DNA of 64,000 bases from Mycobacteroides salmoniphilum (lineage in GTDB: Bacteria > Actinomycetota > Actinomycetes > Mycobacteriales > Mycobacteriaceae), in assembly GCF_004924335.1 (NCBI RefSeq), contig NZ_CP024633.1, positions 4,402,001-4,466,000 of the forward strand, in the 5' to 3' direction. The notes beneath the pieces were generated by a model. The model made no database searches. It was not told where the DNA came from and was given only the letters and a program-made list of their open reading frames with translations. The translations under genes were made by a program, and so were the position numbers. Positions 1 through 64,000 of this stretch are shown here, piece by piece (position 1 is the first letter of the stretch; every line of letters begins with the position of its first letter).

Positions 1-1
1 C

Positions 2-229
2 GCCGCCGCCAATCGCAATTTCGATGCCACCTTCACCGTTGACCTGGCGCACAAGGACGCCCGCCTGGCGCTGGCCGCCGGGGAAGCCACCGGCGTCAAG
101 CTGCCCGCCGCGACCATGGTCACCGAGCAGTTTCAGCAGCTCATCGATGAAGGACTGGGTGGCAAGGACTGCTCACTGATCGTCAAGTACGCCACACCCG
201 ACGGGTCGGCACGCGGTTACGCGCCCTGA
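2..229 (+). CDS. NAD(P)-dependent oxidoreductase, HIBADH-like (3' end only)
   Basis: The window opens inside this gene; only the last 75 residues are present. The visible part resembles the C-terminal all-helical domain of the 3-hydroxyisobutyrate / 6-phosphogluconate dehydrogenase-like superfamily: FTVDLAHKDARLALAAGE, with the Lys of the substrate-site helix (DLAHKDARLA), then GVKLPAATMVTEQF and a terminal GGKDCSLIVKYA. The N-terminal Rossmann domain lies outside the window, so the substrate cannot be inferred. The stop (TGA 227-229) overlaps the restored 3' end of the convergent ctaG gene by 13 bp. Confidence 0.75.
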   Translation, partial: AAANRNFDATFTVDLAHKDARLALAAGEATGVKLPAATMVTEQFQQLIDEGLGGKDCSLIVKYATPDGSARGYAP

Positions 230-1187
230 CCCGGCCGCTCTTCATGCAATTGCCGCAAAAACCGGTTGTACGAAGCCAATTCGTCCTCTTGGCGGGCGTC
301 ATCGGACTCGCGCGCATCGGTTTCGACCTGTTCCTCTCGCCGCCATCGGATGGCGAAGATCAAGGTGGTCGCGAGCGCGATCGGCTCGCCTAGGACCAGG
401 CCAGCGCGCCGGCCAACGCCTGGTCCTTCACCGGGTCGACGGCCCACCCGGTGGGCGGGTTGGCGAAGATGCCGATCAGCGGCCTCGGCGCCATCATGAG
501 GATGACGCCGATGAATACGTGCAGCGGCATTTCCACGAAGATGTCGAACATCCGACCAAGATTGGTCTGCCGGATGGGCATCGGATCGGTGGACAGGATC
601 GGGATGACGAAGAGCAGACCGCTGACCAAGAAGAAAATCTCTAACCCGCTGTGCCCCAACCATGTAGCAGCGATGGTGTCGAACAGCTGGGATAAGTACA
701 GCCCGTAATAGCTGAACAAGAACAGCGGAATGGTGACGGCGGGATGCAACAACAGTGCGGCGGTGCGACTGCGCAATCCTGCCAGGGCAGCGACCAACAC
801 CCACCTGCCGAGCCCGTGGTGCGGCGTCGACCGCAAGAGCAGCCGCCCCGGTGCGCCCAGCACCAACAGGGGAGGCACCAGGATCGACAGCGTCAGCTGC
901 TGGAACATGAACGCGCTGAACAACCGAAATCCGTAGCGCTCTATTGACAGTCCCATCACTGCACCCAGGATCAGGCATCCCGACAGGAAGCTCACCGCCG
1001 ACCACCACGGCCAGCCGCGGCCCATCCGGTGCAGTCGGACCACGCTCACCACGTACCAGCTCGCCAACAGGACCGCGACAACGGGGAGCACCGGGATGGT
1101 CGGCGGGTCCCACCCCAGCAGCGACCACACCGTCGGCGGTTCGGCTGGGATGGTGGTCAGCCCGGTGAGCCACCTCGCCTCGTTCAT
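217..1187 (-). pseudogene. ctaG: Cytochrome c oxidase assembly protein CtaG, frameshifted near 3' end
   Basis: The first 265 residues (starting MNEARWLTG at 1187) form a multi-span membrane protein of the caa3-type CtaG family. These proteins help deliver copper to cytochrome oxidase. Visible signatures are PHHGLGRWV, HSGLEIFFLVSGLLF and FVEMPLHVFIGVILM, with about seven hydrophobic spans. The frame stops at TAG (390-392) right after GALAWS. The missing tail, LGEPIALATTLIFAIRW followed by a charged end with ASYNRFLRQLHEE, continues in another frame to a stop at 217-219. Adding one base near 390-396 would restore a protein of about 322 residues with the usual family ending. This is either a real one-base deletion or a sequencing error; the lost part holds the last membrane span. 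Confidence 0.8.
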
Positions 1188-1350
1188 TGATTACATTATG
1201 CGCATATTTGAATGTTCTGGCCATCCGGGGTACCGATCCTGGCGTTCACCCGCAATTCGGATCGCCGCCAGCCAAACAGCGTTGGTTCACAGCTTCGGTA
1301 ACTAGGGTGCGCGACGGGGCCGGGGAAACACAGCAAGAAAGGTACGAACG

Positions 1351-1575
1351 ATGGCTGTATCCGTGAATCTCGAGAAGGCACTCGACAAGGCCTATGAGAA
1401 CAAGGACCTCAAGGACATCCTCGACGCACCGCCGTCGGCTCTCGCGGGTCTCACCGAGAAGCATGACGCGGCATTGAAGGAAGCCCTCAACATCTCGACC
1501 GTCCGCGAGCTGGGTACCAACAAGTACATCGCGGTCGCTGCGGCGCTGGCCGCACTGGAGAGCAAGACCGGCTAA
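1351..1575 (+). CDS. Small conserved protein with helix-hairpin-helix-like repeat
   Basis: This is a 74-residue, soluble, mostly helical protein. It has a good ribosome site (AAGAAAGG before ATG 1351). The segment APPSALAGLTEKHDAALKEA followed by NISTVRELG looks like the helix-hairpin-helix pattern in which a PxSxLxGL turn precedes a helix and an xTVxxL helix. HhH units usually bind DNA or mediate protein contacts, but here the glycine hairpin is weak (LTEKH instead of GVGPK), so DNA binding is uncertain. It stands alone between divergent ctaG and the downstream methyltransferase. I do not recognise a named family member. Confidence 0.7.
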   Translation: MAVSVNLEKALDKAYENKDLKDILDAPPSALAGLTEKHDAALKEALNISTVRELGTNKYIAVAAALAALESKTG

Positions 1576-1595
1576 ACCGTTGGCCCAGAATGCAT

Positions 1596-1632
1596 CTACG
1601 TAGGTAGATTGTGAGTGAACAACTACGTAGGT
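1596..1632. promoter_or_regulatory. Tandem CTACGTAGGT dyads upstream of methyltransferase gene
   Basis: CTACGTAGGT occurs exactly twice, at 1596-1605 and 1623-1632, 27 bp start to start and in the same orientation. The core CTACGTAG is a perfect palindrome. They lie 63-99 bp before the preferred GTG start (1695) of the methyltransferase, a normal place for a repressor or activator. An alternative upstream start (1611) would make the second copy coding, but that extra N-terminus does not look like the family. Confidence 0.5.
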
Positions 1633-1694
1633 GCACTCTGGCCATTAGGAGCGCCGGAGCTGGGCGAGCGGCTCCTTGGGTTAGGACAATTCCA

Positions 1695-2450
1695 GTGCGC
1701 GAGTACGCGGATCTGATCACCGAGGCCAGCACGGTTGACGTGAGCGGTTGGGACTTTTCCTGGTTCACAGGACGGGCCTCAGAAGCACGGCCGGGGTGGG
1801 GATACCAAAGGCTGATGGCCGAGCGTCTCGCCATGGCATCCGCATCTCTGGACATCCAGACGGGCGGCGGTGAGGTGCTGGCCGGCGCATCACGCTATCC
1901 GCCCACGGCAGTCGCCACAGAAGCCTGGCCGCCCAACGTTATTAAGGCGACACAGCTATTGCATCCGCGTGGGGTCGCCGTTGTCGCGGCAGCCGAGCAA
2001 CCGCCCTGGCCTTTCGCCGACAGCGCCTTCGACCTCATCACCAGCAGGCATCCCGCGACTGTCTGGTGGGATGAAATCGCCCGGGTACTGCGGCCTGGTG
2101 GCATCTACTTCGCCCAACACGTGGGCGCCGAGAGCATGTTCGAGCTGGCCATGCACTTCGTTGAGATTCGCCCGGAGCACCGCCGTGCACGGCGGGCCGA
2201 CATCGAGGCAGAGCGAGCCCGGGCCGCGGGTCTGCAGATCCTCAGTGTGCACAGCGCGCGCACACGCGTCGAGTTCTACGACATCGCAGCCGTTGTGGTG
2301 TTCCTGCGAAAAGTTGTATGGACAGTGCCGGGGTTTGACATCGTCACCCACGACGCTGCGCTACGCACCCTCGATGCTCAGATAAGACGGGACGGGGTGT
2401 TCGTCGCCCACTCCACCCGCACCCTCATCGAGGCCCGCCGAACAGGCTGA
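1695..2450 (+). CDS. Class I SAM-dependent methyltransferase
   Basis: The product of 251 residues is a cytosolic SAM-dependent methyltransferase. Motif I is LDIQTGGGEVLAGA, the acidic strand ends near TEAWPP, motif II/III is WPFADSAFDLITSRH, and the post-motif IARVLRPGGIYFAQHVG is typical. The GTG at 1695 (VREYADLI) is preferred: it has AGGA 8 nt upstream and gives a family-like N-terminus beginning just before the conserved FTGRASEARPGWGYQRL region; a GTG at 1611 is possible. The methyl acceptor cannot be told. It is convergent with the F420-type oxidoreductase gene, two bases apart. Confidence 0.8.
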   Translation: MREYADLITEASTVDVSGWDFSWFTGRASEARPGWGYQRLMAERLAMASASLDIQTGGGEVLAGASRYPPTAVATEAWPPNVIKATQLLHPRGVAVVAAAEQPPWPFADSAFDLITSRHPATVWWDEIARVLRPGGIYFAQHVGAESMFELAMHFVEIRPEHRRARRADIEAERARAAGLQILSVHSARTRVEFYDIAAVVVFLRKVVWTVPGFDIVTHDAALRTLDAQIRRDGVFVAHSTRTLIEARRTG

Positions 2451-2452
2451 TA

Positions 2453-3286
2453 TCAGCCGCGAAGCGCCTGCGCCAGCGGCTCCAGCACGACCGGGTCATA
2501 GGGCGGGGGCAGGTAGATAATGGCCAGATCGAGACCCTCCGCACCCAGCGCGGCAGCCTCGTCGACAACCCTCGCGTAATCGCGATCCGCACCGAGCCGG
2601 ATATGAGCCGAGAGCGTGATCTCGCGTGGATCCCGTCCGATGTCGGCGCAATGCGCGGCCAGCACGTCGCGCTTACGCGCAAACTCCTCGGGCGGTCCGC
2701 CCACGAAGTTCCAGTGCTGCGCGTACTTGGCGGTGATCCGCAACGTCCGCTTCTCGCCGCTACCACCTATACAGATGGGCGGGTGCGGCTTCTGCGGCCC
2801 CTTGGGCTCGTTGCGGGCGTCCTTGAGCTGGTAAAACTTGCCGTCAAAGCTCGTCGTCTCCTGGCTCAGCAGACCGGTGAGCACCTCGCAGGCCTCTTCG
2901 AACCGATCGAAACGCTCCTTGATGCTGCCCAGCTCGATGCCGTAGGCGCCGGATTCTTCCTCGTTCCAGCCGGCCCCGATACCGAGTTCCAGACGACCAC
3001 CGGACACGATGTCCAGCGCCGAGGCCATGTTGGCCAGCACGGCCGGATGCCGATAGTGGATACCCGTCACCAGCACCCCGACACGCAGCCGTCGGGTGGC
3101 CTGCGCAAGCGCGGTGAGGGTTACCCAGCCTTCCAGGCATGGCCCGGTGGAGTCCGAGAAGATCGGATAGAAGTGGTCAAAGGTCCAGCCGGACTCGAAG
3201 ACCTCGATCTCGTCGGCCACCTTCCAGATGGCCAGCATGTCGTCCCAGGTGGTGTTCTGCGGAGATGTCTTGAATGCGAAGCGCAT
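2453..3286 (-). CDS. LLM-class F420-dependent oxidoreductase
   Basis: This 277-residue protein is a TIM-barrel, luciferase-like monooxygenase of the actinobacterial F420-dependent group. The N-terminus MRFAFKTSPQNTTWDDML fits the first barrel strand. RRLRVGVLVTGIHYRHPAVLA and SGGRLELGIGAGWNEEE are the classical cofactor-site segments, and HPPICIGGSGEKRTLRI is the distal phosphate-binding loop. Such enzymes use F420 (occasionally FMN) for hydride transfer to varied substrates; the substrate is unknown. It lies 48 bp downstream of pckG on the same strand, possibly as a separate unit, since pckG already has its own promoter region. Confidence 0.88.
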   Translation of the reverse strand: MRFAFKTSPQNTTWDDMLAIWKVADEIEVFESGWTFDHFYPIFSDSTGPCLEGWVTLTALAQATRRLRVGVLVTGIHYRHPAVLANMASALDIVSGGRLELGIGAGWNEEESGAYGIELGSIKERFDRFEEACEVLTGLLSQETTSFDGKFYQLKDARNEPKGPQKPHPPICIGGSGEKRTLRITAKYAQHWNFVGGPPEEFARKRDVLAAHCADIGRDPREITLSAHIRLGADRDYARVVDEAAALGAEGLDLAIIYLPPPYDPVVLEPLAQALRG

Positions 3287-3334
3287 TCCACAACCCTATG
3301 CAGGATTCACCTGGAGTGTCGACCAGGTACGAAC

Positions 3335-5155
3335 TTATCCCAGCCGCTGTTTGAGGGCGTCGAACTCATCCTTGACGCCCGTGGGCAGCTTGTCGCCGAT
3401 GAACTCGAACCACTCCTCGATGAGCGGCAGTTCGGCCTGCCACTCCTCGTTGTTCACGGCGAGTGCCTCGGCCACATCGGCCTCCTCGACATCCAGACCG
3501 GACAGGTCCAGATCCTCGACGCCCGGGACAGTGCCGATCGCGGTTGTACGACCGCTGCCCTGACCCTCCACCCGCTCGATGATCCACTTGAGCACGCGGC
3601 TGTTCTCGCCGAATCCTGGCCACAGGAACCGGCCGTCGCCGCCGCGACGGAACCAGTTGACGAAGAACACCTTGGGCAGCTTGGACTCGTCGGCCTGCTT
3701 GCCGACGTTGATCCAGTGGTTCAGGTAGTCGCCCACGTGGTAACCCATGAACGGCAGCATCGCCATCGGGTCGCGGCGCACGGTGCCCACCTTGCCCTCG
3801 GCGGCCGCCGTCTGCTCCGAACCCAGTGTGCCGCCAATGAACACACCGTGCTGCCAGTCACGGGCCTCGGTAACCAGCGGCACAGTCGTCTTGCGACGGC
3901 CACCGAACAGGATCGCCGAGATCGGGACACCCTGCGGGTCATCCCATTCGGGGGCGAGGGTTGGGCACTGCGACATCGGGGTGCAGTAGCGCGAATTCGG
4001 GTGCGCCGCTTTGGTCTCGGTCTCCCGCAGGATCCAGTCCTGACCCTTCCAGTCGATCAGGTGCTCCGGCTCGCCCTCCAGACCTTCCCACCACACATCG
4101 TTGTCGTCGGTACGAGCGACGTTGGTGAAGACGGTGTTGCCGGCCTCGATGGTCTTCATGGCGTTGGGGTTCGAGCTCCAGTTGGTGCCCGGCGCCACAC
4201 CGAAGAAGCCGAACTCCGGGTTGACGGCGTACAGGCGGCCGTCCTTGCCGAAGCGCATCCAGGCGATGTCATCACCCAAAGTCTCTGCGCGCCATCCGGG
4301 AATGGTCGGCTGGATCATCGCGAGGTTTGTCTTACCGCAGGCCGACGGGAACGCCGCAGCCACGTAGTAGGCCTTGTTCTCCGGCGAGATGAGCTTGAGG
4401 ATCAGCATGTGCTCGGCGAGCCAGCCCTCGTCGTGGGCCATCGCCGAAGCGATGCGCAGCGAGTAGCACTTCTTACCCAGCAACGCGTTGCCGCCGTAAC
4501 CCGAACCGTAGGACCAGATTTCACGAGATTCGGGGAAGTGAGTAATGTACTTGGTGTCATTGCAGGGCCACGGCACATCTTCCTGGCCGGGCTCCAGGGG
4601 CGCACCGATCGAGTGCAGCGCCTTCACGAAGAATCCGTCATCGCCCAGCTTCTCCAGGGCGGCGGCACCCATGCGGGTCATCACGCGCATCGAGGCGACG
4701 ACGTACTCCGAGTCAGTGAGCTCCACACCCAGCTTGGGGTCGTCAGCACCGAGCGGGCCCATGCAGAACGGCACCACCCACATGGTGCGTCCGCGCATGC
4801 TGCCACGGAAGAGCTCGGTCATGGTCGTGCGCATCTCGGCGGGGTCCACCCAGTTGTTGGTGGGACCGGCGTCCTCTTCACGCTCCGAGCAGATGTATGT
4901 CCGCGATTCCACCCGGGCGACGTCCGACGGGTCCGACAGAGCCAGGAATGAGTTCGGGTGCTTCTCGGAGTTGAGGCGCTGGAAGGTGCCCGCGTCCACC
5001 AGCTGCTGAGAAACTCGCTCGAATTCCTCATCGGAGCCGTCAGCGAACACGACTCGATCAGGTTGTGTCAGCTCAGCGACCTCGCGAACCCACGCGAGCA
5101 ATCCCGCGTGTTTCGTCGGAGCGTTGTCAAGACCGGGAATGGTCGCTGCTGTCAT
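3335..5155 (-). CDS. pckG: Phosphoenolpyruvate carboxykinase (GTP)
   Basis: The enzyme interconverts oxaloacetate + GTP and PEP + CO2 + GDP, the entry of gluconeogenesis when mycobacteria grow on lipids. It has 606 residues, the usual mycobacterial length. Visible motifs are [20 protein letters not shown] (substrate loop, about 215-234), [14 protein letters not shown] (kinase-1 P-loop with reactive Cys273) and later [20 protein letters not shown] (guanine/PEP site). The ATG at 5155 is chosen because GAGGAG lies just upstream; an earlier in-frame ATG (5203) would add 16 unlikely residues. Synteny with trmB and mmpL3 matches the M. tuberculosis pckA region. Confidence 0.97.
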
Positions 5156-5364
5156 CGAGAGCATCTCCTCGTTGATGCCGGGTGGGGTACGCAGTTGCCG
5201 CACCGGCGCTGGTCGGAAGCTAGATACAAACCTAGATATATGAGGTTAGCGCTGGTCCTGTTCAGCGTGAAACGGGGCCACTGACAGTCCGTCATAGGCC
5301 CCGTAGCAGCGGTCGAGGTCCCCACTCATCACATCAGGCCGACCACCGCCCGGACGGCGAAAGA
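5156..5364 (-). promoter_or_regulatory. pckG upstream region with AT-rich dyad
   Basis: These 209 bases separate pckG from the DUF6802 gene upstream on the same strand. Between 5220 and 5250 there is an AT-rich patch where, on the minus strand, AACCT and AGGTT flank a TATA-like centre and TATCTAG is repeated. It is the most plausible pckG promoter area. No known regulator box was recognised, so this is only a positional inference. Confidence 0.35.
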
Positions 5365-5712
5365 TCACTTACCGCCGACGCGGCCGTGCTCGATGAGCTC
5401 CCAGTGCGCGCCCGCACCCCGGGCCCAGGTCTCGTAGGTGCCGTCCGCCCCGAACGTAGTCACCTTGTCAGCGACGCCGTCCTCGTCGATATCGGAAACT
5501 ATGGAGAGCCCATCAGGTTCATGAAGCGCAACGGTGTCGCCAATACCGTCGTGGTCGGTGTCGATGAGGTCCGTGCCCAGGTCCACCAGTCCGCCGTCGG
5601 TGGGCAGGTACATGTGGTGATCGACATGCAGGTCGGGGCTCAGGGCGTGCCCGGGTTCGGGCACTCCTTCTCCAGGCCCTCCAGGAAGCCCCTGGTCAAA
5701 ACCTTCGATCAT
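5365..5712 (-). CDS. DUF6802 family protein with Asp-rich calcium-like repeats
   Basis: The 115-residue acidic protein has no signal peptide that I can see. Two Asp-rich loops, DTDHDGIGDT and DIDEDGVADK, follow the DxDxDGxxD pattern of thrombospondin type 3 or EF-hand-like calcium loops, and the C-terminus (TYETWARGAGAHWELIEHG) is conserved-looking. The start ATG 5712 overlaps the stop of the upstream GTPase gene as ATGA, so the two are translationally coupled, and this gene is the last of a three-gene unit. Calcium binding is inferred from the loops only. Confidence 0.75.
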   Translation of the reverse strand: MIEGFDQGLPGGPGEGVPEPGHALSPDLHVDHHMYLPTDGGLVDLGTDLIDTDHDGIGDTVALHEPDGLSIVSDIDEDGVADKVTTFGADGTYETWARGAGAHWELIEHGRVGGK

Positions 5713-7154
5713 GAGAACTTATTGTCGCCGCTTCTGCCGATCGCGTCCAGCCGCTCGGTGACTTTCGTTAGCGCCTTGTGTACCAAGGGCAGGTCGCGGT
5801 TACGCAACGCCGTTGCCCGCGCGGTGTTCATGGCGGCCTCACGCAGCTCGGAGTCAATTTGCCCCACCCGGGCGGCCAACTTGTCGTTCTCGCGTTCGTC
5901 GATCTCGACCAGATCGGCATGGAGCCTGGTCTCCACCTCCAGCACCCGCGCGGCAACCCACTGCTCCAGGTACGCGCGCAGCTCTCCCATGGTGTCTCCC
6001 AACCACCGGTCCAACACCGTCCGGTCGTGCAAGAGCCCCCGCACCGCCACCAGCCACACTGCGATGCAGGCCCCGGCCACCAAACCCACCGCTAATCCCG
6101 CCGGCGCCATGCCCGGGCGCGCATATGCCACCAAGCGGGACACCGTCAACGCCGCACCCAGACCGAAGAACACCCCGAACAGCGCCATCATCCGGGTTTC
6201 CAGACGACGTGATCGCACCGAAGGATCGGACGCTTCAGGTGGCACTGGGCGATTCGCGCTGGGGCGCGGCGCCGCCCAGCGTTGCGTCACCTCGGCGGAC
6301 ACCTCGGCAAGGTGCTCTTCGGTGCCCTGCTCGACTTCGGCCACCACCTCGGCCACTCGGCGCCGCACCCGCTCACCGAAGCCGGCCACATCCCGGCGCT
6401 TCAGTTCGGCGATGTCCTCGCGCAGTTCACCCCCCACCGAACCGACCCGCTTGCGCGCGAAGTACAGCAGCGTCATGCGGGCCTGCGCGATGCGGTTGCG
6501 CAACGCCAAGGTCCGCTCGGACTTGCCCGAACGCGTGCGTCGCACTACTGCCTGCCGCTGATTGCGCAGCTCGTCGGCGCGCGCGCCTTCCCCCGCCTCC
6601 GGCGGCATGTTCAGCATTCCCTGCAGACGAGTTACCCAGGCACGCAGCCTGTTTCGCTCATCCAGGGCCGGTTCATCGCGAACCTTGCGCACCGCTTGCA
6701 CCAGTTCATCGAGCCCCGGTGCGGCACCGCGCGTCGAGACCCCCAGCCAGGTGACACCGCTGAACCGGGAGTCATGCTGGGCCAGGATCTCCCGATTCCG
6801 GTTCATCACGTCACGCCAGGACAGGTGCACGTCGATCTTGGAGACCACCGCGACGAGGGCATCGGTATTGGCGGCCGCCAGCTGTATCAGGCCACAGTCC
6901 GACGGGGTCAACGGTGCGGTCCCGCTACATACGAAAACCACCGCCGCCGGCGCCTGCCCGTGCCGCAGGTCTTCCGGTTCGACGATGCGCACCCCCGAGG
7001 CGCGTGACGTCAGCTCGGCGGCCAGGGTGCTCGCGCCGGCCAGCCAACTGCCGGTCACCATCACGACGTCCTGCAGGTTCACCCCGAGCGGACCGAGCGC
7101 GGGGTCCACCGCCAGCACCAGCTCGTCGACCCGTTTATCTGTGGAGGTCGTCAC
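5709..7154 (-). CDS. Dynamin-like/GTPase-related membrane protein (Rv0210-type), P-loop Lys missing
   Basis: The 481-residue protein has an N-terminal GTPase-like domain: a degenerate P-loop VMVTGSWLAGASTL (GxxxxGAS instead of GKS), a hydrophobic strand VVFVCSGTAPLT in the switch area, and VVSKIDVHLSW in the place of the [NT]KxD guanine motif. A basic helical middle follows, then two hydrophobic spans (around MMALFGVFFGLGAALTVSRL and GLAVGLVAGACIAVWLVAV) and a helical C-terminus. This layout resembles membrane-bound dynamin-like proteins. GTG 7154 overlaps the stop of the preceding GTPase gene by 4 bp (GTGA), which fixes the start. It appears orthologous to M. tuberculosis Rv0210, which lies beside pckA. 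Confidence 0.75.
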   Translation of the reverse strand: MTTSTDKRVDELVLAVDPALGPLGVNLQDVVMVTGSWLAGASTLAAELTSRASGVRIVEPEDLRHGQAPAAVVFVCSGTAPLTPSDCGLIQLAAANTDALVAVVSKIDVHLSWRDVMNRNREILAQHDSRFSGVTWLGVSTRGAAPGLDELVQAVRKVRDEPALDERNRLRAWVTRLQGMLNMPPEAGEGARADELRNQRQAVVRRTRSGKSERTLALRNRIAQARMTLLYFARKRVGSVGGELREDIAELKRRDVAGFGERVRRRVAEVVAEVEQGTEEHLAEVSAEVTQRWAAPRPSANRPVPPEASDPSVRSRRLETRMMALFGVFFGLGAALTVSRLVAYARPGMAPAGLAVGLVAGACIAVWLVAVRGLLHDRTVLDRWLGDTMGELRAYLEQWVAARVLEVETRLHADLVEIDERENDKLAARVGQIDSELREAAMNTARATALRNRDLPLVHKALTKVTERLDAIGRSGDNKFS

Positions 7155-8236
7155 GCCCGGCCTCCGGCCAGTCGCCACATCCGCAGCGATCCACGCGCGA
7201 TATCCGTGCCCATCGAGGCGTAGGTGGCATTCACCGGGCCCGCCGCGAACCGCTGCCAGCGCTCGGCGCGGTAGCGATGATCCTCGGGATGATCGCTCAA
7301 CTCCACGGGGATACCCGCCGCCGTGGCGGCGTCCACCGCACACCGCATCGCAGCCATCACCACATCGTCACTGGTCAGAAAGGCATCGATCTGCACCGGC
7401 AGGACACCTGTCACGCCAATCCTGCGGAGTTCGGCGAGCACAGTGCGCATCCGGCGGTACCAACCCTGGGCGATCGCGGCGCGAATGGCACTCACCACCG
7501 CATCCACACCCGATAGGTCGCACAACAGCGAGGCCAGTCCCGGGGCCGCCAACGTGGGAACCTGCCGGAGCGCCCCGATCGCGCACCCCATCGGGTACAG
7601 GTCCAGCTCATGCAGTAACCGCTGCCGCATCCGAACCGGCACCTCATGCGTACACGTGACGAACGCATCGACGGAACTGGTGTCCGCGGGGTTCTCGACC
7701 ATCAGCTTGAGCGCCTCGACCATGCCCTCGTCGATATCGGCCAAGGGGACGTGCGCCGACAACGGCAATGTCGGCACTCGCGTCTCGATGCGGTACTGGG
7801 CGCAACGCTCCACGGCTGCGGTCCAGGGACCGCGGGCGGCGCCGGGATCGGTCAGATCCGCCTTGTTCAGAATCAGCACCTTGGGTGCGTTGGAGGCCTC
7901 CACAACCGCACGGTCCTCGGGTTTGAGTGCCTCTGCGAACACCACCACCTGGACATCCATGGCGTCGGCGTCCGCGGAGTCAGCAGGATCCTCGCCGGGG
8001 ATGGGCACCTCGATGAGCGCGTGCCCCGGTCCGTCCTCGGCCGGCAGGGTGCGCCCCAACGCACCGATCACGCTGGTGACACCCACACCGGCACGGCCCC
8101 GGACGGTGACCCGCAGTGGATCCCCGGCTCGTACCGCCAGATCGTGAATGCGCTGGCCGCCGTGTACCTGGCGTACCTCAGGACGCGCCGCGAACCGGTC
8201 GAGCGTTCCCCGGAAGACCTCAAACCCCCGCGTCAT
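7151..8236 (-). CDS. GTPase-like protein (Rv0209-type), degenerate P-loop
   Basis: This soluble 361-residue protein has the order of a small GTPase: VTVRGRAGVGVTSVIGALG in the P-loop position (the invariant Lys is Val), a strand VQVVVFAEALKPEDR for the switch II side, and LILNKADLTDPGAARG as a good NKxD guanine motif. The rest is helical, ending ARGSLRMWRLAGG. It is the first gene of a coupled unit with the membrane GTPase-like protein and DUF6802. The arrangement of two adjacent, unequal GTPases recalls bacterial dynamin pairs such as IniA/IniC; the function is not established. It is divergent from trmB. Confidence 0.75.
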   Translation of the reverse strand: MTRGFEVFRGTLDRFAARPEVRQVHGGQRIHDLAVRAGDPLRVTVRGRAGVGVTSVIGALGRTLPAEDGPGHALIEVPIPGEDPADSADADAMDVQVVVFAEALKPEDRAVVEASNAPKVLILNKADLTDPGAARGPWTAAVERCAQYRIETRVPTLPLSAHVPLADIDEGMVEALKLMVENPADTSSVDAFVTCTHEVPVRMRQRLLHELDLYPMGCAIGALRQVPTLAAPGLASLLCDLSGVDAVVSAIRAAIAQGWYRRMRTVLAELRRIGVTGVLPVQIDAFLTSDDVVMAAMRCAVDAATAAGIPVELSDHPEDHRYRAERWQRFAAGPVNATYASMGTDIARGSLRMWRLAGGRA

Positions 8237-8324
8237 CCCTTTTCCAGTCCCAATCTCATCGCTCGTACGGAAATGCTCACATTGTCACCTGATCCAGTGG
8301 AGGGTTCCACCCTGGTAGGCAACT

Positions 8325-8348
8325 GTTGAGTATCAAGTTGAGTATCAA
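8325..8348. promoter_or_regulatory. Perfect tandem GTTGAGTATCAA pair
   Basis: Two copies of GTTGAGTATCAA sit head to tail with no spacer, and each holds the dyad TTGA-N3-TCAA. They lie in the 160-bp gap between the divergent GTPase operon (start 8236) and trmB (start 8397), where a regulator could act on both. AT-rich CAATAT follows directly and may be part of a -10 element for trmB-mmpL3. Confidence 0.45.
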
Positions 8349-8396
8349 TATGCGCTGGGATTATGGGATCTGCCGCCCATAGGTGACCATGGGAAG

Positions 8397-9194
8397 ATGC
8401 GTTGTGACGGCCAGGAGCGGGGCTGTGTCGCATCTGAAACAGCCACCGACGAGCTCCCAGGGATCGTCAGTGCCGATTCCACGGCCCATGCGGACGGGCC
8501 GAACCACCACCCGCGCCGCGTGTCCAGCTTCCGTTCACGCGGGTCGTCGCTGTCCGACGGCCAGCAGAAGGCCTGGGACAAGTCGTGGCTGACCTACGGC
8601 CGAGTCGCCCGGGAGACCGACGGCACCTGCCCACCGCTGAATCCTGCGGCATGGTTCGGACGCACCGCCCCCTTGATCCTCGAAATAGGCTGCGGTACAG
8701 GGACATCCACTGCCGCCATGGCGCTGGAAGAACCCCAGTTCAACGTGCTGGCGGTGGAGGTCTACCGCAAGGGCCTCGCCCAGCTCCTGTCGGCGATCGA
8801 TCGCGAAGGTATCGACAACATCCGGCTGATCCGCGGGGATGCACTGGACGTGCTGGAGCACCTGTTGCCGTCGGGAACGCTGACCGCAGCACGGGTGTTC
8901 TTCCCCGATCCGTGGCCGAAGACCCGCCACCACAAGCGCCGGCTACTGCAACCGGGCACCGTGGCGCTGCTCTCGGACCGGCTCCGCCCGGGCGGCACCC
9001 TGCATGTGGCCACCGACCATGCGAATTACGCCGAACATATCGCCGAGGTCGGGGACAACGAATCCACCCTGCGGCGCCTTGAACTCGATGATCCCCGCAT
9101 TCCGGTCTCCGTGAGCCGGCCCACCACTAAGTTCGAGGGGAAAGCGCACACGGTCGGCAGTGCGATCAACGACTTCGTCTGGGAGCGACTGTGA
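8397..9194 (+). CDS. trmB: tRNA (guanine-N7-)-methyltransferase
   Basis: TrmB methylates G46 in the variable loop of tRNAs using SAM. The 265-residue product has the SAM motif LILEIGCGTGTSTAAMA, the strand FNVLAVEVYRKGL, and the family-defining FFPDPWPKTRHHKRRL that binds tRNA, followed by LRPGGTLHVATDHANYAEH. The length is that of mycobacterial TrmB. The first 60 residues are poorly conserved and the exact start is uncertain (ATG 8397 follows GGGAAG). The stop overlaps the NYN gene start (GTGA), and mmpL3 follows, as in M. tuberculosis Rv0208c-Rv0206c. Confidence 0.93.
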   Translation: MRCDGQERGCVASETATDELPGIVSADSTAHADGPNHHPRRVSSFRSRGSSLSDGQQKAWDKSWLTYGRVARETDGTCPPLNPAAWFGRTAPLILEIGCGTGTSTAAMALEEPQFNVLAVEVYRKGLAQLLSAIDREGIDNIRLIRGDALDVLEHLLPSGTLTAARVFFPDPWPKTRHHKRRLLQPGTVALLSDRLRPGGTLHVATDHANYAEHIAEVGDNESTLRRLELDDPRIPVSVSRPTTKFEGKAHTVGSAINDFVWERL

Positions 9195-9874
9195 GCCTGG
9201 CCGAGGACCTGGAACGCCCCGATACGGTGGATGAATCGGATCACCGACGTCGGGTGTTGCGGGTACTGCTGGTGTGGGACGCACCAAACCTCGATATGGG
9301 CCTGGGCGCCATCATCGGCGGCCGCCCCTCCGCGGAGAACCGGCCGCGGTTCGACGCCCTGGGGCGTTGGCTGCTCGAACGCACTGCCGCGTACTCGGCG
9401 GATCATCCCCATTGCCTCGTCGAAGCCGAGGCAACCGTGTTTACCAACATCGCGCCGGGGAATGCCGAAGTGGTGCGCCCATGGGTCGAGGCGCTGCGCA
9501 ACGTTGGGTTTGCGGTATTTGCCAAACCCAAGATCGACGAAGACAGCGACGTCGACGTCGACATGCTTGCTCATATCGAGCTGCGGTCCGAGGAAGGCCT
9601 GGCCGGGGTGCTCGTGGCCTCGGCGGATGGTCAGGCTTTCCGCGAACCGATGGAGAAAATCGCCGGTGACGGGGTGCCCGTCAGTGTGCTGGGATTTCGC
9701 GAACATGCGAGTTGGGCGCTAACCTCGGATACTCTGGAGTTCGTCGATCTCGAGGACATACCCGGAGTTTTCCCCCGAGCCTTGCCGCGGGTGGGTCTCG
9801 ATTCGCTCCCCGACGAAGGCGCCTGGTTGCAGCCATTCCGACCCTTGTCGGCATTGCTTACGTCCAGGACATGA
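9191..9874 (+). CDS. NYN domain (PIN-like) putative ribonuclease
   Basis: The 227-residue protein carries a NYN domain of the PIN-like nuclease fold: LLVWDAPNLDMGLG (first acidic residue and Asn), then DEDSDVDVDMLAHIE (central acidic cluster) and GVLVASADGQAFREP (third acidic site), the order expected for metal-dependent RNases. Its GTG start overlaps the trmB stop by four bases, and mmpL3 starts 37 bp downstream. The linkage trmB-NYN-mmpL3 is conserved (Rv0207c position), suggesting an RNA-processing role next to tRNA modification. The RNA target is unknown. Confidence 0.85.
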   Translation: MSLAEDLERPDTVDESDHRRRVLRVLLVWDAPNLDMGLGAIIGGRPSAENRPRFDALGRWLLERTAAYSADHPHCLVEAEATVFTNIAPGNAEVVRPWVEALRNVGFAVFAKPKIDEDSDVDVDMLAHIELRSEEGLAGVLVASADGQAFREPMEKIAGDGVPVSVLGFREHASWALTSDTLEFVDLEDIPGVFPRALPRVGLDSLPDEGAWLQPFRPLSALLTSRT

Positions 9875-9911
9875 AAACTCAGCGCGTGAGAGACGCTAGT
9901 TAGGAGATTCT

Positions 9912-12900
9912 GTGTTCGCCTGGTGGGGCCGAATGGTGTACCGATATCGGTTCATCGTCGTCGCCGCGTTCGTCACGATCTGCCTGGGTTCCGGGCTGTT
10001 CGGGATAACGCTCGGCGACCACGTGACGCAGAGCGGTTTCTTCGCCGACAACAGCGAGTCCGTGAAGGCCTCCGTGATGGCCGACGACGCGCTGGGACGT
10101 GACCGAACCACCCACGTCGTCGCCGTCATCGCGGCCCCGGAGGGCAAGACCGTCGATGATCCTGACTTCCAGAAGAAGGTCACCGACCACTTCAACCAGC
10201 TTCAGAAGGACAACCCCAACGAGGTCTACGGCTGGGCCGGCTGGTTACGCGCCCCCACCAGCACAGACCCCACCGTCAAACGGATGGTGACCGACGACCG
10301 TAAGCACACCTTCGTCTCTGTCAGCCTCAACGGCGACGATGACGACACCATCCTCAACAACTACAAGGCCCTGTCGAATCCGGACAAGGACGACGACCCC
10401 GCGAAGAACAAGTTCCTACTCAACGGTGTCGATATCCAGCTGGCCGGCCTGCAGCCGGTCGCCAGCGAGCTGACCGGAACCATCGGCAAGGACCAGCAGC
10501 GCATGGAGGTCCTGTCGCTGCCTGTCATGGCCGTCGTGTTGTTCTTCGTCTTCGGTGGTGTGATCGCCGCCGGCCTACCCCTGATGGTGGGTGGTCTGAC
10601 CATCGCCGGCGCACTCGGAATCATGCGTTTGATCACGCTGTTCGCGCCGGTGCACTTCTTCGCTCAGCCGGTGGTCACACTCATCGGCCTGGGCATCGCC
10701 ATCGACTACTCGCTATTCATCGTCAGCCGTTTCCGCGAGGAAATCGCCGAGGGTTACGACACCGAAACTGCGGTCCGGCGCACCGTCATCACCTCGGGGC
10801 GCACCGTCATGTTCTCGGCGACCCTGATCGCGGCCGCCTTGATGCCGATGCTCATCGTGCCGCAGCAGTTCCTGAGGTCGCTGACGTACGCCGGTATCGC
10901 CTCGGTGCTGCTCGCCGCGATTCTGGCGGTCACCGTGCTGCCCGCGTGTCTGGGTGTTCTCGGGCGGCATGTCGACGCCCTGAGCATCAAGCGGTTCAGC
11001 CGCACCAAGTCACGCGAGGAGCTGGAGAACGGCTTCTGGGGACGCACCGTCGTCTTCGTGATGCAGCGACCGTTGATGTTCGCCGTGCCGATCGTCATCG
11101 TGATGCTGCTGCTGATCATCCCGCTGGGCAATCTCAAACTCGGCGGATTCAGTGAAAAGTACCTGCCACCAACGAATTCCGTTCGCATGGCACAAGAGGA
11201 CTTCGACACACTCTTCCCCGGCTTCCGTACCGAGACCATCACCATCGTCACCAAGGGCGCGACCGACACGCAGCTCAATCAGATCCGGGCCGATGCGATG
11301 AAGGTTCCGGGGTTTGTCGAGCCCGGCGGGGACAAGACCCAGATGTGGCAGCGCCGTCAGTCGGTCAAGACCGATGGCGACGCCAGCGTCAAAGTCATCC
11401 AGAACGCCTTGATCAATCGCGACACCGCCGGGGCCAAGGTCAAAGAGCTGCGAGCGATGTCCGTCCCCAAGGGCGTCACGATGTATGTCGGCGGTACTCC
11501 CGCACTCGAGCAGGACTCGATCGACACCGTGTTCGACAAACTTCCGCTGGTGATCGTGATTCTGATCAGCGTCACCACCATCCTGATGTTCCTGGCGTTC
11601 GGCTCGCTGGTACTGCCCATCAAGGCGGCCGTCATGAGCGCCCTCGGCCTGGGCTCCACCATGGGCATCCTGACCTGGATATTCGTTGACGGCCACTTCT
11701 CCACATGGCTGAACTTCACCCCGACCCCGCTCACAGCGCCGGTCATCGTGCTGATCATCGTCGTCATCTACGGCCTGTCCAGCGACTACGAAGTGTTCTT
11801 GATGTCCCGCATGATCGAGGCGCGACATCAAGGGCTATCGACCACCGAGGCCGTACGCGTGGGTACCGCCAACACCGGGCGCATCATCACCGCAGCCGCG
11901 TTGATTCTGATCGTGGTGGCCGGCGGCTTCGCTTTCTCCGATCTGGTGATGATGAAATACCTGGCCTTCGGTCTCATCGCCGCACTGATCCTCGACGCCA
12001 CCGTGGTCCGCATGCTGCTCATCCCGGCGGTCATGAAGCTGCTCGGCGACGACTGCTGGTGGGCACCGGCCTGGATGAAGCGTGTCCAGGTCAAACTCGG
12101 CCTCGGTGAAGTCACCCTCCCCGACGAGCGCAAGCGCCCGACCGGCCGCGAACAGGCCATCGCGGCGGCGACCTCTCCGGTCGGGTCCAACGCACGCACC
12201 ACCAAGCTGGCGATCGCCTCCGAGCGCACCCGGTTGCCCTCGACACCCCCAGCGCGCCAACACGATCCGTCGGCGCCGGCCCGGCCCACGCCGACTCCTC
12301 CCGCTCCCCCGACCACACCGGTCAGCCTGGCGGGTAACACCGGAGGCGACGCGCCCGCGACGACGCGGATGTCGGTGCCCGGTAAGAACGTTGCTCCCAC
12401 CGATGCGCCCACCACGCGCGTACCCGGTGGAAACCCCGCCGGCCCGGATGCTCCAACCACCCGCAGCAGCGTCGCCGGCACGCACCGCCCGGACCGCCGC
12501 AATGCCGATAGAGAGATCGAGTCGTGGCTCGGCGAGCTGCGCGGTCCCAAGCAGCCCGGCTCCGGACCGGCCGCCGAGTCGGGGGATGCGACCACCGCGA
12601 TACCCATCTCCAAGCCTCCTCAGTCCACGCCACAACCGCCGCAGCCGAACCGTGCCAACAGCACTCCGGCTGAGGACGCGACGACGGCGATGCCGATCGC
12701 CACACCGGATGCCACGCGGCAGGGTCCACCCCGGGCTCCGCGTCCCCCGCAGCCCACTCCCCCCGCCGCTGATGCGACGGAGGCGTTACCGGCATCCGGA
12801 CAGAGTCGTGATCAGAAGCGCACGCCAGAGCAACAGCAGGAAGCGGACGAGGCCACTCGCCGTAGCCGTGGCGGAAGTGTCAGCGCCCAGGATCTGCTGC

Positions 12901-12923
12901 GCCGTGAGGGACGCCGCATCTAG
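9912..12923 (+). CDS. mmpL3: MmpL3, trehalose monomycolate transporter (RND superfamily)
   Basis: MmpL3 moves trehalose monomycolate across the inner membrane and is essential for mycolic acid export; it is also linked to heme uptake. The 1003-residue product has twelve spans in two halves, each with a porter domain. The proton-relay Asp-Tyr pairs are seen in GLGIAIDYSLFIVSRFREE (first half) and VVIYGLSSDYEVFLMSRM (second half). The GTG start at 9912 follows AGGAGA. After about residue 735 comes a long disordered tail rich in Pro, Thr and Ala with six copies of a DA(P)TT-type micro-repeat, ending SVSAQDLLRREGRRI. The gene is third in a trmB-NYN-mmpL3 run. Confidence 0.97.
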   Translation: MFAWWGRMVYRYRFIVVAAFVTICLGSGLFGITLGDHVTQSGFFADNSESVKASVMADDALGRDRTTHVVAVIAAPEGKTVDDPDFQKKVTDHFNQLQKDNPNEVYGWAGWLRAPTSTDPTVKRMVTDDRKHTFVSVSLNGDDDDTILNNYKALSNPDKDDDPAKNKFLLNGVDIQLAGLQPVASELTGTIGKDQQRMEVLSLPVMAVVLFFVFGGVIAAGLPLMVGGLTIAGALGIMRLITLFAPVHFFAQPVVTLIGLGIAIDYSLFIVSRFREEIAEGYDTETAVRRTVITSGRTVMFSATLIAAALMPMLIVPQQFLRSLTYAGIASVLLAAILAVTVLPACLGVLGRHVDALSIKRFSRTKSREELENGFWGRTVVFVMQRPLMFAVPIVIVMLLLIIPLGNLKLGGFSEKYLPPTNSVRMAQEDFDTLFPGFRTETITIVTKGATDTQLNQIRADAMKVPGFVEPGGDKTQMWQRRQSVKTDGDASVKVIQNALINRDTAGAKVKELRAMSVPKGVTMYVGGTPALEQDSIDTVFDKLPLVIVILISVTTILMFLAFGSLVLPIKAAVMSALGLGSTMGILTWIFVDGHFSTWLNFTPTPLTAPVIVLIIVVIYGLSSDYEVFLMSRMIEARHQGLSTTEAVRVGTANTGRIITAAALILIVVAGGFAFSDLVMMKYLAFGLIAALILDATVVRMLLIPAVMKLLGDDCWWAPAWMKRVQVKLGLGEVTLPDERKRPTGREQAIAAATSPVGSNARTTKLAIASERTRLPSTPPARQHDPSAPARPTPTPPAPPTTPVSLAGNTGGDAPATTRMSVPGKNVAPTDAPTTRVPGGNPAGPDAPTTRSSVAGTHRPDRRNADREIESWLGELRGPKQPGSGPAAESGDATTAIPISKPPQSTPQPPQPNRANSTPAEDATTAMPIATPDATRQGPPRAPRPPQPTPPAADATEALPASGQSRDQKRTPEQQQEADEATRRSRGGSVSAQDLLRREGRRI

Positions 12924-12949
12924 CGACGCCCCTGCCGCCGGCAGCTGGG

Positions 12950-14800
12950 TTACTTGACGGGCAACTCGGTGACGGATTGCTCGCCGCGCGTTGCGTATTC
13001 ACGGGCGTACACCGTGCCGCCGGCGAGTAGCAGCAGGCCGGTGACGATGAACGCGCCGATTCGGGCGATGCCGTCGAGGGTGGCCAGGTCGAAGAGGAAG
13101 AGTTTCGCGACGGCCATCGCCGCTAGCACGAATCCCGTTCGGGTAACCCAGCTCTGGCCACGGTAACGCCGTAGGCCGGCGAGTAGCAGCGTCACGGAGA
13201 CCGCCATCCAGGACACCGTCGCCAGTCCGTGACCCAGCAGGAATCCGTCGTTATCGCCGAGCAGCGCGGTACCGGAGAGCACAATCGCCGCCGTCCCCGC
13301 GTACAGCATCGACACCCCGGCCAGGACACCGCGCACCGGAGCGGACTGCGGGCTCGCCCAGCCAACCCGATGCATGGCCGCCATCACCATAGCGACCGCG
13401 GCGGCGCTCAGCACGCTCGCGACGATCAGCAGCGGACCGGCCGCATATACGGCGCTGGTCGAGTCGATGAGCAGTTTCGGGGGCACATACGCGACGTATG
13501 CCATGCCGCCCAGCGCGCCGAAGACCTGCCCGAGCACCAACGAAATACGTTCCCGTAGTTGGTATCCGACGGCGGAGAAAGTCAGCGCCAGCGCCAACAG
13601 CGCCACCGCGAGCAAGGCCCCCCTGGTGCCCTCCACCGAGGCCTGCAGCAAGGCCAGCCCTGCCACCGCGGCCATGGCGATGCGCGCGTGCGCCGGAAGA
13701 CCACCCACCAGCAGCAGCACCGTCCCCATCACCGCGGCGATCCCGACGGGTACCAGCACGCCCAGCGGCCACACGGGGAAGAACAGGGCGCTGTAGAGAC
13801 CAGGCACGCAGGCCATGGCAATCATCACCGATGCGGTGAGGTCGCCCTGGCCGGCATGGTCGCCGGTCAGCAGCCATAGCGACCCCACCAGGGTGACCAG
13901 CAGCGTCAGCACCGCCATGATGAGCAAGGCGTACGGCTGTCCCTCACCCGCGGTGGCGCGAATCGCCGCCAGCACCGTCAGGCTGACGCCCACAGTCCGG
14001 AAAGCGTGCAGCACAGGCCAGTTTCGGCCGATTTGAGCAGGCAGGCTCGCGATCAACAACACCAGCGCGAAGGCCGCAAGTTCGACGGTAAACCCATCGG
14101 TGAGGAACGGGGCCAGCAGCGTGATCGCGCCGACCACACCCGCCGCGAAAGGCTGAGAATTCCACTGCCGCGCCAGCACCAAGCCGGCGCCGGCAATGGC
14201 CAGCCCGAGGGCCAGTCCTGCCACCACCGGAATCTTGTCGTAGATCACCGTAAGAGCCAGCACATCGAAGAATGCGGCCGCGAATCCTGTTGCCGCAGTG
14301 GCAATACCGCCGATCCGGCCACCGGGCCTGGATTGCACCCGGACGCCCAGGCCAACCAGACCTGCGGCAAGGACGGCACCGGAGGCCAGGCGCGGTACCG
14401 GACCGAAGTACCCACTCTTGGCGGCCAGCACCAGAAGCATGACCACGCCGGCGAGTGTCACCACCGCACCTGCGAAGGCCATCGCCTTGCTGGCGAATCC
14501 TTCATGCGTCCAGAATGGCTCGTTTCGGGGAGGTATTGCGCCGGGGGCATTTGGCGCCTGAGCCAGCACCGGCATCCGGGTGGGCGGTACGGGGGCTGCC
14601 GCAGGCACGGGCACAGCCAGCGGCGGCGCACCCTGAGAACGTCGGTAGTCGTCCCAATACTGCTGCGCCTTAAGATATTCGGCCTGGGTCCATTCGACCA
14701 TCCGGCCCCGCAGCGCATCGAGCTCGCCGCGCAGCGCACGCTCACGCCCGTCGAGTTGGTCCAGCGTCGCGGTCATCTGCTGCAACTGTGGGTCTGTCAT
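12950..14800 (-). CDS. DUF2339 polytopic membrane protein
   Basis: This 616-residue protein starts with a short coiled-coil-like segment (LQQMTATLDQLDGRERALRG), a Pro/Ala linker, then about 14-16 hydrophobic spans with the pattern of DUF2339 proteins (KAMAFAGAVVTLAGVVMLL, TAATGFAAAFFDVLAL, then a C-terminal AKLFLFDLATLDGIARIGAF). The last segment is the best family signature. ATG 14800 follows GAGAGG; an ATG at 14839 would add 13 residues of poor quality. The function is unknown. It lies 90 bp downstream of the TetR gene at the end of the mce operon, with two palindromic sites in the gap. Confidence 0.85.
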   Translation of the reverse strand: MTDPQLQQMTATLDQLDGRERALRGELDALRGRMVEWTQAEYLKAQQYWDDYRRSQGAPPLAVPVPAAAPVPPTRMPVLAQAPNAPGAIPPRNEPFWTHEGFASKAMAFAGAVVTLAGVVMLLVLAAKSGYFGPVPRLASGAVLAAGLVGLGVRVQSRPGGRIGGIATAATGFAAAFFDVLALTVIYDKIPVVAGLALGLAIAGAGLVLARQWNSQPFAAGVVGAITLLAPFLTDGFTVELAAFALVLLIASLPAQIGRNWPVLHAFRTVGVSLTVLAAIRATAGEGQPYALLIMAVLTLLVTLVGSLWLLTGDHAGQGDLTASVMIAMACVPGLYSALFFPVWPLGVLVPVGIAAVMGTVLLLVGGLPAHARIAMAAVAGLALLQASVEGTRGALLAVALLALALTFSAVGYQLRERISLVLGQVFGALGGMAYVAYVPPKLLIDSTSAVYAAGPLLIVASVLSAAAVAMVMAAMHRVGWASPQSAPVRGVLAGVSMLYAGTAAIVLSGTALLGDNDGFLLGHGLATVSWMAVSVTLLLAGLRRYRGQSWVTRTGFVLAAMAVAKLFLFDLATLDGIARIGAFIVTGLLLLAGGTVYAREYATRGEQSVTELPVK

Positions 14801-14839
14801 GCCTCTCAGCGTGGCGTCTAAGGGATCCGAGGTGAACAC

Positions 14840-14890
14840 GTAGACCTACCGCCGCACGTAGGGGTTTCTCACGGCACTAGGTAGGCCTAC
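14840..14890. promoter_or_regulatory. Two palindromic GTAGNCCTAC sites between TetR and DUF2339 genes
   Basis: GTAGACCTAC (14840-14849, one mismatch from perfect symmetry) and GTAGGCCTAC (14881-14890, perfect palindrome) are 41 bp apart in the short gap upstream of the DUF2339 gene. The second touches the TetR stop codon. They look like paired operator sites, and the adjacent TetR protein is the natural candidate to bind. Confidence 0.45.
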
Positions 14891-15547
14891 TCACCACTGC
14901 CCGTCCACACTGTCTGGCGCTTCGGACGCGACATGTCCTAGATACGCGGCGTACAGGGTTCGGGAGGCAAAGGATTCCTGCTCGCCCCACGGTAGATGTG
15001 GCCGCGTCACCAGCAATGAGGCCACCCCATGCGTGGTCGCCCATAACTGCAGGGCCGATTCCAGGGTATTGCCGGGCGGGAACCGCTCTTCGTCGACGAG
15101 TTCCTGCACGACACCTCGTAGGTGCAGAAATGCCGAGCTGCTGAGTATTTCGTCCGATTCGCTACCGATCCGTGGCGGGCCCGCAGTCGCAAGCCGGTAC
15201 ATCAGCGGGTTCTGCGCCGCGAACCGCACGTAGGCCAGGCCGAGTGCGCGCAGCCGCCCGAGCGCCGTGGAGATGTTGGACGTCGCCCGCTGCAGCGCCT
15301 CACCGAGCTGTTCGAAGTATCGTGAGCACAGCGCGTCCGCCAACTCGTCGGTGCTCGAGAAGTGCCGATAGAAGGACGGTGCCGTGATGCCCAGTGCACG
15401 CGTCAATTCACGGGCCGAAGGGGTGCGGGCCTCGCCGGACCTGAGAACGAGATCCATCGCGGTGTCGATGATCTGCTGCCGCAGCAGCCAACCCTGTCCC
15501 TTGGGCAGGCGCTGCCGTGGTGCGGTTGCGTTGTTCTCGTCACTCAT
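14891..15547 (-). CDS. TetR family transcriptional regulator at 3' end of mce operon
   Basis: The 218-residue protein has a TetR N-terminal helix-turn-helix: RQQIIDTAMDLVLRSGEART, SARELTRALGITAPSFYRHF, STDELADAL. The ligand domain is of the TetR_C_33-like type with AYVRFAAQNPLMYRLATAG. It starts 26 bp after the mceF stop on the same strand, so it is probably co-transcribed with the mce genes and may feed back on them. The palindromes after its stop (14840-14890) and the dyad upstream of yrbEA (24563-24577) are candidate targets. The inducer is unknown. Confidence 0.88.
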   Translation of the reverse strand: MSDENNATAPRQRLPKGQGWLLRQQIIDTAMDLVLRSGEARTPSARELTRALGITAPSFYRHFSSTDELADALCSRYFEQLGEALQRATSNISTALGRLRALGLAYVRFAAQNPLMYRLATAGPPRIGSESDEILSSSAFLHLRGVVQELVDEERFPPGNTLESALQLWATTHGVASLLVTRPHLPWGEQESFASRTLYAAYLGHVASEAPDSVDGQW

Positions 15548-15573
15548 GTGTCACTCCAACCGCATATCCCGGA

Positions 15574-16824
15574 TCAGCGCGGGGGTTCTATCGGCAGTGT
15601 CGGCCCACCCTGTGGAGTAGGGACGGTGAACCTCCCCTTGGGAGTGGGATCGGTCCTCTTCCCCAGATCGGCGCCCGCCGGTGGGCCGGCAGTGTCGTCA
15701 CCCGCGGGACGCGGCGCATTCTTCGCGCCACGAATCAACACCGCCGGATCATCGCTGACGCAATGGGTGTACAGGGGCGGCTCGGGGAAATCGGCCGTGG
15801 ATGGCGGTACGCGCGGGGTGCCGTAGTCACAGGCGTATCGCGGATACAGGTCGGCGGTTGCCCACACACCGTTGTCGCGCATGGTGTCGGCAATCGCCCC
15901 GAATGTCGATCCGCGGTAATCGGGGAAGAACGCGTTGATGGCCGGTGTACGCACGTAGAGCATCTGCGAGGCAGAGGCCAGGCTGGCGAGCAGGGTGACC
16001 ATGGTGTCGGAGTTGTCGGCGAACAAGCCGTCGACCGCACCCAGCGTCTTCGGGGTCTGATCCACCAGGGTGCGGTAGCCGTTCTGCATCGTGTTGACCC
16101 CCCGCAGGGTGCGACCCAGCGCATCGGAGGTGGCCTTGATGCCCGTGTTCTTGTCGGCCGCGAGGGTCAGCACCACCCGGCTGGTCTTGAGCAGGCTGGT
16201 GGTCTCCGGCAGCACCGAGTCCAAGGTGCTGAGGAGGAAGGTGCCGCCGTCGATGATGTCGGTGAGCTTGCGTGGTCCCTCCTTGCTCAGGCTCAGCTCC
16301 TTCTTGATCAGCTCGAGCTTCTTGGGGTCCACCTGCGCCAACAACCCGTCAGCATCGGCGAGTAGCTTCGCCAGCGTCATCGGAACCTGCACGCCCTCGG
16401 CAATCACACTGCCGTCCTTGAGGAATGGGCCTTGTTGGCCCGGTAGACCCTCGAAGTTGAGGTACTGCTCACCGGCGGCGGAGAGCCCGGTCACCCGAAC
16501 CTTCACCGCAGCGGGGATGACGTACTTCGACTGGATTTCGGCGGTAGCCTCGACCCCCTGCTGAGTGATCTCCAGTGACCGCACCGTGCCGATCTTCACC
16601 CCCCGCAGCGCCACATCCTGACGGGGCAACAATCCCCCCGACTCCGGCAGTTTCACCGTGACCCGATAGGTGGATGCAAAGGGATTGGCCCGCAATGCAC
16701 CTGCGAACAAATAGACCACCGCCACAATTAACGTCAACGCCAGCGCCAGCCCCGACAGCACTGCCTTCTGGCGATGACCGGTACGCACAGCACCGACCAG
16801 AACATTCGCCGCCGCATTGATCAT
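15574..16824 (-). CDS. mceF: Mce family protein MceF
   Basis: Last of the six Mce subunits of this operon (416 residues). It has an N-terminal membrane anchor (AVLSGLALALTLIVAVVYLF), an MlaD/MCE domain (TYRVTVKLPESGGLLPRQDV, VALRGVKIGTVRSLEI, GLSAAGEQYLNFEG), a long helical segment and a C-terminal tail rich in Pro and Gly. Mce subunits form a periplasm-spanning tunnel that carries lipids to the YrbE permease. Its ATG overlaps the mceE stop (ATGA). The cargo of this particular Mce system cannot be deduced. Confidence 0.92.
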   Translation of the reverse strand: MINAAANVLVGAVRTGHRQKAVLSGLALALTLIVAVVYLFAGALRANPFASTYRVTVKLPESGGLLPRQDVALRGVKIGTVRSLEITQQGVEATAEIQSKYVIPAAVKVRVTGLSAAGEQYLNFEGLPGQQGPFLKDGSVIAEGVQVPMTLAKLLADADGLLAQVDPKKLELIKKELSLSKEGPRKLTDIIDGGTFLLSTLDSVLPETTSLLKTSRVVLTLAADKNTGIKATSDALGRTLRGVNTMQNGYRTLVDQTPKTLGAVDGLFADNSDTMVTLLASLASASQMLYVRTPAINAFFPDYRGSTFGAIADTMRDNGVWATADLYPRYACDYGTPRVPPSTADFPEPPLYTHCVSDDPAVLIRGAKNAPRPAGDDTAGPPAGADLGKRTDPTPKGRFTVPTPQGGPTLPIEPPR

Positions 16825-18023
16825 CGCCCGGCCCCCGGGGCGGGTGCGGCCGGCGGGACGGTCTCGATGACACCGGGTTCGGTAGGGCTCGGACGCACCG
16901 GAACGTCCTGGCCATACGCGCCCTTACCCACGACGCGCTCCTGCAGTCGCCACAGCGTGTACTTGAGGGATCCCGCCAGCTGCGCCCAGTTGTAGCGCTT
17001 GGGCCCATGTATACCGATATCAGCGAGGGATCCCACGTCGGGTATCGAACCAAGAACCAGCTGATCGAGGCTCGCGCGCAGCGACAGTGAGTTTCCCGCA
17101 GTTGCCTTGATGGCAGTGGGCAGAATCCGGTTGAACGCGGCGAGACTCGTATCGGGATCCAGTGCCACGTCGTTCCACGCCTTAGAGACGGTGTTCGCAT
17201 CGGCGATGATGCTGCGACCGCTGGTATCGGTACCTGCGATCGACGGGAACTTCTGCAGCTGACGTGTCGTATCCCCCACCGTCAGCAGGAGTTCGGTCAA
17301 TTGCGCGGTGTTGGCGGCCAGGGTTTCGGTCGCCGGCCCCGCCGCCGTCACGATATCGGTGACGGTCTGATTCTTCACATCGATCCGGTCGGCCAATTGT
17401 GCCGTCTGCGTGAGGGCCTCAGAGATCTGCGCCGAGCGTGAATTCAGTGTGCCCAGTATCCGATTGGAGTCCGTGATCAAGTCGCCGAACGCCTGGCCCT
17501 GATCGCCGGTTGCCTTGCCGAAACCGTTGACAATATTGGTGAGGTTGCGCACCGCGCCGCCATTGGAGGCCAGCGCGGCCGAGCTTAGCACCGACTCCAC
17601 CGTCGCGGCGGCGGTCGTCAACTCCAGGCCAATGGTGTCACCGTCCCCGAGCACGGGGCCGTCCGAGGGTGCCCCGACAGGCGGCCGAATCGAGACAAAA
17701 ACATCACCTAGCGGTGTGGCCGAACGTAATTCGGCGGTGCTGCCCTTGGGCAGACGCACCCCGTCCAGGATGCGCAACGTCGTGATCGCGGTGTAGTTAC
17801 TCACGTGCATCTCGTCCACCTGCCCCACATCGGCGCCGGCCAGTTTCACCTTGGCACTGTCGGGCAGATTCAGAACATTCAAGAACAGAGCGGTGAGGTG
17901 GTAGCCGCCGCTGCCGATGCCGGGAGCGGGTAACGGCAGGTCGCCCAGCCCATTGGTGGAGCATCCGCTGAGGATGGTGGCAGTCAGCAAGGCCGCCGAT
18001 GTCAGTAACCCGGTACGCGCCAC
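16821..18023 (-). CDS. mceE: Mce family lipoprotein MceE
   Basis: This is the lipoprotein subunit of the Mce complex (400 residues). It has a lipobox LTATILSGCS with Cys21, followed by LPLPAPGIGSGGYHLTALFLNVLNLPDSAKV, the typical MceE opening, and the MCE domain through GSTAELRSATPLGDVFVSI. The GTG start at 18023 shares one base with the mceD TAG stop and puts the lipobox at the right distance; starts further upstream would bury it. It ends with a Pro-rich tail. Confidence 0.92.
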   Translation of the reverse strand: MARTGLLTSAALLTATILSGCSTNGLGDLPLPAPGIGSGGYHLTALFLNVLNLPDSAKVKLAGADVGQVDEMHVSNYTAITTLRILDGVRLPKGSTAELRSATPLGDVFVSIRPPVGAPSDGPVLGDGDTIGLELTTAAATVESVLSSAALASNGGAVRNLTNIVNGFGKATGDQGQAFGDLITDSNRILGTLNSRSAQISEALTQTAQLADRIDVKNQTVTDIVTAAGPATETLAANTAQLTELLLTVGDTTRQLQKFPSIAGTDTSGRSIIADANTVSKAWNDVALDPDTSLAAFNRILPTAIKATAGNSLSLRASLDQLVLGSIPDVGSLADIGIHGPKRYNWAQLAGSLKYTLWRLQERVVGKGAYGQDVPVRPSPTEPGVIETVPPAAPAPGAGR

Positions 18024-19150
18024 TACTTCTGCCCCATCGCCGCGAGTCCGTCCAGCACGTAGGTCAGCCCGAAGTCCGGCCCATAATCCTGCAGGGTTCC
18101 TGTGCCACAACCTAATTGGCGCAGACCCATCATGTTGCAGATTTCCTTGTCCATCTGGCTTTCGAACAGCAACCGATCCGTCATGAACCGGACACGCAGC
18201 CGCTTGTTGTCCTGGTCGACGACGTTGTACATGTTGTCCCAAGCCAGCGGTTGGACGTCGATCCACTCGGAGATCTCACGCTTGTTGTCGACCACGGCCT
18301 TCAGGGCGGTGTTGGCGTTGAGAATCGTTTGTTTGAGGTGACCGCGATTGGCCTCGACGACGTCGCCGGCTTGCCTGACCAGATCGTTGAACTTGCGCCC
18401 GGTATTCCCGGTACCCAACGACTCATCATCGAGAATCTGGCTCAGTTGACGGACGGTGGAGGCAAATTCACGCAGCCTGCCGTCATTGGCGGCCGCCGCG
18501 TCGAACAGGGAGCTCACATTCTTGATAATGGTGGTCATCTGCTCGCGAGTAGTCACGCCGCCCTCAGAGCTCAGCCGCAGCGCCCTGGATAGCTCGCCGA
18601 GCCCGGACTTAATCTTCTCGCCGTTACCATTGGCGACTCCGGCGGCAGAGTTGATGATGTCGGCCACGGGGCCCTTCCCCTTGCCATCTCCCTTGAGGGA
18701 CAGCGAAAGCCGATCCAGCATGCCTAGCACCCGATCAAATTCCACCGGGGTCTTGGTGTGGTTCAACCCAATGGTGTCACCGTCGTTCAACGCCGGGCCG
18801 CCGCGGTAAGGCGGAGATAGCTCGACTTGGCGGTCGGTCAGGATCGACGTCGACAAGGTGACGGCCTGCACGTCGGCGGGCACTTTCACGTTCTTGTCCA
18901 CGGTGAACTGCACGTCGACATAGCCCGACTGCGGAGTGATCTTGGTAATCTTCCCCACCGGCATACCAAGAACTGCAACCACATTGGACTCGTATAGACC
19001 GGAGGCACTGTCAAACTGAGCGGTCAGTGTGATGTGGTCCAACGTCGACTTCACGTAATACGCACCCACGCCGAGGACGGCCACGGCCAGCACAACCACT
19101 GTGCCGATCACGGATATCAGCCGACTTCTTCCATCGCCTTTGGCGCTCAT
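18023..19150 (-). CDS. mceD: Mce family protein MceD
   Basis: The 375-residue subunit starts MSAKGDGRSRL and has one membrane anchor (LISVIGTVVVLAVAVLGVGA). The MCE domain runs through ITLTAQFDSASGLYESNVVA, VLGMPVGKITKI and LSTSILTDRQVELSP, followed by a helical barrel-forming region with amphipathic repeats. Its ATG overlaps the mceC stop (ATGA at 19147-19150), which rules out the longer upstream reading. Near the C-terminus two Cys (EICNMMGLRQLGCG) may form a disulfide. Confidence 0.92.
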   Translation of the reverse strand: MSAKGDGRSRLISVIGTVVVLAVAVLGVGAYYVKSTLDHITLTAQFDSASGLYESNVVAVLGMPVGKITKITPQSGYVDVQFTVDKNVKVPADVQAVTLSTSILTDRQVELSPPYRGGPALNDGDTIGLNHTKTPVEFDRVLGMLDRLSLSLKGDGKGKGPVADIINSAAGVANGNGEKIKSGLGELSRALRLSSEGGVTTREQMTTIIKNVSSLFDAAAANDGRLREFASTVRQLSQILDDESLGTGNTGRKFNDLVRQAGDVVEANRGHLKQTILNANTALKAVVDNKREISEWIDVQPLAWDNMYNVVDQDNKRLRVRFMTDRLLFESQMDKEICNMMGLRQLGCGTGTLQDYGPDFGLTYVLDGLAAMGQK

Positions 19151-20193
19151 TTGCAGTCCTTGAAGTACGGGATCATTCCGAATTGCTTGGCCCGCCCACT
19201 GATCGCACACATCCACGAGTCGACCAGCAGACCGTTCGTTAGGTTGATATCGATGGCGTTACCGGTGCCCGTCGAGTTGGCGATGCCGCGTATCAAGACC
19301 GGTGCAATCGGGTAGAGGCTGCGCAGCAGATCGTCGTGTTTACCCAGCATGTCCGAGAGCTCGTGCGCCGTCTTGAGCATCTCGTCGAGCTGCGGCCGGT
19401 CCTTGATGACAACCTTGCTGAGCTGCTCGACCAGGTTGGTGAATGCCTGCAGCATCGCGTGGAAAGTGTTGCGGCGCGAGACGATCTCACCGAGAAGGTC
19501 TTGTCCCTGGTTGACCAGCACGCCGATACCGGACTGCTGGCGGCGCAGCGTGTTGGTGACCTTTTCGGTGCTCTTGAGCAGGGTGCCGAGTTGGTCACGC
19601 CGCTCGGCGATCACCGAGGACAACGTCTGGATGTTCGCCATCGCCTGCGGAACAATGTCGGGCAGGCCCTGTAGCTGCTTGCCGAGCACGCTGAGCGACC
19701 GCGCGACGTTGTCGAAATCGACCTGGTCGAAGGTGTCGGTCGCCCCGACCAGCGCGGCCTGCAGGTCGTAGGGGACCTCGGTATGCGCGAGGTCAATTGT
19801 CTTGCCGGGCAGTATTCCTGTGCCCCTGGGCCGCAGGTCCAGATACCGGGAACCCAGGATGGTCGTCACCCGGATCGAGGCCTTGGTGTCCTTACCGAGC
19901 CTGATGTCGTCGCGGACGCTGAGCCCAGCCTCGACGTGATCGCCGACCAGCTTCATGCTCGTGATGTTCCCAACGGGGATACCCGCCACGGCAATCGGCT
20001 GGCCCGTGCGTAGCGACGCCGCCTGTGTGAACTCGGCGGTGTAGCTCGTATAGCCCAGACCCACCGCCTTGACCAGCAGCATGCCGCCGACGAGGGCCCC
20101 GATCACCGCGATGGCGATGAAGCCCAGCCAGGTCTTGTTATAGGTCTCGACCGGCCGATTCTTGATCCTCTGCCATCTGGATTGATCAGCCAT
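19147..20193 (-). CDS. mceC: Mce family protein MceC
   Basis: The 348-residue subunit has an N-terminal anchor (AIAVIGALVGGMLLVKAVGL), an MCE domain (YTAEFTQAASLRTGQPIAVA, GIPVGNITSM, TTILGSRYLDLRPRGTG) and a helical C-terminal region. The start codon lies inside the end of mceB (8-bp overlap). Two Cys near the end (WMCAISGR and FKDCK) could pair in the periplasm. It acts as one ring component of the lipid-transfer tunnel. Confidence 0.92.
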   Translation of the reverse strand: MADQSRWQRIKNRPVETYNKTWLGFIAIAVIGALVGGMLLVKAVGLGYTSYTAEFTQAASLRTGQPIAVAGIPVGNITSMKLVGDHVEAGLSVRDDIRLGKDTKASIRVTTILGSRYLDLRPRGTGILPGKTIDLAHTEVPYDLQAALVGATDTFDQVDFDNVARSLSVLGKQLQGLPDIVPQAMANIQTLSSVIAERRDQLGTLLKSTEKVTNTLRRQQSGIGVLVNQGQDLLGEIVSRRNTFHAMLQAFTNLVEQLSKVVIKDRPQLDEMLKTAHELSDMLGKHDDLLRSLYPIAPVLIRGIANSTGTGNAIDINLTNGLLVDSWMCAISGRAKQFGMIPYFKDCK

Positions 20194-21244
20194 TGGCCAT
20201 GTTCCTGCATCGCGGGGTGTACTGGGCCACGTTTCCGGGTGTCGCCGCGTTGACGATGATCGGTATCACGTCGTTCAGGCCGGGGAAGAAGCCGGTGAGG
20301 TTCAGATCGCACATGTAGACGTTGATGAACGCTCCCTCGGAGTAGAAGCGCGACAGCCCTTTCAGCACAATCGGCAGGTTGTCCCCCAGGAACGCGTACT
20401 GCGGCTCGATACTCACCACGTGCTTGCCGAACCCCGGCTGGCGAGTGATGAGCTCGTCGAGCGACGGATAGACCTCCTCGGTGATCTTCGACAGACGTCG
20501 TGTGGTCTGGGCCAGCGACCCCACCGAGGACACCAATTCGGGGCGCCTGCGATCCAAGTCCGACACCATCTGCCGTGTCTGGGTGAGCATGGTGTCCAGC
20601 CCGTCGTTCTGCTGCGCGAGGTTGCCCGTCACGGCATTCAAGCTGGTAATCACGTTGCCCAACGCTTGATCGCGGCCGGCGAATGTCTTTGTCAACACCG
20701 AGGTTTGATTCACCAGGGTGACAATCGAGGCGTTGTCCCCTTGCAGGGACGCAATGACGCCCTTGGTCAGGTTATCGGCCTGCTCCGGAGACAGCGTGCT
20801 GAACAATGGCTCGTAGCCGTTGAGTAATGTCGTCACATCGAACGACGGGTCGGTGCGCTCCACCGGAATCGTCGCGCCCGCCGACAGAACATTGGTGTCA
20901 CTGGATTTACCAAGCGACAGACCAAGATAACGCTGTCCGACGATATTCTGGTACGTCACCGATGCGACCGTGTTGCCGTACAACTTCTGGTCATTCTGGA
21001 CCACAAAGTCCACTCGGGCCTGCTCGTTATCCACCAACTCGATCCTCTCGACCCGGCCCACCCGCACCCCGGCCATTCGCACGTCGTCACCATCGCGCAG
21101 GCCATAGACGTCGGTGAACACCGCCGAATACGCTGTGGTGCTGCCCGATACATCACGACGAAGCGTGGCGTACACCAACCAGCCCAGTGCCATGGCCACG
21201 GTCATGAAGACCACCAAGGCGATCAACGGTCCACGGAACTTCAC
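20186..21244 (-). CDS. mceB: Mce family protein MceB
   Basis: The 352-residue subunit has a short N-terminal anchor (LIALVVFMTVAMALGWLVYA) and an MCE domain with AVFTDVYGLRDGDDVRMAGV, RVGRVERIEL and VTYQNIVGQRYLGLSL. A helical region and a terminal Cys-containing stretch (VYMCDLNLTGFFPGLND) follow. GTG 21244 overlaps the mceA stop by 4 bp. It is a member of the yrbEAB-mceABCDEF operon. Confidence 0.92.
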   Translation of the reverse strand: MKFRGPLIALVVFMTVAMALGWLVYATLRRDVSGSTTAYSAVFTDVYGLRDGDDVRMAGVRVGRVERIELVDNEQARVDFVVQNDQKLYGNTVASVTYQNIVGQRYLGLSLGKSSDTNVLSAGATIPVERTDPSFDVTTLLNGYEPLFSTLSPEQADNLTKGVIASLQGDNASIVTLVNQTSVLTKTFAGRDQALGNVITSLNAVTGNLAQQNDGLDTMLTQTRQMVSDLDRRRPELVSSVGSLAQTTRRLSKITEEVYPSLDELITRQPGFGKHVVSIEPQYAFLGDNLPIVLKGLSRFYSEGAFINVYMCDLNLTGFFPGLNDVIPIIVNAATPGNVAQYTPRCRNMANG

Positions 21245-22740
21245 CGCGGCACCTCCTTAGCGAACGACACCGCGCTGCCCCGAGCCACCGGCCCGAGAAG
21301 CAGTTGCGTAGCGGGAGTTGCGGGGCCACCGGCGATGACACCGAGGAGATCCCGTTCACGGTGGCTGCCAACGGGCCCGACGTTTCCGCCAAACGAGGCC
21401 GGCGCCGCGGGCGGCGGTTCTGCGTCACCGGGATCGGAGGTACCGGGCACGCGGGGCACCGGGGCGGGCTGCCACCACGGTAGCGACGGGTTGGGGTCGG
21501 CCAGGTTCGGGCCGCCCGGAGGGGCCACAATCGGCGGCGCCACTGCGACAAGGTTTCCGTTGGGGCCCACCACCGTTCCAGTCGGCGGCGCCACATCCGC
21601 AGGTGGCTTGTAGTTCTGCGGGAGCAGTGTCTCGGGAAGATCGGGACGCACCACCTGTTCGGGGGCGGTGAAGCAGCTTGGCCCCTTCACCTCCCCGTAA
21701 CGCGGACAGTCGGCTCGGGTGTAGGTGTAACTGGGCGCCAGTGTCACGGCAATCGGCATGTTGGGGATATCCCGGTCTGCCATCCACATGTACTCAAACC
21801 AGTTACGGGACAGCTTGTTCATGTTGCGGAAAATCGGAACAAACTTGTCGGAATTCTTGGCGAAAACACCGATCGGCGGAGTGAGCCCGGTGGTGATGCC
21901 AATGAGCTGATCGGTGTGGTTGTCAAAGGCCTGCTTGGTGGTGCCCACGGTAGTCAGCCCAGCGTGAACCAGGCTCGTCAGTTGTTCGCGCTTCTCGGCA
22001 AGGGTCTGCATCGGCTGCACGGCCTGGTGCAGTGCATCCAGCAACTCGGGGGCAGTCTGTTGGAGACCTTCGGTGGCATCGAGAAGAGCCGATACCGTTG
22101 AGGGACCTGGGTCGGTGGCCACGATCGCGTTGAGCTCGGCGATGAGCCGGTTCAGCTGAGCGCCGCCGTTGAGCAGTTTGACCCTGCGGCTGTCGGTGGC
22201 CGCCCCCACTGCCGCCAAGATGCCCACCGAATTGTCCTCGCGGCCACGGCCGGTCGCATTGAGAACATCGCGCAACTTGCTGACCGTGGTCTGGAACAGC
22301 ACCGTGGGCAGCTCCTGGTCCTCGGCGATGTGGGCGCCGCCGCGAATGGGGACACCGGGCCCCCGGTCGACCAGCTGCACCGAGGACACGGCGAACACAT
22401 TGCTCGGCACCACGCGGGCGGTCGCGGTCACGGGGATTGATTTCGCGTACTGCGGTTTGAGGTTGATGTGCACGAAGTTCGGTTTGTTGCCCGTCGCCGG
22501 TGTCACGTCCTCGACCTCGCCGACGAGCACGCCCCGGTACTTCACATCCGACTTCTGCGGCAGGCCGTCACCGACATTCGTCAGATCGGCGACGACACGC
22601 ACGTAATCATCAAGCTTGCCTGCGGATTTCAACAGCATGGCCCCGGTGAAGGCGACGATCGCCGCAAGGGTGACGACGGACGCCACCAGAAGCTGGTTGT
22701 CGGACGGGCCGCGCCCATCTACCTCGAAGGAATTCGGCAT
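21241..22740 (-). CDS. mceA: Mce family protein MceA
   Basis: First Mce subunit of the operon, 499 residues. It has an anchor (LLVASVVTLAAIVAFTGAML), the MCE domain (VRVVADLTNVGDGLPQKSDV, KYRGVLVGEVEDV, VVPSNVFAVSSVQLVD), a long alpha-helical part with many Leu/Gln heptads, and a C-terminal Pro-rich extension of about 120 residues that is typical of MceA. The ATG follows the yrbEB TAG without a gap. Lipid import is the family role; host-cell-entry naming is historical. Confidence 0.92.
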   Translation of the reverse strand: MPNSFEVDGRGPSDNQLLVASVVTLAAIVAFTGAMLLKSAGKLDDYVRVVADLTNVGDGLPQKSDVKYRGVLVGEVEDVTPATGNKPNFVHINLKPQYAKSIPVTATARVVPSNVFAVSSVQLVDRGPGVPIRGGAHIAEDQELPTVLFQTTVSKLRDVLNATGRGREDNSVGILAAVGAATDSRRVKLLNGGAQLNRLIAELNAIVATDPGPSTVSALLDATEGLQQTAPELLDALHQAVQPMQTLAEKREQLTSLVHAGLTTVGTTKQAFDNHTDQLIGITTGLTPPIGVFAKNSDKFVPIFRNMNKLSRNWFEYMWMADRDIPNMPIAVTLAPSYTYTRADCPRYGEVKGPSCFTAPEQVVRPDLPETLLPQNYKPPADVAPPTGTVVGPNGNLVAVAPPIVAPPGGPNLADPNPSLPWWQPAPVPRVPGTSDPGDAEPPPAAPASFGGNVGPVGSHRERDLLGVIAGGPATPATQLLLGPVARGSAVSFAKEVPR

Positions 22741-23598
22741 CTAACCACCCAGCCTGGCGCCGGCGTCGACGCTCCACAGCGCCATCGTCAGCAGCATGTT
22801 CACCATCACCACTACGGTGATGGCGGCGCGCATGGCATGTCCGGCAGCAATTCCCACGCCCTCGGGGCCGCCGCTGGCGTAGAAGCCGTAATAGCACTGG
22901 ACCGTCGAGGCGATCCACACGAAGACCACTGTCTTGATGATCGAGTACACGATGTCGATACCGCTGACCCCAATGCCGAAGTAGTGCAGGTAGGACCCCA
23001 CCGAGCCGCCACTGAGGATGCCCACCATGACTTGACAGGACAGGTAGCTGATCGCCAGGCAGGCCAGATACAGCGGGATCACCGCGATGATCGCCGCCAT
23101 CAGCCGGGTGGTCACCAAGAATGGGATCGGCCTAATAGCAACCGAATCCATGGCGTCGATCTCCTCGGCGATCCGCATTGACCCCAGTTGCGCGGTGAAT
23201 CGGCAGCCCGCCTGCATCGCGAATGCCAGGGAGGCCATGATCGGCGCCAGCTCTCGAGTGCTGGCCAACGAGCTGATGATGCCGGTGGCGGGCCCGAGTC
23301 CGAGAAGGTCCAGGAAGTTGTACGACTCGATGGCGACAAGAGCTCCGGCGGTGACCCCCAGCACCAAGGCCACTCCAGCAGTTCCACCACCTACCACCAA
23401 TGAGCCATTGCCCCAGGCGATATCGGACAGGTGCCGCAGAAATTCCTTGGGGTACTGCCGCAGCACCACTGGAATACCGGCAAGCGCACGGAAGAAGAAG
23501 GCCACCATATGACCGAACCGCGTCAGTGGCCGGCGAATTCTGTTGTACGCACGTATGAATGGCCGGCGTCCTGGCGCCAGATAACTGGAGACGGTCAC
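22741..23598 (-). CDS. yrbEB: YrbE family ABC permease, subunit B
   Basis: The MlaE/YrbE-type permease (285 residues) forms with YrbEA the membrane channel of the Mce lipid importer, powered by the MceG ATPase encoded elsewhere. About five to six spans are visible. The conserved cytoplasmic segment RELAPIMASLAFAMQAGCRF and RIAEEIDAMDSVAIRPIPFL (the EEIDAM coupling loop) are clear. GTG 23598 begins one base after the yrbEA stop. Confidence 0.93.
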   Translation of the reverse strand: MTVSSYLAPGRRPFIRAYNRIRRPLTRFGHMVAFFFRALAGIPVVLRQYPKEFLRHLSDIAWGNGSLVVGGGTAGVALVLGVTAGALVAIESYNFLDLLGLGPATGIISSLASTRELAPIMASLAFAMQAGCRFTAQLGSMRIAEEIDAMDSVAIRPIPFLVTTRLMAAIIAVIPLYLACLAISYLSCQVMVGILSGGSVGSYLHYFGIGVSGIDIVYSIIKTVVFVWIASTVQCYYGFYASGGPEGVGIAAGHAMRAAITVVVMVNMLLTMALWSVDAGARLGG

Positions 23599-23599
23599 G

Positions 23600-24457
23600 T
23601 CACAGCCCCGTCCGCGGGAACATCATGATGTACAGCTGGCTGATGGCGACATTGACGACCATCAACAACAAGATCGATTCGACCACCGCGGCGTTCACGG
23701 AGTTCGCGACACCGATGGGACCACCCTTGGTGGACAAGCCCTTCTGACACGACACGACTGCCACGATGGCCCCGTAGATGATCGCCTTCAAGACTGCCAA
23801 CACCATGTCGCCGGGCGTGGCGAAGGAGGCGAAGGTCGACACGAAACTTCCGGGTGCACCGCCCTGCCAGTAGACGTTGAACAGGTAGGCGCCAAGAAAT
23901 CCGACGAAGCACACCACACACGTCAGCGCCACGGCGATCATGATGGCCGCCGCGAATCGGGGCACCACGAGTCGCCGGATCACCGAGACGCCCATGACCT
24001 CCATGGCGTCGGTCTCCTCGCGCATGGTGCGCGAGCCGAGGTCGGCGGTGATCGCCGAGCCCACCGCCGACGCCATCAACACCGCGGCCACCAACGATGC
24101 GGCCTGCCGGATGATCGCGATACCGCTGGCCGCTCCGGCCAACGAGGTGGCACCCACTTGGCCTGCCAACAAAGCGAATTGGATCGACAGCGTGACACCG
24201 ATGGGCAGCGTCACCAGGATGACCGGCACCACGGCCGTCGAGGCCTGAAAGGCGCCCTGCCGGACAAACTCCTGCCACTGGAACTGGCCGGCGAACAGGT
24301 CGATGAAGAACCACTGAATGGTGCGGACGCCGAGCATGAACTGCTCACCGACCGTGCTGAGGGATTCGAGCGGGTGGCGCTTGACGTAGCCGGTGGCCCA
24401 GTCCTGGATCGCCGCGACACCGTCTTCGGTCGCGACCTTTCCATCAACTGCGGTCAT
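23600..24457 (-). CDS. yrbEA: YrbE family ABC permease, subunit A
   Basis: First gene of the mce operon, 285 residues starting MTAVDGKVATEDG. It carries the YrbE signature TMREETDAMEVMGVSVIRRL and multiple hydrophobic spans. An unusual hydrophilic N-terminal stretch of about 45 residues (AAIQDWATGYVKRHPLESL) precedes the first span. It does not closely match what I remember of Mce4 YrbE, so this is likely one of the other Mce types found in rapid growers. The start ATG 24457 is the first good codon; ATG 24481 would add eight residues. Confidence 0.92.
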   Translation of the reverse strand: MTAVDGKVATEDGVAAIQDWATGYVKRHPLESLSTVGEQFMLGVRTIQWFFIDLFAGQFQWQEFVRQGAFQASTAVVPVILVTLPIGVTLSIQFALLAGQVGATSLAGAASGIAIIRQAASLVAAVLMASAVGSAITADLGSRTMREETDAMEVMGVSVIRRLVVPRFAAAIMIAVALTCVVCFVGFLGAYLFNVYWQGGAPGSFVSTFASFATPGDMVLAVLKAIIYGAIVAVVSCQKGLSTKGGPIGVANSVNAAVVESILLLMVVNVAISQLYIMMFPRTGL

Positions 24458-24925
24458 GACGTAACCGGATACAGCGCACAACGCATTCCAGACTCCTCAT
24501 TGATTCCGGTATTCGCTGGCGCGCCGTGGGCTGCGATGCCAGTGAGCGTTGACGATAAATGATCAATCGTTAATTGAATAGTCGGTCATATCCTAAATCA
24601 CACCGATCGGTATACTGTGCCCTGGATCACAGTTCTGCGTCATGCATATCCGGATGCGCCCTGGAAGGCCGGAAGTAGTGGATCGAATTACATTGGTGAA
24701 AAACATTTTTCGCATAACGTGACAATCTGAGCGCCCGCTCGCGAATCCGGTCGATGAGCGGATCACCCGTGGCTGACCGCTGGCGGTGCGCAATGTTGGT
24801 CATTGCTTTTTGAGCCATAAGCGCGGGTCCAAGAGCCGCACTGATCGCCAGCGCTGATCTATCGATGTTTGCTGAGAGGATGCGTCACCGGCGTTTCCGG
24901 CGAGGGGACAGAGAGCCGGAAGGCC
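24458..24925. promoter_or_regulatory. 468-bp gap upstream of the mce operon
   Basis: No supported gene lies here. The base content drops to AT-rich between about 24545 and 24620 and again near 24690. Two dyads are visible: TCAATCGTTAATTGA (24563-24577, arms TCAAT/ATTGA) and ACCGATCGGTATAC (24602-24615) with the perfect core ACCGATCGGT. Both lie 105-160 bp before the yrbEA start and are candidate operators. A possible 63-codon reading frame on the minus strand (24627-24818) has no family likeness and no ribosome site, so it is not called. Confidence 0.5.
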
Positions 24926-25603
24926 CTATTCGTCCAAGCCGTGTTCGATGGCGTACCGCGTCAGTTCCACCCGGTTACCCAGCTGGAGCTTGCGCAGCGT
25001 GGACTGCACATGGTTCTCGACGGTGCGGTGGCTCAGCGAGAGCCGCGTGGCGATCTGCTTGGCGCTCAATCCCTTGGCCACCAGCCGCAGTACCTCGGTT
25101 TCCCGTTCGGAGAGCCGAGGCGTGTCGTCGGTGTCCGCCGCCGGAGCACTGGACATACGCCGAAACTCCCCGAGCACCAGCCCGGCCAGACCCGGCGTGA
25201 ACACGGCCTGCCCCTTGGCTGTTGCCTTCACCGCGTCGATCAGCTCGGCGGCGGACGCACTCTTGACCAGGTACCCCGTGGCTCCGGCCTTCACCGCTTC
25301 CAGCACATCCTGGCGTTCGGCGGAGGCGGACAACACCAAGATGTGGCTACCCGGGGACACCGCCAGCACCGCTGCGGTGGCTTGTGCACCATCGCCGTCG
25401 GTCAACTGCATATCCATCAGCACCACAGCGGGTTTCACCGTCGCGGCGATCCGGCCGGACGAAGCGACACCGTCGGCAGTGGCCACGACGCGCAGCCCCG
25501 CCGCCTGCAGGTCGCGGGCAACCCCATCGCGCCACATCGGATGGTCATCGACCACCATCACCGAAATCTGCTCGTTGTCAGTGCTTTCCGGACTGTCGGT
25601 CAC
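24926..25603 (-). CDS. LuxR/NarL-type response regulator
   Basis: The 225-residue regulator has a receiver domain (ISVMVVDDHPMWRDGVARDL, acidic pair Asp19/Asp20, phospho-acceptor Asp64 in VVLMDMQL, Lys114 in YLVKSASA) and a C-terminal LuxR helix-turn-helix (LSERETEVLRLVAKGLSAKQ, then RLSLSHRTVENHVQ). GTG 25603 overlaps the kinase stop (GTGA), which defines the start. It forms a two-component pair with the upstream kinase. The type resembles MacR-like regulators of actinobacteria. Target genes are unknown; the mce operon lies about 470 bp downstream on the same strand. Confidence 0.92.
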   Translation of the reverse strand: MTDSPESTDNEQISVMVVDDHPMWRDGVARDLQAAGLRVVATADGVASSGRIAATVKPAVVLMDMQLTDGDGAQATAAVLAVSPGSHILVLSASAERQDVLEAVKAGATGYLVKSASAAELIDAVKATAKGQAVFTPGLAGLVLGEFRRMSSAPAADTDDTPRLSERETEVLRLVAKGLSAKQIATRLSLSHRTVENHVQSTLRKLQLGNRVELTRYAIEHGLDE

Positions 25604-26775
25604 ACCCCCACCTCCTGAGACTTGGGCACCGTAATCTCCCATTCGGTGCCCGCGCCCGGCGCTGTCTCCAGCAGGACGGCCCCGCCGAGGTCGGCCACCC
25701 GCCCCAGAATCGACCGGGACACACCCATCCGCCCCTCACGCTCGGCCTGATCCAGCCTGCCGTCGGCGATGCCACTGCCGTCATCGCGCACCGTCACGAC
25801 CACCGAGTCCTCCAGATCTTCGATGAGCACGTAGGCGTGCGCCTCCTTCCCGGCGTGCAATGCCACGTTGGACAGTGCGCTGCGCACCACGGCGGCCAGC
25901 TCACTGGCCATGTGCTGACCGATGAGCACCGGTGAGCCCGGCGCGGACACCGAGACGGCGGTACTGGCCTGTGTGCGCAGGAGCGGGCGCAGGTCGACCA
26001 ATTCGTCATCGGCGAGCATCGTCTGGGTAGCACCCGAAATCAGCTCCCGCAGTGCCACTTCCTGTTCACCGGCGATGGCGGCCAGTTCTGCGGTCGGGCC
26101 ACCGATCTCGGTGCCCCGCCGCTTCACGTACGACAACACCTGAAGCACCCCATCATGCACTTGGCGCGCGAGTCGTTCACGTTCGATCGCCGCCGCGGCC
26201 GCACGTTCCGCGCGCCGCAGTTCATGGAAGGTGCGTTTCGCGGTGGTCGATGCGGCGCCGATCGCGAGTCCTACCACCACCAACGCCGGCATCGTGGCGT
26301 CGAGCCACAGCGCGCTGACGGGTAGCCCGCGCGCCGCGATACTGATCGCGGCGAGGACGAATCCGGATATGACACCGGCGAGCTGCCCGCGCAACAAGCC
26401 CATGGAGACCACGGCGTTGGCCACCCACAGCGTGGTCGGCAGCGTCTGATGACCGCTGTACCACTGCACATCAACGACCAGCCGCCCGGCGAGCATCAGC
26501 GCGATCACGATCACCTGATCGCATAACACCACCTGCCAACGCCGGAACCAGTTGCGCGACAGAGCAACTGCCGCAAACCCGGTCCATATCGCCATGCCGG
26601 CATACAGTGCCCAGCTCAACGCTTGCCGATCGTAGTGGGTGTAGGACGCCAACTGTGAGGCCAGCAGCGCGTATCCAAAACTCGCCAATCGGAACACCTG
26701 CGCGGCACGCCACAGCGATGCCGTCGGATCGTTACCGCTCACCCAGCGTGGGACGGTTCCGTTTCCGGATGCCAT
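25600..26775 (-). CDS. MacS/NarL-family membrane sensor histidine kinase
   Basis: The 391-residue kinase has about five to six N-terminal membrane spans (residues about 25-175) without a periplasmic domain of size, then a HisKA_3-like dimerisation helix ERERLARQVHDGVLQVLSYV with His207, and a HATPase_c domain (RSALSNVALHAG for the N box, VVTVRDDGSGIADG for G1, GRMGVSRSILGRVADLGG for G2). It phosphorylates the adjacent LuxR regulator. The start lies 9 bp after the AI-2E gene stop, so three genes may be one operon. The short loops suggest membrane-intrinsic sensing. Confidence 0.9.
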   Translation of the reverse strand: MASGNGTVPRWVSGNDPTASLWRAAQVFRLASFGYALLASQLASYTHYDRQALSWALYAGMAIWTGFAAVALSRNWFRRWQVVLCDQVIVIALMLAGRLVVDVQWYSGHQTLPTTLWVANAVVSMGLLRGQLAGVISGFVLAAISIAARGLPVSALWLDATMPALVVVGLAIGAASTTAKRTFHELRRAERAAAAAIERERLARQVHDGVLQVLSYVKRRGTEIGGPTAELAAIAGEQEVALRELISGATQTMLADDELVDLRPLLRTQASTAVSVSAPGSPVLIGQHMASELAAVVRSALSNVALHAGKEAHAYVLIEDLEDSVVVTVRDDGSGIADGRLDQAEREGRMGVSRSILGRVADLGGAVLLETAPGAGTEWEITVPKSQEVGV

Positions 26776-26784
26776 GTGAATTCG

Positions 26785-27984
26785 TCAGTCCTTGGGTGGG
26801 GCCGGGCCCAATTCCGGCACTCCGTTGCCCGGACCGGCACCGACCGCCGGGGGGCCATTGGCCGGCACCATCTCCGGGTCGAAGATCTCGGCTTCCTCTT
26901 CTCCCTCAACCAGGTACGGATCGTCGGAATCCGCCGGCTCGATGAGGGCGCGGATGGCGGTATTGAGCACCGCGACCGTCGGCACCGCCAACAGCGCGCC
27001 GATGATTCCGCCCAGCACGCCGCCGGCGGCGATGGACAGCACCACGGCCAGCGCGTGGATCTGCACCGCATGGCCCATGATGAGCGGTTGCAGCACATGG
27101 CCCTCCACCTGCATCACCACAATGACGATGACCAAGATCATCGCGGCAGTGAAGGCTCCCTTGGTGATGAGCGCGATGAACACCGCCACAAACCCGGAGA
27201 TCGCCGCACCGATAATGGGGATAAACGCTCCCAGGAACACCAGCGAGGCCAGGGGAAGCGCCAGCGGCACACTGAAAGCCGCGAGGCCCACCCCGATACC
27301 GATGGCGTCGACCAGTGCCACAGCCACGGTGGCACGCACGTAGCCGATCAGCGAACCGAAGCCCAGGGCACCGGCGCGACGCACACGTGGCCGCACCGAC
27401 GTCGGGAAGATCCGGGTGACGAACTCCCAGATCTCCTTTCCGCTGTACAGGAAGAAGATGATGGTGAACAACGTCAGGACGGCGCCGGTGAGGATCTCGG
27501 TGACCGTGGTGGCCGTGGCCAGCGCCCCGCTGGTGACCCTGCCCTGGTTGTCCTTGATGGTATTGACCAGCGCGTCGCCGGCCTTACTGATCTGCTCCTC
27601 GCTGATGTGGAACCGGCTGTGAATCGCCCAGTTTTTGAGTGACTCAATGCTGTTGGTCAGCTGAGCCGAGAGGTCTGGCAGACCCTTGATGAACTGGTCC
27701 ACCACGAAGGTCAGGATCCCGCCGACCGCGGCGGTACCGGTCAGCAGAACCACGACAACCGCCAACGAGCGCGGAACCTTATGCCGCTGAAGGTAATTGA
27801 CTGTCGGAACCAACAGTGCAGAACCCATCAGGGCGAGCAGCAGCGGGATGGTGATCGTGTTGAGATGCCAGAACAACCACAAGAATGTGATCCCGAAGGC
27901 GAGCAACACCAGCAGGCGCCAAGCCCACGCCGCCCCCTTGCGCACATACGGATGAACCGACTCAGCAGCGTCAGTGTGCGTCAT
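26785..27984 (-). CDS. AI-2E family (PerM/TqsA) transporter
   Basis: The 399-residue polytopic protein has the AI-2E transporter layout: two N-terminal spans, a periplasmic helical domain (QFIKGLPDLSAQLTNSIESL), and a C-terminal core with VFLGAFIPIIGAAISGFVAV and VMQVEGHVLQPLIMGHAVQI, the family signature. A 50-residue acidic/Pro tail follows. It corresponds to the Rv0205 position beside mmpL3 in M. tuberculosis, but here the mce block sits between them. The substrate is unknown; the AI-2 name is historical. Confidence 0.9.
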   Translation of the reverse strand: MTHTDAAESVHPYVRKGAAWAWRLLVLLAFGITFLWLFWHLNTITIPLLLALMGSALLVPTVNYLQRHKVPRSLAVVVVLLTGTAAVGGILTFVVDQFIKGLPDLSAQLTNSIESLKNWAIHSRFHISEEQISKAGDALVNTIKDNQGRVTSGALATATTVTEILTGAVLTLFTIIFFLYSGKEIWEFVTRIFPTSVRPRVRRAGALGFGSLIGYVRATVAVALVDAIGIGVGLAAFSVPLALPLASLVFLGAFIPIIGAAISGFVAVFIALITKGAFTAAMILVIVIVVMQVEGHVLQPLIMGHAVQIHALAVVLSIAAGGVLGGIIGALLAVPTVAVLNTAIRALIEPADSDDPYLVEGEEEAEIFDPEMVPANGPPAVGAGPGNGVPELGPAPPKD

Positions 27985-28038
27985 GCGCTGAGCCTAACGG
28001 CGATGAGCCGCTTGCGCGAAGAGCTTCACAATCGGCAA

Positions 28039-28917
28039 CTATCCCTTCGGCGCGGGCTCGGCCAGCACCTCGGTCAGCCACTTCACGACAAGCTCTGGCT
28101 GCTCGTCGACGATGAAGTGACCGCAATTGGGCACCTCCGTGATGTTCAAGTCGTCGGCGTGGTCCGTGAAGCCATCGAGCAGCGACGGATGCACGGCCAC
28201 ATCGTCGAGCCCGAACAGCACCCGTACCGGCATCGCGAGTTTCTGATCGTCATAGGGGCCGCGCGCAAGCTTGGCGAATTCCTTGCCGACCATCGACCGG
28301 TAGATCTTGGATCCCGCGACCCGACGGTCGCGATCACGGAAACAGCCGCGGAAGAAGTCCACCGAGTCCTTGGGCATTCCACTGCGGCGGATGAACCACC
28401 ACAGGGTCGGCGACAGGTGCGATAGCGGCCCGACCACCGGGGCTCCCACCACGAGCTGGTAGGCCAGCTTGTGGGCGTGTCTGGCAACGCGGCCCGGCTC
28501 CTGCCATACCGGCGGGATGTTGAGGATGGCCAGCCGCCGGATCCGCGAGGGCGCCTTCAGGGCCACCAGCTGCGCAGTCCAGCCGCCCCAGTCGTGTCCG
28601 ACCAGGTCGAAGGATTCGAGCCCCAGCGCATCGGCCGCGGCCAGTACATCGGAGGCGAACTGCTCCTTCTCATACCCTGTCGCAGCGACCTCACTCCAGC
28701 CCGCGCCACGCAGATCCATGGCGTGCACCCGGTATCCGGCATCGGCGAGGGCGGGAATGACCTTGTGCCACATCCACCAGTTCTCGGGCCAGCCGTGCAA
28801 GAGCACCACGGGGCGTCCATCCTGCGGTCCGGCAACGGCAACGTGGATCTTCACGTCCCCAGCCTGTACGTACTGGTGGTCCACTCCTTCGAGGACCGGC
28901 ATGCTGCGCTGCGTCAT
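28039..28917 (-). CDS. Alpha/beta hydrolase, epoxide hydrolase-like
   Basis: The 292-residue cytosolic enzyme has the oxyanion motif VVLLHGWPENWWMW and the nucleophile elbow LVGHDWGGWTAQ with Asp109, which points to the epoxide hydrolase / haloalkane dehalogenase branch rather than to Ser esterases. A cap-domain region with WWFIRRSGMP follows, then acid LFGLDDVAVHP and base NCGHFIVDEQ. ATG 28917 (MTQRSMPVLEG) is preferred over an upstream ATG (29001) that would lie deep in the divergent promoter. It is divergent from the cyclase gene. Confidence 0.88.
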   Translation of the reverse strand: MTQRSMPVLEGVDHQYVQAGDVKIHVAVAGPQDGRPVVLLHGWPENWWMWHKVIPALADAGYRVHAMDLRGAGWSEVAATGYEKEQFASDVLAAADALGLESFDLVGHDWGGWTAQLVALKAPSRIRRLAILNIPPVWQEPGRVARHAHKLAYQLVVGAPVVGPLSHLSPTLWWFIRRSGMPKDSVDFFRGCFRDRDRRVAGSKIYRSMVGKEFAKLARGPYDDQKLAMPVRVLFGLDDVAVHPSLLDGFTDHADDLNITEVPNCGHFIVDEQPELVVKWLTEVLAEPAPKG

Positions 28918-29041
28918 GGACCGAACCCTACCGCGCAGTAGGTTCCGTGGCACGACCGCAGCCGCCACATACGCATCCGCAATACCTGCACGAACTGGCA
29001 TGCTTCGTCATAGCGGATAAAGAAGAGTACAAGTGAAGTAG

Positions 29042-29055
29042 ACCGATCGGAATAC
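29042..29055. promoter_or_regulatory. ACCGATCGGAATAC element before cyclase gene
   Basis: This 14-mer matches the element 145-160 bp upstream of yrbEA (24602-24615, ACCGATCGGTATAC) at 13 of 14 positions; the core CCGATCGG is a perfect palindrome. It ends 4-7 bp before the cyclase start codons, in a position to block transcription or be part of the core promoter. Confidence 0.35.
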
Positions 29056-29059
29056 CTAG

Positions 29060-30583
29060 GTGATGGAACGGCTGCGCGAATGGTTTCGGGCCATGCATGT
29101 GCTGGGCCCCCGGTGGACCGTGTTCGTAGCGTCGATGGTCGGCATCAACTCCGCGACTCTGCTGCTGCTGTTCTACTTCCTGCGCCACTGGATGCCCTTC
29201 AAACAGCCACCCCATGACTGGGTCTTCGAGAACGGCCCGCCCTTGTTCTGGGCGCTCTTCGGCCTCATGGTGGTGACGAGTGTGGGATGGGCCCTGCACA
29301 TGGAGCATCGCCTCGCCCGCTGGTACTGCCGGGGCGGGCCACCGACGGCCCTGGAGTTGCGCACCGCATTAACCGCGCCCCTGCAACAGTCGCTGGTCCA
29401 CCTCGGTGGGTGGGCCATTGGTGCGGCCGTCTTCATCGCGATAGGCGCCGCCCACGACTCCAAATGGACCCTGGCCACCATCATCGGCTGCCTGCAATCC
29501 GCGACGGGCAGCTTCGGTCTGACCTATCTGCTCGGTGAACGCATCCTGCGACCAATAGCGGCCAAGGCATTGAGCGCCAGTGAGTTCCACGGCCGTTTCG
29601 CACCCTCGGTGTTCGTGCGGGTCCGGCTCAGCTGGTGGATCGGCACCCTGGCACCGGCGATCGGGATCATCGCCCTGTGCGGCATGGCCCTCTGGAAGCC
29701 CGATGATTTGACCTCGACGCGCGGGCTTGCCCTCACCGTCCTCCTCATTGTCTCGACCACTCTGGTCGCCAGCTATGGGCTCGCGCTGCTTACGGCCGGG
29801 CAGCTGGCCGACCCGGTGCGTCAGCTGCGCTCGGCCATCACCGATGTGGCGCAAGGCAACTTCGAGGCGCGCGTCGATGTCTACGACGGCAGCGAGCTGG
29901 GTGTCCTACAGGCCGGGTTCAACCGGATGATGCAAGTCGGCGAGGAACGCCGTCAGCTGCGCGAGCTGTTCGGTAAACACGTGGGCGCCGACGTGGCCAG
30001 CCAGGCACTTCAGCTGGGCACCAACCTTGGCGGCGAAAACCGTTATGTCGCAGTCTTCTTCGTCGACATGATCGGGTCGACCTCAATGGCCGCCGATCGC
30101 GCCCCCGAGGAAGTGCTGACGATTCTCAACGACTTCTTCCGCATCGTGGTGGAGGTCGTCGACAGCCGCGGAGGCTTCGTCAACAAATTCGTCGGCGACG
30201 AGGCGCTGTCAGTCTTCGGCGCGCCGCTGCATCGCCCGGATGCCACCACGGCATGCCTGGCCGCCGCGCGTGAGCTACGCGACCGGCTCAACGAGGATTT
30301 CCCGCATCCGTTCGAGTTCGCGATCGGGGTGTCGGCGGGCCTTGCCGTCGCCGGGAACGTCGGAGCACCCGAACGCTACGAATACTCGGTGATCGGTGAC
30401 CCGGTGAACGAGGCATCGCGACTTACCGAGCTGGCGAAACACCGTCCCAGCCGACTCCTCGCATCCACCAATGCGCTGTATTTCGCCGATCCTGATGAGC
30501 AAAAACACTGGGATCACGGCGACTCTGTGCTGCTCCGGGGCCGCACCAGGGCGACACACCTAGCGTGGCCTGCGGGAACCTGA
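29060..30583 (+). CDS. Membrane-bound class III adenylate/guanylate cyclase with HAMP domain
   Basis: The 507-residue protein has six N-terminal spans, a HAMP domain (TAGQLADPVRQLRSAITDVA) and a class III cyclase domain. Catalytic residues are visible: metal Asp in VAVFFVDMIGSTSMAADR and in GGFVNKFVGDEALSVFGAP (with substrate Lys of NKF), and Asp/Asn/Arg of EYSVIGDPVNEASRL. This is the layout of M. tuberculosis Rv1318c-Rv1320c and Rv3645. It makes cAMP in response to a membrane or lipid cue. GTG 29060 and ATG 29063 are both possible starts; no clear ribosome site precedes them. Confidence 0.93.
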   Translation: MMERLREWFRAMHVLGPRWTVFVASMVGINSATLLLLFYFLRHWMPFKQPPHDWVFENGPPLFWALFGLMVVTSVGWALHMEHRLARWYCRGGPPTALELRTALTAPLQQSLVHLGGWAIGAAVFIAIGAAHDSKWTLATIIGCLQSATGSFGLTYLLGERILRPIAAKALSASEFHGRFAPSVFVRVRLSWWIGTLAPAIGIIALCGMALWKPDDLTSTRGLALTVLLIVSTTLVASYGLALLTAGQLADPVRQLRSAITDVAQGNFEARVDVYDGSELGVLQAGFNRMMQVGEERRQLRELFGKHVGADVASQALQLGTNLGGENRYVAVFFVDMIGSTSMAADRAPEEVLTILNDFFRIVVEVVDSRGGFVNKFVGDEALSVFGAPLHRPDATTACLAAARELRDRLNEDFPHPFEFAIGVSAGLAVAGNVGAPERYEYSVIGDPVNEASRLTELAKHRPSRLLASTNALYFADPDEQKHWDHGDSVLLRGRTRATHLAWPAGT

Positions 30584-30610
30584 AAGAAGTGGCCCGCCCG
30601 CGCCGTTACT

Positions 30611-31831
30611 GTGGTGCCCGTGCCCGATGACCCAGACCGTATCGTCGGCGGCAATATGCCGCCTGAGCGAAGCGGCCCTGGCTCCTGTCCCGACGACCCC
30701 GAGGCAGACACCGCGCCACAACCCGTCATCAAGCAGCGGGGAAAGTACTGGTGGTTACGGTGGGCAATTTTCGTTGTATTCGCGATCGTGCTGGCGGTGG
30801 AAATCCGGTACATCTCACCGCAGCTGGCAGCGGCCTGGCGCAGCCTGAAGACCGCCAACCTGTGGTGGGTGCTGGCGGCAGTCTTGGCCGCCATGGCGTC
30901 GATGCACAGCTTCGCGCAGATCCAACGGACGCTGCTGCGTTCCGCCGGCGTGAAGATACGTCAATGGCGCTCCGAGGCCGCCTTCTACGCCGGGAATGCG
31001 TTGAGCACCACCTTGCCCGGCGGCCCGGTGCTGTCGGCCACCTTTATCTATCGACAGCAGCGACTATGGGGTGCAACCCCGGTGGTCGCGTCCTGGCAGT
31101 TGGTGATGTCCGGGGTACTGCAGGCGGTGGGGTTGGCGATCCTCGGCCTCGGCGGAGCATTCCTCTTGGGTGCCAAGACCAACCCGTTCTCGCTGATCTT
31201 CAGCATCGGTGGATTGTTGGCCATTCTGGTCCTGGCGCAGGCGGTGGCGTCCCGGCCGGAGATGCTCGACGGCATCGGCGTACGGGTCCTGCGCTGGGTC
31301 AATGATCTGCGCGCCAAGCCTCCGATGATGGGGGTCGCCCGCTGGCGCGAGATCCTCAAACAGATGGAAGCGGTGACGCTGACCCGCCGTGCCCTCGGCG
31401 AGGCGTTCGGATGGTCGCTGTTCAACTGGATCGCCGATGTGGCCTGCCTGGCCTTCGCCGCCTACGCCGTGGGGAGTCGACCTTCCCTGGTCGGCGTCAT
31501 GGTCGCCTATGCCGCGGCCCGTGCCGCCGGCTCGCTTCCGCTCATGCCCGGTGGACTGCTGGTGGTCGAGGCCTTTCTGGTTCCCGGCCTGGTGTCCTCG
31601 GGGATGACGTTGCCCGACGCGATCTCCGCGATGCTCATCTACCGCGTCGTGAGCTGGATCTTCATCTCGGCGATCGGCTGGGTCATCTTCTTCTTCCTCT
31701 TCCGCGACGAGAGCCAGATCGACCCCGACGCCACCCCGAACTCAACCAAAGAGCCCGGACCCGACGCCAACGCTCGGTCCGAAGATTCTCCACAAAATTC
31801 TTCCGATCCACCGGAACAAAGCGGACCATAG
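30611..31831 (+). CDS. YbhN/LPG-synthase-TM family membrane protein (UPF0104)
   Basis: The 406-residue protein has a charged N-terminus (about 45 residues), about eight spans, and a charged C-terminus of 50 residues. The family pattern of the lysylphosphatidylglycerol-synthase transmembrane region is seen in AGNALSTTLPGGPVLSATFI and in ARAAGSLPLMPGGLLVVEAF, each with the PGG turn. Members act as flippases or accessory proteins for lipid or polysaccharide traffic. There is no catalytic C-terminal aminoacyl transferase domain, so it is not an MprF. It starts 28 bp after the cyclase stop, possibly in the same unit. Confidence 0.85.
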   Translation: MVPVPDDPDRIVGGNMPPERSGPGSCPDDPEADTAPQPVIKQRGKYWWLRWAIFVVFAIVLAVEIRYISPQLAAAWRSLKTANLWWVLAAVLAAMASMHSFAQIQRTLLRSAGVKIRQWRSEAAFYAGNALSTTLPGGPVLSATFIYRQQRLWGATPVVASWQLVMSGVLQAVGLAILGLGGAFLLGAKTNPFSLIFSIGGLLAILVLAQAVASRPEMLDGIGVRVLRWVNDLRAKPPMMGVARWREILKQMEAVTLTRRALGEAFGWSLFNWIADVACLAFAAYAVGSRPSLVGVMVAYAAARAAGSLPLMPGGLLVVEAFLVPGLVSSGMTLPDAISAMLIYRVVSWIFISAIGWVIFFFLFRDESQIDPDATPNSTKEPGPDANARSEDSPQNSSDPPEQSGP

Positions 31832-31874
31832 TCCGGTTGGCATGAATGTCTCACCCCAACTTTGAGGAGCATTC

Positions 31875-32426
31875 ATGACCACCACCGCACCCGTTCTCGC
31901 CGCCGGAACCTGGACCATCGACCCGGTTCACTCGGATATCACCTTCTCCGTACGCCATCTGGGCGTCTCGAAGGTTCGCGGCTCGTTTACCGACTTCAGC
32001 GGTGAAATCACCGTCGCCGAAGACGGCACGCCCTCGGTTTCGGCCACCATCGACGTGGCCTCCGTCAGCACCCGCAACGACCAGCGCGACGGCCACCTGC
32101 GCTCGGCCGACTTCTTCGACACCGAGAACCACCCCACCGCCACCTACCGGTCCACCTCGGTCCGTGCCCATCCAGAAGCCGGCGGAAACGACTACATCGT
32201 CGACGGCGAACTGACCCTGCACGGTGTCACCGAGCCGGTCTCGCTGAACCTCTCCCTGGAGGGCGTCGGAGCCGGAGCACAGGGTGGCGCTGTCGCCGGT
32301 TTTGAGGCCAGTGCTGAGATCAACCGCGGTGACTTCGGCGTCACCGGCGGTGCCGGACTGGTCGGCGAGAAGGTCACGCTGACCTTCAACATCGAGGCCG
32401 GTCACCCGGAGGCACCCTCCAACTGA
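31875..32426 (+). CDS. YceI family protein
   Basis: The 183-residue protein is a YceI-type beta-barrel that binds polyisoprenoids or similar lipids in a central pocket. The family features are GTWTIDPVHSDITFSVRHLG at the N-terminus, then DGHLRSADFFDTENHPTATY, LTLHGVTEPVSL, and EINRGDFGVTG. There is no signal peptide, unlike the periplasmic E. coli protein, so it is probably cytosolic here. ATG 31875 follows GAGGAG. It is followed by a DUF3054 gene. Confidence 0.93.
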   Translation: MTTTAPVLAAGTWTIDPVHSDITFSVRHLGVSKVRGSFTDFSGEITVAEDGTPSVSATIDVASVSTRNDQRDGHLRSADFFDTENHPTATYRSTSVRAHPEAGGNDYIVDGELTLHGVTEPVSLNLSLEGVGAGAQGGAVAGFEASAEINRGDFGVTGGAGLVGEKVTLTFNIEAGHPEAPSN

Positions 32427-32456
32427 TCGCCGCGCGGCACCCGCTACGGTCGGGGA

Positions 32457-32858
32457 ATGCCCAGCGTGCAACAGAATTCGTCACCTCAGGCGCCGGTGAT
32501 GTCCGTACTGCTCTCACTCGTACTGGATGTCATCGGCGTCTTGGTCTTCTGCACCATCGGCCGCCGCAGCCATGCCGAGGGCATCACACTGGCCGGTGTA
32601 TGGGAGACGGCATGGCCGTTCCTGTCCGGGGCCGGTATCGGCTGGCTGTTGAGCCGGGGATGGTCGCGCCCGACGTCGGTGACCCGCACCGGGATTGCGG
32701 TGTGGGTCTGCACCGTGCTGTTCGGGATGATCCTGCGCCGACTGAGCAACCAGGGTGTGGCGTTCAGCTTTGTCATCGTCGCGTCGGTGGTGACCGCGTT
32801 GTTCCTGCTCGGGTGGCGGGGCATCGCGAGCCGGCTGATCAGCACGCCCAATAGCTAG
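32457..32858 (+). CDS. DUF3054 small membrane protein
   Basis: The 133-residue protein has four spans and the DUF3054 pattern: LVLDVIGVLVFCTIGRRSHA, TAWPFLSGAGIGWLLSRGW, TGIAVWVCTVLFGMILRRLS and a last span VTALFLLGWRGIA. The function is unknown; members occur across actinobacteria. It starts 30 bp after yceI on the same strand. Confidence 0.88.
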   Translation: MPSVQQNSSPQAPVMSVLLSLVLDVIGVLVFCTIGRRSHAEGITLAGVWETAWPFLSGAGIGWLLSRGWSRPTSVTRTGIAVWVCTVLFGMILRRLSNQGVAFSFVIVASVVTALFLLGWRGIASRLISTPNS

Positions 32859-32935
32859 TCAAGAAGTACCGGACCGCCGTCAGGATCTCGTCAACACGCT
32901 TGGATACTCGCCCCGAGCCCGCGCAAGCTGGCTGC

Positions 32936-33061
32936 ATGGAAGGTTTCGCCGCCGTGCTGGTGCCCCTCGCCGGTTATGCCGCGGTACTGCTCTCAGTGCG
33001 GTACCTCAACCGTCACGACGATGTCGCGCCGGCGGCAGGCTCAGAGGCCCTAACTCGCTAG
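32936..33061 (+). CDS. Possible 41-residue single-span membrane peptide
   Basis: An ATG at 32936 opens a frame of 41 codons: a hydrophobic stretch (FAAVLVPLAGYAAVLLSVRY) followed by a polar tail with LNRHDDVAPAAGS, ending TAG 33059-33061. The layout is that of a small inner membrane peptide, and the strong hairpin directly after it (33074-33128) is where a terminator would be expected. There is no good ribosome site, so the call is tentative. Confidence 0.4.
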   Translation: MEGFAAVLVPLAGYAAVLLSVRYLNRHDDVAPAAGSEALTR

Positions 33062-33073
33062 TCCCACAACGCC

Positions 33074-33128
33074 GAGTGTGCGGATTCTGGTGAAATCTGG
33101 ATCGATCTCACCGAAATCCGCACACTCG
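33074..33128. terminator. Strong hairpin between convergent genes
   Basis: CGAGTGTGCGGATT (33074-33087) and AATCCGCACACTCG (33115-33128) are a perfect 14-bp inverted repeat. After one mismatch and a G.U pair the stem continues with GGTGA/TCACC, leaving a 14-base loop. No U tract follows on either strand, as is common in mycobacteria. It separates the plus-strand small-peptide gene from the minus-strand hemophore gene and can act in both directions. Confidence 0.65.
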
Positions 33129-33144
33129 ATATGCGTAGGTGCCG

Positions 33145-33891
33145 CTAGACGCGCGGGCCGGGCGCGGGACCCGTGCCCACCGGTCCGGCAGGAGCCGGCG
33201 CGGTGACGGCGGGGGCTGGGCCGGGCACTGGTCCGGGTCCCTGCGGGAAGGTGGCCGCCGGTGCCTGGTTCTGAATAGCGGACTGCACGGCCGGGTTCTG
33301 CACGAGGGCCTGGGCTGCCGGGTTCTGCGCCACCTGCTGGGCGGCCGGGTTCTGTGACAACGCGGTCAGCAGTGCCGGGTTCACACCCATCGCCGCGGGG
33401 TTCAATCCGCCACCGTTGACGACCTGTGCCAGATCCAGCGGCAGACCGCACTTGGTGCGCAGGTCATTCAGCGGTGCGGCGATGCCACCGAGTGAACCGG
33501 CCACATCGGGCCGCGACACCAGGTAACTCTGCGTCTTGGCGGCGATCTGGTCCTGCGGGGCCGCCTTGATCTCGGTGAAGGCCGCATCGACGTCCGGATG
33601 CTGCTCCAGGTAACCCGCCGCGTTCTGGACCACGTTGCCGACGGTCTTGGTCATCTTGCTGGCCTGGCATCCGTCCGGTGTGGGTGTGGCCGGAGTCACC
33701 GTTGCCGCAGCGGGTGCGGCGGCGTTTGGGGCGGGTGCCGGCGCGGCGGGAGCCGCTGGAGCCGGGGCGGGAGTCGGGGGGACTGGTTCGGCCGCGGCAA
33801 TCGGTGCCAAGGCGCTCATCGCGAGCCCGCCAGCGAGAACACCTGCGCTCAGCAAGCCGTAGGCCGTGCGCCGCGAGGTTGTGGCTGACAT
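33145..33891 (-). CDS. Hemophore-related secreted protein (Rv0203 type) with repeat tail
   Basis: The 248-residue protein has a signal peptide (TAYGLLSAGVLAGGLAMSAL, cleaved after about AAA-E), a Pro/Ala linker, and the mycobacterial heme-binding domain: DGCQASKMTKTVGNVVQNAA, YLEQHPDVDAAFTEI, and a second Cys in LNDLRTKCGLPLDL. In M. tuberculosis the Rv0203 protein passes heme to MmpL3/MmpL11. It is adjacent and divergent to mmpL11, the same arrangement as Rv0203/Rv0202c. Unlike the short M. tuberculosis protein it carries NPAxQxxxQ repeats and a Pro/Gly-rich end. ATG 33891 has AGGAGG upstream. Confidence 0.85.
   Translation of the reverse strand: MSATTSRRTAYGLLSAGVLAGGLAMSALAPIAAAEPVPPTPAPAPAAPAAPAPAPNAAAPAAATVTPATPTPDGCQASKMTKTVGNVVQNAAGYLEQHPDVDAAFTEIKAAPQDQIAAKTQSYLVSRPDVAGSLGGIAAPLNDLRTKCGLPLDLAQVVNGGGLNPAAMGVNPALLTALSQNPAAQQVAQNPAAQALVQNPAVQSAIQNQAPAATFPQGPGPVPGPAPAVTAPAPAGPVGTGPAPGPRV
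33264..33371 (-). repeat. 27-bp tandem repeat inside hemophore gene
   Basis: The core CCGGGTTCTG recurs at 33291, 33318 and 33345, with a one-mismatch copy (CCTGGTTCTG) at 33264, an exact 27-bp period. In protein it gives nine-residue units NPAAQQVAQ, NPAAQALVQ and NPAVQSAIQ with a degenerate unit at one end. Confidence 0.8.
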
Positions 33892-34244
33892 GACATTCCT
33901 CCTACTTGGTTGGGGGATTACAGCCAAGGTATCGAAATTCAGCGCCATTTCGAAACACGGACGCGCGTAGTCACCAGAAGGTTACCGAGTCTTTATCGTC
34001 GGCCAGATTCTGAATTTCACGATCCTATTTTTCGTCCACCACAACGTTGCCAGGGAGCCTGAAAGGCACGTCCAGCCACCACTGGTTTTTCGCCAAGGCA
34101 GGCTGTTAGTAAACGTGTCATCGCAGGTTGCCGGGATATATGTAGACAGGGGGCACGGTTGGTCGCGTTGCTGTAGCATCACGACCACGCCACAGGAGAC
34201 TGCGTGCGTCACACCGAACGACAGGACCCCTCGTGCAGTCAGTC
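33892..34244. promoter_or_regulatory. 353-bp divergent gap between hemophore and mmpL11
   Basis: The gap holds the promoters for both heme-related genes. It is relatively AT-rich between 33950 and 34040 (for example GATCCTATTTTTCG). I could not recognise an IdeR box of the TTAGGNTAGNCTAACCTAA type or any clear dyad, nor a convincing open frame. Confidence 0.4.
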
Positions 34245-36287
34245 ATGATGCGCACCAGCGACTACCTTCGCAGGTATCGATGGTTAACGGTCGCTGTCTG
34301 GCTGATTCTTATTGTCGCTGCGGTGGGTCTGGTCGCCTGCCGCGGCGAAAAACTCACCGGCGGTGGTTTCGAGGTCGCCGGATCGCAGTCACTGACGGTG
34401 CACGACGCGATGGAGACCGGATTCCGCGATCACGGAGCTTCTCCCCTGGCCCTGGTCGCCGCGCCGCGACCCGATGCGACCGTCGCCGATATGACGGCCG
34501 CCGTCGATTACCTCAAGCAGGTGGCGGCGCAGATCCCCCAGGTTTCGGTCGAGCCCATTCCCCCGCAGCTCACTCCGCAACCGGACCGCCCGTTCGTCGT
34601 CACCCTGCGCATCGGGTTCGACAACACCGGCGCGACCGATATCGCCAAGGACCTTCGCAAGAAGATAGGTGTGCACGGGGGTGAGCCCGGGCAGATCGCT
34701 GGCGGTCGCGTGTCCCTGTATGTCATAGGCCAAGGCGCGCTGGGTGCCGCGATGACCGAACAGATCGCCGGCGACATCAAACAGGCCGAGAAGTGGAACA
34801 TCCCGGTCATCCTCATTGTGCTGATCGCCGCGTTCGGCTCCCTCGCCGCGGCCTCCCTGCCCTTGCTCCTGGGCCTGTGCACGGTGGCGCTGAGCGTTGC
34901 GCTCGTGCTCGCGCTGTCCAACATCACCACTATTTCGGTGTTCGCCCTGCCGACGGTGACCATGATCGGCCTCGCCGTCGCGGTGGACTACTCCCTATTC
35001 ATCCTCATGCGCTACCGCGAGGAACTGAACTCCGGGAAGAACAGACAAGAGGCCATCGCCGGGGCCATGGCCACCTCGGGCCTCACCGTCACGTTCTCCG
35101 GCCTGACGGTGATCGCCGCCCTCGCCGGTATCTACCTGATCGGCACCCCCGCGCTGGCGTCGATGGCCTCCGGCGCCATCATCGTCGTCGCCATCGCCGT
35201 CCTCACCTCCACCACACTGATGCCCGCACTGCTCGCCATCTTCGGCAAGGCCGCGGCCAAGCAGTCCCGGCTTTTGCGCGTGTCACCGCTGCGTAAGCAT
35301 TCAATTCCATTCTGGCGCAAGTGGACCCAGGAGGTTATGCGCAGGCCATGGCTCTCCGCGCTGGGCGCCACGATATTCCTGCTCGCGCTCGCCGCGCCGA
35401 GCCTGCAGATGCAGGTCTCCAATAGCATGCTGCGCCAATTCGATTCGTCCCATGAGATCCGTCGGGGCATCGACGCTGCGGCCGTCGCCATGGGACCGGG
35501 TGCACTCGGACCGGTCCAAATACTGCTCACCTTCGACGGCGAAACCAATGGCACAGCCAACGCCGACAACCCCGCCCACGCACAAGCCCTCGAGACCGCC
35601 AGGGAAACGATTGCGCAGGCCCCCAACATCGCGCGGGTCTCGGATCCGGTCTTCTCCACGGGCGGGCATGACGCGCTGATCTCGGCCGTGCTGTCGGTGG
35701 ACCCCGAAGCGACTGCCGCACGCGAGACCGTGAGCTGGCTCCGCGTGAATGTGCCCGATGCGCTCAAGGATTCGGGGGCCGATATCAATGTCGGCGGGCC
35801 GACGGCCTTGCTGTTCGACTACGACAACAGAGTCGAACACTCCCTGTTGGGCGTATTCGCGTTCGTCTGTGTACTCGCATTCGTGATGCTGCTGGCCACG
35901 CTGCGCTCACCGGTGCTGGCGCTCAAGGGTGTGGTGATGACGGTGCTCTCGGTAGCCGCCGCCTACGGCAGTCTGGTGATCGTCTTCCAGTGGGGATGGC
36001 TGGAATTCCTGGGCTTCCATAAGGCCAATATCGACAGCAGCATCCCACCGTTGGCTCTCGCACTGACCTTCGGTCTCACCATGGATTACGAGATTTTCCT
36101 GCTGGCGCGTGCGCATCTGGTCCTGACCTTCCGCGACGAGAAAGCCCCCGGCCATTGGTCGGGGGCTTTCTCGTATTACGTCGGAGAATCTAGAAGCGCT
36201 GCCAGTCGTCGTAACCGTCGTAGTCCTTGTACGGACCACCGGGCGAGTTCTTCACGATCACCGGGTCACCGGGGTGCGACTGGTTGA
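34245..36287 (+). pseudogene. mmpL11: MmpL11 transporter, truncated after TM10
   Basis: The product matches MmpL11 (as I recall Rv0202c) along its length: GGGFEVAGSQSLTVHDAMET, LRIGFDNTGATDIAKDLRKK, YVIGQGAL, VAVDYSLFILMRYREEL, MLRQFDSSHEIRRG, GPGALGPVQI, AAYGSLVIVFQWGW and LTMDYEIFLLARA. Homology ends at about 36114, in the TM10 segment that carries the second Asp-Tyr proton-relay pair. TM11, TM12 and the long cytosolic tail (about 300 residues in M. tuberculosis) are absent. The frame then runs through the L,D-transpeptidase terminator and into its antisense to a stop at 36285-36287. RND transport needs both halves, so loss of function is likely. ATG 34245 (MMRTSDYLRR) matches the family start. 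Confidence 0.82.
36136..36174. terminator. Intrinsic terminator of the L,D-transpeptidase gene
   Basis: ACGAGAAAGCCCCCG (36136-36150) and CGGGGGCTTTCTCGT (36160-36174) form a perfect 15-bp stem that can extend by three pairs to a 3-base loop. It lies 16 bp beyond the L,D-transpeptidase stop. The AAAG/CTTT part gives a short U-rich end on the minus strand. It now also lies inside the read-through frame of truncated mmpL11. Confidence 0.85.
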
Positions 36288-37200
36288 AGTACCAGGTGGC
36301 GTTGTCGGTGCTCAGGTTGATGCAGCCGTGGCTGGTGTCCTGCTTACCTTGCGCACCCACCGACCACGGCGCCGCGTGGACAAAGATGCCGGAGTTGGAG
36401 ATGCGGGTAGCCCAGAACACGTCGAGCTTGTAGCCCTCCGCTGAATTGACCGGCACCCCGTAGGTGGACGAGTCCATCACCATCTTCTGGAACTTCTCGC
36501 TGACGTAGTACGTGCCGTTCTTGGTCTCATGCTTCTTGTCGTGCTTACCCATCGACATGGGCATGGTGCGTTCCACGACCCCGTTCCGGGTCACCGTCAT
36601 CGTGTACGTCGCATCGTCGACCGTCGACACGAAGGCGTCACCGACCTTGAAGCTCCACTTGGTGCCACCCGCATTCACGTTCACATCAGTGTTCGCGGGC
36701 CAGAACTGCGTGGGCTTCCAGCGCAGCTGCTGATCGGTGTACCAGTAGAAATATCCCGGCACAGACTTCGACGTGGTGATCTTGACGGCGGCCTCGGCGG
36801 CCTTCTTGTCCGTGACCGGCGCGGCGAAGACGATCGTTACCGGCTGGGCCACGCCGACAACGTCACCGTTGTTGGGCGAGTTCTTCAGCAACCCCACCGG
36901 CAGCGGCGGCACATCGCCCGTCGGAGGCGCACCCGGAGGCGGTGTGGTCGGCGCCGGAGGCGGCGGAACCTCACCAGGAGGCGGTGCATCGGGCGCAGGC
37001 GGCGGTGGCGGCAGTTCCCACGGCAGCGGCGGGGGTGGCGGAAGCTCACCGGGAGGCGGCGGGGGCGCCGGTTCTTGGATGCCCGGATCGCCGGGATCAC
37101 CCGGTTCTGCGAGGGCAGGAACCACCCCGGCACCCAGCAGTCCCGCGACACAGACACCGCTGACAAGGGCGCGCCGGAACCAACGAGTTAAGACAAGCAT
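36190..37200 (-). CDS. L,D-transpeptidase (LdtMt4/Rv0192-like) with Pro-rich linker
   Basis: The enzyme forms 3-3 cross-links in peptidoglycan. The 336-residue product has a signal peptide (ALVSGVCVAGLLGAGVVPAL), a linker of about 65 residues that is very rich in Pro, an Ig-like domain (VVGVAQPVTIVFAAPVTDKK) and a YkuD catalytic domain with the motif IFVHAAPWSV...DTSHGCINL, containing the catalytic His and Cys. ATG 37200 with GGAG upstream is chosen; GTG 37218 is possible. Position between ricR and hemophore/mmpL11 fits Rv0192 order. In mycobacteria these enzymes are carbapenem targets. Confidence 0.93.
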   Translation of the reverse strand: MLVLTRWFRRALVSGVCVAGLLGAGVVPALAEPGDPGDPGIQEPAPPPPPGELPPPPPLPWELPPPPPAPDAPPPGEVPPPPAPTTPPPGAPPTGDVPPLPVGLLKNSPNNGDVVGVAQPVTIVFAAPVTDKKAAEAAVKITTSKSVPGYFYWYTDQQLRWKPTQFWPANTDVNVNAGGTKWSFKVGDAFVSTVDDATYTMTVTRNGVVERTMPMSMGKHDKKHETKNGTYYVSEKFQKMVMDSSTYGVPVNSAEGYKLDVFWATRISNSGIFVHAAPWSVGAQGKQDTSHGCINLSTDNATWYFNQSHPGDPVIVKNSPGGPYKDYDGYDDWQRF

Positions 37201-37334
37201 GCTCACTCCTGTAGACACGACACATCCAGTGTGTCATAGGGTTCGTCGCCACCAGGCAACACGATGTATCACCTGCCCAAGAAAACGACTCTTGACCAGG
37301 TCTTATCGCCGTTGATTAGAAAAGGTCACATTCA

Positions 37335-37350
37335 TAACCCCGTGGGGGTA
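37335..37350. promoter_or_regulatory. CsoR-like dyad upstream of L,D-transpeptidase
   Basis: TAACCCCGTGGGGGTA is a near-symmetric C-tract/G-tract dyad, 135 bp upstream of the transpeptidase start. It resembles the dyads before the DUF305-RicR copper operon (43790-43828). The only gene reading away from it is the transpeptidase. The rest of the 226-bp gap (37201-37426) shows no gene. Confidence 0.35.
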
Positions 37351-37426
37351 CCTGACGTGACACAACACGCCGGGTGGCTGATGGGGATGCCCAGGTCACC
37401 CGCCCAGCTAAGTGCTTCTGAGGAGT

Positions 37427-38587
37427 TTACCGGCTCAGAGCCCGGGCGATGAGCATCAGCTGCACCTCACTCGTTCCTTCGCCGATCTCCAGGATCTTGC
37501 TGTCGCGATACTGGCGGGCGACCGGAGTCTCATTCATGAATCCCGCTCCCCCGAAGATCTGGGTGGCATCACGGGCATTGTCCATGGCCGCTTCACTGGC
37601 GATCAGCTTGGCGATCGAGGCCTCGGTCTTGAACGGCTTGCCCGCCAGCAGCAGCGCGGCGGCGTGGTAGTAAGCCAGGCGGGCCGCGTGTGCGCGGGCC
37701 TGCATCCGGGCGATCTTGAACGAGACCGACTGGTAGTCGATGATCGCGCTGCCGAAAGCAGGGCGGCTGCGTGCGTAGCGCAGGCTTTCGTCCACGCACC
37801 CCTGTGCGGCACCGGCTGCCAGCGCCGCGATGGCGATTCGCCCCTCATCGAGAATGCGCAGAAATCCCGCGTATCCACGGCCACGTTCACCCAGCAGGTT
37901 TTCGTGGGGCACCCGCACGTCGTCGAAGCTCAGGGGGTGCGTGTCCGAGGCATGCCAGCCGACCTTGTCGTATCCCGGTTCGACGGTGAATCCCGGTGTG
38001 CCAGCGGGTACGTGAATGACGGAGATCTCCGGCGATCCGTCCGCGGAACGTCCGGTCACTGCCGCGACGCCCACCACCGCCGTGATATCCGTCCCGGAGT
38101 TGGTGATGAATGCCTTGGAGCCATTGATAATCCAGCTGCCGTTGTCCTCGACCGCCCGGGTGCGAATCGATCCGGGGATGTCGGTGCCACCTCCGGGTTC
38201 GGTCAAACCGAAGGCCGCCAACGATTGTCCCGAGGCCAGTTCAGGAAGCCACCGCTGCTTCTGCTCTTCGCTGCCAAATCGGTAGATCGGCATGGCGCCC
38301 AGCGATACGGCTGCCTCAAGGGTGACGGCCACACTCTGATCCACCCGCGCCAGTTCCTCCAGCGCCAGGCATAGCGCGAAATAGTCGCCGCCCATGCCGC
38401 CGTACTCCTCGGGGAAGGGCAGGCCGAACAGTCCCATCTCACCCATCTGCGCCACTACCGCATAGGGAAAGGTCTTCGTGGCGTCGTGGTGTGCCGCAAC
38501 CGGTGCCACCACCGAGTTCGCGAATTCTTCAACGGTTTTGCGCAGCGATTCGTACTCGTCGGGCAGCTCCGCGGTGCTGAATGTCAT
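37427..38587 (-). CDS. Acyl-CoA dehydrogenase (FadE19 / isovaleryl-CoA type)
   Basis: The FAD enzyme (386 residues) introduces an alpha-beta double bond in a short acyl-CoA. Signatures are LAAFGLTEPGGGTDIPGSIR (FAD/substrate site), WIINGSKAFITNSG, and the C-terminal QIFGGAGFMNETPVARQYRD followed by EIGEGTSEVQLM, which contains the catalytic Glu. The ATG overlaps the stop of the biotin carboxylase gene (ATGA). Being in one operon with methylcrotonyl-CoA carboxylase subunits it is most likely an isovaleryl-CoA or similar branched-chain dehydrogenase of leucine breakdown. Confidence 0.9.
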   Translation of the reverse strand: MTFSTAELPDEYESLRKTVEEFANSVVAPVAAHHDATKTFPYAVVAQMGEMGLFGLPFPEEYGGMGGDYFALCLALEELARVDQSVAVTLEAAVSLGAMPIYRFGSEEQKQRWLPELASGQSLAAFGLTEPGGGTDIPGSIRTRAVEDNGSWIINGSKAFITNSGTDITAVVGVAAVTGRSADGSPEISVIHVPAGTPGFTVEPGYDKVGWHASDTHPLSFDDVRVPHENLLGERGRGYAGFLRILDEGRIAIAALAAGAAQGCVDESLRYARSRPAFGSAIIDYQSVSFKIARMQARAHAARLAYYHAAALLLAGKPFKTEASIAKLIASEAAMDNARDATQIFGGAGFMNETPVARQYRDSKILEIGEGTSEVQLMLIARALSR

Positions 38588-40545
38588 GCTCTTCCCTCCT
38601 CGGGGTCGACAGTCGGATGGATGGTGGCCAGGAGTTGGTCGACCGCCACCTGGTCGCCGACAGCCACCGACACGGCGACCGTTCCGGCTACCGGTGCGCG
38701 CAAGGTGTGTTCCATCTTCATGGCCTCCACCACCACCACCGGGGCATCGCGTTCGACGACGGCGCCCGTACTCACCGACACCACCCGGACCACCCCGGGC
38801 ATGGAGCTACGGATCTCTCCGTCCTCGTCCTCACCGTCGTGGTGCCGCAGCCGTGGTTCGGGTGCGATATCGGCGTGCCAGGTCCCGTCCTGGGTGGCGA
38901 TCCACGCCGCCGCGCCGGTCCGTGCCGCGTCTGCGCGATACAGCTGGCCGGCGAACTCGACGCTCACGTGTCCTGTCATGCAATGAGCCCTGGCCGCCGC
39001 CCGATCGCCGTCTCCGATGCAGACATCGGCCACCGGGTCACCCCAGAGCCGGACCAGTTCGGCCGACTCCCCGATCCGTAGCCGGTGCGAACGCGGCGCG
39101 TGTTCACCGATACGCCACCCGGACTTGCTATTCCACAGTGTTCCGGGGCCGGATTCGTCGTCCAACAAGGCCGCCGCGGCCACCCACACCCAGGGCGGTG
39201 CGACGGGAGGGTGGTATCCGGACGCGATCTTGTCGAGCAGCGCCGTATCGATATCTCCGGAGAGCACCACAGGGTTCGTCACGAGCGCACGCAAGAAGTC
39301 GATGTTGGTACCCACGCCGAGTATCCGAGTCTCGGCCAGAGCCTGGTCGGCTTGGGCCAGCGCGGTGTCGCGGTCGGCCGCGTGCACGATGACCTTGGCG
39401 AGCATCGGGTCGAACCGGGAACCCACCACCGACCCCGTCGCCAATGCCGTATCCGTCCGTGCGCTGCCCGAAAAGCGCGCCAGTGCAACCGTTCCGCCGG
39501 TCGGCAGGAACTCACGGGCTGGGTCCTCGGCATACACCCGCGCCTCGATGGCGTGGCCGGTCAGCGAGATCTGTTCTTGCGTCAACGGGAGCGGTTGTCC
39601 GGCCGCGACCAGGATCTGCCACTGCACCAGGTCAATCCCGGTCACCATCTCGGTGACCGGATGTTCGACCTGAAGCCGGGTGTTCATCTCCATGAAGTAG
39701 TAGGACTCGGGGGTATCGCCGTCCAGGATGAACTCCACCGTGCCGGCACCGAAATATCCGACGCTGCGGGCGATCTGGCATGCGGTCTGCCCCATCGCGG
39801 CACGCAGCTCCGGGGTCAGCAGCGGTGACGGTGCCTCCTCGATCACCTTCTGGTGACGGCGTTGCAGGCTGCATTCACGCTCGCCCAGGTGCACCACATT
39901 GCCGTGGGTGTCCCCGAAGACCTGAACCTCGATATGCCGGGGGCGGGCAAGGTAACGCTCGACCAGCAAGGTGTCGTCGCCGAAGATCGCCGTCGCCTCG
40001 CGCCGGGACGCGACCAGCGCATCGGGTACCTGGCTCAGATCGTGCACCACCCGCATGCCCTTGCCGCCGCCACCCGCGGAGGGCTTGATGATCAGCGGGG
40101 TCCCGATCTTCTCCGCCGTGACGACCAGCTCGGCATCCGAGAGTGCGCCCACGCTGCCCGGCACGACCGGCTCGCCGGCCGCGGCAACCGTGTCCTTGGC
40201 CCTGATCTTGTCGCCCATCGCGTCCATGGCCTCGGCAGGCGGTCCGATGAAGACGATGCCCGCCGACTGACATGCGCGGACGAAATCGGCGTTTTCCGAG
40301 ACGAATCCATACCCAGGGTGAATGGCGTCGGCACCGGTCTGTTTGGCAGCGCTGATAATCGCGTCGATATCGAGATAACCCGAGGAATCCGCGCCAAGGC
40401 GCACGGCGGCGTCGCAGGCACCGAGGTGATCGGTGTCTGCGTCGGTGTAGATCGCGATGGAGCGAATTCCCATGGCCCGCAGTGTTGATGCGATGCGGAC
40501 CGCGATCTCGCCGCGATTGGCAATTAAGACACTGTGTACTGACAT
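38584..40545 (-). CDS. accA1: Acyl-CoA carboxylase alpha subunit (biotin carboxylase + BCCP)
   Basis: The 653-residue subunit has a biotin carboxylase domain (SVLIANRGEIAVRIASTLRA, AIHPGYGFVSENADFVRACQ, ATP-grasp loop KPSAGGGGKGMRVV, FMEMNTRLQVEHPVTEMVTG with catalytic Glu/Asn) and a C-terminal biotinyl domain with the VVVEAMKMEHTL motif and biotinyl-Lys. With AccD1 it carboxylates 3-methylcrotonyl-CoA. ATG 40545 starts MSVHSVLIANRG, 4 bp after the accD1 stop; longer readings are antisense noise. Confidence 0.95.
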   Translation of the reverse strand: MSVHSVLIANRGEIAVRIASTLRAMGIRSIAIYTDADTDHLGACDAAVRLGADSSGYLDIDAIISAAKQTGADAIHPGYGFVSENADFVRACQSAGIVFIGPPAEAMDAMGDKIRAKDTVAAAGEPVVPGSVGALSDAELVVTAEKIGTPLIIKPSAGGGGKGMRVVHDLSQVPDALVASRREATAIFGDDTLLVERYLARPRHIEVQVFGDTHGNVVHLGERECSLQRRHQKVIEEAPSPLLTPELRAAMGQTACQIARSVGYFGAGTVEFILDGDTPESYYFMEMNTRLQVEHPVTEMVTGIDLVQWQILVAAGQPLPLTQEQISLTGHAIEARVYAEDPAREFLPTGGTVALARFSGSARTDTALATGSVVGSRFDPMLAKVIVHAADRDTALAQADQALAETRILGVGTNIDFLRALVTNPVVLSGDIDTALLDKIASGYHPPVAPPWVWVAAAALLDDESGPGTLWNSKSGWRIGEHAPRSHRLRIGESAELVRLWGDPVADVCIGDGDRAAARAHCMTGHVSVEFAGQLYRADAARTGAAAWIATQDGTWHADIAPEPRLRHHDGEDEDGEIRSSMPGVVRVVSVSTGAVVERDAPVVVVEAMKMEHTLRAPVAGTVAVSVAVGDQVAVDQLLATIHPTVDPEEGRA

Positions 40546-40549
40546 CACG

Positions 40550-42127
40550 TCACATCCTGAAGACGCCGTAGGAAACCGGTTCAAGCGGCGCGTTGGCGCA
40601 AATTCCCAGCGCCAATCCGAGCACCGTTCGGGTGTCGGCGGGGTCGATGACCCCGTCGTCCCATAGGCGTGCCGTCGAGTAGTACGGATTGCCCTGTCGT
40701 TCATACTGTTCACGGATTGGCGCCTTGAACGCTTCCTGCTCGTCCTCGGTGAACTCCTTGCCCGATGCCGCGCCCTGATCAGCGCGCACCGTGGCAAGTA
40801 CCGAGGCGGCCTGTTCGCCGCCCATTACCGAGATGCGGGCGTTCGGCCACATCCAGAGGAATCGAGGCGAGTACGCCCGCCCACACATCGAGTAATTGCC
40901 GGCCCCGTAGGAGCCACCGATCACCACAGTCAGCTTGGGCACCCGCGCACACGCCACGGCGGTGACCATCTTTGCCCCGTGTTTGGCGATGCCGCCGGCC
41001 TCGTAGTCGCGGCCCACCATGAACCCGGAGATGTTCTGCAGGAACACCAGCGGGATACGTCGCTGGTCGCACAGCTCGATGAAATGGGCTGCCTTCATCG
41101 CACTTTCGGCGAACAACACGCCGTTGTTCGCGATGATTCCGACCGGATGCCCATGCAGCCGCGCGGTGCCCGTTACCACCGACTTTCCGTACTCCGCCTT
41201 GAACTCGGTGAAGGTGCCGCCATCGATCAACCTGACGATCACCTCGTGCACGTCGTACGGAATGCGCGGATCGGTGGGCACCACGTCATACAGCGTGCCC
41301 GGATCCCGTTCCGGGGCAATCGTTTCCACAACCGGCCACGGCGCCTCTACCCTGGGCGCCAGCGTGGACACGATGCGGCGAACAATCCGCAGAGCATCCT
41401 TGTCGTCAGAGGCCAGGTGGTCGGTCACCCCCGAGGTACGCGAGTGCAGGTCACCGCCGCCGAGCTCCTCGGCGGTCACCACCTCGCCCGTGGCAGCCTT
41501 CACCAGCGGCGGACCGCCTAGGAAGATCGTGCCCTGCTTGCGCACGATGACGGCCTCATCACTCATCGCCGGCACATACGCACCGCCTGCGGTGCAACTG
41601 CCCAGCACCGCGGCGATTTGCGGAATTCCCTTGGCGCTCATAGTGGCCTGGTTGTAAAAGATCCGGCCGAAGTGCTCGCGGTCCGGGAACACCTCGTCCT
41701 GCTTCGGCAGGAAGGCACCACCGGAGTCGACCAAATAGATACAGGGCAGCCGGTTCTGCAGCGCGACTTCCTGTGCGCGCAAATGCTTCTTGACCGTCAT
41801 TGGGTAATAGGTGCCACCCTTGACCGTCGCGTCATTGGCCGCGATAACGCATTCGCGCCCCGACACACGACCAATACCGGCGATCATGCTCGCCCCGGGA
41901 GCGTCGTCGTCGTACATACCGTTGGCCGCCAGCGCCGATAGTTCCAGGAACGGGCTGCCCGGATCGAGCAGCGCCTCGACACGGTCACGCGGCAGGAGCT
42001 TGCCCCGGTCCACATGCCGCTGTCGGGACTGTTCGGTGCCGCCGAGCGCCGCGCGTGCGAGCCGCTCGCGCAGCTCGGAGACGAGCCGGGAGTGCTCAGC
42101 CCTGTTCTGCTCACCCACCAGAGTCAT
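40550..42127 (-). CDS. accD1: Methylcrotonyl-CoA carboxylase beta subunit (carboxyltransferase)
   Basis: The 525-residue carboxyltransferase has the MCC-beta features: [60 protein letters not shown], and in the C half [40 protein letters not shown], ending with [18 protein letters not shown]. It is first in the accD1-accA1-fadE operon, divergent from a TetR gene. In M. tuberculosis the homologous genes (Rv2500c-Rv2502c) lie elsewhere, so the block is placed differently here. Confidence 0.95.
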
Positions 42128-42152
42128 ACCCAGCTCCGAAGTCTTGAAATTT

Positions 42153-42197
42153 CAGTTAATGAAGATTAACTTGTTTTAAGATAATCTTCATTAACTG
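42153..42197. promoter_or_regulatory. Double TetR operator between accD1 and tetR
   Basis: CAGTTAATGAAGATTA (42153-42168) and TAATCTTCATTAACTG (42182-42197) form a perfect 16-bp inverted repeat around 13 AT-rich bases. Within it, each arm contains its own dyad: GTTAAT-GAAG-ATTAAC (42155-42170) and GATAAT-CTTC-ATTAAC (42180-42195). Two TetR dimers could therefore bind 25 bp apart. The site covers the whole divergent promoter region and lies 26 bp from the accD1 start. Confidence 0.8.
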
Positions 42198-42230
42198 ATT
42201 TGTCTAGACCGAACCGCCCGAGAAGGTTTG

Positions 42231-42833
42231 ATGACCAACCTGATGCCCGAGTCGGCAACTCCGAACAAGCGCGAACGCGCCAAGGCGGATCGCCGGGATC
42301 AGCTGCTGACTGCCGCGGCCCGGCTACTGGCCATGCGCGGATACGCACGAGTGCGATTGGAAGATCTCGGCTCGGCCGTCGGGATCAGCGGCCCAGCGAT
42401 CTACCGGCACTTCCCGAACAAGGAAGCGCTGCTCGTGGACCTGCTCACCGATATCAGCCGCCGACTTCTGGAAGGTGGGACGGCCGTCATGGAAGGGGCG
42501 GCAACGGCACCTCAAGCGCTATCGGGTCTCATCGATTTCCACCTCGACTTCGCGCTCAGCGAGAGCGATCTCATCCGGGTACAAGATCGCGACCTCGACT
42601 CGCTACCGGAGAGCGCGCGTCGTCAGGTACGCCAATATCAGCGCCGCTACGTTGAAGCCTGGGTACAGCTGCTCTGCCAAGTCGATCCCGACCTCGACGA
42701 ATCGGACGCTCGGATCAAGGCACACGCCGCCTTTGGTCTGCTGAACTCCACGCCCTACAGCGCCGGTCGATCAGCGCCCGCGCAGACGCGGGCCGTGTTG
42801 CGGCAGATGGTGGTCGCCGCGCTGGGTTCCTAG
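42231..42833 (+). CDS. TetR family regulator of the accD1-accA1-fadE operon
   Basis: The 200-residue repressor has a TetR helix-turn-helix: RRDQLLTAAARLLAMRGYAR, LEDLGSAVGISGPAIYRHFP, NKEALLVDLL. The TetR_C-like ligand domain follows (SGLIDFHLDFALSESDLIRV). ATG 42231 has AGAAGG upstream. Divergent placement and the double operator make it the probable repressor of branched-chain acyl-CoA breakdown, with an acyl-CoA as likely inducer (Rv2506-like by context). Its TAG stop shares a CTAG with the convergent ricR stop. Confidence 0.9.
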   Translation: MTNLMPESATPNKRERAKADRRDQLLTAAARLLAMRGYARVRLEDLGSAVGISGPAIYRHFPNKEALLVDLLTDISRRLLEGGTAVMEGAATAPQALSGLIDFHLDFALSESDLIRVQDRDLDSLPESARRQVRQYQRRYVEAWVQLLCQVDPDLDESDARIKAHAAFGLLNSTPYSAGRSAPAQTRAVLRQMVVAALGS

Positions 42834-43138
42834 CTGCGTACCAGCCGGGCGATCGCCGCTGAGGCCTCTGCCAGCTTCTCCTCGGCGTCGGCACCGCCGT
42901 CGGCAACGGCATTGGAGACGCAATGACCCAGGTGCTCGTCGAGTAGTCCGAGTGCAACCGACCGCAACGCGCTCTGCGCGGCGCTGATCTGAGTCAGCAC
43001 GTCGATGCAGTACTTGTCCTCATCGATCATCTTGGCGATACCCCGCACCTGGCCCTCGATGCGCAGGAGCCGCTTGGCGTAGTCATCCTTTTTCAGCGAG
43101 TAGCCGTGTCCGGTCGAAGTCTTGGTGGTCATGTTCAT
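42830..43138 (-). CDS. ricR: CsoR-family copper-sensing repressor (RicR-like)
   Basis: The 102-residue four-helix protein has the CsoR copper ligands with exact spacing: Cys44 (DKYCIDVL), His69 and Cys73 (LLDEHLGHCV). The helix 1 pattern YAKRLLRIEGQVRGIAKMI is family-defining. Cu(I) binding releases DNA and induces copper-resistance genes. It follows the DUF305 gene with a TAATG stop/start overlap, so both are one operon, autoregulated through the dyads at 43790-43828. It fits Rv0190 (RicR) by position next to ilvD; alternative ATG 43132. Confidence 0.92.
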   Translation of the reverse strand: MNMTTKTSTGHGYSLKKDDYAKRLLRIEGQVRGIAKMIDEDKYCIDVLTQISAAQSALRSVALGLLDEHLGHCVSNAVADGGADAEEKLAEASAAIARLVRS

Positions 43139-43770
43139 TATCCCTTGAGAAGGCCTTGCATCGTGTCGATCTCAGGCTGCTGATTATCGATGATCTGTTG
43201 CGCCAACTGCTTTGCCGAAGGGTACTGGCCGCCGGAGAGTTCCGCATTCGACATGGCGACGGCGCCCTGGTGGTGAGCGATCATCGATTGCAGCCACAGC
43301 TGGTCGAAGACCTCGCCGTTGAGAGTCTTCATCCGGTCCAACACCGGCGTGTCCACCATGCCAGGCATATGCCCCGCGGGGTCATGCCCCTCGGGCATGA
43401 GGGGCTGCCCCCAGTTCTTGAGCCACTCGGTGAAGGTGTCGATCTCGGGCTGCTGCGCGGTCTCAATGTTATTCGCCAGCTCCAGTACCGCCGGGTTGGC
43501 GGTGCGCCCCTCTGTCAACTTGGACATCTCGACGGCCTGCTGGTGATGCATGATCATCTGCTGAGCGAACGTCACATCGGCGTCGTTGTGATCGGACGCC
43601 GGAGCCGTCGCGGGGTTGGTATCGAGCGTCGTCGTCATCCCCGACATTCCGGAATGACCCGAATGGTCGGACTTCGTCTCATCTCCCTTTTTGTCCGAGC
43701 TACACGCTGACAGAATCAGCACCGCGGCAGCAGCGCCGGCAAGGATCGCAGTCCGAGTTCGGTTTCGCAT
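43138..43770 (-). CDS. DUF305 lipoprotein, copper-associated
   Basis: The 210-residue lipoprotein has a lipobox (VLILSACSS, Cys23), a His/Met-rich linker (SDHSGHSGMSGM) and two repeats of the DUF305 four-helix type: TFAQQMIMHHQQAVEMSKL and LWLQSMIAHHQGAVAMSNAE. The MIxHHQxAVxM motif supplies His and Met ligands suited to Cu(I)/Cu(II). It is first in the operon with ricR. It probably binds periplasmic copper; a direct homologue function is not established here. Confidence 0.9.
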   Translation of the reverse strand: MRNRTRTAILAGAAAAVLILSACSSDKKGDETKSDHSGHSGMSGMTTTLDTNPATAPASDHNDADVTFAQQMIMHHQQAVEMSKLTEGRTANPAVLELANNIETAQQPEIDTFTEWLKNWGQPLMPEGHDPAGHMPGMVDTPVLDRMKTLNGEVFDQLWLQSMIAHHQGAVAMSNAELSGGQYPSAKQLAQQIIDNQQPEIDTMQGLLKG

Positions 43771-43789
43771 GCCACCATGGTAGCTCAGA

Positions 43790-43828
43790 TACCCCCGTAG
43801 GGTACAAGGTTCTCACGGGGTATACCCC
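43790..43828. promoter_or_regulatory. CsoR/RicR-type operator dyads
   Basis: TACCCCCGTAGGGTA (43790-43804, TACCC-N5-GGGTA) and GGGGTATACCCC (43817-43828, a perfect 12-bp palindrome) lie 20-58 bp before the DUF305-ricR start. C-tract/G-tract dyads are typical targets of CsoR-family repressors, and the regulator is encoded in the operon. Autoregulation by copper is inferred. Confidence 0.65.
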
Positions 43829-43844
43829 TCGCGGGTACGGCGCC

Positions 43845-45227
43845 CTAGGCGACCGACTCCTCCAGCTGCGTCAATGCTTCCTCCAGATGAGTGAGGATGC
43901 GCTGCAGATGCGGCACACTCGTGCGGCATCCGGTCAGCCCAAAATGCATCGAAGGCCCACTGCTGGTGCAGGTGATGTTCAATGCCACGCCGTCGATCGG
44001 GATGGACACCGGATAACACCCGTCCATCTCGAACCCGTTCCAGAACATGTCGGTACGCGGACCCGGCACGTTAGAAATGATCACGTTGAACGCAGGTGCG
44101 GCTCGATCAGCCAGCCCCGGTACCGCGCTGCTGATCACGGGGGCGCCGTTGAGCGCACCGACCAACATCCGCTGCAGCGGCGTCATCTCCGAGAGCACCG
44201 ACTTGGCGGCCTGCACCGAGTCCCGGATCGCACTGAACCTCTCCAACGGATCGGGCTTGTCCGTCGCCAGGTTGGCCAGCAGCGCGGTGATCGAGTTCCC
44301 CGCGTTCTGGTCCCCCTCCGCCCGGATCGACACCGGACACATGGCGATGAGCGGTTTGGCGGGAAGCGCGTTCTGTTCCTCCAGATACGTGCGCAACGCA
44401 CCCGAACACATGGCCAGCACCACGTCGTTCACAGTGCCGCCCAGCGCTTTGCCAGCCTCCTTGATCCTCGCCATCGACCAGGTTTGCGCCGCGAATCGCC
44501 GCGCGCCTCCTATCGAGACATTCAGCATCGTGTGCGGTGCCGACAGCGGCCTGACAAGCTGCGGGTCCGACAGCGCGTGGCGTCCGTACTTCAGCAGACC
44601 GGGCGGAATGGACACAACCTGTCTCACCGCGCCGGCCGCGCCCCTGACCAGATCCAACGCCGAGGTGTTCGTGGTGCTCACGATGCTGCTCTTGGCGCGC
44701 CGCTTGGCCGGGGCCCACACGGCCTGGCAATCGCGCGCATCGGGATCGTCCGACAGCGAGCGCATCATCATCCGCAGCGCGCCGACACCGTCGATCACCG
44801 CGTGGTGCATCTTGGTGTACACGGCCAAGCGTCCGTCTGAAAGCCCTTCCACCACATGCATTTCCCATAATGGGCGGTGCCTGTCCAGCGGGGAGCTGTG
44901 CCAGCGGGAGGTGACGGTCAACAGTTCACGCACCCGGGCCGGGCGGGGAAGTGCCGAGCGGCGCACGTGGTACTCCCAGTCGACCTCGTCGTCGATGATC
45001 CAGGTGAGGTTGCCCATCACGGCCAGCGGTTGCCCGGGGCGCTTGCGGAAGTCCGACGACACCTCAGTGGTGGACATCAGTTGTTCGTAGAACACCTCGG
45101 CGTAGTCCGGACCCACGTCAGCAGGCGGTTTGAACAGTTGAAGACCGCCGACGTGGAACGGATGCTCTCGCGTCTCGCCGATGAGGAACATCGAGTCGCT
45201 GACCGGCATAAAGGGCATGGCGGCCAT
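43845..45227 (-). CDS. WS/DGAT family O-acyltransferase (triacylglycerol synthase-like)
   Basis: The 460-residue enzyme transfers acyl-CoA to diacylglycerol or alcohols for storage lipid. The catalytic motif HHAVIDG is at residues 141-147 and the second family motif ISNVPGPRTDMFWNG is in the C half; PLDRHRPLWEMHVVEGL precedes the active site as usual. ATG 45227 (MAAMPFMPVSDS) is chosen because it fits family length; longer readings cross the divergent ilvD promoter. It is divergent from ilvD with a 109-bp gap. Confidence 0.92.
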   Translation of the reverse strand: MAAMPFMPVSDSMFLIGETREHPFHVGGLQLFKPPADVGPDYAEVFYEQLMSTTEVSSDFRKRPGQPLAVMGNLTWIIDDEVDWEYHVRRSALPRPARVRELLTVTSRWHSSPLDRHRPLWEMHVVEGLSDGRLAVYTKMHHAVIDGVGALRMMMRSLSDDPDARDCQAVWAPAKRRAKSSIVSTTNTSALDLVRGAAGAVRQVVSIPPGLLKYGRHALSDPQLVRPLSAPHTMLNVSIGGARRFAAQTWSMARIKEAGKALGGTVNDVVLAMCSGALRTYLEEQNALPAKPLIAMCPVSIRAEGDQNAGNSITALLANLATDKPDPLERFSAIRDSVQAAKSVLSEMTPLQRMLVGALNGAPVISSAVPGLADRAAPAFNVIISNVPGPRTDMFWNGFEMDGCYPVSIPIDGVALNITCTSSGPSMHFGLTGCRTSVPHLQRILTHLEEALTQLEESVA

Positions 45228-45336
45228 GCTGCCACTTTGCTCGACTTCCGGAGGCGGAATCCGCGGCGATGAGCCGCTGGGGCGAAGAGCGAATCCCCTT
45301 TGACCGGCTAAGTAGCCGCCGGGGATACTAAGGCGC

Positions 45337-47040
45337 ATGTCAGCCCACGACGCACCCGATATCAAGCCGCGTAGTCGCGACGTCACCGATGGTCTGGAGA
45401 AGACCGCCGCCCGTGGAATGCTGCGCGCGGTAGGCATGGGTGACGACGACTGGGTCAAGCCGCAGATCGGCGTCGGTTCGTCGTGGAACGAGATCACCCC
45501 GTGCAACATGTCCCTGCAGCGCCTGGCTCAGTCGGTCAAGGCCGGCGTGCACGCCGCCGGCGGATACCCCCTCGAATTCGGCACCATCTCGGTGTCCGAC
45601 GGCATCTCGATGGGCCATGAGGGCATGCACTTCTCGCTGGTGTCCCGTGAGGTGATCGCCGACAGCGTCGAGACAGTGATGCAGGCGGAACGGCTCGACG
45701 GATCCGTGCTGCTGGCCGGATGCGATAAGTCGATCCCCGGAATGCTCATGGCCGCGGCCCGTTTGGACCTGGCCTCGGTGTTCTTCTACAACGGGTCGAT
45801 CATGCCCGGCAAAGCCAAGATGACCGACGGCACCGAGAGGGAAGTCACCATCATCGACGCCTTCGAGGCTGTCGGCGCCTGCGCACGCGGGCTGATGTCG
45901 CGCGAGGACGTCGACATCATCGAGCGCGCCATTTGTCCGGGCGAGGGCGCGTGCGGCGGCATGTACACCGCCAACACCATGGCGAGTGCCGCCGAGGCCC
46001 TCGGAATGTCACTGCCAGGCAGCGCCTCTCCGGTTGCGATCGACAAGCGGCGCGAGGAGTACGCACGCCAGTCCGGCGAGGCCGTGGTGGAGATGCTGCG
46101 CCGCGGAATCACCGCGCGCGACATCCTCACCAAGCACGCCTTCGAGAACGCCATCGCCGTGGTGATGGCGTTCGGCGGGTCCACCAACGCGGTGCTACAC
46201 CTGCTGGCCATCGCCAAGGAGGCCGAGGTCGACCTGACCCTGGCCGACTTCACGCGCATCGGCAACAAGGTGCCCCACCTGGCCGACGTGAAACCCTTTG
46301 GACGCCATGTGATGAAGGACGTTGACGAAATCGGCGGGGTGCCGGTGGTGATGCGGGCCCTGCTCGATGCCGGTCTGCTGCACGGAGATTGCCTCACGGT
46401 CACCGGCCAGACCATGGCCGAGAACCTCGCGCATATCGCGCCGCCGGATCCGGACGGCAAGGTGCTGCGCGCCATGAACAACCCCATCCACCCGACGGGT
46501 GGAATCACCATCCTGCACGGCTCACTGGCGCCGGAGGGAGCCGTGGTGAAGTCGGCCGGCTTCGAGTCGGACGTGTTCGAAGGCACCGCAAGGGTTTTCG
46601 AACGGGAGCGGGCGGCCCTCGATGCCCTCGAGGATGGCACTATCACCCACGGCGATGTCGTCGTCATCCGCTACGAGGGCCCCAAGGGCGGCCCCGGTAT
46701 GCGCGAGATGCTGGCCATCACCGGCGCCATCAAGGGCGCCGGCCTGGGCAAGGACGTGCTGCTGATGACCGATGGTCGTTTCTCCGGCGGTACCACCGGC
46801 CTGTGTGTCGGGCACATCGCGCCGGAGGCCGTCGATGGTGGGCCGATCGCGTTCGTCAAAGATGGTGACCGCATTCGGCTCGATGTCTCCAACGGCAAGC
46901 TGGACCTGCTTGTCGACGAGGCTGAAATCGAGAAGCGCCGTGAGGGATTCGAGCCGCTGCCGCCGCGGTACAAGACCGGCGTACTGGCCAAATACACCAA
47001 GCTGGTGCAGTCGGCCGCCGTCGGCGCCGTCTGCGGCTAG
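45337..47040 (+). CDS. ilvD: Dihydroxy-acid dehydratase
   Basis: IlvD converts dihydroxy acids to 2-keto acids in valine, isoleucine and leucine synthesis. The 567-residue enzyme carries the Fe-S ligand Cys at 56 ([10 protein letters not shown]), 129 ([12 protein letters not shown]) and 205 ([14 protein letters not shown]), plus [18 protein letters not shown] near the C-terminus. AAGG lies just before ATG 45337. The TAG stop is inside a CTAG shared with the convergent SDR gene. Confidence 0.97.
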
Positions 47041-47849
47041 ACCTTCCGGCCTCTCTTGAGCGCGGGGTGGCTCCGCGCAACCATGCGCGTGAGCAATCCG
47101 CGTGGAAGCAGATGGTTGGCGGCCACACCGATCCGGTTGGCCAGGCCGGGCACGATCACCGTCTTGCCCGCTGCCAATCCGTCGACCGCGGTCCTGGCGA
47201 CGGTCGCGGCGTCCACCCACATGACCTTGGGCATCGCGGCTTCGGCGTCCTCGTCCGAGATCCCCACCGCCGCGCCGAATCCTGTCTTCACCGGCCCCGG
47301 GCACAGCGTGGCGGCGCTGACGCCGGTGCCGCGCAGCTCCTCGTTCAGCGCGTGGGTGTACGACACCACGAATGCCTTCGCGGCCCCATAGGCGGCCTGC
47401 CCGGGCAGCGGGCCGAAGCCGCCGACCGAGCCGAGGTTGAGCACCACACCCCTGCCGCGGGCCACCATCTGCGGCACGAAACGTGAACAGAGGTCCACCA
47501 CCGCGCTGACGTCCACGGTCACGAGATTGAGCTCGGCGGCGGGGTCGGATTCGGCGACGGGCCCGGCCGTGCTCAGCCCGGCGTTGTTCACCAGCACATC
47601 AACCACCAGTCCCAGCTCTGCCACCCGGTGCGGCAATTGGGCACGTTCGTGATCGTGGGACAGATCGACGGGCAGCACCCGCGCGGACGGTCCCAGGGTC
47701 TCGGCCAGCGCGTGCAGCCGATCACCGCGCCGCGCCACCAACACCACAGGGTAGCCGCGTCGGGAGAATTCGCGCGCCAGCTCTTCGCCGATACCCGATG
47801 AGGCTCCAGTGATCAGGACGGCGGCGTCGGTACGCGGTGAAGGAAGCAC
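47037..47849 (-). CDS. Short-chain dehydrogenase/reductase
   Basis: The 270-residue classical SDR has the NAD(P) loop [18 protein letters not shown], the NNAGLSTAG motif, catalytic Ser in [12 protein letters not shown], and YGAAKAF with Tyr-x-x-x-Lys. Arg in VARRGDR after the second strand suggests NADPH. A C-terminal basic tail (KRGRKV) follows a hydrophobic stretch. It is 50 bp downstream of the TetR gene on the same strand and probably in its operon. Substrate unknown. Confidence 0.9.
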
Positions 47850-47899
47850 CCGCTGAGCCTATGACGCCGACACCCCACGGCAGACGGAAATCTTCTCGG

Positions 47900-48625
47900 C
47901 TAAGGGAGGCGTGCGGGATCGCGATAACGCTGCGCGTTCCGTGCGATTTCCCCGGGCTCCGGAAGCGGCTCCTGACTATCGAGGTAGACGCCACCCGCGC
48001 GCAGGTTGTCTTCGACGATGAGCCAGATCCGCCGGACCAGACTCTCGATCAACCGCTCTTGGGAGATCTCCCCGGGCTGGTCAAGCCAGTAACTCACCGA
48101 GGTCTCAGCCATTCCGACGATGCCCATCGCCAGCAGCTCGGTATCGGTATCGATCCCAAACGCCTCCAGGTAGACAGCGAACACCCGCGAAAGATGCTGT
48201 CCCGTCGACATTTTGATATCAGCGATGGCGTCGGGCGTGTCCGATCCCTCCGAGAGCGAGCAGCGCGCCAGGTACCGATACAGGTTGCGGTGCCCGACCA
48301 GAAAACGCACATACGCACCGATGCCCGCGTCGATGATCTGTGCCATCGAACCGAGCGGCTGCCATACAGGCTCAAGCTCGGCGATGATCATGTCACTGGC
48401 TCGCTGAGCGACGGCACGCTGCAAGTCCGCCGCGTCGCTGAAATGCCGGTAGAGCTTTGTTCGGGTGACCCCGACGTACACCGCGATCTGCTCCGTGGAC
48501 GTCTGCGGCCCGTGTTCGGCGATGGCGGCGAGGGCAGCCTCGACGAACTCGGCCCGGCGCCGTTCGCGCTGGCCGTTCCACCTGCCAGCTGGGAGTTCTG
48601 GGCCGTCGGGCTGCACGAGGCTCAC
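47900..48625 (-). CDS. TetR family regulator, divergent from aldehyde dehydrogenase
   Basis: The 241-residue protein has a TetR helix-turn-helix (FVEAALAAIAEHGPQTSTEQ, IAVYVGVTRTKLYRHFSDAA) and a long ligand domain (ELLAMGIVGMAETSVSYWLD). GTG 48625 is chosen since ATG 48649 would place the start inside the 17-bp operator. It may repress both itself with the SDR gene and the divergent aldehyde dehydrogenase. The ligand is unknown; aldehydes or fatty acids are possible. Confidence 0.88.
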   Translation of the reverse strand: MSLVQPDGPELPAGRWNGQRERRRAEFVEAALAAIAEHGPQTSTEQIAVYVGVTRTKLYRHFSDAADLQRAVAQRASDMIIAELEPVWQPLGSMAQIIDAGIGAYVRFLVGHRNLYRYLARCSLSEGSDTPDAIADIKMSTGQHLSRVFAVYLEAFGIDTDTELLAMGIVGMAETSVSYWLDQPGEISQERLIESLVRRIWLIVEDNLRAGGVYLDSQEPLPEPGEIARNAQRYRDPARLP

Positions 48626-48638
48626 TCTAGCAATGAGG

Positions 48639-48655
48639 TGGTACGTCACGTACCA
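48639..48655. promoter_or_regulatory. TGGTACG-TCA-CGTACCA operator
   Basis: A perfect 7-bp inverted repeat with a 3-bp centre lies 14 bp upstream of the TetR GTG start and 56 bp before the aldehyde dehydrogenase ATG. Its size and position are those of a TetR autoregulatory site controlling both directions. Confidence 0.7.
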
Positions 48656-48711
48656 TGTGACCCACCGAACACATCACCATCCGACTTCGACTAGAGCGCG
48701 AGCTGAATTCC

Positions 48712-50430
48712 ATGACCGACGTGCAGATCGAATCCCCCGTCGACCAGGCCCTGCAGGACTTGGCCGAAGGCGAAAAAGCCTGGGCTGAAACCTCTTTGGC
48801 AGATCGTTTGCAGCTACTGGCGGATACTCGCCAGCGCGTGATCGACAACGCCCAGCAATGGGTGCACGCCGCGGCTTTCCAGATCAAGAAGCTCGATCCG
48901 GATTCCCCGCTGGTCGGCGAGGAGTGGATCTCGGGCCCGTACGCCGTCGCGGGGGCCATTGCCTCCCTGATCGCCAGTCTGGAGCAGCTCCAAGCCGGGC
49001 ACAGCCCGCTTCGCGACGCCAAGTTCGGTGTTACCCCCGGTGGACGTACGACGGTTTCGGTGTTGCCGCTCAACATCTTTGACAGCTTGCTGCTGTCGGG
49101 ATTCAGTGCCGAACTATGGCTGCAGCCCGGCGTCGACCAGGCCGAGGCCCTGCGCACCGCGGGCCTGGCGCAACGCGATCCCAGCCACACCCATGGTGTC
49201 GGCGCGGTGCTCGGTGCCGGCAACATCACCTCGATCGCGCCCCTGGACACCCTGTATGAACTGTTCGCCAACAACCGCGTGGTGGCGCTGAAGCTCAATC
49301 CCATCACCGACCCGCTCTTGCCGGTGTTCACGCAGGTGCTGCAGCCCTTCATCGCGATCGGCGCGGTGCGGATTCTGACCGGTGGAGCCGATGTCGGTAC
49401 CTACCTGGTGCACCACCAGCTGGTCGATCACGTCCACATGACCGGCAGCTCGGTCACCCACGACGCGATCGTTTTCGGCACCGGCGACGAGGGCGCGCAA
49501 CGCAAGGCCGCCAACCAGCCGGTCCTGGACAAGGCCATCACCAGCGAGCTCGGCGGCGTTTCGCCAACCATCGTGGTGCCCGGCACGTGGAGCTCTTCCG
49601 ACATCGAGTTCCAGACCCGCCACATCGCCACCCAGCGGTTGCACAACAACGGCTACAACTGCATCGCCTCGCAGGTTGTGGTGCTCTCCAAGGCATGGCC
49701 ACAGCGTGACGAGTTCCTTGCCGCGCTGCGCAAGGCCGTCGACGAGGCGCCGCCCCGGCCCGCCTACTACCCCGGTTCGGACGACAGGGTGGCCGGCGCA
49801 CAACAGTCCTACCCCGACGCCGAGCGCCTCGGCGAGAACGGCGCGCGCGTGCTCGTCGTCGACCCCGAAGATCGCACGGCCCTACTGCGTACCGAGTACT
49901 TCGGACCGGTCCTCGGCGTCATCGAACTTGATATCGCCAATGACCCGGACGGAGCCCTCTTCATCCAGGAGGCAGCCCGAGTCGCCAATGACGAATTCGT
50001 CGGAACCCTCGGGGTGAACGTCCTCGCGCATCCCGACACCATCAAGGCGCTGGGATCGGATTTCGACACCCTGGTCGAGAACCTGCGGTACGGCACCGTG
50101 GCCATCAACGCCTGGACCGGCGTGGGCTATCTGACCCCCTCCGCCACCTGGGGCGCGTTCCCCGGCCACGTCCTGAACGATGTACAGAGCGGGATCGGGG
50201 TCGTGCACAACGGTTTCCTCGTCGAGAAGCCGGAACGCACCGTGGTGCGCGGCCCGTTCCGGCCGTTCCCGCGGTCTTTTGCACACGGAGAGTGGGCGCT
50301 GTCCCCGAAGCCGCCGTGGTTCGTGAGCAATGCCACCGCGGCGGGCACCGGCGAACTGCTGGTCGACTTCGCCAGCAAGCCCAGCCTGCTGAAGGTGCCG
50401 AAGATCTTCATTTCCGCGCTCCGCGGCTGA
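48712..50430 (+). CDS. Aldehyde dehydrogenase superfamily protein
   Basis: The 572-residue protein is longer than the common 490-residue ALDH. The NAD-binding region has GAVLGAGNITSIAPLDTLYE and VVALKLNPITDPLLPVF, the general-base Glu is in ITSELGGVSPTIVV, and the catalytic Cys in NNGYNCIASQVVVL. The end (TSAKP-like SPKPPWFVSNATAAGTG and FASKPSLLKVPKIFISALRG) is an extra segment of unknown role. It is probably involved in oxidation of long or aromatic aldehydes; the substrate is not determined. It is convergent with the Rv0188-like gene, 4 bp apart. Confidence 0.85.
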   Translation: MTDVQIESPVDQALQDLAEGEKAWAETSLADRLQLLADTRQRVIDNAQQWVHAAAFQIKKLDPDSPLVGEEWISGPYAVAGAIASLIASLEQLQAGHSPLRDAKFGVTPGGRTTVSVLPLNIFDSLLLSGFSAELWLQPGVDQAEALRTAGLAQRDPSHTHGVGAVLGAGNITSIAPLDTLYELFANNRVVALKLNPITDPLLPVFTQVLQPFIAIGAVRILTGGADVGTYLVHHQLVDHVHMTGSSVTHDAIVFGTGDEGAQRKAANQPVLDKAITSELGGVSPTIVVPGTWSSSDIEFQTRHIATQRLHNNGYNCIASQVVVLSKAWPQRDEFLAALRKAVDEAPPRPAYYPGSDDRVAGAQQSYPDAERLGENGARVLVVDPEDRTALLRTEYFGPVLGVIELDIANDPDGALFIQEAARVANDEFVGTLGVNVLAHPDTIKALGSDFDTLVENLRYGTVAINAWTGVGYLTPSATWGAFPGHVLNDVQSGIGVVHNGFLVEKPERTVVRGPFRPFPRSFAHGEWALSPKPPWFVSNATAAGTGELLVDFASKPSLLKVPKIFISALRG

Positions 50431-50434
50431 GGAT

Positions 50435-50881
50435 TTACGACGGCCACCTGCTGGTGGTCGTCGGGGTGAATATCCGCGTGGGACTGACGCGCGGGAACGT
50501 GGGCGCAGGAAATCGCCGCGGTGCGGGCGGGCGCGGCGGCATGTACGTGAAAATGTCGATGAAGTACATGATTCCGCCGATAAGAGCGGACAGACCGCAC
50601 ACCAGCAAGATCAAATCCCACGGGTCGAAGGTGGCCGTGCCCGGATCCGCGGCCATGTATCTGTACACCACCCGGACAAACATGATGATCAGCGAGGTTC
50701 CCCCGATCACGCCCAGAATCGCGAAACACGTGTGGAAGAAGGCCATGTGTTGGGAGCCGCCCGCGTAGCCGACGGCATTGCCCCAGCGACTGGCCATCAA
50801 CCCGCCCAGCCCGAGTATGGCCGGGACACTCACCCCGACGACGATCTTCCCGAGCACATCGCGATAGTCGACGAGCGCCAT
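50435..50881 (-). CDS. Conserved small membrane protein (Rv0188 position)
   Basis: The 148-residue protein has three to four spans (KIVVGVSVPAILGLGGLMAS, MAFFHTCFAILGVIGGTSLI, LILLVCGLSALIGGIMYFID) and a Pro-rich cytosolic tail. ATG 50881 has AAGGAG before it. By position next to an O-methyltransferase and near ilvD it corresponds to M. tuberculosis Rv0188. The function is unknown. Confidence 0.75.
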   Translation of the reverse strand: MALVDYRDVLGKIVVGVSVPAILGLGGLMASRWGNAVGYAGGSQHMAFFHTCFAILGVIGGTSLIIMFVRVVYRYMAADPGTATFDPWDLILLVCGLSALIGGIMYFIDIFTYMPPRPPAPRRFPAPTFPRVSPTRIFTPTTTSRWPS

Positions 50882-50982
50882 TACCGACTCCTTCGGCCGC
50901 GACGACAGCGGGTTAGGTGTTAATACCACGAGGGCTCGCATCCGCGACTCAAAATCCAGGAAACGGGCGTACCCTCACGGAA

Positions 50983-51627
50983 GTGACTCTCTCCCAATCA
51001 GTGTGGACCGACACCGACGACTACCTGGAGCGCACCGTCGCCACCGACGCTGCCGAGCTGGACCACATCCGCCAGGCGCAGCAGGAAGGCGGCCTGCCCG
51101 ATATCGCGGTATCGGCCGCTCAGGGCAAGTTCCTGTACTTGTTGGCCACGATTGCCAAGGCCAGCCGGGTGCTGGAGATCGGCACGCTCGGCGGGTACAG
51201 CACCGCATGGCTCGCCAAGGCGGTCGGCCCTGACGGCGCGGTGGTGACGCTGGAGTTCGAGCCCAAACATGCTTCCGTCGCACAGGCCAGTCTGGAGCGC
51301 GCCGGACTCGCCGAACGTGTGGAGGTCCTGGTGGGCCCGGCTCTCGACTCGCTGCCCTCGGTCGAGGGACCGTTCGATCTGGTGTTCATCGATGCCGACA
51401 AATCCAACAACCCGGGCTATCTCGATTGGGCGTTGCGGCTCACACGGCCCGGGGCAGTAATCGTGGTGGACAACGTGATTCGCTGGATCTCGGAAGAGGG
51501 TCCGAACGCCGAAGGGACTCGCCAGGCGCTGGAGCGGCTGGGTTCTGATCCACGTCTGGATGCCACTGCGCTGCAGACAGTGGGCGTCAAAGGCTGGGAC
51601 GGGCTGGCGATCGCCGTCGTGCGCTAG
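50983..51627 (+). CDS. SAM-dependent O-methyltransferase (Rv0187 type)
   Basis: The 214-residue enzyme is of the caffeoyl-CoA/catechol O-methyltransferase group. Motif I is ASRVLEIGTLGGYSTAWLA, the acidic strand VVTLEFEPKHA, and the metal-binding residues are in LVFIDADKSNNPGYLDWAL and VIVVDNVIRW. GTG 50983 (VTLSQSVWTD) follows CACGGAA and gives the family N-terminus. It corresponds to Rv0187. The acceptor is not known. Its stop shares CTAG with the convergent metallohydrolase gene. Confidence 0.92.
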   Translation: MTLSQSVWTDTDDYLERTVATDAAELDHIRQAQQEGGLPDIAVSAAQGKFLYLLATIAKASRVLEIGTLGGYSTAWLAKAVGPDGAVVTLEFEPKHASVAQASLERAGLAERVEVLVGPALDSLPSVEGPFDLVFIDADKSNNPGYLDWALRLTRPGAVIVVDNVIRWISEEGPNAEGTRQALERLGSDPRLDATALQTVGVKGWDGLAIAVVR

Positions 51628-52088
51628 CGCACACCCTCGCGGGCGTAGACGGTGCGTAGGACGAACTCCACCTCCGGCCCCATCGCCAGCCCTGCCAGCT
51701 CGGGATAGAGCGTTATGAACTGGTGCCCGTGCGCTGGCCCGTCCTGCGAGCACAGGTGGTGCGCCAATTCGTGCAGAATGACCAGTTCCCGCATGGCCCA
51801 AGCGCTCCCGTTGCGATCGTCGGGAACGGCGATCGCCGCCCGGTCTCCGTCGCGCTCGTAATGTGCCGCCGTCGCACCGCGACGGGCACGCACCGTCACG
51901 GGTCCGGCAGACCATCTACTCGTCACGAGGGCCAGCACGTCATCGACATAACGCTGCACCGATTCGACCGACGCGAAGCGCGCCTCGGGCGGGAGCGTCA
52001 GCCGGGTGCCGAAGAAATCGATATCGCGCTGACTGTGACTCGCCGCCCGCTCAAACATGGTGCGCACGAACTCCTCGGCCGCGTACAC
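51624..52088 (-). CDS. TIGR04338-family metallohydrolase (SprT-like)
   Basis: The 154-residue protein has a zinc motif HELAHHLCSQDGPAHGHQFI (HExxH followed by a third His), like SprT peptidases, and FGTRLTLPPEARFASVESVQ, which marks the actinobacterial TIGR04338 family (Rv0185). GTG 52088 starts at VYAAEEFV, but the family usually begins about 15 residues earlier with a RDSQRxKV stretch; that stretch is present upstream in frame without an ATG/GTG/TTG, so a rare start codon or a small change is possible. The proteolytic target is unknown. Confidence 0.8.
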   Translation of the reverse strand: MYAAEEFVRTMFERAASHSQRDIDFFGTRLTLPPEARFASVESVQRYVDDVLALVTSRWSAGPVTVRARRGATAAHYERDGDRAAIAVPDDRNGSAWAMRELVILHELAHHLCSQDGPAHGHQFITLYPELAGLAMGPEVEFVLRTVYAREGVR

Positions 52089-52159
52089 CTTGGCGCGCTG
52101 AGAATCACGCGGATGACGCGCTCGCGCGAAGACATCGGGCTGTGACCGTGGCTGATCGC

Positions 52160-52912
52160 TCAGTTCTGCTCCAATGCGCCACGGGCACCAGCCAATTCGG
52201 AACTACTGCCAAGCCTGGCCCGCCGCCCCGCACGATCACCCGCGCGACGGGCATGCGAGGAGTAACCGGCCTGTGCGCTCACCGCGCGCCACCGGCCGCG
52301 CGCCGTCGAGGCGCCCTTATAGAAATCATGCAGCTCGATGTCCTTGTCACGCAGCACCAGTTCGGTTCCCGTGCCGCGCTTCTCGGTCTTCACTGCCTCT
52401 GCGCGCGCCTCCTGCCGGGCGTCGGAGAGCCGCTGCCCCACCCGCGTGCCGAACGCCAGCTGGAAGTTCAGGCGGGCTGTGATCGTCGGGGTGGGCCGGT
52501 GCGCACCGGAACCGATGTAGGTGTCCGAGGCCCTGACCATCTGGACCACGAGGCTGGCGTAGAGCGCATGGACGGCGTCAATGTCCTCGGCGAAGCCGTA
52601 GGCGTACACATACGTCGAGTTGGACGCGACGTCGCACGTGACGTCGTTGGCGCCGGCGATCAACGCGAACAGGTTGACGTAGGTCCGCAGGCCGCGGGTG
52701 CCCGCCTCGCCGATGGTGATGGTGCGCTGCGTGGGCCGCGCCTGAGCGTCTCGCTTGGCCGAGTGCGCGCGGGCGACCGCCAGGTCGATCGAGGTCGCGG
52801 TGGCCAGTCTCTGTGCCGCCGCCATGAAGGCCTCGGCCTCGTGCGCGTTGTCGGTGCCCTCGGCCTGACGGAGCAGAGCGGCGATCCGCGAGAGCTGCTT
52901 GTCCTCTGTCAC
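52160..52912 (-). CDS. DUF2786 domain protein (Rv0184 type)
   Basis: The 250-residue protein has the DUF2786 helix pair at its N-terminus (QLSRIAALLRQAEGTDNAHE, EAFMAAAQRLATATSIDLA), a middle with GSGAHRPTPTITARLNFQLA and a basic C-terminus. GTG 52912 gives the same length as M. tuberculosis Rv0184; longer starts (52939, 52981) would run into the operator at 52972-52989. The function is unknown. It precedes the metallohydrolase gene on the same strand, probably as one unit. Confidence 0.8.
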   Translation of the reverse strand: MTEDKQLSRIAALLRQAEGTDNAHEAEAFMAAAQRLATATSIDLAVARAHSAKRDAQARPTQRTITIGEAGTRGLRTYVNLFALIAGANDVTCDVASNSTYVYAYGFAEDIDAVHALYASLVVQMVRASDTYIGSGAHRPTPTITARLNFQLAFGTRVGQRLSDARQEARAEAVKTEKRGTGTELVLRDKDIELHDFYKGASTARGRWRAVSAQAGYSSHARRAGDRAGRRARLGSSSELAGARGALEQN

Positions 52913-52971
52913 GAAGGCCAGGTTAGGCGAGCCCGGCGACATATCGCGGTAGCAAGTACCGCCCGCAGTTC

Positions 52972-52989
52972 TGACAACCATGGTTGTCA
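52972..52989. promoter_or_regulatory. Perfect 18-bp palindrome TGACAACCATGGTTGTCA
   Basis: The site lies between the divergent DUF2786 gene (start 52912) and the MpaB-type oxygenase gene (start 53050), about 60 bp from each. The long perfect symmetry is typical of TetR-family operators. No regulator gene is adjacent, so the binding protein is encoded elsewhere. Confidence 0.7.
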
Positions 52990-53049
52990 AGTCGTTCGGG
53001 TTGTGTTTCGATAGCCGCACATGAGACACAGGGCGACAGTGGAGGCCGC

Positions 53050-54309
53050 GTGACCCTTCAGGAAAATGCCGTACTGCCTGCGGCATACGCGGAGAATCTG
53101 ACGAACCCGGCACCGGCGCACACGGGAGTGCGGAATGCTCTCCGCCGATGGACGGGGTTCGATCTCACTCCGTCCGACGAGGTGGTGCGCCAGTACGGGG
53201 CAGGTCTGTGGATAACCGATCCGGTAGCCGAACGCTTCGTTGAAGAGGTCTACTACGGGGAGATCGGCCCGGAGCGCGGCCGCGCGCTCCTTGACCGCGC
53301 TCTCAGCGAGGGAATCGACGCCGTCGAGGACGCGCCCGAATCGATGCGGGCATTGTTCGCGGAGTTCGACACGCTGCCTCTGTGGGCCGATCCGGAACTC
53401 ATCGAGGCCGGGGCCGCAGTGTGGCGGCGGTGGGGCTATGACATGGGCTCCATTGCCAACGCCGGCACCATGGACACCTACACCGAGGGCTGGTTGGCAA
53501 CCCCACTCTCGCTGGCGGGCGGGTATGCGGGCCAAGGCGCGATGCATCGCCACCTCGAGACCAGCAGGTGGTGGCTGGAGTGCGCACGGCCCGGTGCCGC
53601 CCTGGACCGGTATTCGGTCGCCCGGCAGATCACCATGAAGATCCGCGTCATGCACGTCTCCGTGCGCCGTGGCGTGCGCCAACATCCCGAATGGCGCCGC
53701 GAGCAATGGGGCGAGCCCATCAGCCAATCGGAGATGCTGCTGACACTCATTGCCGGCAGCGTGGCACCCGGGCTCGGACTGTGGGCCGTCGGCTATCTCA
53801 CAACTCGATCGGAAATAGTTGCAGCCCTACACTTTTGCCGCTATCTCGGCTATCTGCTCGGAGTGCGGTGTGATGACATCTACCCCGAGACAGTCGCCGA
53901 CGCGGTACGGATTCTGTATCACTTCGACGCCACCCGCGCCTATGACGGCGGTGACGCCTCACGCGAACTCGTGGAGTCGTTCGTTCCGTCGTTCACGCCG
54001 AGCCCTGGCTCATCACCGGCCAATCGCCTCCGGGGACTGTTCCACCTGCAACTACAGGCGGGTTTCACGAGACTATTCATGCTGCCGTGGAACCGCAGGC
54101 TCTATCGGATCCCCACCGGCTGGCTCGGCACCGCGGCACTTGTCGCACGTGCACCGTTTATCGCCGCGATAGAACTCGCCCGTCACGCTGTCCCCGCGGT
54201 AGACCGCCGCTGGCAGGACGGAAAGATGCGGCGCTGGGAGCACTGGATCGACTGGCAGTCCGGCGCGCGCACCCATGACTTCCGCGACCTGTCACAGATG
54301 CGGCGCTAA
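53050..54309 (+). CDS. MpaB/rubber-oxygenase-like (DUF2236) oxygenase
   Basis: The 419-residue protein belongs to the heme-dependent oxygenase group of MpaB and latex-clearing protein. Seen are the His-containing QITMKIRVMHVSVRRGVRQH segment (probable heme ligand region), SQSEMLLTLIAGSVAPGLGL, and HFCRYLGYLLGVRCDDIYPE. GTG 53050 follows GGAGG. Its substrate is unknown; family members cleave isoprenoid or sterol-like double bonds. A strong operator lies upstream. Confidence 0.82.
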   Translation: MTLQENAVLPAAYAENLTNPAPAHTGVRNALRRWTGFDLTPSDEVVRQYGAGLWITDPVAERFVEEVYYGEIGPERGRALLDRALSEGIDAVEDAPESMRALFAEFDTLPLWADPELIEAGAAVWRRWGYDMGSIANAGTMDTYTEGWLATPLSLAGGYAGQGAMHRHLETSRWWLECARPGAALDRYSVARQITMKIRVMHVSVRRGVRQHPEWRREQWGEPISQSEMLLTLIAGSVAPGLGLWAVGYLTTRSEIVAALHFCRYLGYLLGVRCDDIYPETVADAVRILYHFDATRAYDGGDASRELVESFVPSFTPSPGSSPANRLRGLFHLQLQAGFTRLFMLPWNRRLYRIPTGWLGTAALVARAPFIAAIELARHAVPAVDRRWQDGKMRRWEHWIDWQSGARTHDFRDLSQMRR

Positions 54310-54324
54310 CGCGGCGTGTCGGCG

Positions 54325-55209
<885 letters not shown>

Positions 55210-55237
55210 CTAATCGCTCCGCTCTTGCCCGCCGGAC

Positions 55238-55253
55238 CTAGAACACGTTCTAG
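55238..55253. promoter_or_regulatory. KstR-type box CTAGAACACGTTCTAG
   Basis: The site has perfect arms CTAGAAC/GTTCTAG around AC and fits the KstR consensus TNNAACNNGTTNNA. It ends 9 bp before the DUF3556 start codon and so overlaps the probable promoter. KstR represses cholesterol-side-chain and ring genes; membership of the regulon is inferred. Confidence 0.75.
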
Positions 55254-55262
55254 TGTGAGCGC

Positions 55263-56948
55263 ATGGGATTCCTCAAGCCCACACTGCCCGTCGTCGATAT
55301 CGCCGAATGGAGCAAGGGCACCCGCGCCGAGAAGATACGTCCGATGGCCCGGCACTGGGCCGAGGTGGGCTTCGGCACACCGGTCGCCTTGCACCTCTTC
55401 TACGTACTGAAGATCGGGCTGTACATCCTGGGCGGGTGGCTGTCCGCCATGGCGACCACCAACGGTATTGACGAATGGGCGGATTTCTCCGCGCCCATCG
55501 TCTTCCAGAAAGTGGTGCTCTACACCATGCTGTTCGAGGTCATCGGCCTCGGCTGCGGTTTCGGGCCACTTAACAACAGGTTCTTCCCCCCGCTGGGGTC
55601 AATCTTGTACTGGTTGCGCCCCAACACTATTCGCTTGCCCCCCTGGCCCCGCGTCCCACTCACCAAGGGCTCCGCACGCACCCCGATCGATATCGCTCTC
55701 TACGCGGCGCTCCTGGTGATCCTGCTGGTCGCACTGTTCTCGCAGCCCGCCGCGACGGGGCTGCTACCCATCTGGCAGGTGGCCACCATCCTCGGGCTGC
55801 TGGCCATCAGCGGCCTGCGTGACAAGGTGATCTTCCTGGCCGCCCGTGGCGAGGTGTACGGCGCCCTCACCGTCACGTTCCTCTTATCCGGGGCCGACAT
55901 GATCGTCGCCGCCAAGCTCATCTTCGTCGTCATCTGGATGGGGGCAGCGACGTCAAAGCTCAACCACCACTTCCCCTTTGTCATCTCGACCATGATGTCC
56001 AACAACCCGCTCATCCGCGCCAAGCGGCTCAAGCGGGCGTTCTTCGAGAAGTTCCCCGATGACCTGCGCCCCGGACGGCTCTCCCGCTTTGTCGCGCACG
56101 TGAGCACCGCCATTGAGATGCTGGTGCCGATCGCGTTGTTCTTCAGCCATGGCGGCTGGGTCACCACCATCGCGGCCATCGTCATGGTGTGTTTCCACCT
56201 GGGCATCCTGACCGCCATTCCCATGGGTGTACCGCTGGAATGGAATGTGTTCATGATCTTCGGTGTGCTGTCGCTGTTCGTCGCGCACGCGAACATCGGC
56301 CTCAAAGACATCGAGCACCCCGTGCCCGTGCTGCTCCTGTTCGCCGTCAGCGCCGGTGTGGTTGTCGCAGGAAACCTATTGCCCCACAAGATTTCCTTCC
56401 TGCCGGGCATGCGGTACTACGCGGGAAACTGGGACACCACGCTGTGGTGCATCAAACCATCCGCCAGCGCGAAAATCGACAAGGGCATCGTCGCGATCGC
56501 CAGCATGCCGCAAGCGCAGATGGAGCGCTTCTACGGCACCGAACAGGCTCCCCTGCTCATGTACATCGGCTATGCGTTCCGCGCGATGAACACTCACGGT
56601 CGGGCCATGTTCACGCTCGCGCACCGCGCCATGGCGGGACAGAACGAGGACGAGTACGTCATCACCGACGGCGAACGGATCTGCAGCACCGCCATCGGCT
56701 GGAATTTCGGCGACGGGCACATGCACAACGAGCAGCTGATCGCCGCGATGCAGGAACGCTGCCAGTTCGAACCCGGCGAGGTGCGCATCGTGCTGCTCGA
56801 CGCCCAGCCCATCCATCGGCAGACCCAGCAATACCGCCTCGTGGACGCTGCCACTGGCGAGTTCGAAACCGGCTACGTCCGAGTGGCCGATATGGTCAGC
56901 CGCCAGCCCTGGGACGACGAGCTGCCCGTGCACGTCAACACCCGCTAA
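55263..56948 (+). CDS. DUF3556 transmembrane protein, predicted KstR target
   Basis: The 561-residue protein has about ten spans in its first 380 residues (for example LHLFYVLKIGLYILGGWLSA, LIFVVIWMGAATSKLNHHFP, LFFSHGGWVTTIAAIVMVCF) and a soluble C-terminal part with a conserved GWNFGDGHMHNEQLIAAMQE. This fits DUF3556. Conserved His (HLFYVL, LNHHFP, CFHLG) could bind metal, as in membrane oxygenases or desaturases, but that is a guess. The upstream KstR box suggests a role in sterol use or membrane lipid change. Confidence 0.8.
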   Translation: MGFLKPTLPVVDIAEWSKGTRAEKIRPMARHWAEVGFGTPVALHLFYVLKIGLYILGGWLSAMATTNGIDEWADFSAPIVFQKVVLYTMLFEVIGLGCGFGPLNNRFFPPLGSILYWLRPNTIRLPPWPRVPLTKGSARTPIDIALYAALLVILLVALFSQPAATGLLPIWQVATILGLLAISGLRDKVIFLAARGEVYGALTVTFLLSGADMIVAAKLIFVVIWMGAATSKLNHHFPFVISTMMSNNPLIRAKRLKRAFFEKFPDDLRPGRLSRFVAHVSTAIEMLVPIALFFSHGGWVTTIAAIVMVCFHLGILTAIPMGVPLEWNVFMIFGVLSLFVAHANIGLKDIEHPVPVLLLFAVSAGVVVAGNLLPHKISFLPGMRYYAGNWDTTLWCIKPSASAKIDKGIVAIASMPQAQMERFYGTEQAPLLMYIGYAFRAMNTHGRAMFTLAHRAMAGQNEDEYVITDGERICSTAIGWNFGDGHMHNEQLIAAMQERCQFEPGEVRIVLLDAQPIHRQTQQYRLVDAATGEFETGYVRVADMVSRQPWDDELPVHVNTR

Positions 56949-56988
56949 CCACCTGACAGGTGTCGGTGGACGGGACTATCCTCGCGCC

Positions 56989-57963
56989 GTGACGGCACAA
57001 GCCATCGAGGATGAATTTCTTTCGCACACCGAACAATATCGGCGTGAGATTCTGGCCCATTGCTACCGGATGACGGGGTCCATCCACGATGCCGAAGACC
57101 TGGTGCAGGAGACCTACCTGCGCGGATGGAAGGCGTACGACCGGTTCGAGGGCAAGTCGTCGGTGCGCACCTGGCTGTATCGGATCGCCACCAACACCTG
57201 TCTGACGGCCCTGGAGGGCAAGCAGCGCCGGCCACTGCCGACCGGGCTGGGAGCCCCCAGCGCCGACCCGCTCGACGAGTTGGACGAACGCGCCGAGATC
57301 CCGTGGCTGGAGCCGCTGCCTGACGACGCCACCGACCCGGCCAGCATCGTGGGATCACGGGAGTCGGTGCGCCTGGCTTTTGTCGCCGCCTTGCAACACC
57401 TGCCCGCCAAGCAACGTGCGGTGCTGGTGCTGCGCGAGGTACTGCAGTGGAAGGCCCAGGAGGTCGCCGAGGCCATCGGCTCCACCACCGCCGCCGTGAA
57501 CAGCCTGCTGCAGCGTGCCCGAGCGCAGCTGCAGGAGGTCTCGCCGCAAGAGGACAACCTGCTGGAGCCCGAGGACCCGATGCTGCGGGAGCAGCTCCGC
57601 CAGTACATCAACGCTTTCGAGCGCTACGACGTTGATGCCATCGCGAAAATGTTTACCACCGAGGCAATTTGGGAGATGCCTCCGTTCACCGGTTGGTATC
57701 AGGGCGGGCAGAGCATCGCCACACTCATCAAGGAGCAGTGCCCGGCCGAGCATGCCGGCGATATGCGCCTCATCGAAACGTCCGCCAATGGTCAGCCGGC
57801 GATCGGCCTCTACATGCGCGAGGGGGACGGGGTGCACCGCCCGTTCCAGATGCACGTCCTGGACGTCACCCAAGACGGCGTGGCCCATGTGGTGTGCTTC
57901 TTCGATATCTCACTGTTCGAGAAGTTCGGTCTGCCAAGCGAACTCACCGACCTCGAAACCTAG
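56989..57963 (+). CDS. sigG: ECF sigma factor SigG with SnoaL-like C-terminal domain
   Basis: The 324-residue sigma factor has region 2 (YRREILAHCYRMTGSIHDAE, DLVQETYLRGWKAYDRFEGK, VRTWLYRIATNTCL), region 4 (LPAKQRAVLVLREVLQWKAQ, EVAEAIGSTTAAVNSLLQRA), and a SnoaL/NTF2-like C-terminal domain (YINAFERYDVDAIAKMFTTE, FTGWYQGG). Such extensions replace an anti-sigma factor in controlling activity. It matches SigG (Rv0182c) by position. The GTG at 56989 gives a slightly shorter protein than M. tuberculosis SigG. Confidence 0.92.
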   Translation: MTAQAIEDEFLSHTEQYRREILAHCYRMTGSIHDAEDLVQETYLRGWKAYDRFEGKSSVRTWLYRIATNTCLTALEGKQRRPLPTGLGAPSADPLDELDERAEIPWLEPLPDDATDPASIVGSRESVRLAFVAALQHLPAKQRAVLVLREVLQWKAQEVAEAIGSTTAAVNSLLQRARAQLQEVSPQEDNLLEPEDPMLREQLRQYINAFERYDVDAIAKMFTTEAIWEMPPFTGWYQGGQSIATLIKEQCPAEHAGDMRLIETSANGQPAIGLYMREGDGVHRPFQMHVLDVTQDGVAHVVCFFDISLFEKFGLPSELTDLET

Positions 57964-58002
57964 GTTGTGGCGGATTCGTCTCGCATTTTCGCGCCACAAC
58001 CT
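57962..58002. terminator. Hairpin between convergent sigG and M1 peptidase genes
   Basis: AGGTTGTGGCG (57962-57972) and CGCCACAACCT (57992-58002) form a perfect 11-bp stem with a 19-base loop. It begins in the sigG stop codon and lies 17 bp after the peptidase stop. It probably ends transcription both ways. Confidence 0.65.
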
Positions 58003-58019
58003 CGGTCTCGACGCACGGA

Positions 58020-59504
58020 CTACCGCGGCGCGAGACTCCCCGGGAACAGATACTGGTCCGAGGGCCTGGTCACGCTGTGGAACCAGGCGGTGAAGAATCC
58101 GGACAAGTCCTTACCGGCAACCCTCTGCACATACGCCTCGAACTGCGGCCAGGTGGCGTTACCCCACCGATGCGCTGAGGGCCACGATCGCAGGATCTCC
58201 AGGAATGCCTTGTCCCCGATAGTGCGTCGCAGCGCGTGCAGCGCCAGCGGACCCTTGCCGTACACACCCAGCGGATTGAAGACCTCGTCGGCGCTGCATT
58301 CGGCGTCACCCGGGCACATGTCGTAGAGCAGGTTCCCCCAGACCTTGTCCTCATCCCAGATCTTCTCCGCCGTCTTGCGGTAATGCTCGTCGATGGACTT
58401 GCCTTCCTTTTCCTCCGACCACATCCACGGCAGATAGGAGGCGAAGCACTCGTTGAGGCAGATATCGCGCCACTGCTCGACCGACACCAGATCGCCGTAC
58501 CACTCGTGCGTGTTTTCGTGCACGATCGTCGACAGGCGGCCTGGCTCTTCGGTGTCGCGGCTGAAGGTGTAGTAGGGACGCGTCTGAGTTTCCAAGGCGC
58601 TAAAGGCGATGTCCTCGCGGATCGGATCGGCGAAGATGCCTCCGGCCGCCACGTGCGGGTACTTCCCGAGCTTGGATTCCAGGAATGTGAGTATCTCCGG
58701 CAGGCGTGCCTCGGAATCCCCCGAACCGGCGTCGGGCGCAAAAGCACTCACCACGGGGGTGCCGCTGGGCAGCGTGGACCGGAACACCGAGAAGTGATCC
58801 ACGGCAAACGGAACGAGATACATGGCAACGGGATTCGGCTCATTCCAGGTGGTGGTGGTCCAGCCGCCCGACTCGGTGGCCTTGCCTTCCCGGCCGCCTG
58901 CCACGGCGGTCCATGAGGACGGAACGGTCGCCGTGAGCTTGAACGGGGCCTTGTTCACCGGGGTGTTGTTCGACGGGTACCAGTTCTCGGCTCCGTCGGG
59001 CTCGCCGCCCTTGGCGTACCCGCCGCTGGTGCTGCGAACCCAGCCGGGCAGCGCGCCAAGATCACGTTCCTGCGCCTCCTGCTGCTCATTGAACGCGTAG
59101 GTGATCGTGGTGGTGAATGAGCTTCCGGCACGAATGCCCTTTTGCGGGGTGACGGTCATTTCGTGCTCGCCGCTGAATTCGGTGGCGGCCGGTCGGCCGT
59201 CCACGGACGCCGTCACCGTGCCCAGATCCGAGTAGTCCAGATTGAAGCTGGACAGGTTCTGGGTAGCAGCGGCCCGGATCACCATCGTGCCGTTCACATC
59301 GGTGCTCTCGGGGTCGAACCGCAGCGTCAGGTCGTACCGGGTGACGCGATAGCCGCCGTTTCCATCCTGCGGGAAGTAGCTGTCGATGCCGTTGGGCGAT
59401 CCGGGCGTGAAGGTATCGGTCGCGTATGCGGGCACCGCGGCGACGCCGCCACCAACCACGAGCACCGCGACAGCGGCAGGGATCCCGAGAATCCTGTGTG
59501 TCAT
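58020..59504 (-). CDS. Secreted M1 family metallopeptidase
   Basis: The 494-residue protein has a signal peptide (ILGIPAAVAVLVVGGGVAAV, cut near AYA) and an M1 aminopeptidase fold: N-terminal beta domain, then the zinc motif STIVHENTHEWYGDLVSVEQ with the third ligand Glu in CLNECFASYLPW. The GxMEN-type exopeptidase motif is altered (IAFSALETQTRPYY). It cleaves N-terminal residues from peptides outside the cell. The peptidase gene is convergent with sigG and its upstream region holds a large inverted repeat. Confidence 0.9.
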   Translation of the reverse strand: MTHRILGIPAAVAVLVVGGGVAAVPAYATDTFTPGSPNGIDSYFPQDGNGGYRVTRYDLTLRFDPESTDVNGTMVIRAAATQNLSSFNLDYSDLGTVTASVDGRPAATEFSGEHEMTVTPQKGIRAGSSFTTTITYAFNEQQEAQERDLGALPGWVRSTSGGYAKGGEPDGAENWYPSNNTPVNKAPFKLTATVPSSWTAVAGGREGKATESGGWTTTTWNEPNPVAMYLVPFAVDHFSVFRSTLPSGTPVVSAFAPDAGSGDSEARLPEILTFLESKLGKYPHVAAGGIFADPIREDIAFSALETQTRPYYTFSRDTEEPGRLSTIVHENTHEWYGDLVSVEQWRDICLNECFASYLPWMWSEEKEGKSIDEHYRKTAEKIWDEDKVWGNLLYDMCPGDAECSADEVFNPLGVYGKGPLALHALRRTIGDKAFLEILRSWPSAHRWGNATWPQFEAYVQRVAGKDLSGFFTAWFHSVTRPSDQYLFPGSLAPR

Positions 59505-59508
59505 GTGA

Positions 59509-59560
59509 GCCTTACGTAGAGCGGGCCCCTGTGACCCTCACGAGCGACTCTACGTAAGGC
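59509..59560. promoter_or_regulatory. 13-bp inverted repeat upstream of M1 peptidase
   Basis: GCCTTACGTAGAG (59509-59521) and CTCTACGTAAGGC (59548-59560) are perfect inverted copies 26 bp apart, starting 4 bp before the peptidase start codon. Each arm contains the self-complementary core TACGTA, so it may be two operator sites rather than one hairpin. The core is shared with the tandem sites at 1596-1632. Confidence 0.5.
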
Positions 59561-59578
59561 GGCACCGATCGTGCGTAG

Positions 59579-59980
59579 CTACTGCAGGTGAGCCGGATCC
59601 ATCCAGCTGACCTCCCACACGTGTCCGTCCAGGTCGCGGAACGAGCGTCCGTACATGAAGCCAAGCTCCTGTGCCGGCATCCAATCCACCCCGCCCGCGG
59701 CCAGCGCCGCCTCGGTCAGCTCGTCCACCCCTTCCCGACTGTCAGCCGAAACACAGAGCAGCACTTCGCGATTCTTTGACGTGTCGGCGATGTCGTCGGC
59801 GATGAAACCGCGAAACCGTTCCTCCTCCAGCATCATCACCCAGGTCTGCTCGTTGATCGCCATACAGACGGTCTTCTCGTCACAAAACTGGTCGTTGAAG
59901 GAGAAGCCCAGGTGGTCGAAGAACTTGCGGCTTGCCGCGGCGTCGGCGACGGGAATATTGACGAACAACATGCGGGACAT
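59579..59980 (-). CDS. VOC family (glyoxalase/dioxygenase-like) protein
   Basis: The 133-residue protein has the betaalphabetabetabeta pattern of VOC superfamily members: MLFVNIPVADAAASRKFFDH, LGFSFNDQFCDEKTVCMAIN, then LCVSADSREGVDELTEAALA and SFRDLDGHVWEVSWMD with a metal-ligand-type Glu. Such proteins may act on glyoxals, antibiotics or aromatics; here no clue beyond the fold. ATG 59980 has GAGGAG upstream. It is divergent from the acyl-CoA ligase gene. Confidence 0.85.
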   Translation of the reverse strand: MSRMLFVNIPVADAAASRKFFDHLGFSFNDQFCDEKTVCMAINEQTWVMMLEEERFRGFIADDIADTSKNREVLLCVSADSREGVDELTEAALAAGGVDWMPAQELGFMYGRSFRDLDGHVWEVSWMDPAHLQ

Positions 59981-60113
59981 CGGGGCTCCTCGGTGCATGA
60001 CGGCGGCATCTCCACCGTTCATCTGTATCGACAACCCGGCGCCCGAAAACTCATCGGCCCACCGCATCGATGAATCCCACACCCGAGACCGTTCCGGACG
60101 GCAGGATTGGGGT

Positions 60114-61670
60114 ATGCAATTCACCCAGTGGCTGCACCGTGCCCTGCAGCAGGACCCGAACCGCCCCATCACGATCTACCAGGGCCGGGAACGCACCGTG
60201 GAGCAGTTCGCCGACCGTGTCGCCCGGCTGGCCGGGGCACTTCGAGCCCTCGGCGTCCGGCCGGGCGACCGGGTGGGCATGCTCTCGCTGAACTCCGACC
60301 GCTACGTCGAATACCTCACCGCGGCGCCGTGGTTGGGTGCTGCGCTGAACGCCGTCAACATCCGCTGGAGCCTTGCCGAGATCGGCTACTCCCTGCGTGA
60401 ATCCGGCACCCGTGTGCTGTTCGTGGACGACGCATTCAAGGCCGCCGCCGCACCGCTGCGTGCTGCCTGTGCATGCCTGGACACCGTCATCTACTGCGGC
60501 GACGGTCCCACACCCGAGGACATGATCGGGTACGAGGACCTCCTCGCCGCGCACGAGCCCGTCGCGGACACCCGCACCGGTGGCGCCAGCCTGCTAGGCG
60601 TCTTCTACACGGGAGGAACCACCGGAAATCCCAAGGGCGTCATGCTGTCTCATGACAATGTGCTGACCTCGGCGATGGGGTCGCTATCCACCGGAAACTT
60701 CCTCACCCGTGACGGCCGACTGCTGCACTCGGCGCCGATGTTCCACATGGCCGACTTCAGTGCCGTCCTCGCGGGGAACCTCTCGGGTTCCACGCACGTA
60801 ATCGTCCCGTCGTTCACTCCACAGGGGGTGCTGGACGCCATCGTTGAGCACGATGTCCAGGACATGCTGTTGGTGCCCACCATGATCCAGATGCTGGTCG
60901 ATCATCCAGCGGCCGCACAGCTCGACCTCAGTGGTATCCGCGGAATCGTCTACGGCGCCTCGGTCATCTCCGAGGCAGTGCTGCAACGCGCCAAACACGT
61001 GTTCCCCAACGCGCGATTCACCCAGGCCTACGGCATGACCGAGGTGTCCCCCGTCGCGACGCTGCTGCTTCCCGACGATCATGACGACCCCGCGCTGCTG
61101 CGCTCGGCGGGACGCGCGGCCCCCCATTGCGAGGTGATGATCGTCGACTCCAGCGGAGACACCGACACCGAAGTCCCACGCGGCGAAATCGGCGAAGTGG
61201 TCGTCAAGGGCGACAACGTCATGCTCGGCTACTGGGAGCTACCCGAGGAGTCTGCGGCCGCCGCCCGGGACGGATGGATGCACACCGGCGACGCCGGGCG
61301 GATGGATGAACGCGGGTACGTCTACATCGTCGATCGCATCAAGGACATGGTGGTGACCGGCGGCGAGAACGTCTACTCGGCCGAGGTAGAGAACGCGCTG
61401 GCCAAGCATCCGGCGGTAGCGGCGTGCGCGGTGATCGGCATCCCCGACGAACGGTGGGGTGAACGCGTGCATGCCGTCGTCGTCACACAGACGCAATCCG
61501 AGTGCTGCGGCGAGGATCTCCAGGAGCACTGCCGCGAACACATCGCCAACTACAAGGTGCCGCGCAGCTTCGAGTTCGTGGACGAGCTCCCGTTGTCCGG
61601 TGCGGGCAAGATCCTCAAGCGCGTGCTCCGCCAGAAGTACTGGGATACCCGCGATGCAGGCGTCTCCTAA
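60114..61670 (+). CDS. Fatty-acyl-CoA / AMP-dependent ligase (FadD)
   Basis: The 518-residue adenylating enzyme activates a carboxylic acid as AMP-ester and CoA thioester. Core motifs are LLGVFYTGGTTGNPKGVMLS (A3), AYGMTEVSPV (A5), GYWELPEESAAAARDGWMHT-GD (A7), YIVDRIKDMVVTGGENVYSA (A8) and the catalytic Lys region LSGAGKILKR (A10). ATG 60114 (MQFTQWLHRALQ) has GGATTGGGG before it. The frame is open far upstream, but this is antisense to the VOC gene. Chain-length preference is unknown. Confidence 0.93.
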   Translation: MQFTQWLHRALQQDPNRPITIYQGRERTVEQFADRVARLAGALRALGVRPGDRVGMLSLNSDRYVEYLTAAPWLGAALNAVNIRWSLAEIGYSLRESGTRVLFVDDAFKAAAAPLRAACACLDTVIYCGDGPTPEDMIGYEDLLAAHEPVADTRTGGASLLGVFYTGGTTGNPKGVMLSHDNVLTSAMGSLSTGNFLTRDGRLLHSAPMFHMADFSAVLAGNLSGSTHVIVPSFTPQGVLDAIVEHDVQDMLLVPTMIQMLVDHPAAAQLDLSGIRGIVYGASVISEAVLQRAKHVFPNARFTQAYGMTEVSPVATLLLPDDHDDPALLRSAGRAAPHCEVMIVDSSGDTDTEVPRGEIGEVVVKGDNVMLGYWELPEESAAAARDGWMHTGDAGRMDERGYVYIVDRIKDMVVTGGENVYSAEVENALAKHPAVAACAVIGIPDERWGERVHAVVVTQTQSECCGEDLQEHCREHIANYKVPRSFEFVDELPLSGAGKILKRVLRQKYWDTRDAGVS

Positions 61671-61735
61671 CAAGACCTCATAATCGTGCATAGGTAGTCG
61701 TCAGAGGCACTCTTGGCCCCTTGACCACGCACTTT

Positions 61736-61749
61736 TAGAACGCGTTTCA
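61736..61749. promoter_or_regulatory. KstR-like box TAGAACGCGTTTCA
   Basis: The 14-mer fits TNNAACNNGTTNNA exactly but has a less symmetric right arm than the box at 55238. It lies 75 bp before the alcohol dehydrogenase start, in an otherwise gene-free 154-bp gap. Confidence 0.5.
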
Positions 61750-61824
61750 CTTTTTCCGTAAAGCCGCTATCCTCGTCCACGAGAGTGATCTGGTTCACGT
61801 GTATCTGGAAGGACTAGCCAGTCA

Positions 61825-62949
61825 ATGAAGACAAAAGGCGCGCTGATTCGCGAGCTCAACAAGCCGATCGTCGTCGAAGAGATCACCTTCGGTGATCCGG
61901 CCGAGGGCGAAGTTCAGGTCCAGTTACACGCCGCCGGCATGTGCCACTCCGACTACCACGTGCTGACCGGTGCCACCCCGATGGAGCTGCCGGTGCTGCC
62001 CGGCCACGAGGGTGCGGGCATCGTCACCAAGGTGGGCAAGGGCGTCACCTCCGTCCAAGAGGGTGACCACGTCATCTTCGCCTTCATCCCGGCCTGCGGT
62101 AAGTGCCCACCGTGTATGCGCGGCTACCGGTCCCTGTGTGACCGAGGCGCAATCCTGCTGGGCGGCAAGGCCATTGCCGACGGCACCAACCGCATCCACG
62201 CAGGTGACACCCCCGTCTCCGCGATGAACCTGCTCGGCACCTTCTCGCCGTACGCCGTGGTGCACGAAGATTCCGTCGTCAAGATCGACGACAGTGTGCC
62301 CTTCGAGTCGGCCGCACTGCTCGGCTGCGCCGTGCCCACCGGCTTCGGCTCTGCCACCAACATCGCCGAGGTCAGGCCCGGCGAGGACGTCATCGTCATC
62401 GGTGTGGGCGGAATCGGCATGAGCGCCCTGCAGGGCGCCGTCGTCTCCGGCGCCCGCTACGTCATCGCGATCGACCCGGTGCCGTGGAAGCGTGAGCAGG
62501 CCCTCAAGTTCGGTGCCACCCATGTCTACGCCTCGATGGCCGAGGCCATCATGCCGGTTATGGACCTGACCTGGGGCATCATGGCACAGAAGACCATCAT
62601 CACGGTCGGCGAGATGAAGGGCGAATACGTCGAAGAGGCCATGATCCTCACCGCCAAGACCGGCACCTGCGTGGTCACCGGTATGGGCGCGATGGTCGAT
62701 GTGGATGTGAAGTTCAACCTGTTCCTCTTCACGATGCTGCAGAAGACGCTGAAGGGCAATATCTTTGGTGGTGGCACCACGCACACCGAGACCCCACGTC
62801 TGGTCGGCCTGTACAAGCAGGGTCTACTCAAGATCGACGAGATGGTCACCAGCACTTACAGCCTGGAGCAGATCAACGACGGCTACCAGGACATGCTCGA
62901 CGGCAAGAACATCCGTGGCGTCATCAAGTACACCGAAGCCGACTGGTAA
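61825..62949 (+). CDS. NDMA-dependent zinc alcohol dehydrogenase
   Basis: The 374-residue enzyme is a class III-like zinc ADH of the actinobacterial NDMA-dependent family, in which NAD(H) is bound tightly and an external acceptor (possibly mycofactocin) is used. Catalytic zinc ligands are in MCHSDYHV and LPGHEGAGIV; structural zinc Cys in CGKCPPCMRGYRSLCDRG; and the Rossmann loop is VIVIGVGGIGMSALQGAV. The end GGTTHTETPRLVGLYKQGLL fits the family. It lies 154 bp after fadD, with a KstR-like box between. Confidence 0.92.
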   Translation: MKTKGALIRELNKPIVVEEITFGDPAEGEVQVQLHAAGMCHSDYHVLTGATPMELPVLPGHEGAGIVTKVGKGVTSVQEGDHVIFAFIPACGKCPPCMRGYRSLCDRGAILLGGKAIADGTNRIHAGDTPVSAMNLLGTFSPYAVVHEDSVVKIDDSVPFESAALLGCAVPTGFGSATNIAEVRPGEDVIVIGVGGIGMSALQGAVVSGARYVIAIDPVPWKREQALKFGATHVYASMAEAIMPVMDLTWGIMAQKTIITVGEMKGEYVEEAMILTAKTGTCVVTGMGAMVDVDVKFNLFLFTMLQKTLKGNIFGGGTTHTETPRLVGLYKQGLLKIDEMVTSTYSLEQINDGYQDMLDGKNIRGVIKYTEADW

Positions 62950-62963
62950 CCCGACGCTTTCGC

Positions 62964-63018
62964 CGACAGTAACGCCACGCAGACGATTCCCCGGATTCCC
63001 TGCGTGGCGTTACTGTCG
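62964..63018. terminator. Perfect 19-bp inverted repeat between ADH and pirin genes
   Basis: CGACAGTAACGCCACGCAG (62964-62982) and CTGCGTGGCGTTACTGTCG (63000-63018) are perfect complements around a 17-base loop. It lies 14 bp after the ADH stop and ends 4 bp before the pirin ATG. As RNA it would be a very stable stem; no U tract follows. A terminator is the simplest role. Confidence 0.7.
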
Positions 63019-63022
63019 ATAT

Positions 63023-63769
63023 ATGGCTATCGACGTCCGGCGCGCGAGTGAGCGGCTCGCCACCAAGATCTCGTGGCTGGACTCCAAGCACTCGTTTTCC
63101 TTCGGTGAGCACTACGACCCACACAACACGCACCACGGATTGCTGCTGGTCAACAACGACGACATCGTGCTGCCGGGCGCCGGGTTTGAGACGCACCCCC
63201 ATCGCGATATGGAGATCGTCACCTGGGTGCTCCAGGGATCGCTGGTGCATCAGGATTCCGAGGGCAACGCCGGGGTGATCTATCCCGGTCTGGCACAACG
63301 AATGTCGGCAGGCTCAGGCATCCTGCACTCGGAGAAGAACGACTCCTGGCGGCTGTCCGGCGAGCGTCACTCCGACCCGGTGCGATTCGTCCAGATGTGG
63401 GTGAGCCCCGATGACTCGGGGATTGATCCCGGTTACCAACAGTTGGAGATCGATGGCGAGCTCCTCAGTGGGGGGCTGGTGACCGTGGCCTCGGGGATGC
63501 CGCGGCACCGTGATCAGACGGCAATCACCATCGCCCAGAAGAACGCGGCACTGCACGCGGCGCGCATCCCCGCCGGGGACAGCGTCGAGCTTCCGGCGGC
63601 ACCCTTCGTGCATCTGTTTATCGCCCGCGGCGCCGTGATCCTCGAGGGAGCCGGTGAGCTTGCCGAGGGGGATGCCGTGCGGCTCAGCGACACCGGCGCT
63701 GCACGGGTCACCGCGACGACCGATGCCGAAGTCCTCGTATGGGAGATGCACACTCGCTTAGGCGGCTAG
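63023..63769 (+). CDS. Pirin family protein (Rv0181c type)
   Basis: The 248-residue bicupin has the pirin signature: HSFSFGEHYDPHNTHHGLLL, FETHPHRDMEIVTWVLQGSL with metal-binding His/His/His/Glu, and MSAGSGILHSEKND. Pirins act as iron-dependent quercetinases or as redox-linked regulators. ATG 63023 has no ribosome site and follows the 19-bp inverted repeat by four bases, so translation may be leaderless or controlled by the stem. It fits Rv0181c, beside sigG in M. tuberculosis. Confidence 0.9.
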   Translation: MAIDVRRASERLATKISWLDSKHSFSFGEHYDPHNTHHGLLLVNNDDIVLPGAGFETHPHRDMEIVTWVLQGSLVHQDSEGNAGVIYPGLAQRMSAGSGILHSEKNDSWRLSGERHSDPVRFVQMWVSPDDSGIDPGYQQLEIDGELLSGGLVTVASGMPRHRDQTAITIAQKNAALHAARIPAGDSVELPAAPFVHLFIARGAVILEGAGELAEGDAVRLSDTGAARVTATTDAEVLVWEMHTRLGG

Positions 63770-63884
63770 CGCACCTCATCGCGACGCTGCCGACGTCCGA
63801 TCGATCCCCACTTGTTACCAAAGTTGACTGTGTTGCTGCTGTGATTATCGTTGACTATTCAAGATCGTCACAGGAGGGACCGCC
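63770..63884. promoter_or_regulatory. Promoter region of the last gene
   Basis: The gap holds two GTTGACT copies (63822 and 63850 areas), either of which can serve as a -35 element (TTGACT), and AGGAGGG at about 63872-63878 as a strong ribosome site. No known operator was recognised. Confidence 0.4.
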
Positions 63885-64000
63885 GTGGGCATTTCACGCT
63901 TTTCGCGTCTTCCGCGAGCCGGTTCCGGACGTCGCCTGCTCAGCGTTGCGTTCGGCGTGATGCTGGCGGCGGCACTGCCCATTCCCACCACCCATAACAC
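63885..64000 (+). CDS. Exported protein, 5' end only
   Basis: A GTG at 63885 behind AGGAGGG opens a frame that runs off the window. The first 38 residues look like a signal peptide: a basic n-region (RFSRLPRAGSGRR), a hydrophobic core (LLSVAFGVMLAAALPI) and a Pro/Thr end. Nothing more can be said about its function. Confidence 0.6.
   Translation, partial: MGISRFSRLPRAGSGRRLLSVAFGVMLAAALPIPTTHN

What the first reader, a model, noticed from the sequence alone, without database searches (positions are those of the whole stretch)
36100..36290. mmpL11 lost TM11, TM12 and its tail; the break abuts the L,D-transpeptidase terminator
MmpL11 homology stops at MDYEIFLLARA (to about 36114); 22 bases later the perfect terminator of ldt begins. 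A deletion joining the inside of mmpL11 to the far side of ldt is the simplest explanation. It would remove the second half of the transport unit and any genes between, in a species whose hemophore is intact. MmpL11 loss alters biofilm lipids and heme use in other mycobacteria.
Basis: partly seen in the sequence, partly recalled or inferred. Interest (0 to 1): 0.7.

Follow-up and report, generated by a model that had tools for sequence, protein, structure and literature searches.

The report
Deletion removing mmpL11 end, eis2, zmp1
A clean 7-kilobase deletion in this fish-associated mycobacterium cuts off the end of a lipid-transporter gene and removes its neighbours for an antibiotic-modifying enzyme and a protease, which matters because the genome appears to be the reference strain of its species.

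Summary
MmpL11 homology stops at codon 626/627 (36111-36113). The 10 nearest genomes found keep open frames of 947-971 codons and hold a block of 7.0-7.2 kb (6.1 kb in one) exactly at this join. The window's genome lacks it apart from its edges. One deletion therefore joins mmpL11 to the last codons of zmp1, with 2-7 bp of possible microhomology and no inserted element. ldt and its hairpin are intact, so the far end is zmp1, not "the far side of ldt".

The block also holds an HTH gene, a CD225 gene, eis2 (PDB 6rft/9mva), a CoA-binding gene, two unassigned frames and zmp1 (PDB 3zuk). Only 37% paralogues of Eis2 and Zmp1 remain. The fused frame misses zmp1's stop and runs through the hairpin, so transcripts ending there would lack a stop codon (inferred).

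An ordinary deletion with a consequential gene set; laboratory, strain or subgroup origin is unresolved.

The parts
34233..36111 (+). Retained 5' two thirds of mmpL11 (626 native codons; the start may be the ATG at 34245 used in some named relatives)
36105..36111 (+). Deletion junction: seven bases that can be read as mmpL11 or as zmp1 (true shared length 2-7)
   Evidence: relatives differ here only at synonymous sites
36112..36126 (+). Last codons of zmp1 and its stop (36124-36126), out of frame with mmpL11
34233..36287 (+). Fused open frame: 626 MmpL11 residues, junction codon, 57 foreign residues; stop at 36285-36287, beyond the hairpin
36136..36174 (.). Hairpin between the convergent genes (zmp1 and ldt in relatives; mmpL11 remnant and ldt here)
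   Evidence: no T tail
36190..37218 (-). ldt, L,D-transpeptidase, intact, outside the deletion
33145..33948 (-). Hemophore-related protein upstream of mmpL11, intact

Best explanation
One deletion of about 7.0 kb removed the 3' third of mmpL11, an HTH gene, a CD225-domain gene, eis2, a CoA-binding gene, two unassigned minus-strand frames and all but the last codons of zmp1. Shown: presence of the block in relatives, its absence here, both breakpoints. The join probably formed by end-joining or slippage at a short shared GC-rich motif (inferred). The remnant should not make a working MmpL11: it lacks two membrane helices and the C-terminal tail. Its frame runs past zmp1's stop into the hairpin, so messages ending there would have no stop codon and the fragment should be tagged and degraded (inferred). 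The strain is expected to lack MmpL11, Eis2 and Zmp1 activity at once (inferred from family knowledge).
For: 10 of 10 nearest relatives have open mmpL11 frames of 947-971 codons against 713 stop-to-stop here and the block at this place. Sequence is collinear up to the join on the left and from the join on the right. A 7,201-base query finds only the edges, a 70% piece of an M13 paralogue and two short hairpin-region hits in the own genome. Eis2 and Zmp1 have only 37% relatives left. zmp1's stop is out of frame; strong hairpin before the fused stop. Published type-strain genome: one contig, PacBio 100x.
Against: No reads were examined, so an assembly error is not formally excluded. The hairpin has no T tail and is not listed by the consensus scan, so transcript ends there are assumed. 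A survey calls M. salmoniphilum DSM 43276 highly resistant to most of 15 antibiotics, in a panel with kanamycin, amikacin and capreomycin (PMC13246000); the values per drug were not seen, and this does not obviously fit loss of Eis2.
Confidence: 0.88

Rival explanations
1. Same deletion, but it arose during laboratory keeping or is specific to the colony sequenced, and is not a trait of the strain in nature.
For: The genome paper reports that DSM 43276 gave rough and smooth colonies and that the rough type was sequenced. The other isolates with DNA here, D16R12 and D16Q13 (paper's groups I and III), hold the block, and named M. salmoniphilum MmpL11 proteins are full length.
Against: No DNA of another copy of the type strain was available, so nothing here shows an undeleted type strain.
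Confidence: 0.35
2. Same deletion, but shared by the type strain's lineage (group II), hence older and natural.
For: The closest full-length MmpL11 proteins found are only 96-97% identical to the window's, so no full-length copy of a near-identical strain was seen.
Against: The protein database is clustered: the control search with the hemophore listed no M. salmoniphilum entry at all among 12, so the missing copy means little.
Confidence: 0.35
3. Assembly or sequencing artefact.
For: Reads not seen. Published length of DSM 43276 is 72 bases less than this record.
Against: Sharp join inside two genes, no repeat long enough to collapse, no inserted sequence; published assembly from PacBio reads averaging 10 kb at 100x.
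Confidence: 0.05
4. The shortened MmpL11 is still a working transporter of altered function.
For: The frame is open; MMPL domain matched; the retained part fits ten helices.
Against: Second membrane bundle incomplete, tail missing, 57 foreign residues, and no stop before the hairpin.
Confidence: 0.04

Closest known systems
M. abscessus eis2 locus (MAB_4529 as mmpL11, MAB_4532c as eis2; PMC6839843, passages)
   Same: mmpL11 and eis2 as near neighbours; the block in the relatives here has mmpL11 and an Eis2 orthologue in one locus.
   Different: In the window eis2 is gone and mmpL11 is cut.
Laboratory eis2 deletion mutants of M. abscessus (PMC6143652, PMC12578646, PMC6839843; passages)
   Same: Absence of Eis2 with only an Eis1-like relative left (37%).
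   Different: Engineered or selected single-gene loss there; here one deletion took eis2, zmp1, mmpL11's end and further genes.
Other interrupted mmpL11 genes in the genus (G009, G317)
   Same: mmpL11 frame interrupted in genomes of one or two contigs.
   Different: There both pieces lie next to each other in different frames (frameshift or sequencing error); the homology up to residue 765/766 is present.

Membership tests
MmpL11 (MMPL/RND transporter) | Best match among same-genus MmpL proteins is MmpL11, at the hemophore locus | tested here: met
   57-61% identity over residues 2-627 to one protein per genome in the listed same-genus rows, next own paralogue 31%; hemophore-related gene upstream; a source names one such hit MmpL11 (P0040)
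MmpL11 (MMPL/RND transporter) | Complete second membrane bundle and C-terminal tail | tested here: not met
   Ends at residue 626 of about 927-934
MmpL11 (MMPL/RND transporter) | Transport of lipids or heme | not testable with these tools
   No experiment
Simple deletion polymorphism | Both flanks collinear with relatives, block missing at one join, no insertion element at the join | tested here: met
Simple deletion polymorphism | Block absent from the rest of the genome | tested here: met
Simple deletion polymorphism | Present in some strains of the species and absent in others | tested here: inconclusive
   Full-length proteins under the name M. salmoniphilum exist, but the type strain's own subgroup could not be examined
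Eis2 of the M. abscessus-chelonae complex (lost gene, read in relatives) | Orthologue of M. abscessus Eis2 rather than Eis1 | tested here: met
   6rft/9mva at 796-798 bits, next chain 164.5 bits (query from L080)
Zmp1 (lost gene, read in relatives) | M13 peptidase closest to M. tuberculosis Zmp1 | tested here: met
   3zuk 1089 bits over the whole query, next non-mycobacterial-type chain 521 bits (query from L080)

The most novel reading that the evidence does not exclude
The lineage of the species' type strain is a natural loss of MmpL11, Eis2 and Zmp1 by one deletion that also leaves a stop-less mmpL11 message. With a separate loss inside eis2 in one other relative, eis2 would be a recurrently lost resistance and intracellular-survival gene in this complex, giving wild strains sensitive to capreomycin and amikacin and unresponsive to florfenicol amine.
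Probability: 0.25. Interest if true: 0.6.

Novelty: new member of a known kind. Interest (0 to 1): 0.42.

Why it matters
If this is the type strain, its genome is the reference of the species. PMC8379129 mapped salmon isolates' reads to DSM 43276 and built consensus sequences from that (passage), so genes missing from the reference could not appear in them. The strain would also be a poor stand-in for the species in drug-susceptibility, macrophage and biofilm work, and a ready test of Eis2-dependent drug action without genetic engineering.

Tried and rejected
Missing part elsewhere in the genome: not found. The protein search of the own genome gave 31 matches, the gene itself and MmpL-type paralogues, the next best at 31% identity. 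The DNA search with a relative's block gave five matches: the two edges, a 70% piece of an M13 paralogue, the hairpin in reverse and one short 80% hit.

Truncation shared by the whole complex: rejected, 10 of 10 relatives have long frames and the block. Not resolved for group II.

Insertion element or prophage at the join: none seen; the flanks meet directly. RNA family near the site: 0 matches in 12,001 bases.

Placing the named full-length MmpL11 proteins in group I, II or III by identity: inconclusive. The control search with the hemophore was uninformative.

Is it in print? salmoniphilum with eis2: 1 paper (passages read, nothing on this). With mmpL11: 1 paper, PMC7563442 (listing only, not opened). 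With zmp1: 0. The genome paper's main text has no occurrence of mmpL11, zmp1 or deletion; supplements were not available. So "not described" holds only for these searches.

Amikacin values for the strain: papers listed; those opened gave no value for this strain in the main text passages seen.

Full report
WHAT IS THERE. The window lies at 4402001-4466000 of a single-contig genome of 4,776,697 bases. The frame 34233-36287 matches MmpL11 from residue 1 or 2 to 626/627 and then stops matching. Of 396 same-genus genomes searched, 382 have a match at E 1e-150 or better and 14 do not; the table of places was cut short, so frame lengths were seen only for the listed rows. The 10 genomes closest to the window's (93-97% identity over the retained part) have open frames of 947-971 codons, against 713 stop-to-stop here. 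MmpL11 proteins under the name M. salmoniphilum are 927-934 aa among the 120 best listed.

THE MISSING BLOCK. The stretch right of the break, ldt and the gene after it, is found in all 10 relatives, split over two contigs in two of them. A 7,005-base block taken from G214 matches all 10, over spans of 7,003-7,183 bases in nine and 6,123 in G322; in seven besides G214 itself it matches end to end as one piece, while G267 and G322 show two pieces. In the window's genome a 7,201-base query with both edges finds only the two edges, a 70% piece at 3807804 inside an M13 paralogue, the hairpin in reverse and one short 80% hit. The net missing length is 7,015-7,080 bases against the four relatives compared. 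The rest of the 64 kb is broadly collinear with G116, and this is the largest gap.

THE JOIN. Alignment of both flanks and the codon register place the join at 36105-36111. Left of it is mmpL11; right of it are the last codons and the stop of zmp1. The seven bases can be read as either gene. Relatives differ from them only at synonymous sites, so the truly shared length lay between 2 and 7 (my reading). No extra bases are present. The far end is therefore in zmp1, and ldt with the hairpin is untouched.

WHAT WAS LOST. Read in relatives (frames, families, structures): about the last 308 codons of mmpL11; an HTH protein; a CD225-domain membrane protein; an Eis-type acetyltransferase whose best structures are Eis2 (9mva, 6rft; 798 and 796 bits, next chain 164.5); a CoA-binding protein; two minus-strand frames without a Pfam or NCBIfam match (by position perhaps Mce-associated proteins; that label is recalled, not tested); and zmp1 (3zuk, 1089 bits). 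The own genome keeps one Eis-type protein at 37% and one M13 peptidase at 37%; each of the four relatives searched has a like copy (36-39%) besides the true orthologue, so these are old paralogues and not displaced copies.

HOW THE REMNANT SHOULD BEHAVE. The missing two helices and the tail lie in the lost part. The fused frame does not use zmp1's stop, which is in another frame, and runs to 36285-36287. The hairpin at 36136-36174 stands before that stop. If it ends transcripts, as one expects between convergent genes, the message has no stop codon; the published type-strain genome has one tmRNA, so tagging and degradation is the likely fate. This is inference: the hairpin lacks a T tail and a consensus scan does not list it.

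IDENTITY OF THE GENOME. The genome paper (PMC6418233; sections on genomes, ANI, virulence genes and methods read; abstract and outline) gives 4,776,625 bp for type strain DSM 43276, one contig, PacBio 100x. The held genome is 72 bases longer. Its MmpL11 lies nearest to M. salmoniphilum sequences and to isolates D16R12 and D16Q13, which that paper puts in groups I and III. I take it to be the type strain or a near-identical record; no call names it. The paper says DSM 43276 formed rough and smooth colonies and the rough type was sequenced.

WHAT IT LIKELY MEANS. In M. abscessus, removing eis2 lowers the capreomycin MIC from >256 to 4 and amikacin from 4 to 0.25 mg/L (PMC6143652, passages) and weakens survival in macrophages, with eis1 not redundant (PMC6839843, abstract and passages). 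Eis2 activates florfenicol amine, and species without an Eis2 homologue showed no activity of it (PMC12578646, passages). PMC6839843 cites MmpL11 for heme acquisition and lipid transport in M. tuberculosis; for Zmp1 I read no paper, and its role is recalled only. Against a simple reading, a survey of 44 species reports M. salmoniphilum, from DSM 43276, as highly resistant to most of 15 antibiotics, with kanamycin, amikacin and capreomycin in the panel (PMC13246000, one section and passages). The values per drug are in files I could not read, so the Eis2 prediction is untested and may be wrong.

ORIGIN. Three readings stay open: laboratory or colony-specific loss, a trait of the type strain in nature, or a trait of group II. 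The closest full-length MmpL11 proteins are 96-97% identical, which leaves room for group II sharing the loss, but the database is clustered and the control search was uninformative.

CONTEXT. Interrupted mmpL11 is uncommon in the genus. Looking again at nine genomes chosen for missing or short matches: G009 and G317 have adjacent pieces in different frames; the other seven are drafts of 260-1,020 contigs with partial matches, paralogues only, or, in G169, no match at 1e-60. So eis2 appears lost at least twice among the genomes seen here.

VERDICT. A real, ordinary kind of mutation with an unusually consequential set of genes in what looks like a reference genome.

Noticed in passing
L074 (contig JACHLF010000002.1, M. 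chelonae S00154), about 9878-10230: A separate deletion of 879 bases inside eis2 leaves residues 1-66 and 356-411 only, in different frames.
   Followed up: partly
window 1611-2450 (+): A 279-aa frame, methyltransferase-like by eye, in an 852-base stretch with no counterpart in relative G116.
   Followed up: no
window 50431-51014: 584 bases that do not align to G116 (81 bases there), with a 168-aa membrane-protein-like frame at 50435-50941 (-).
   Followed up: no
window 60056-60067 and 61656-61670: G116 has about 2.06 kb and 0.76 kb more at these two points; the first holds a LemA-like frame and another membrane frame (labels by eye).
   Followed up: no
L035 (G009) and L094/L099 (G317): mmpL11 split into two adjacent frames, a frameshift or sequencing error.
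   Followed up: partly
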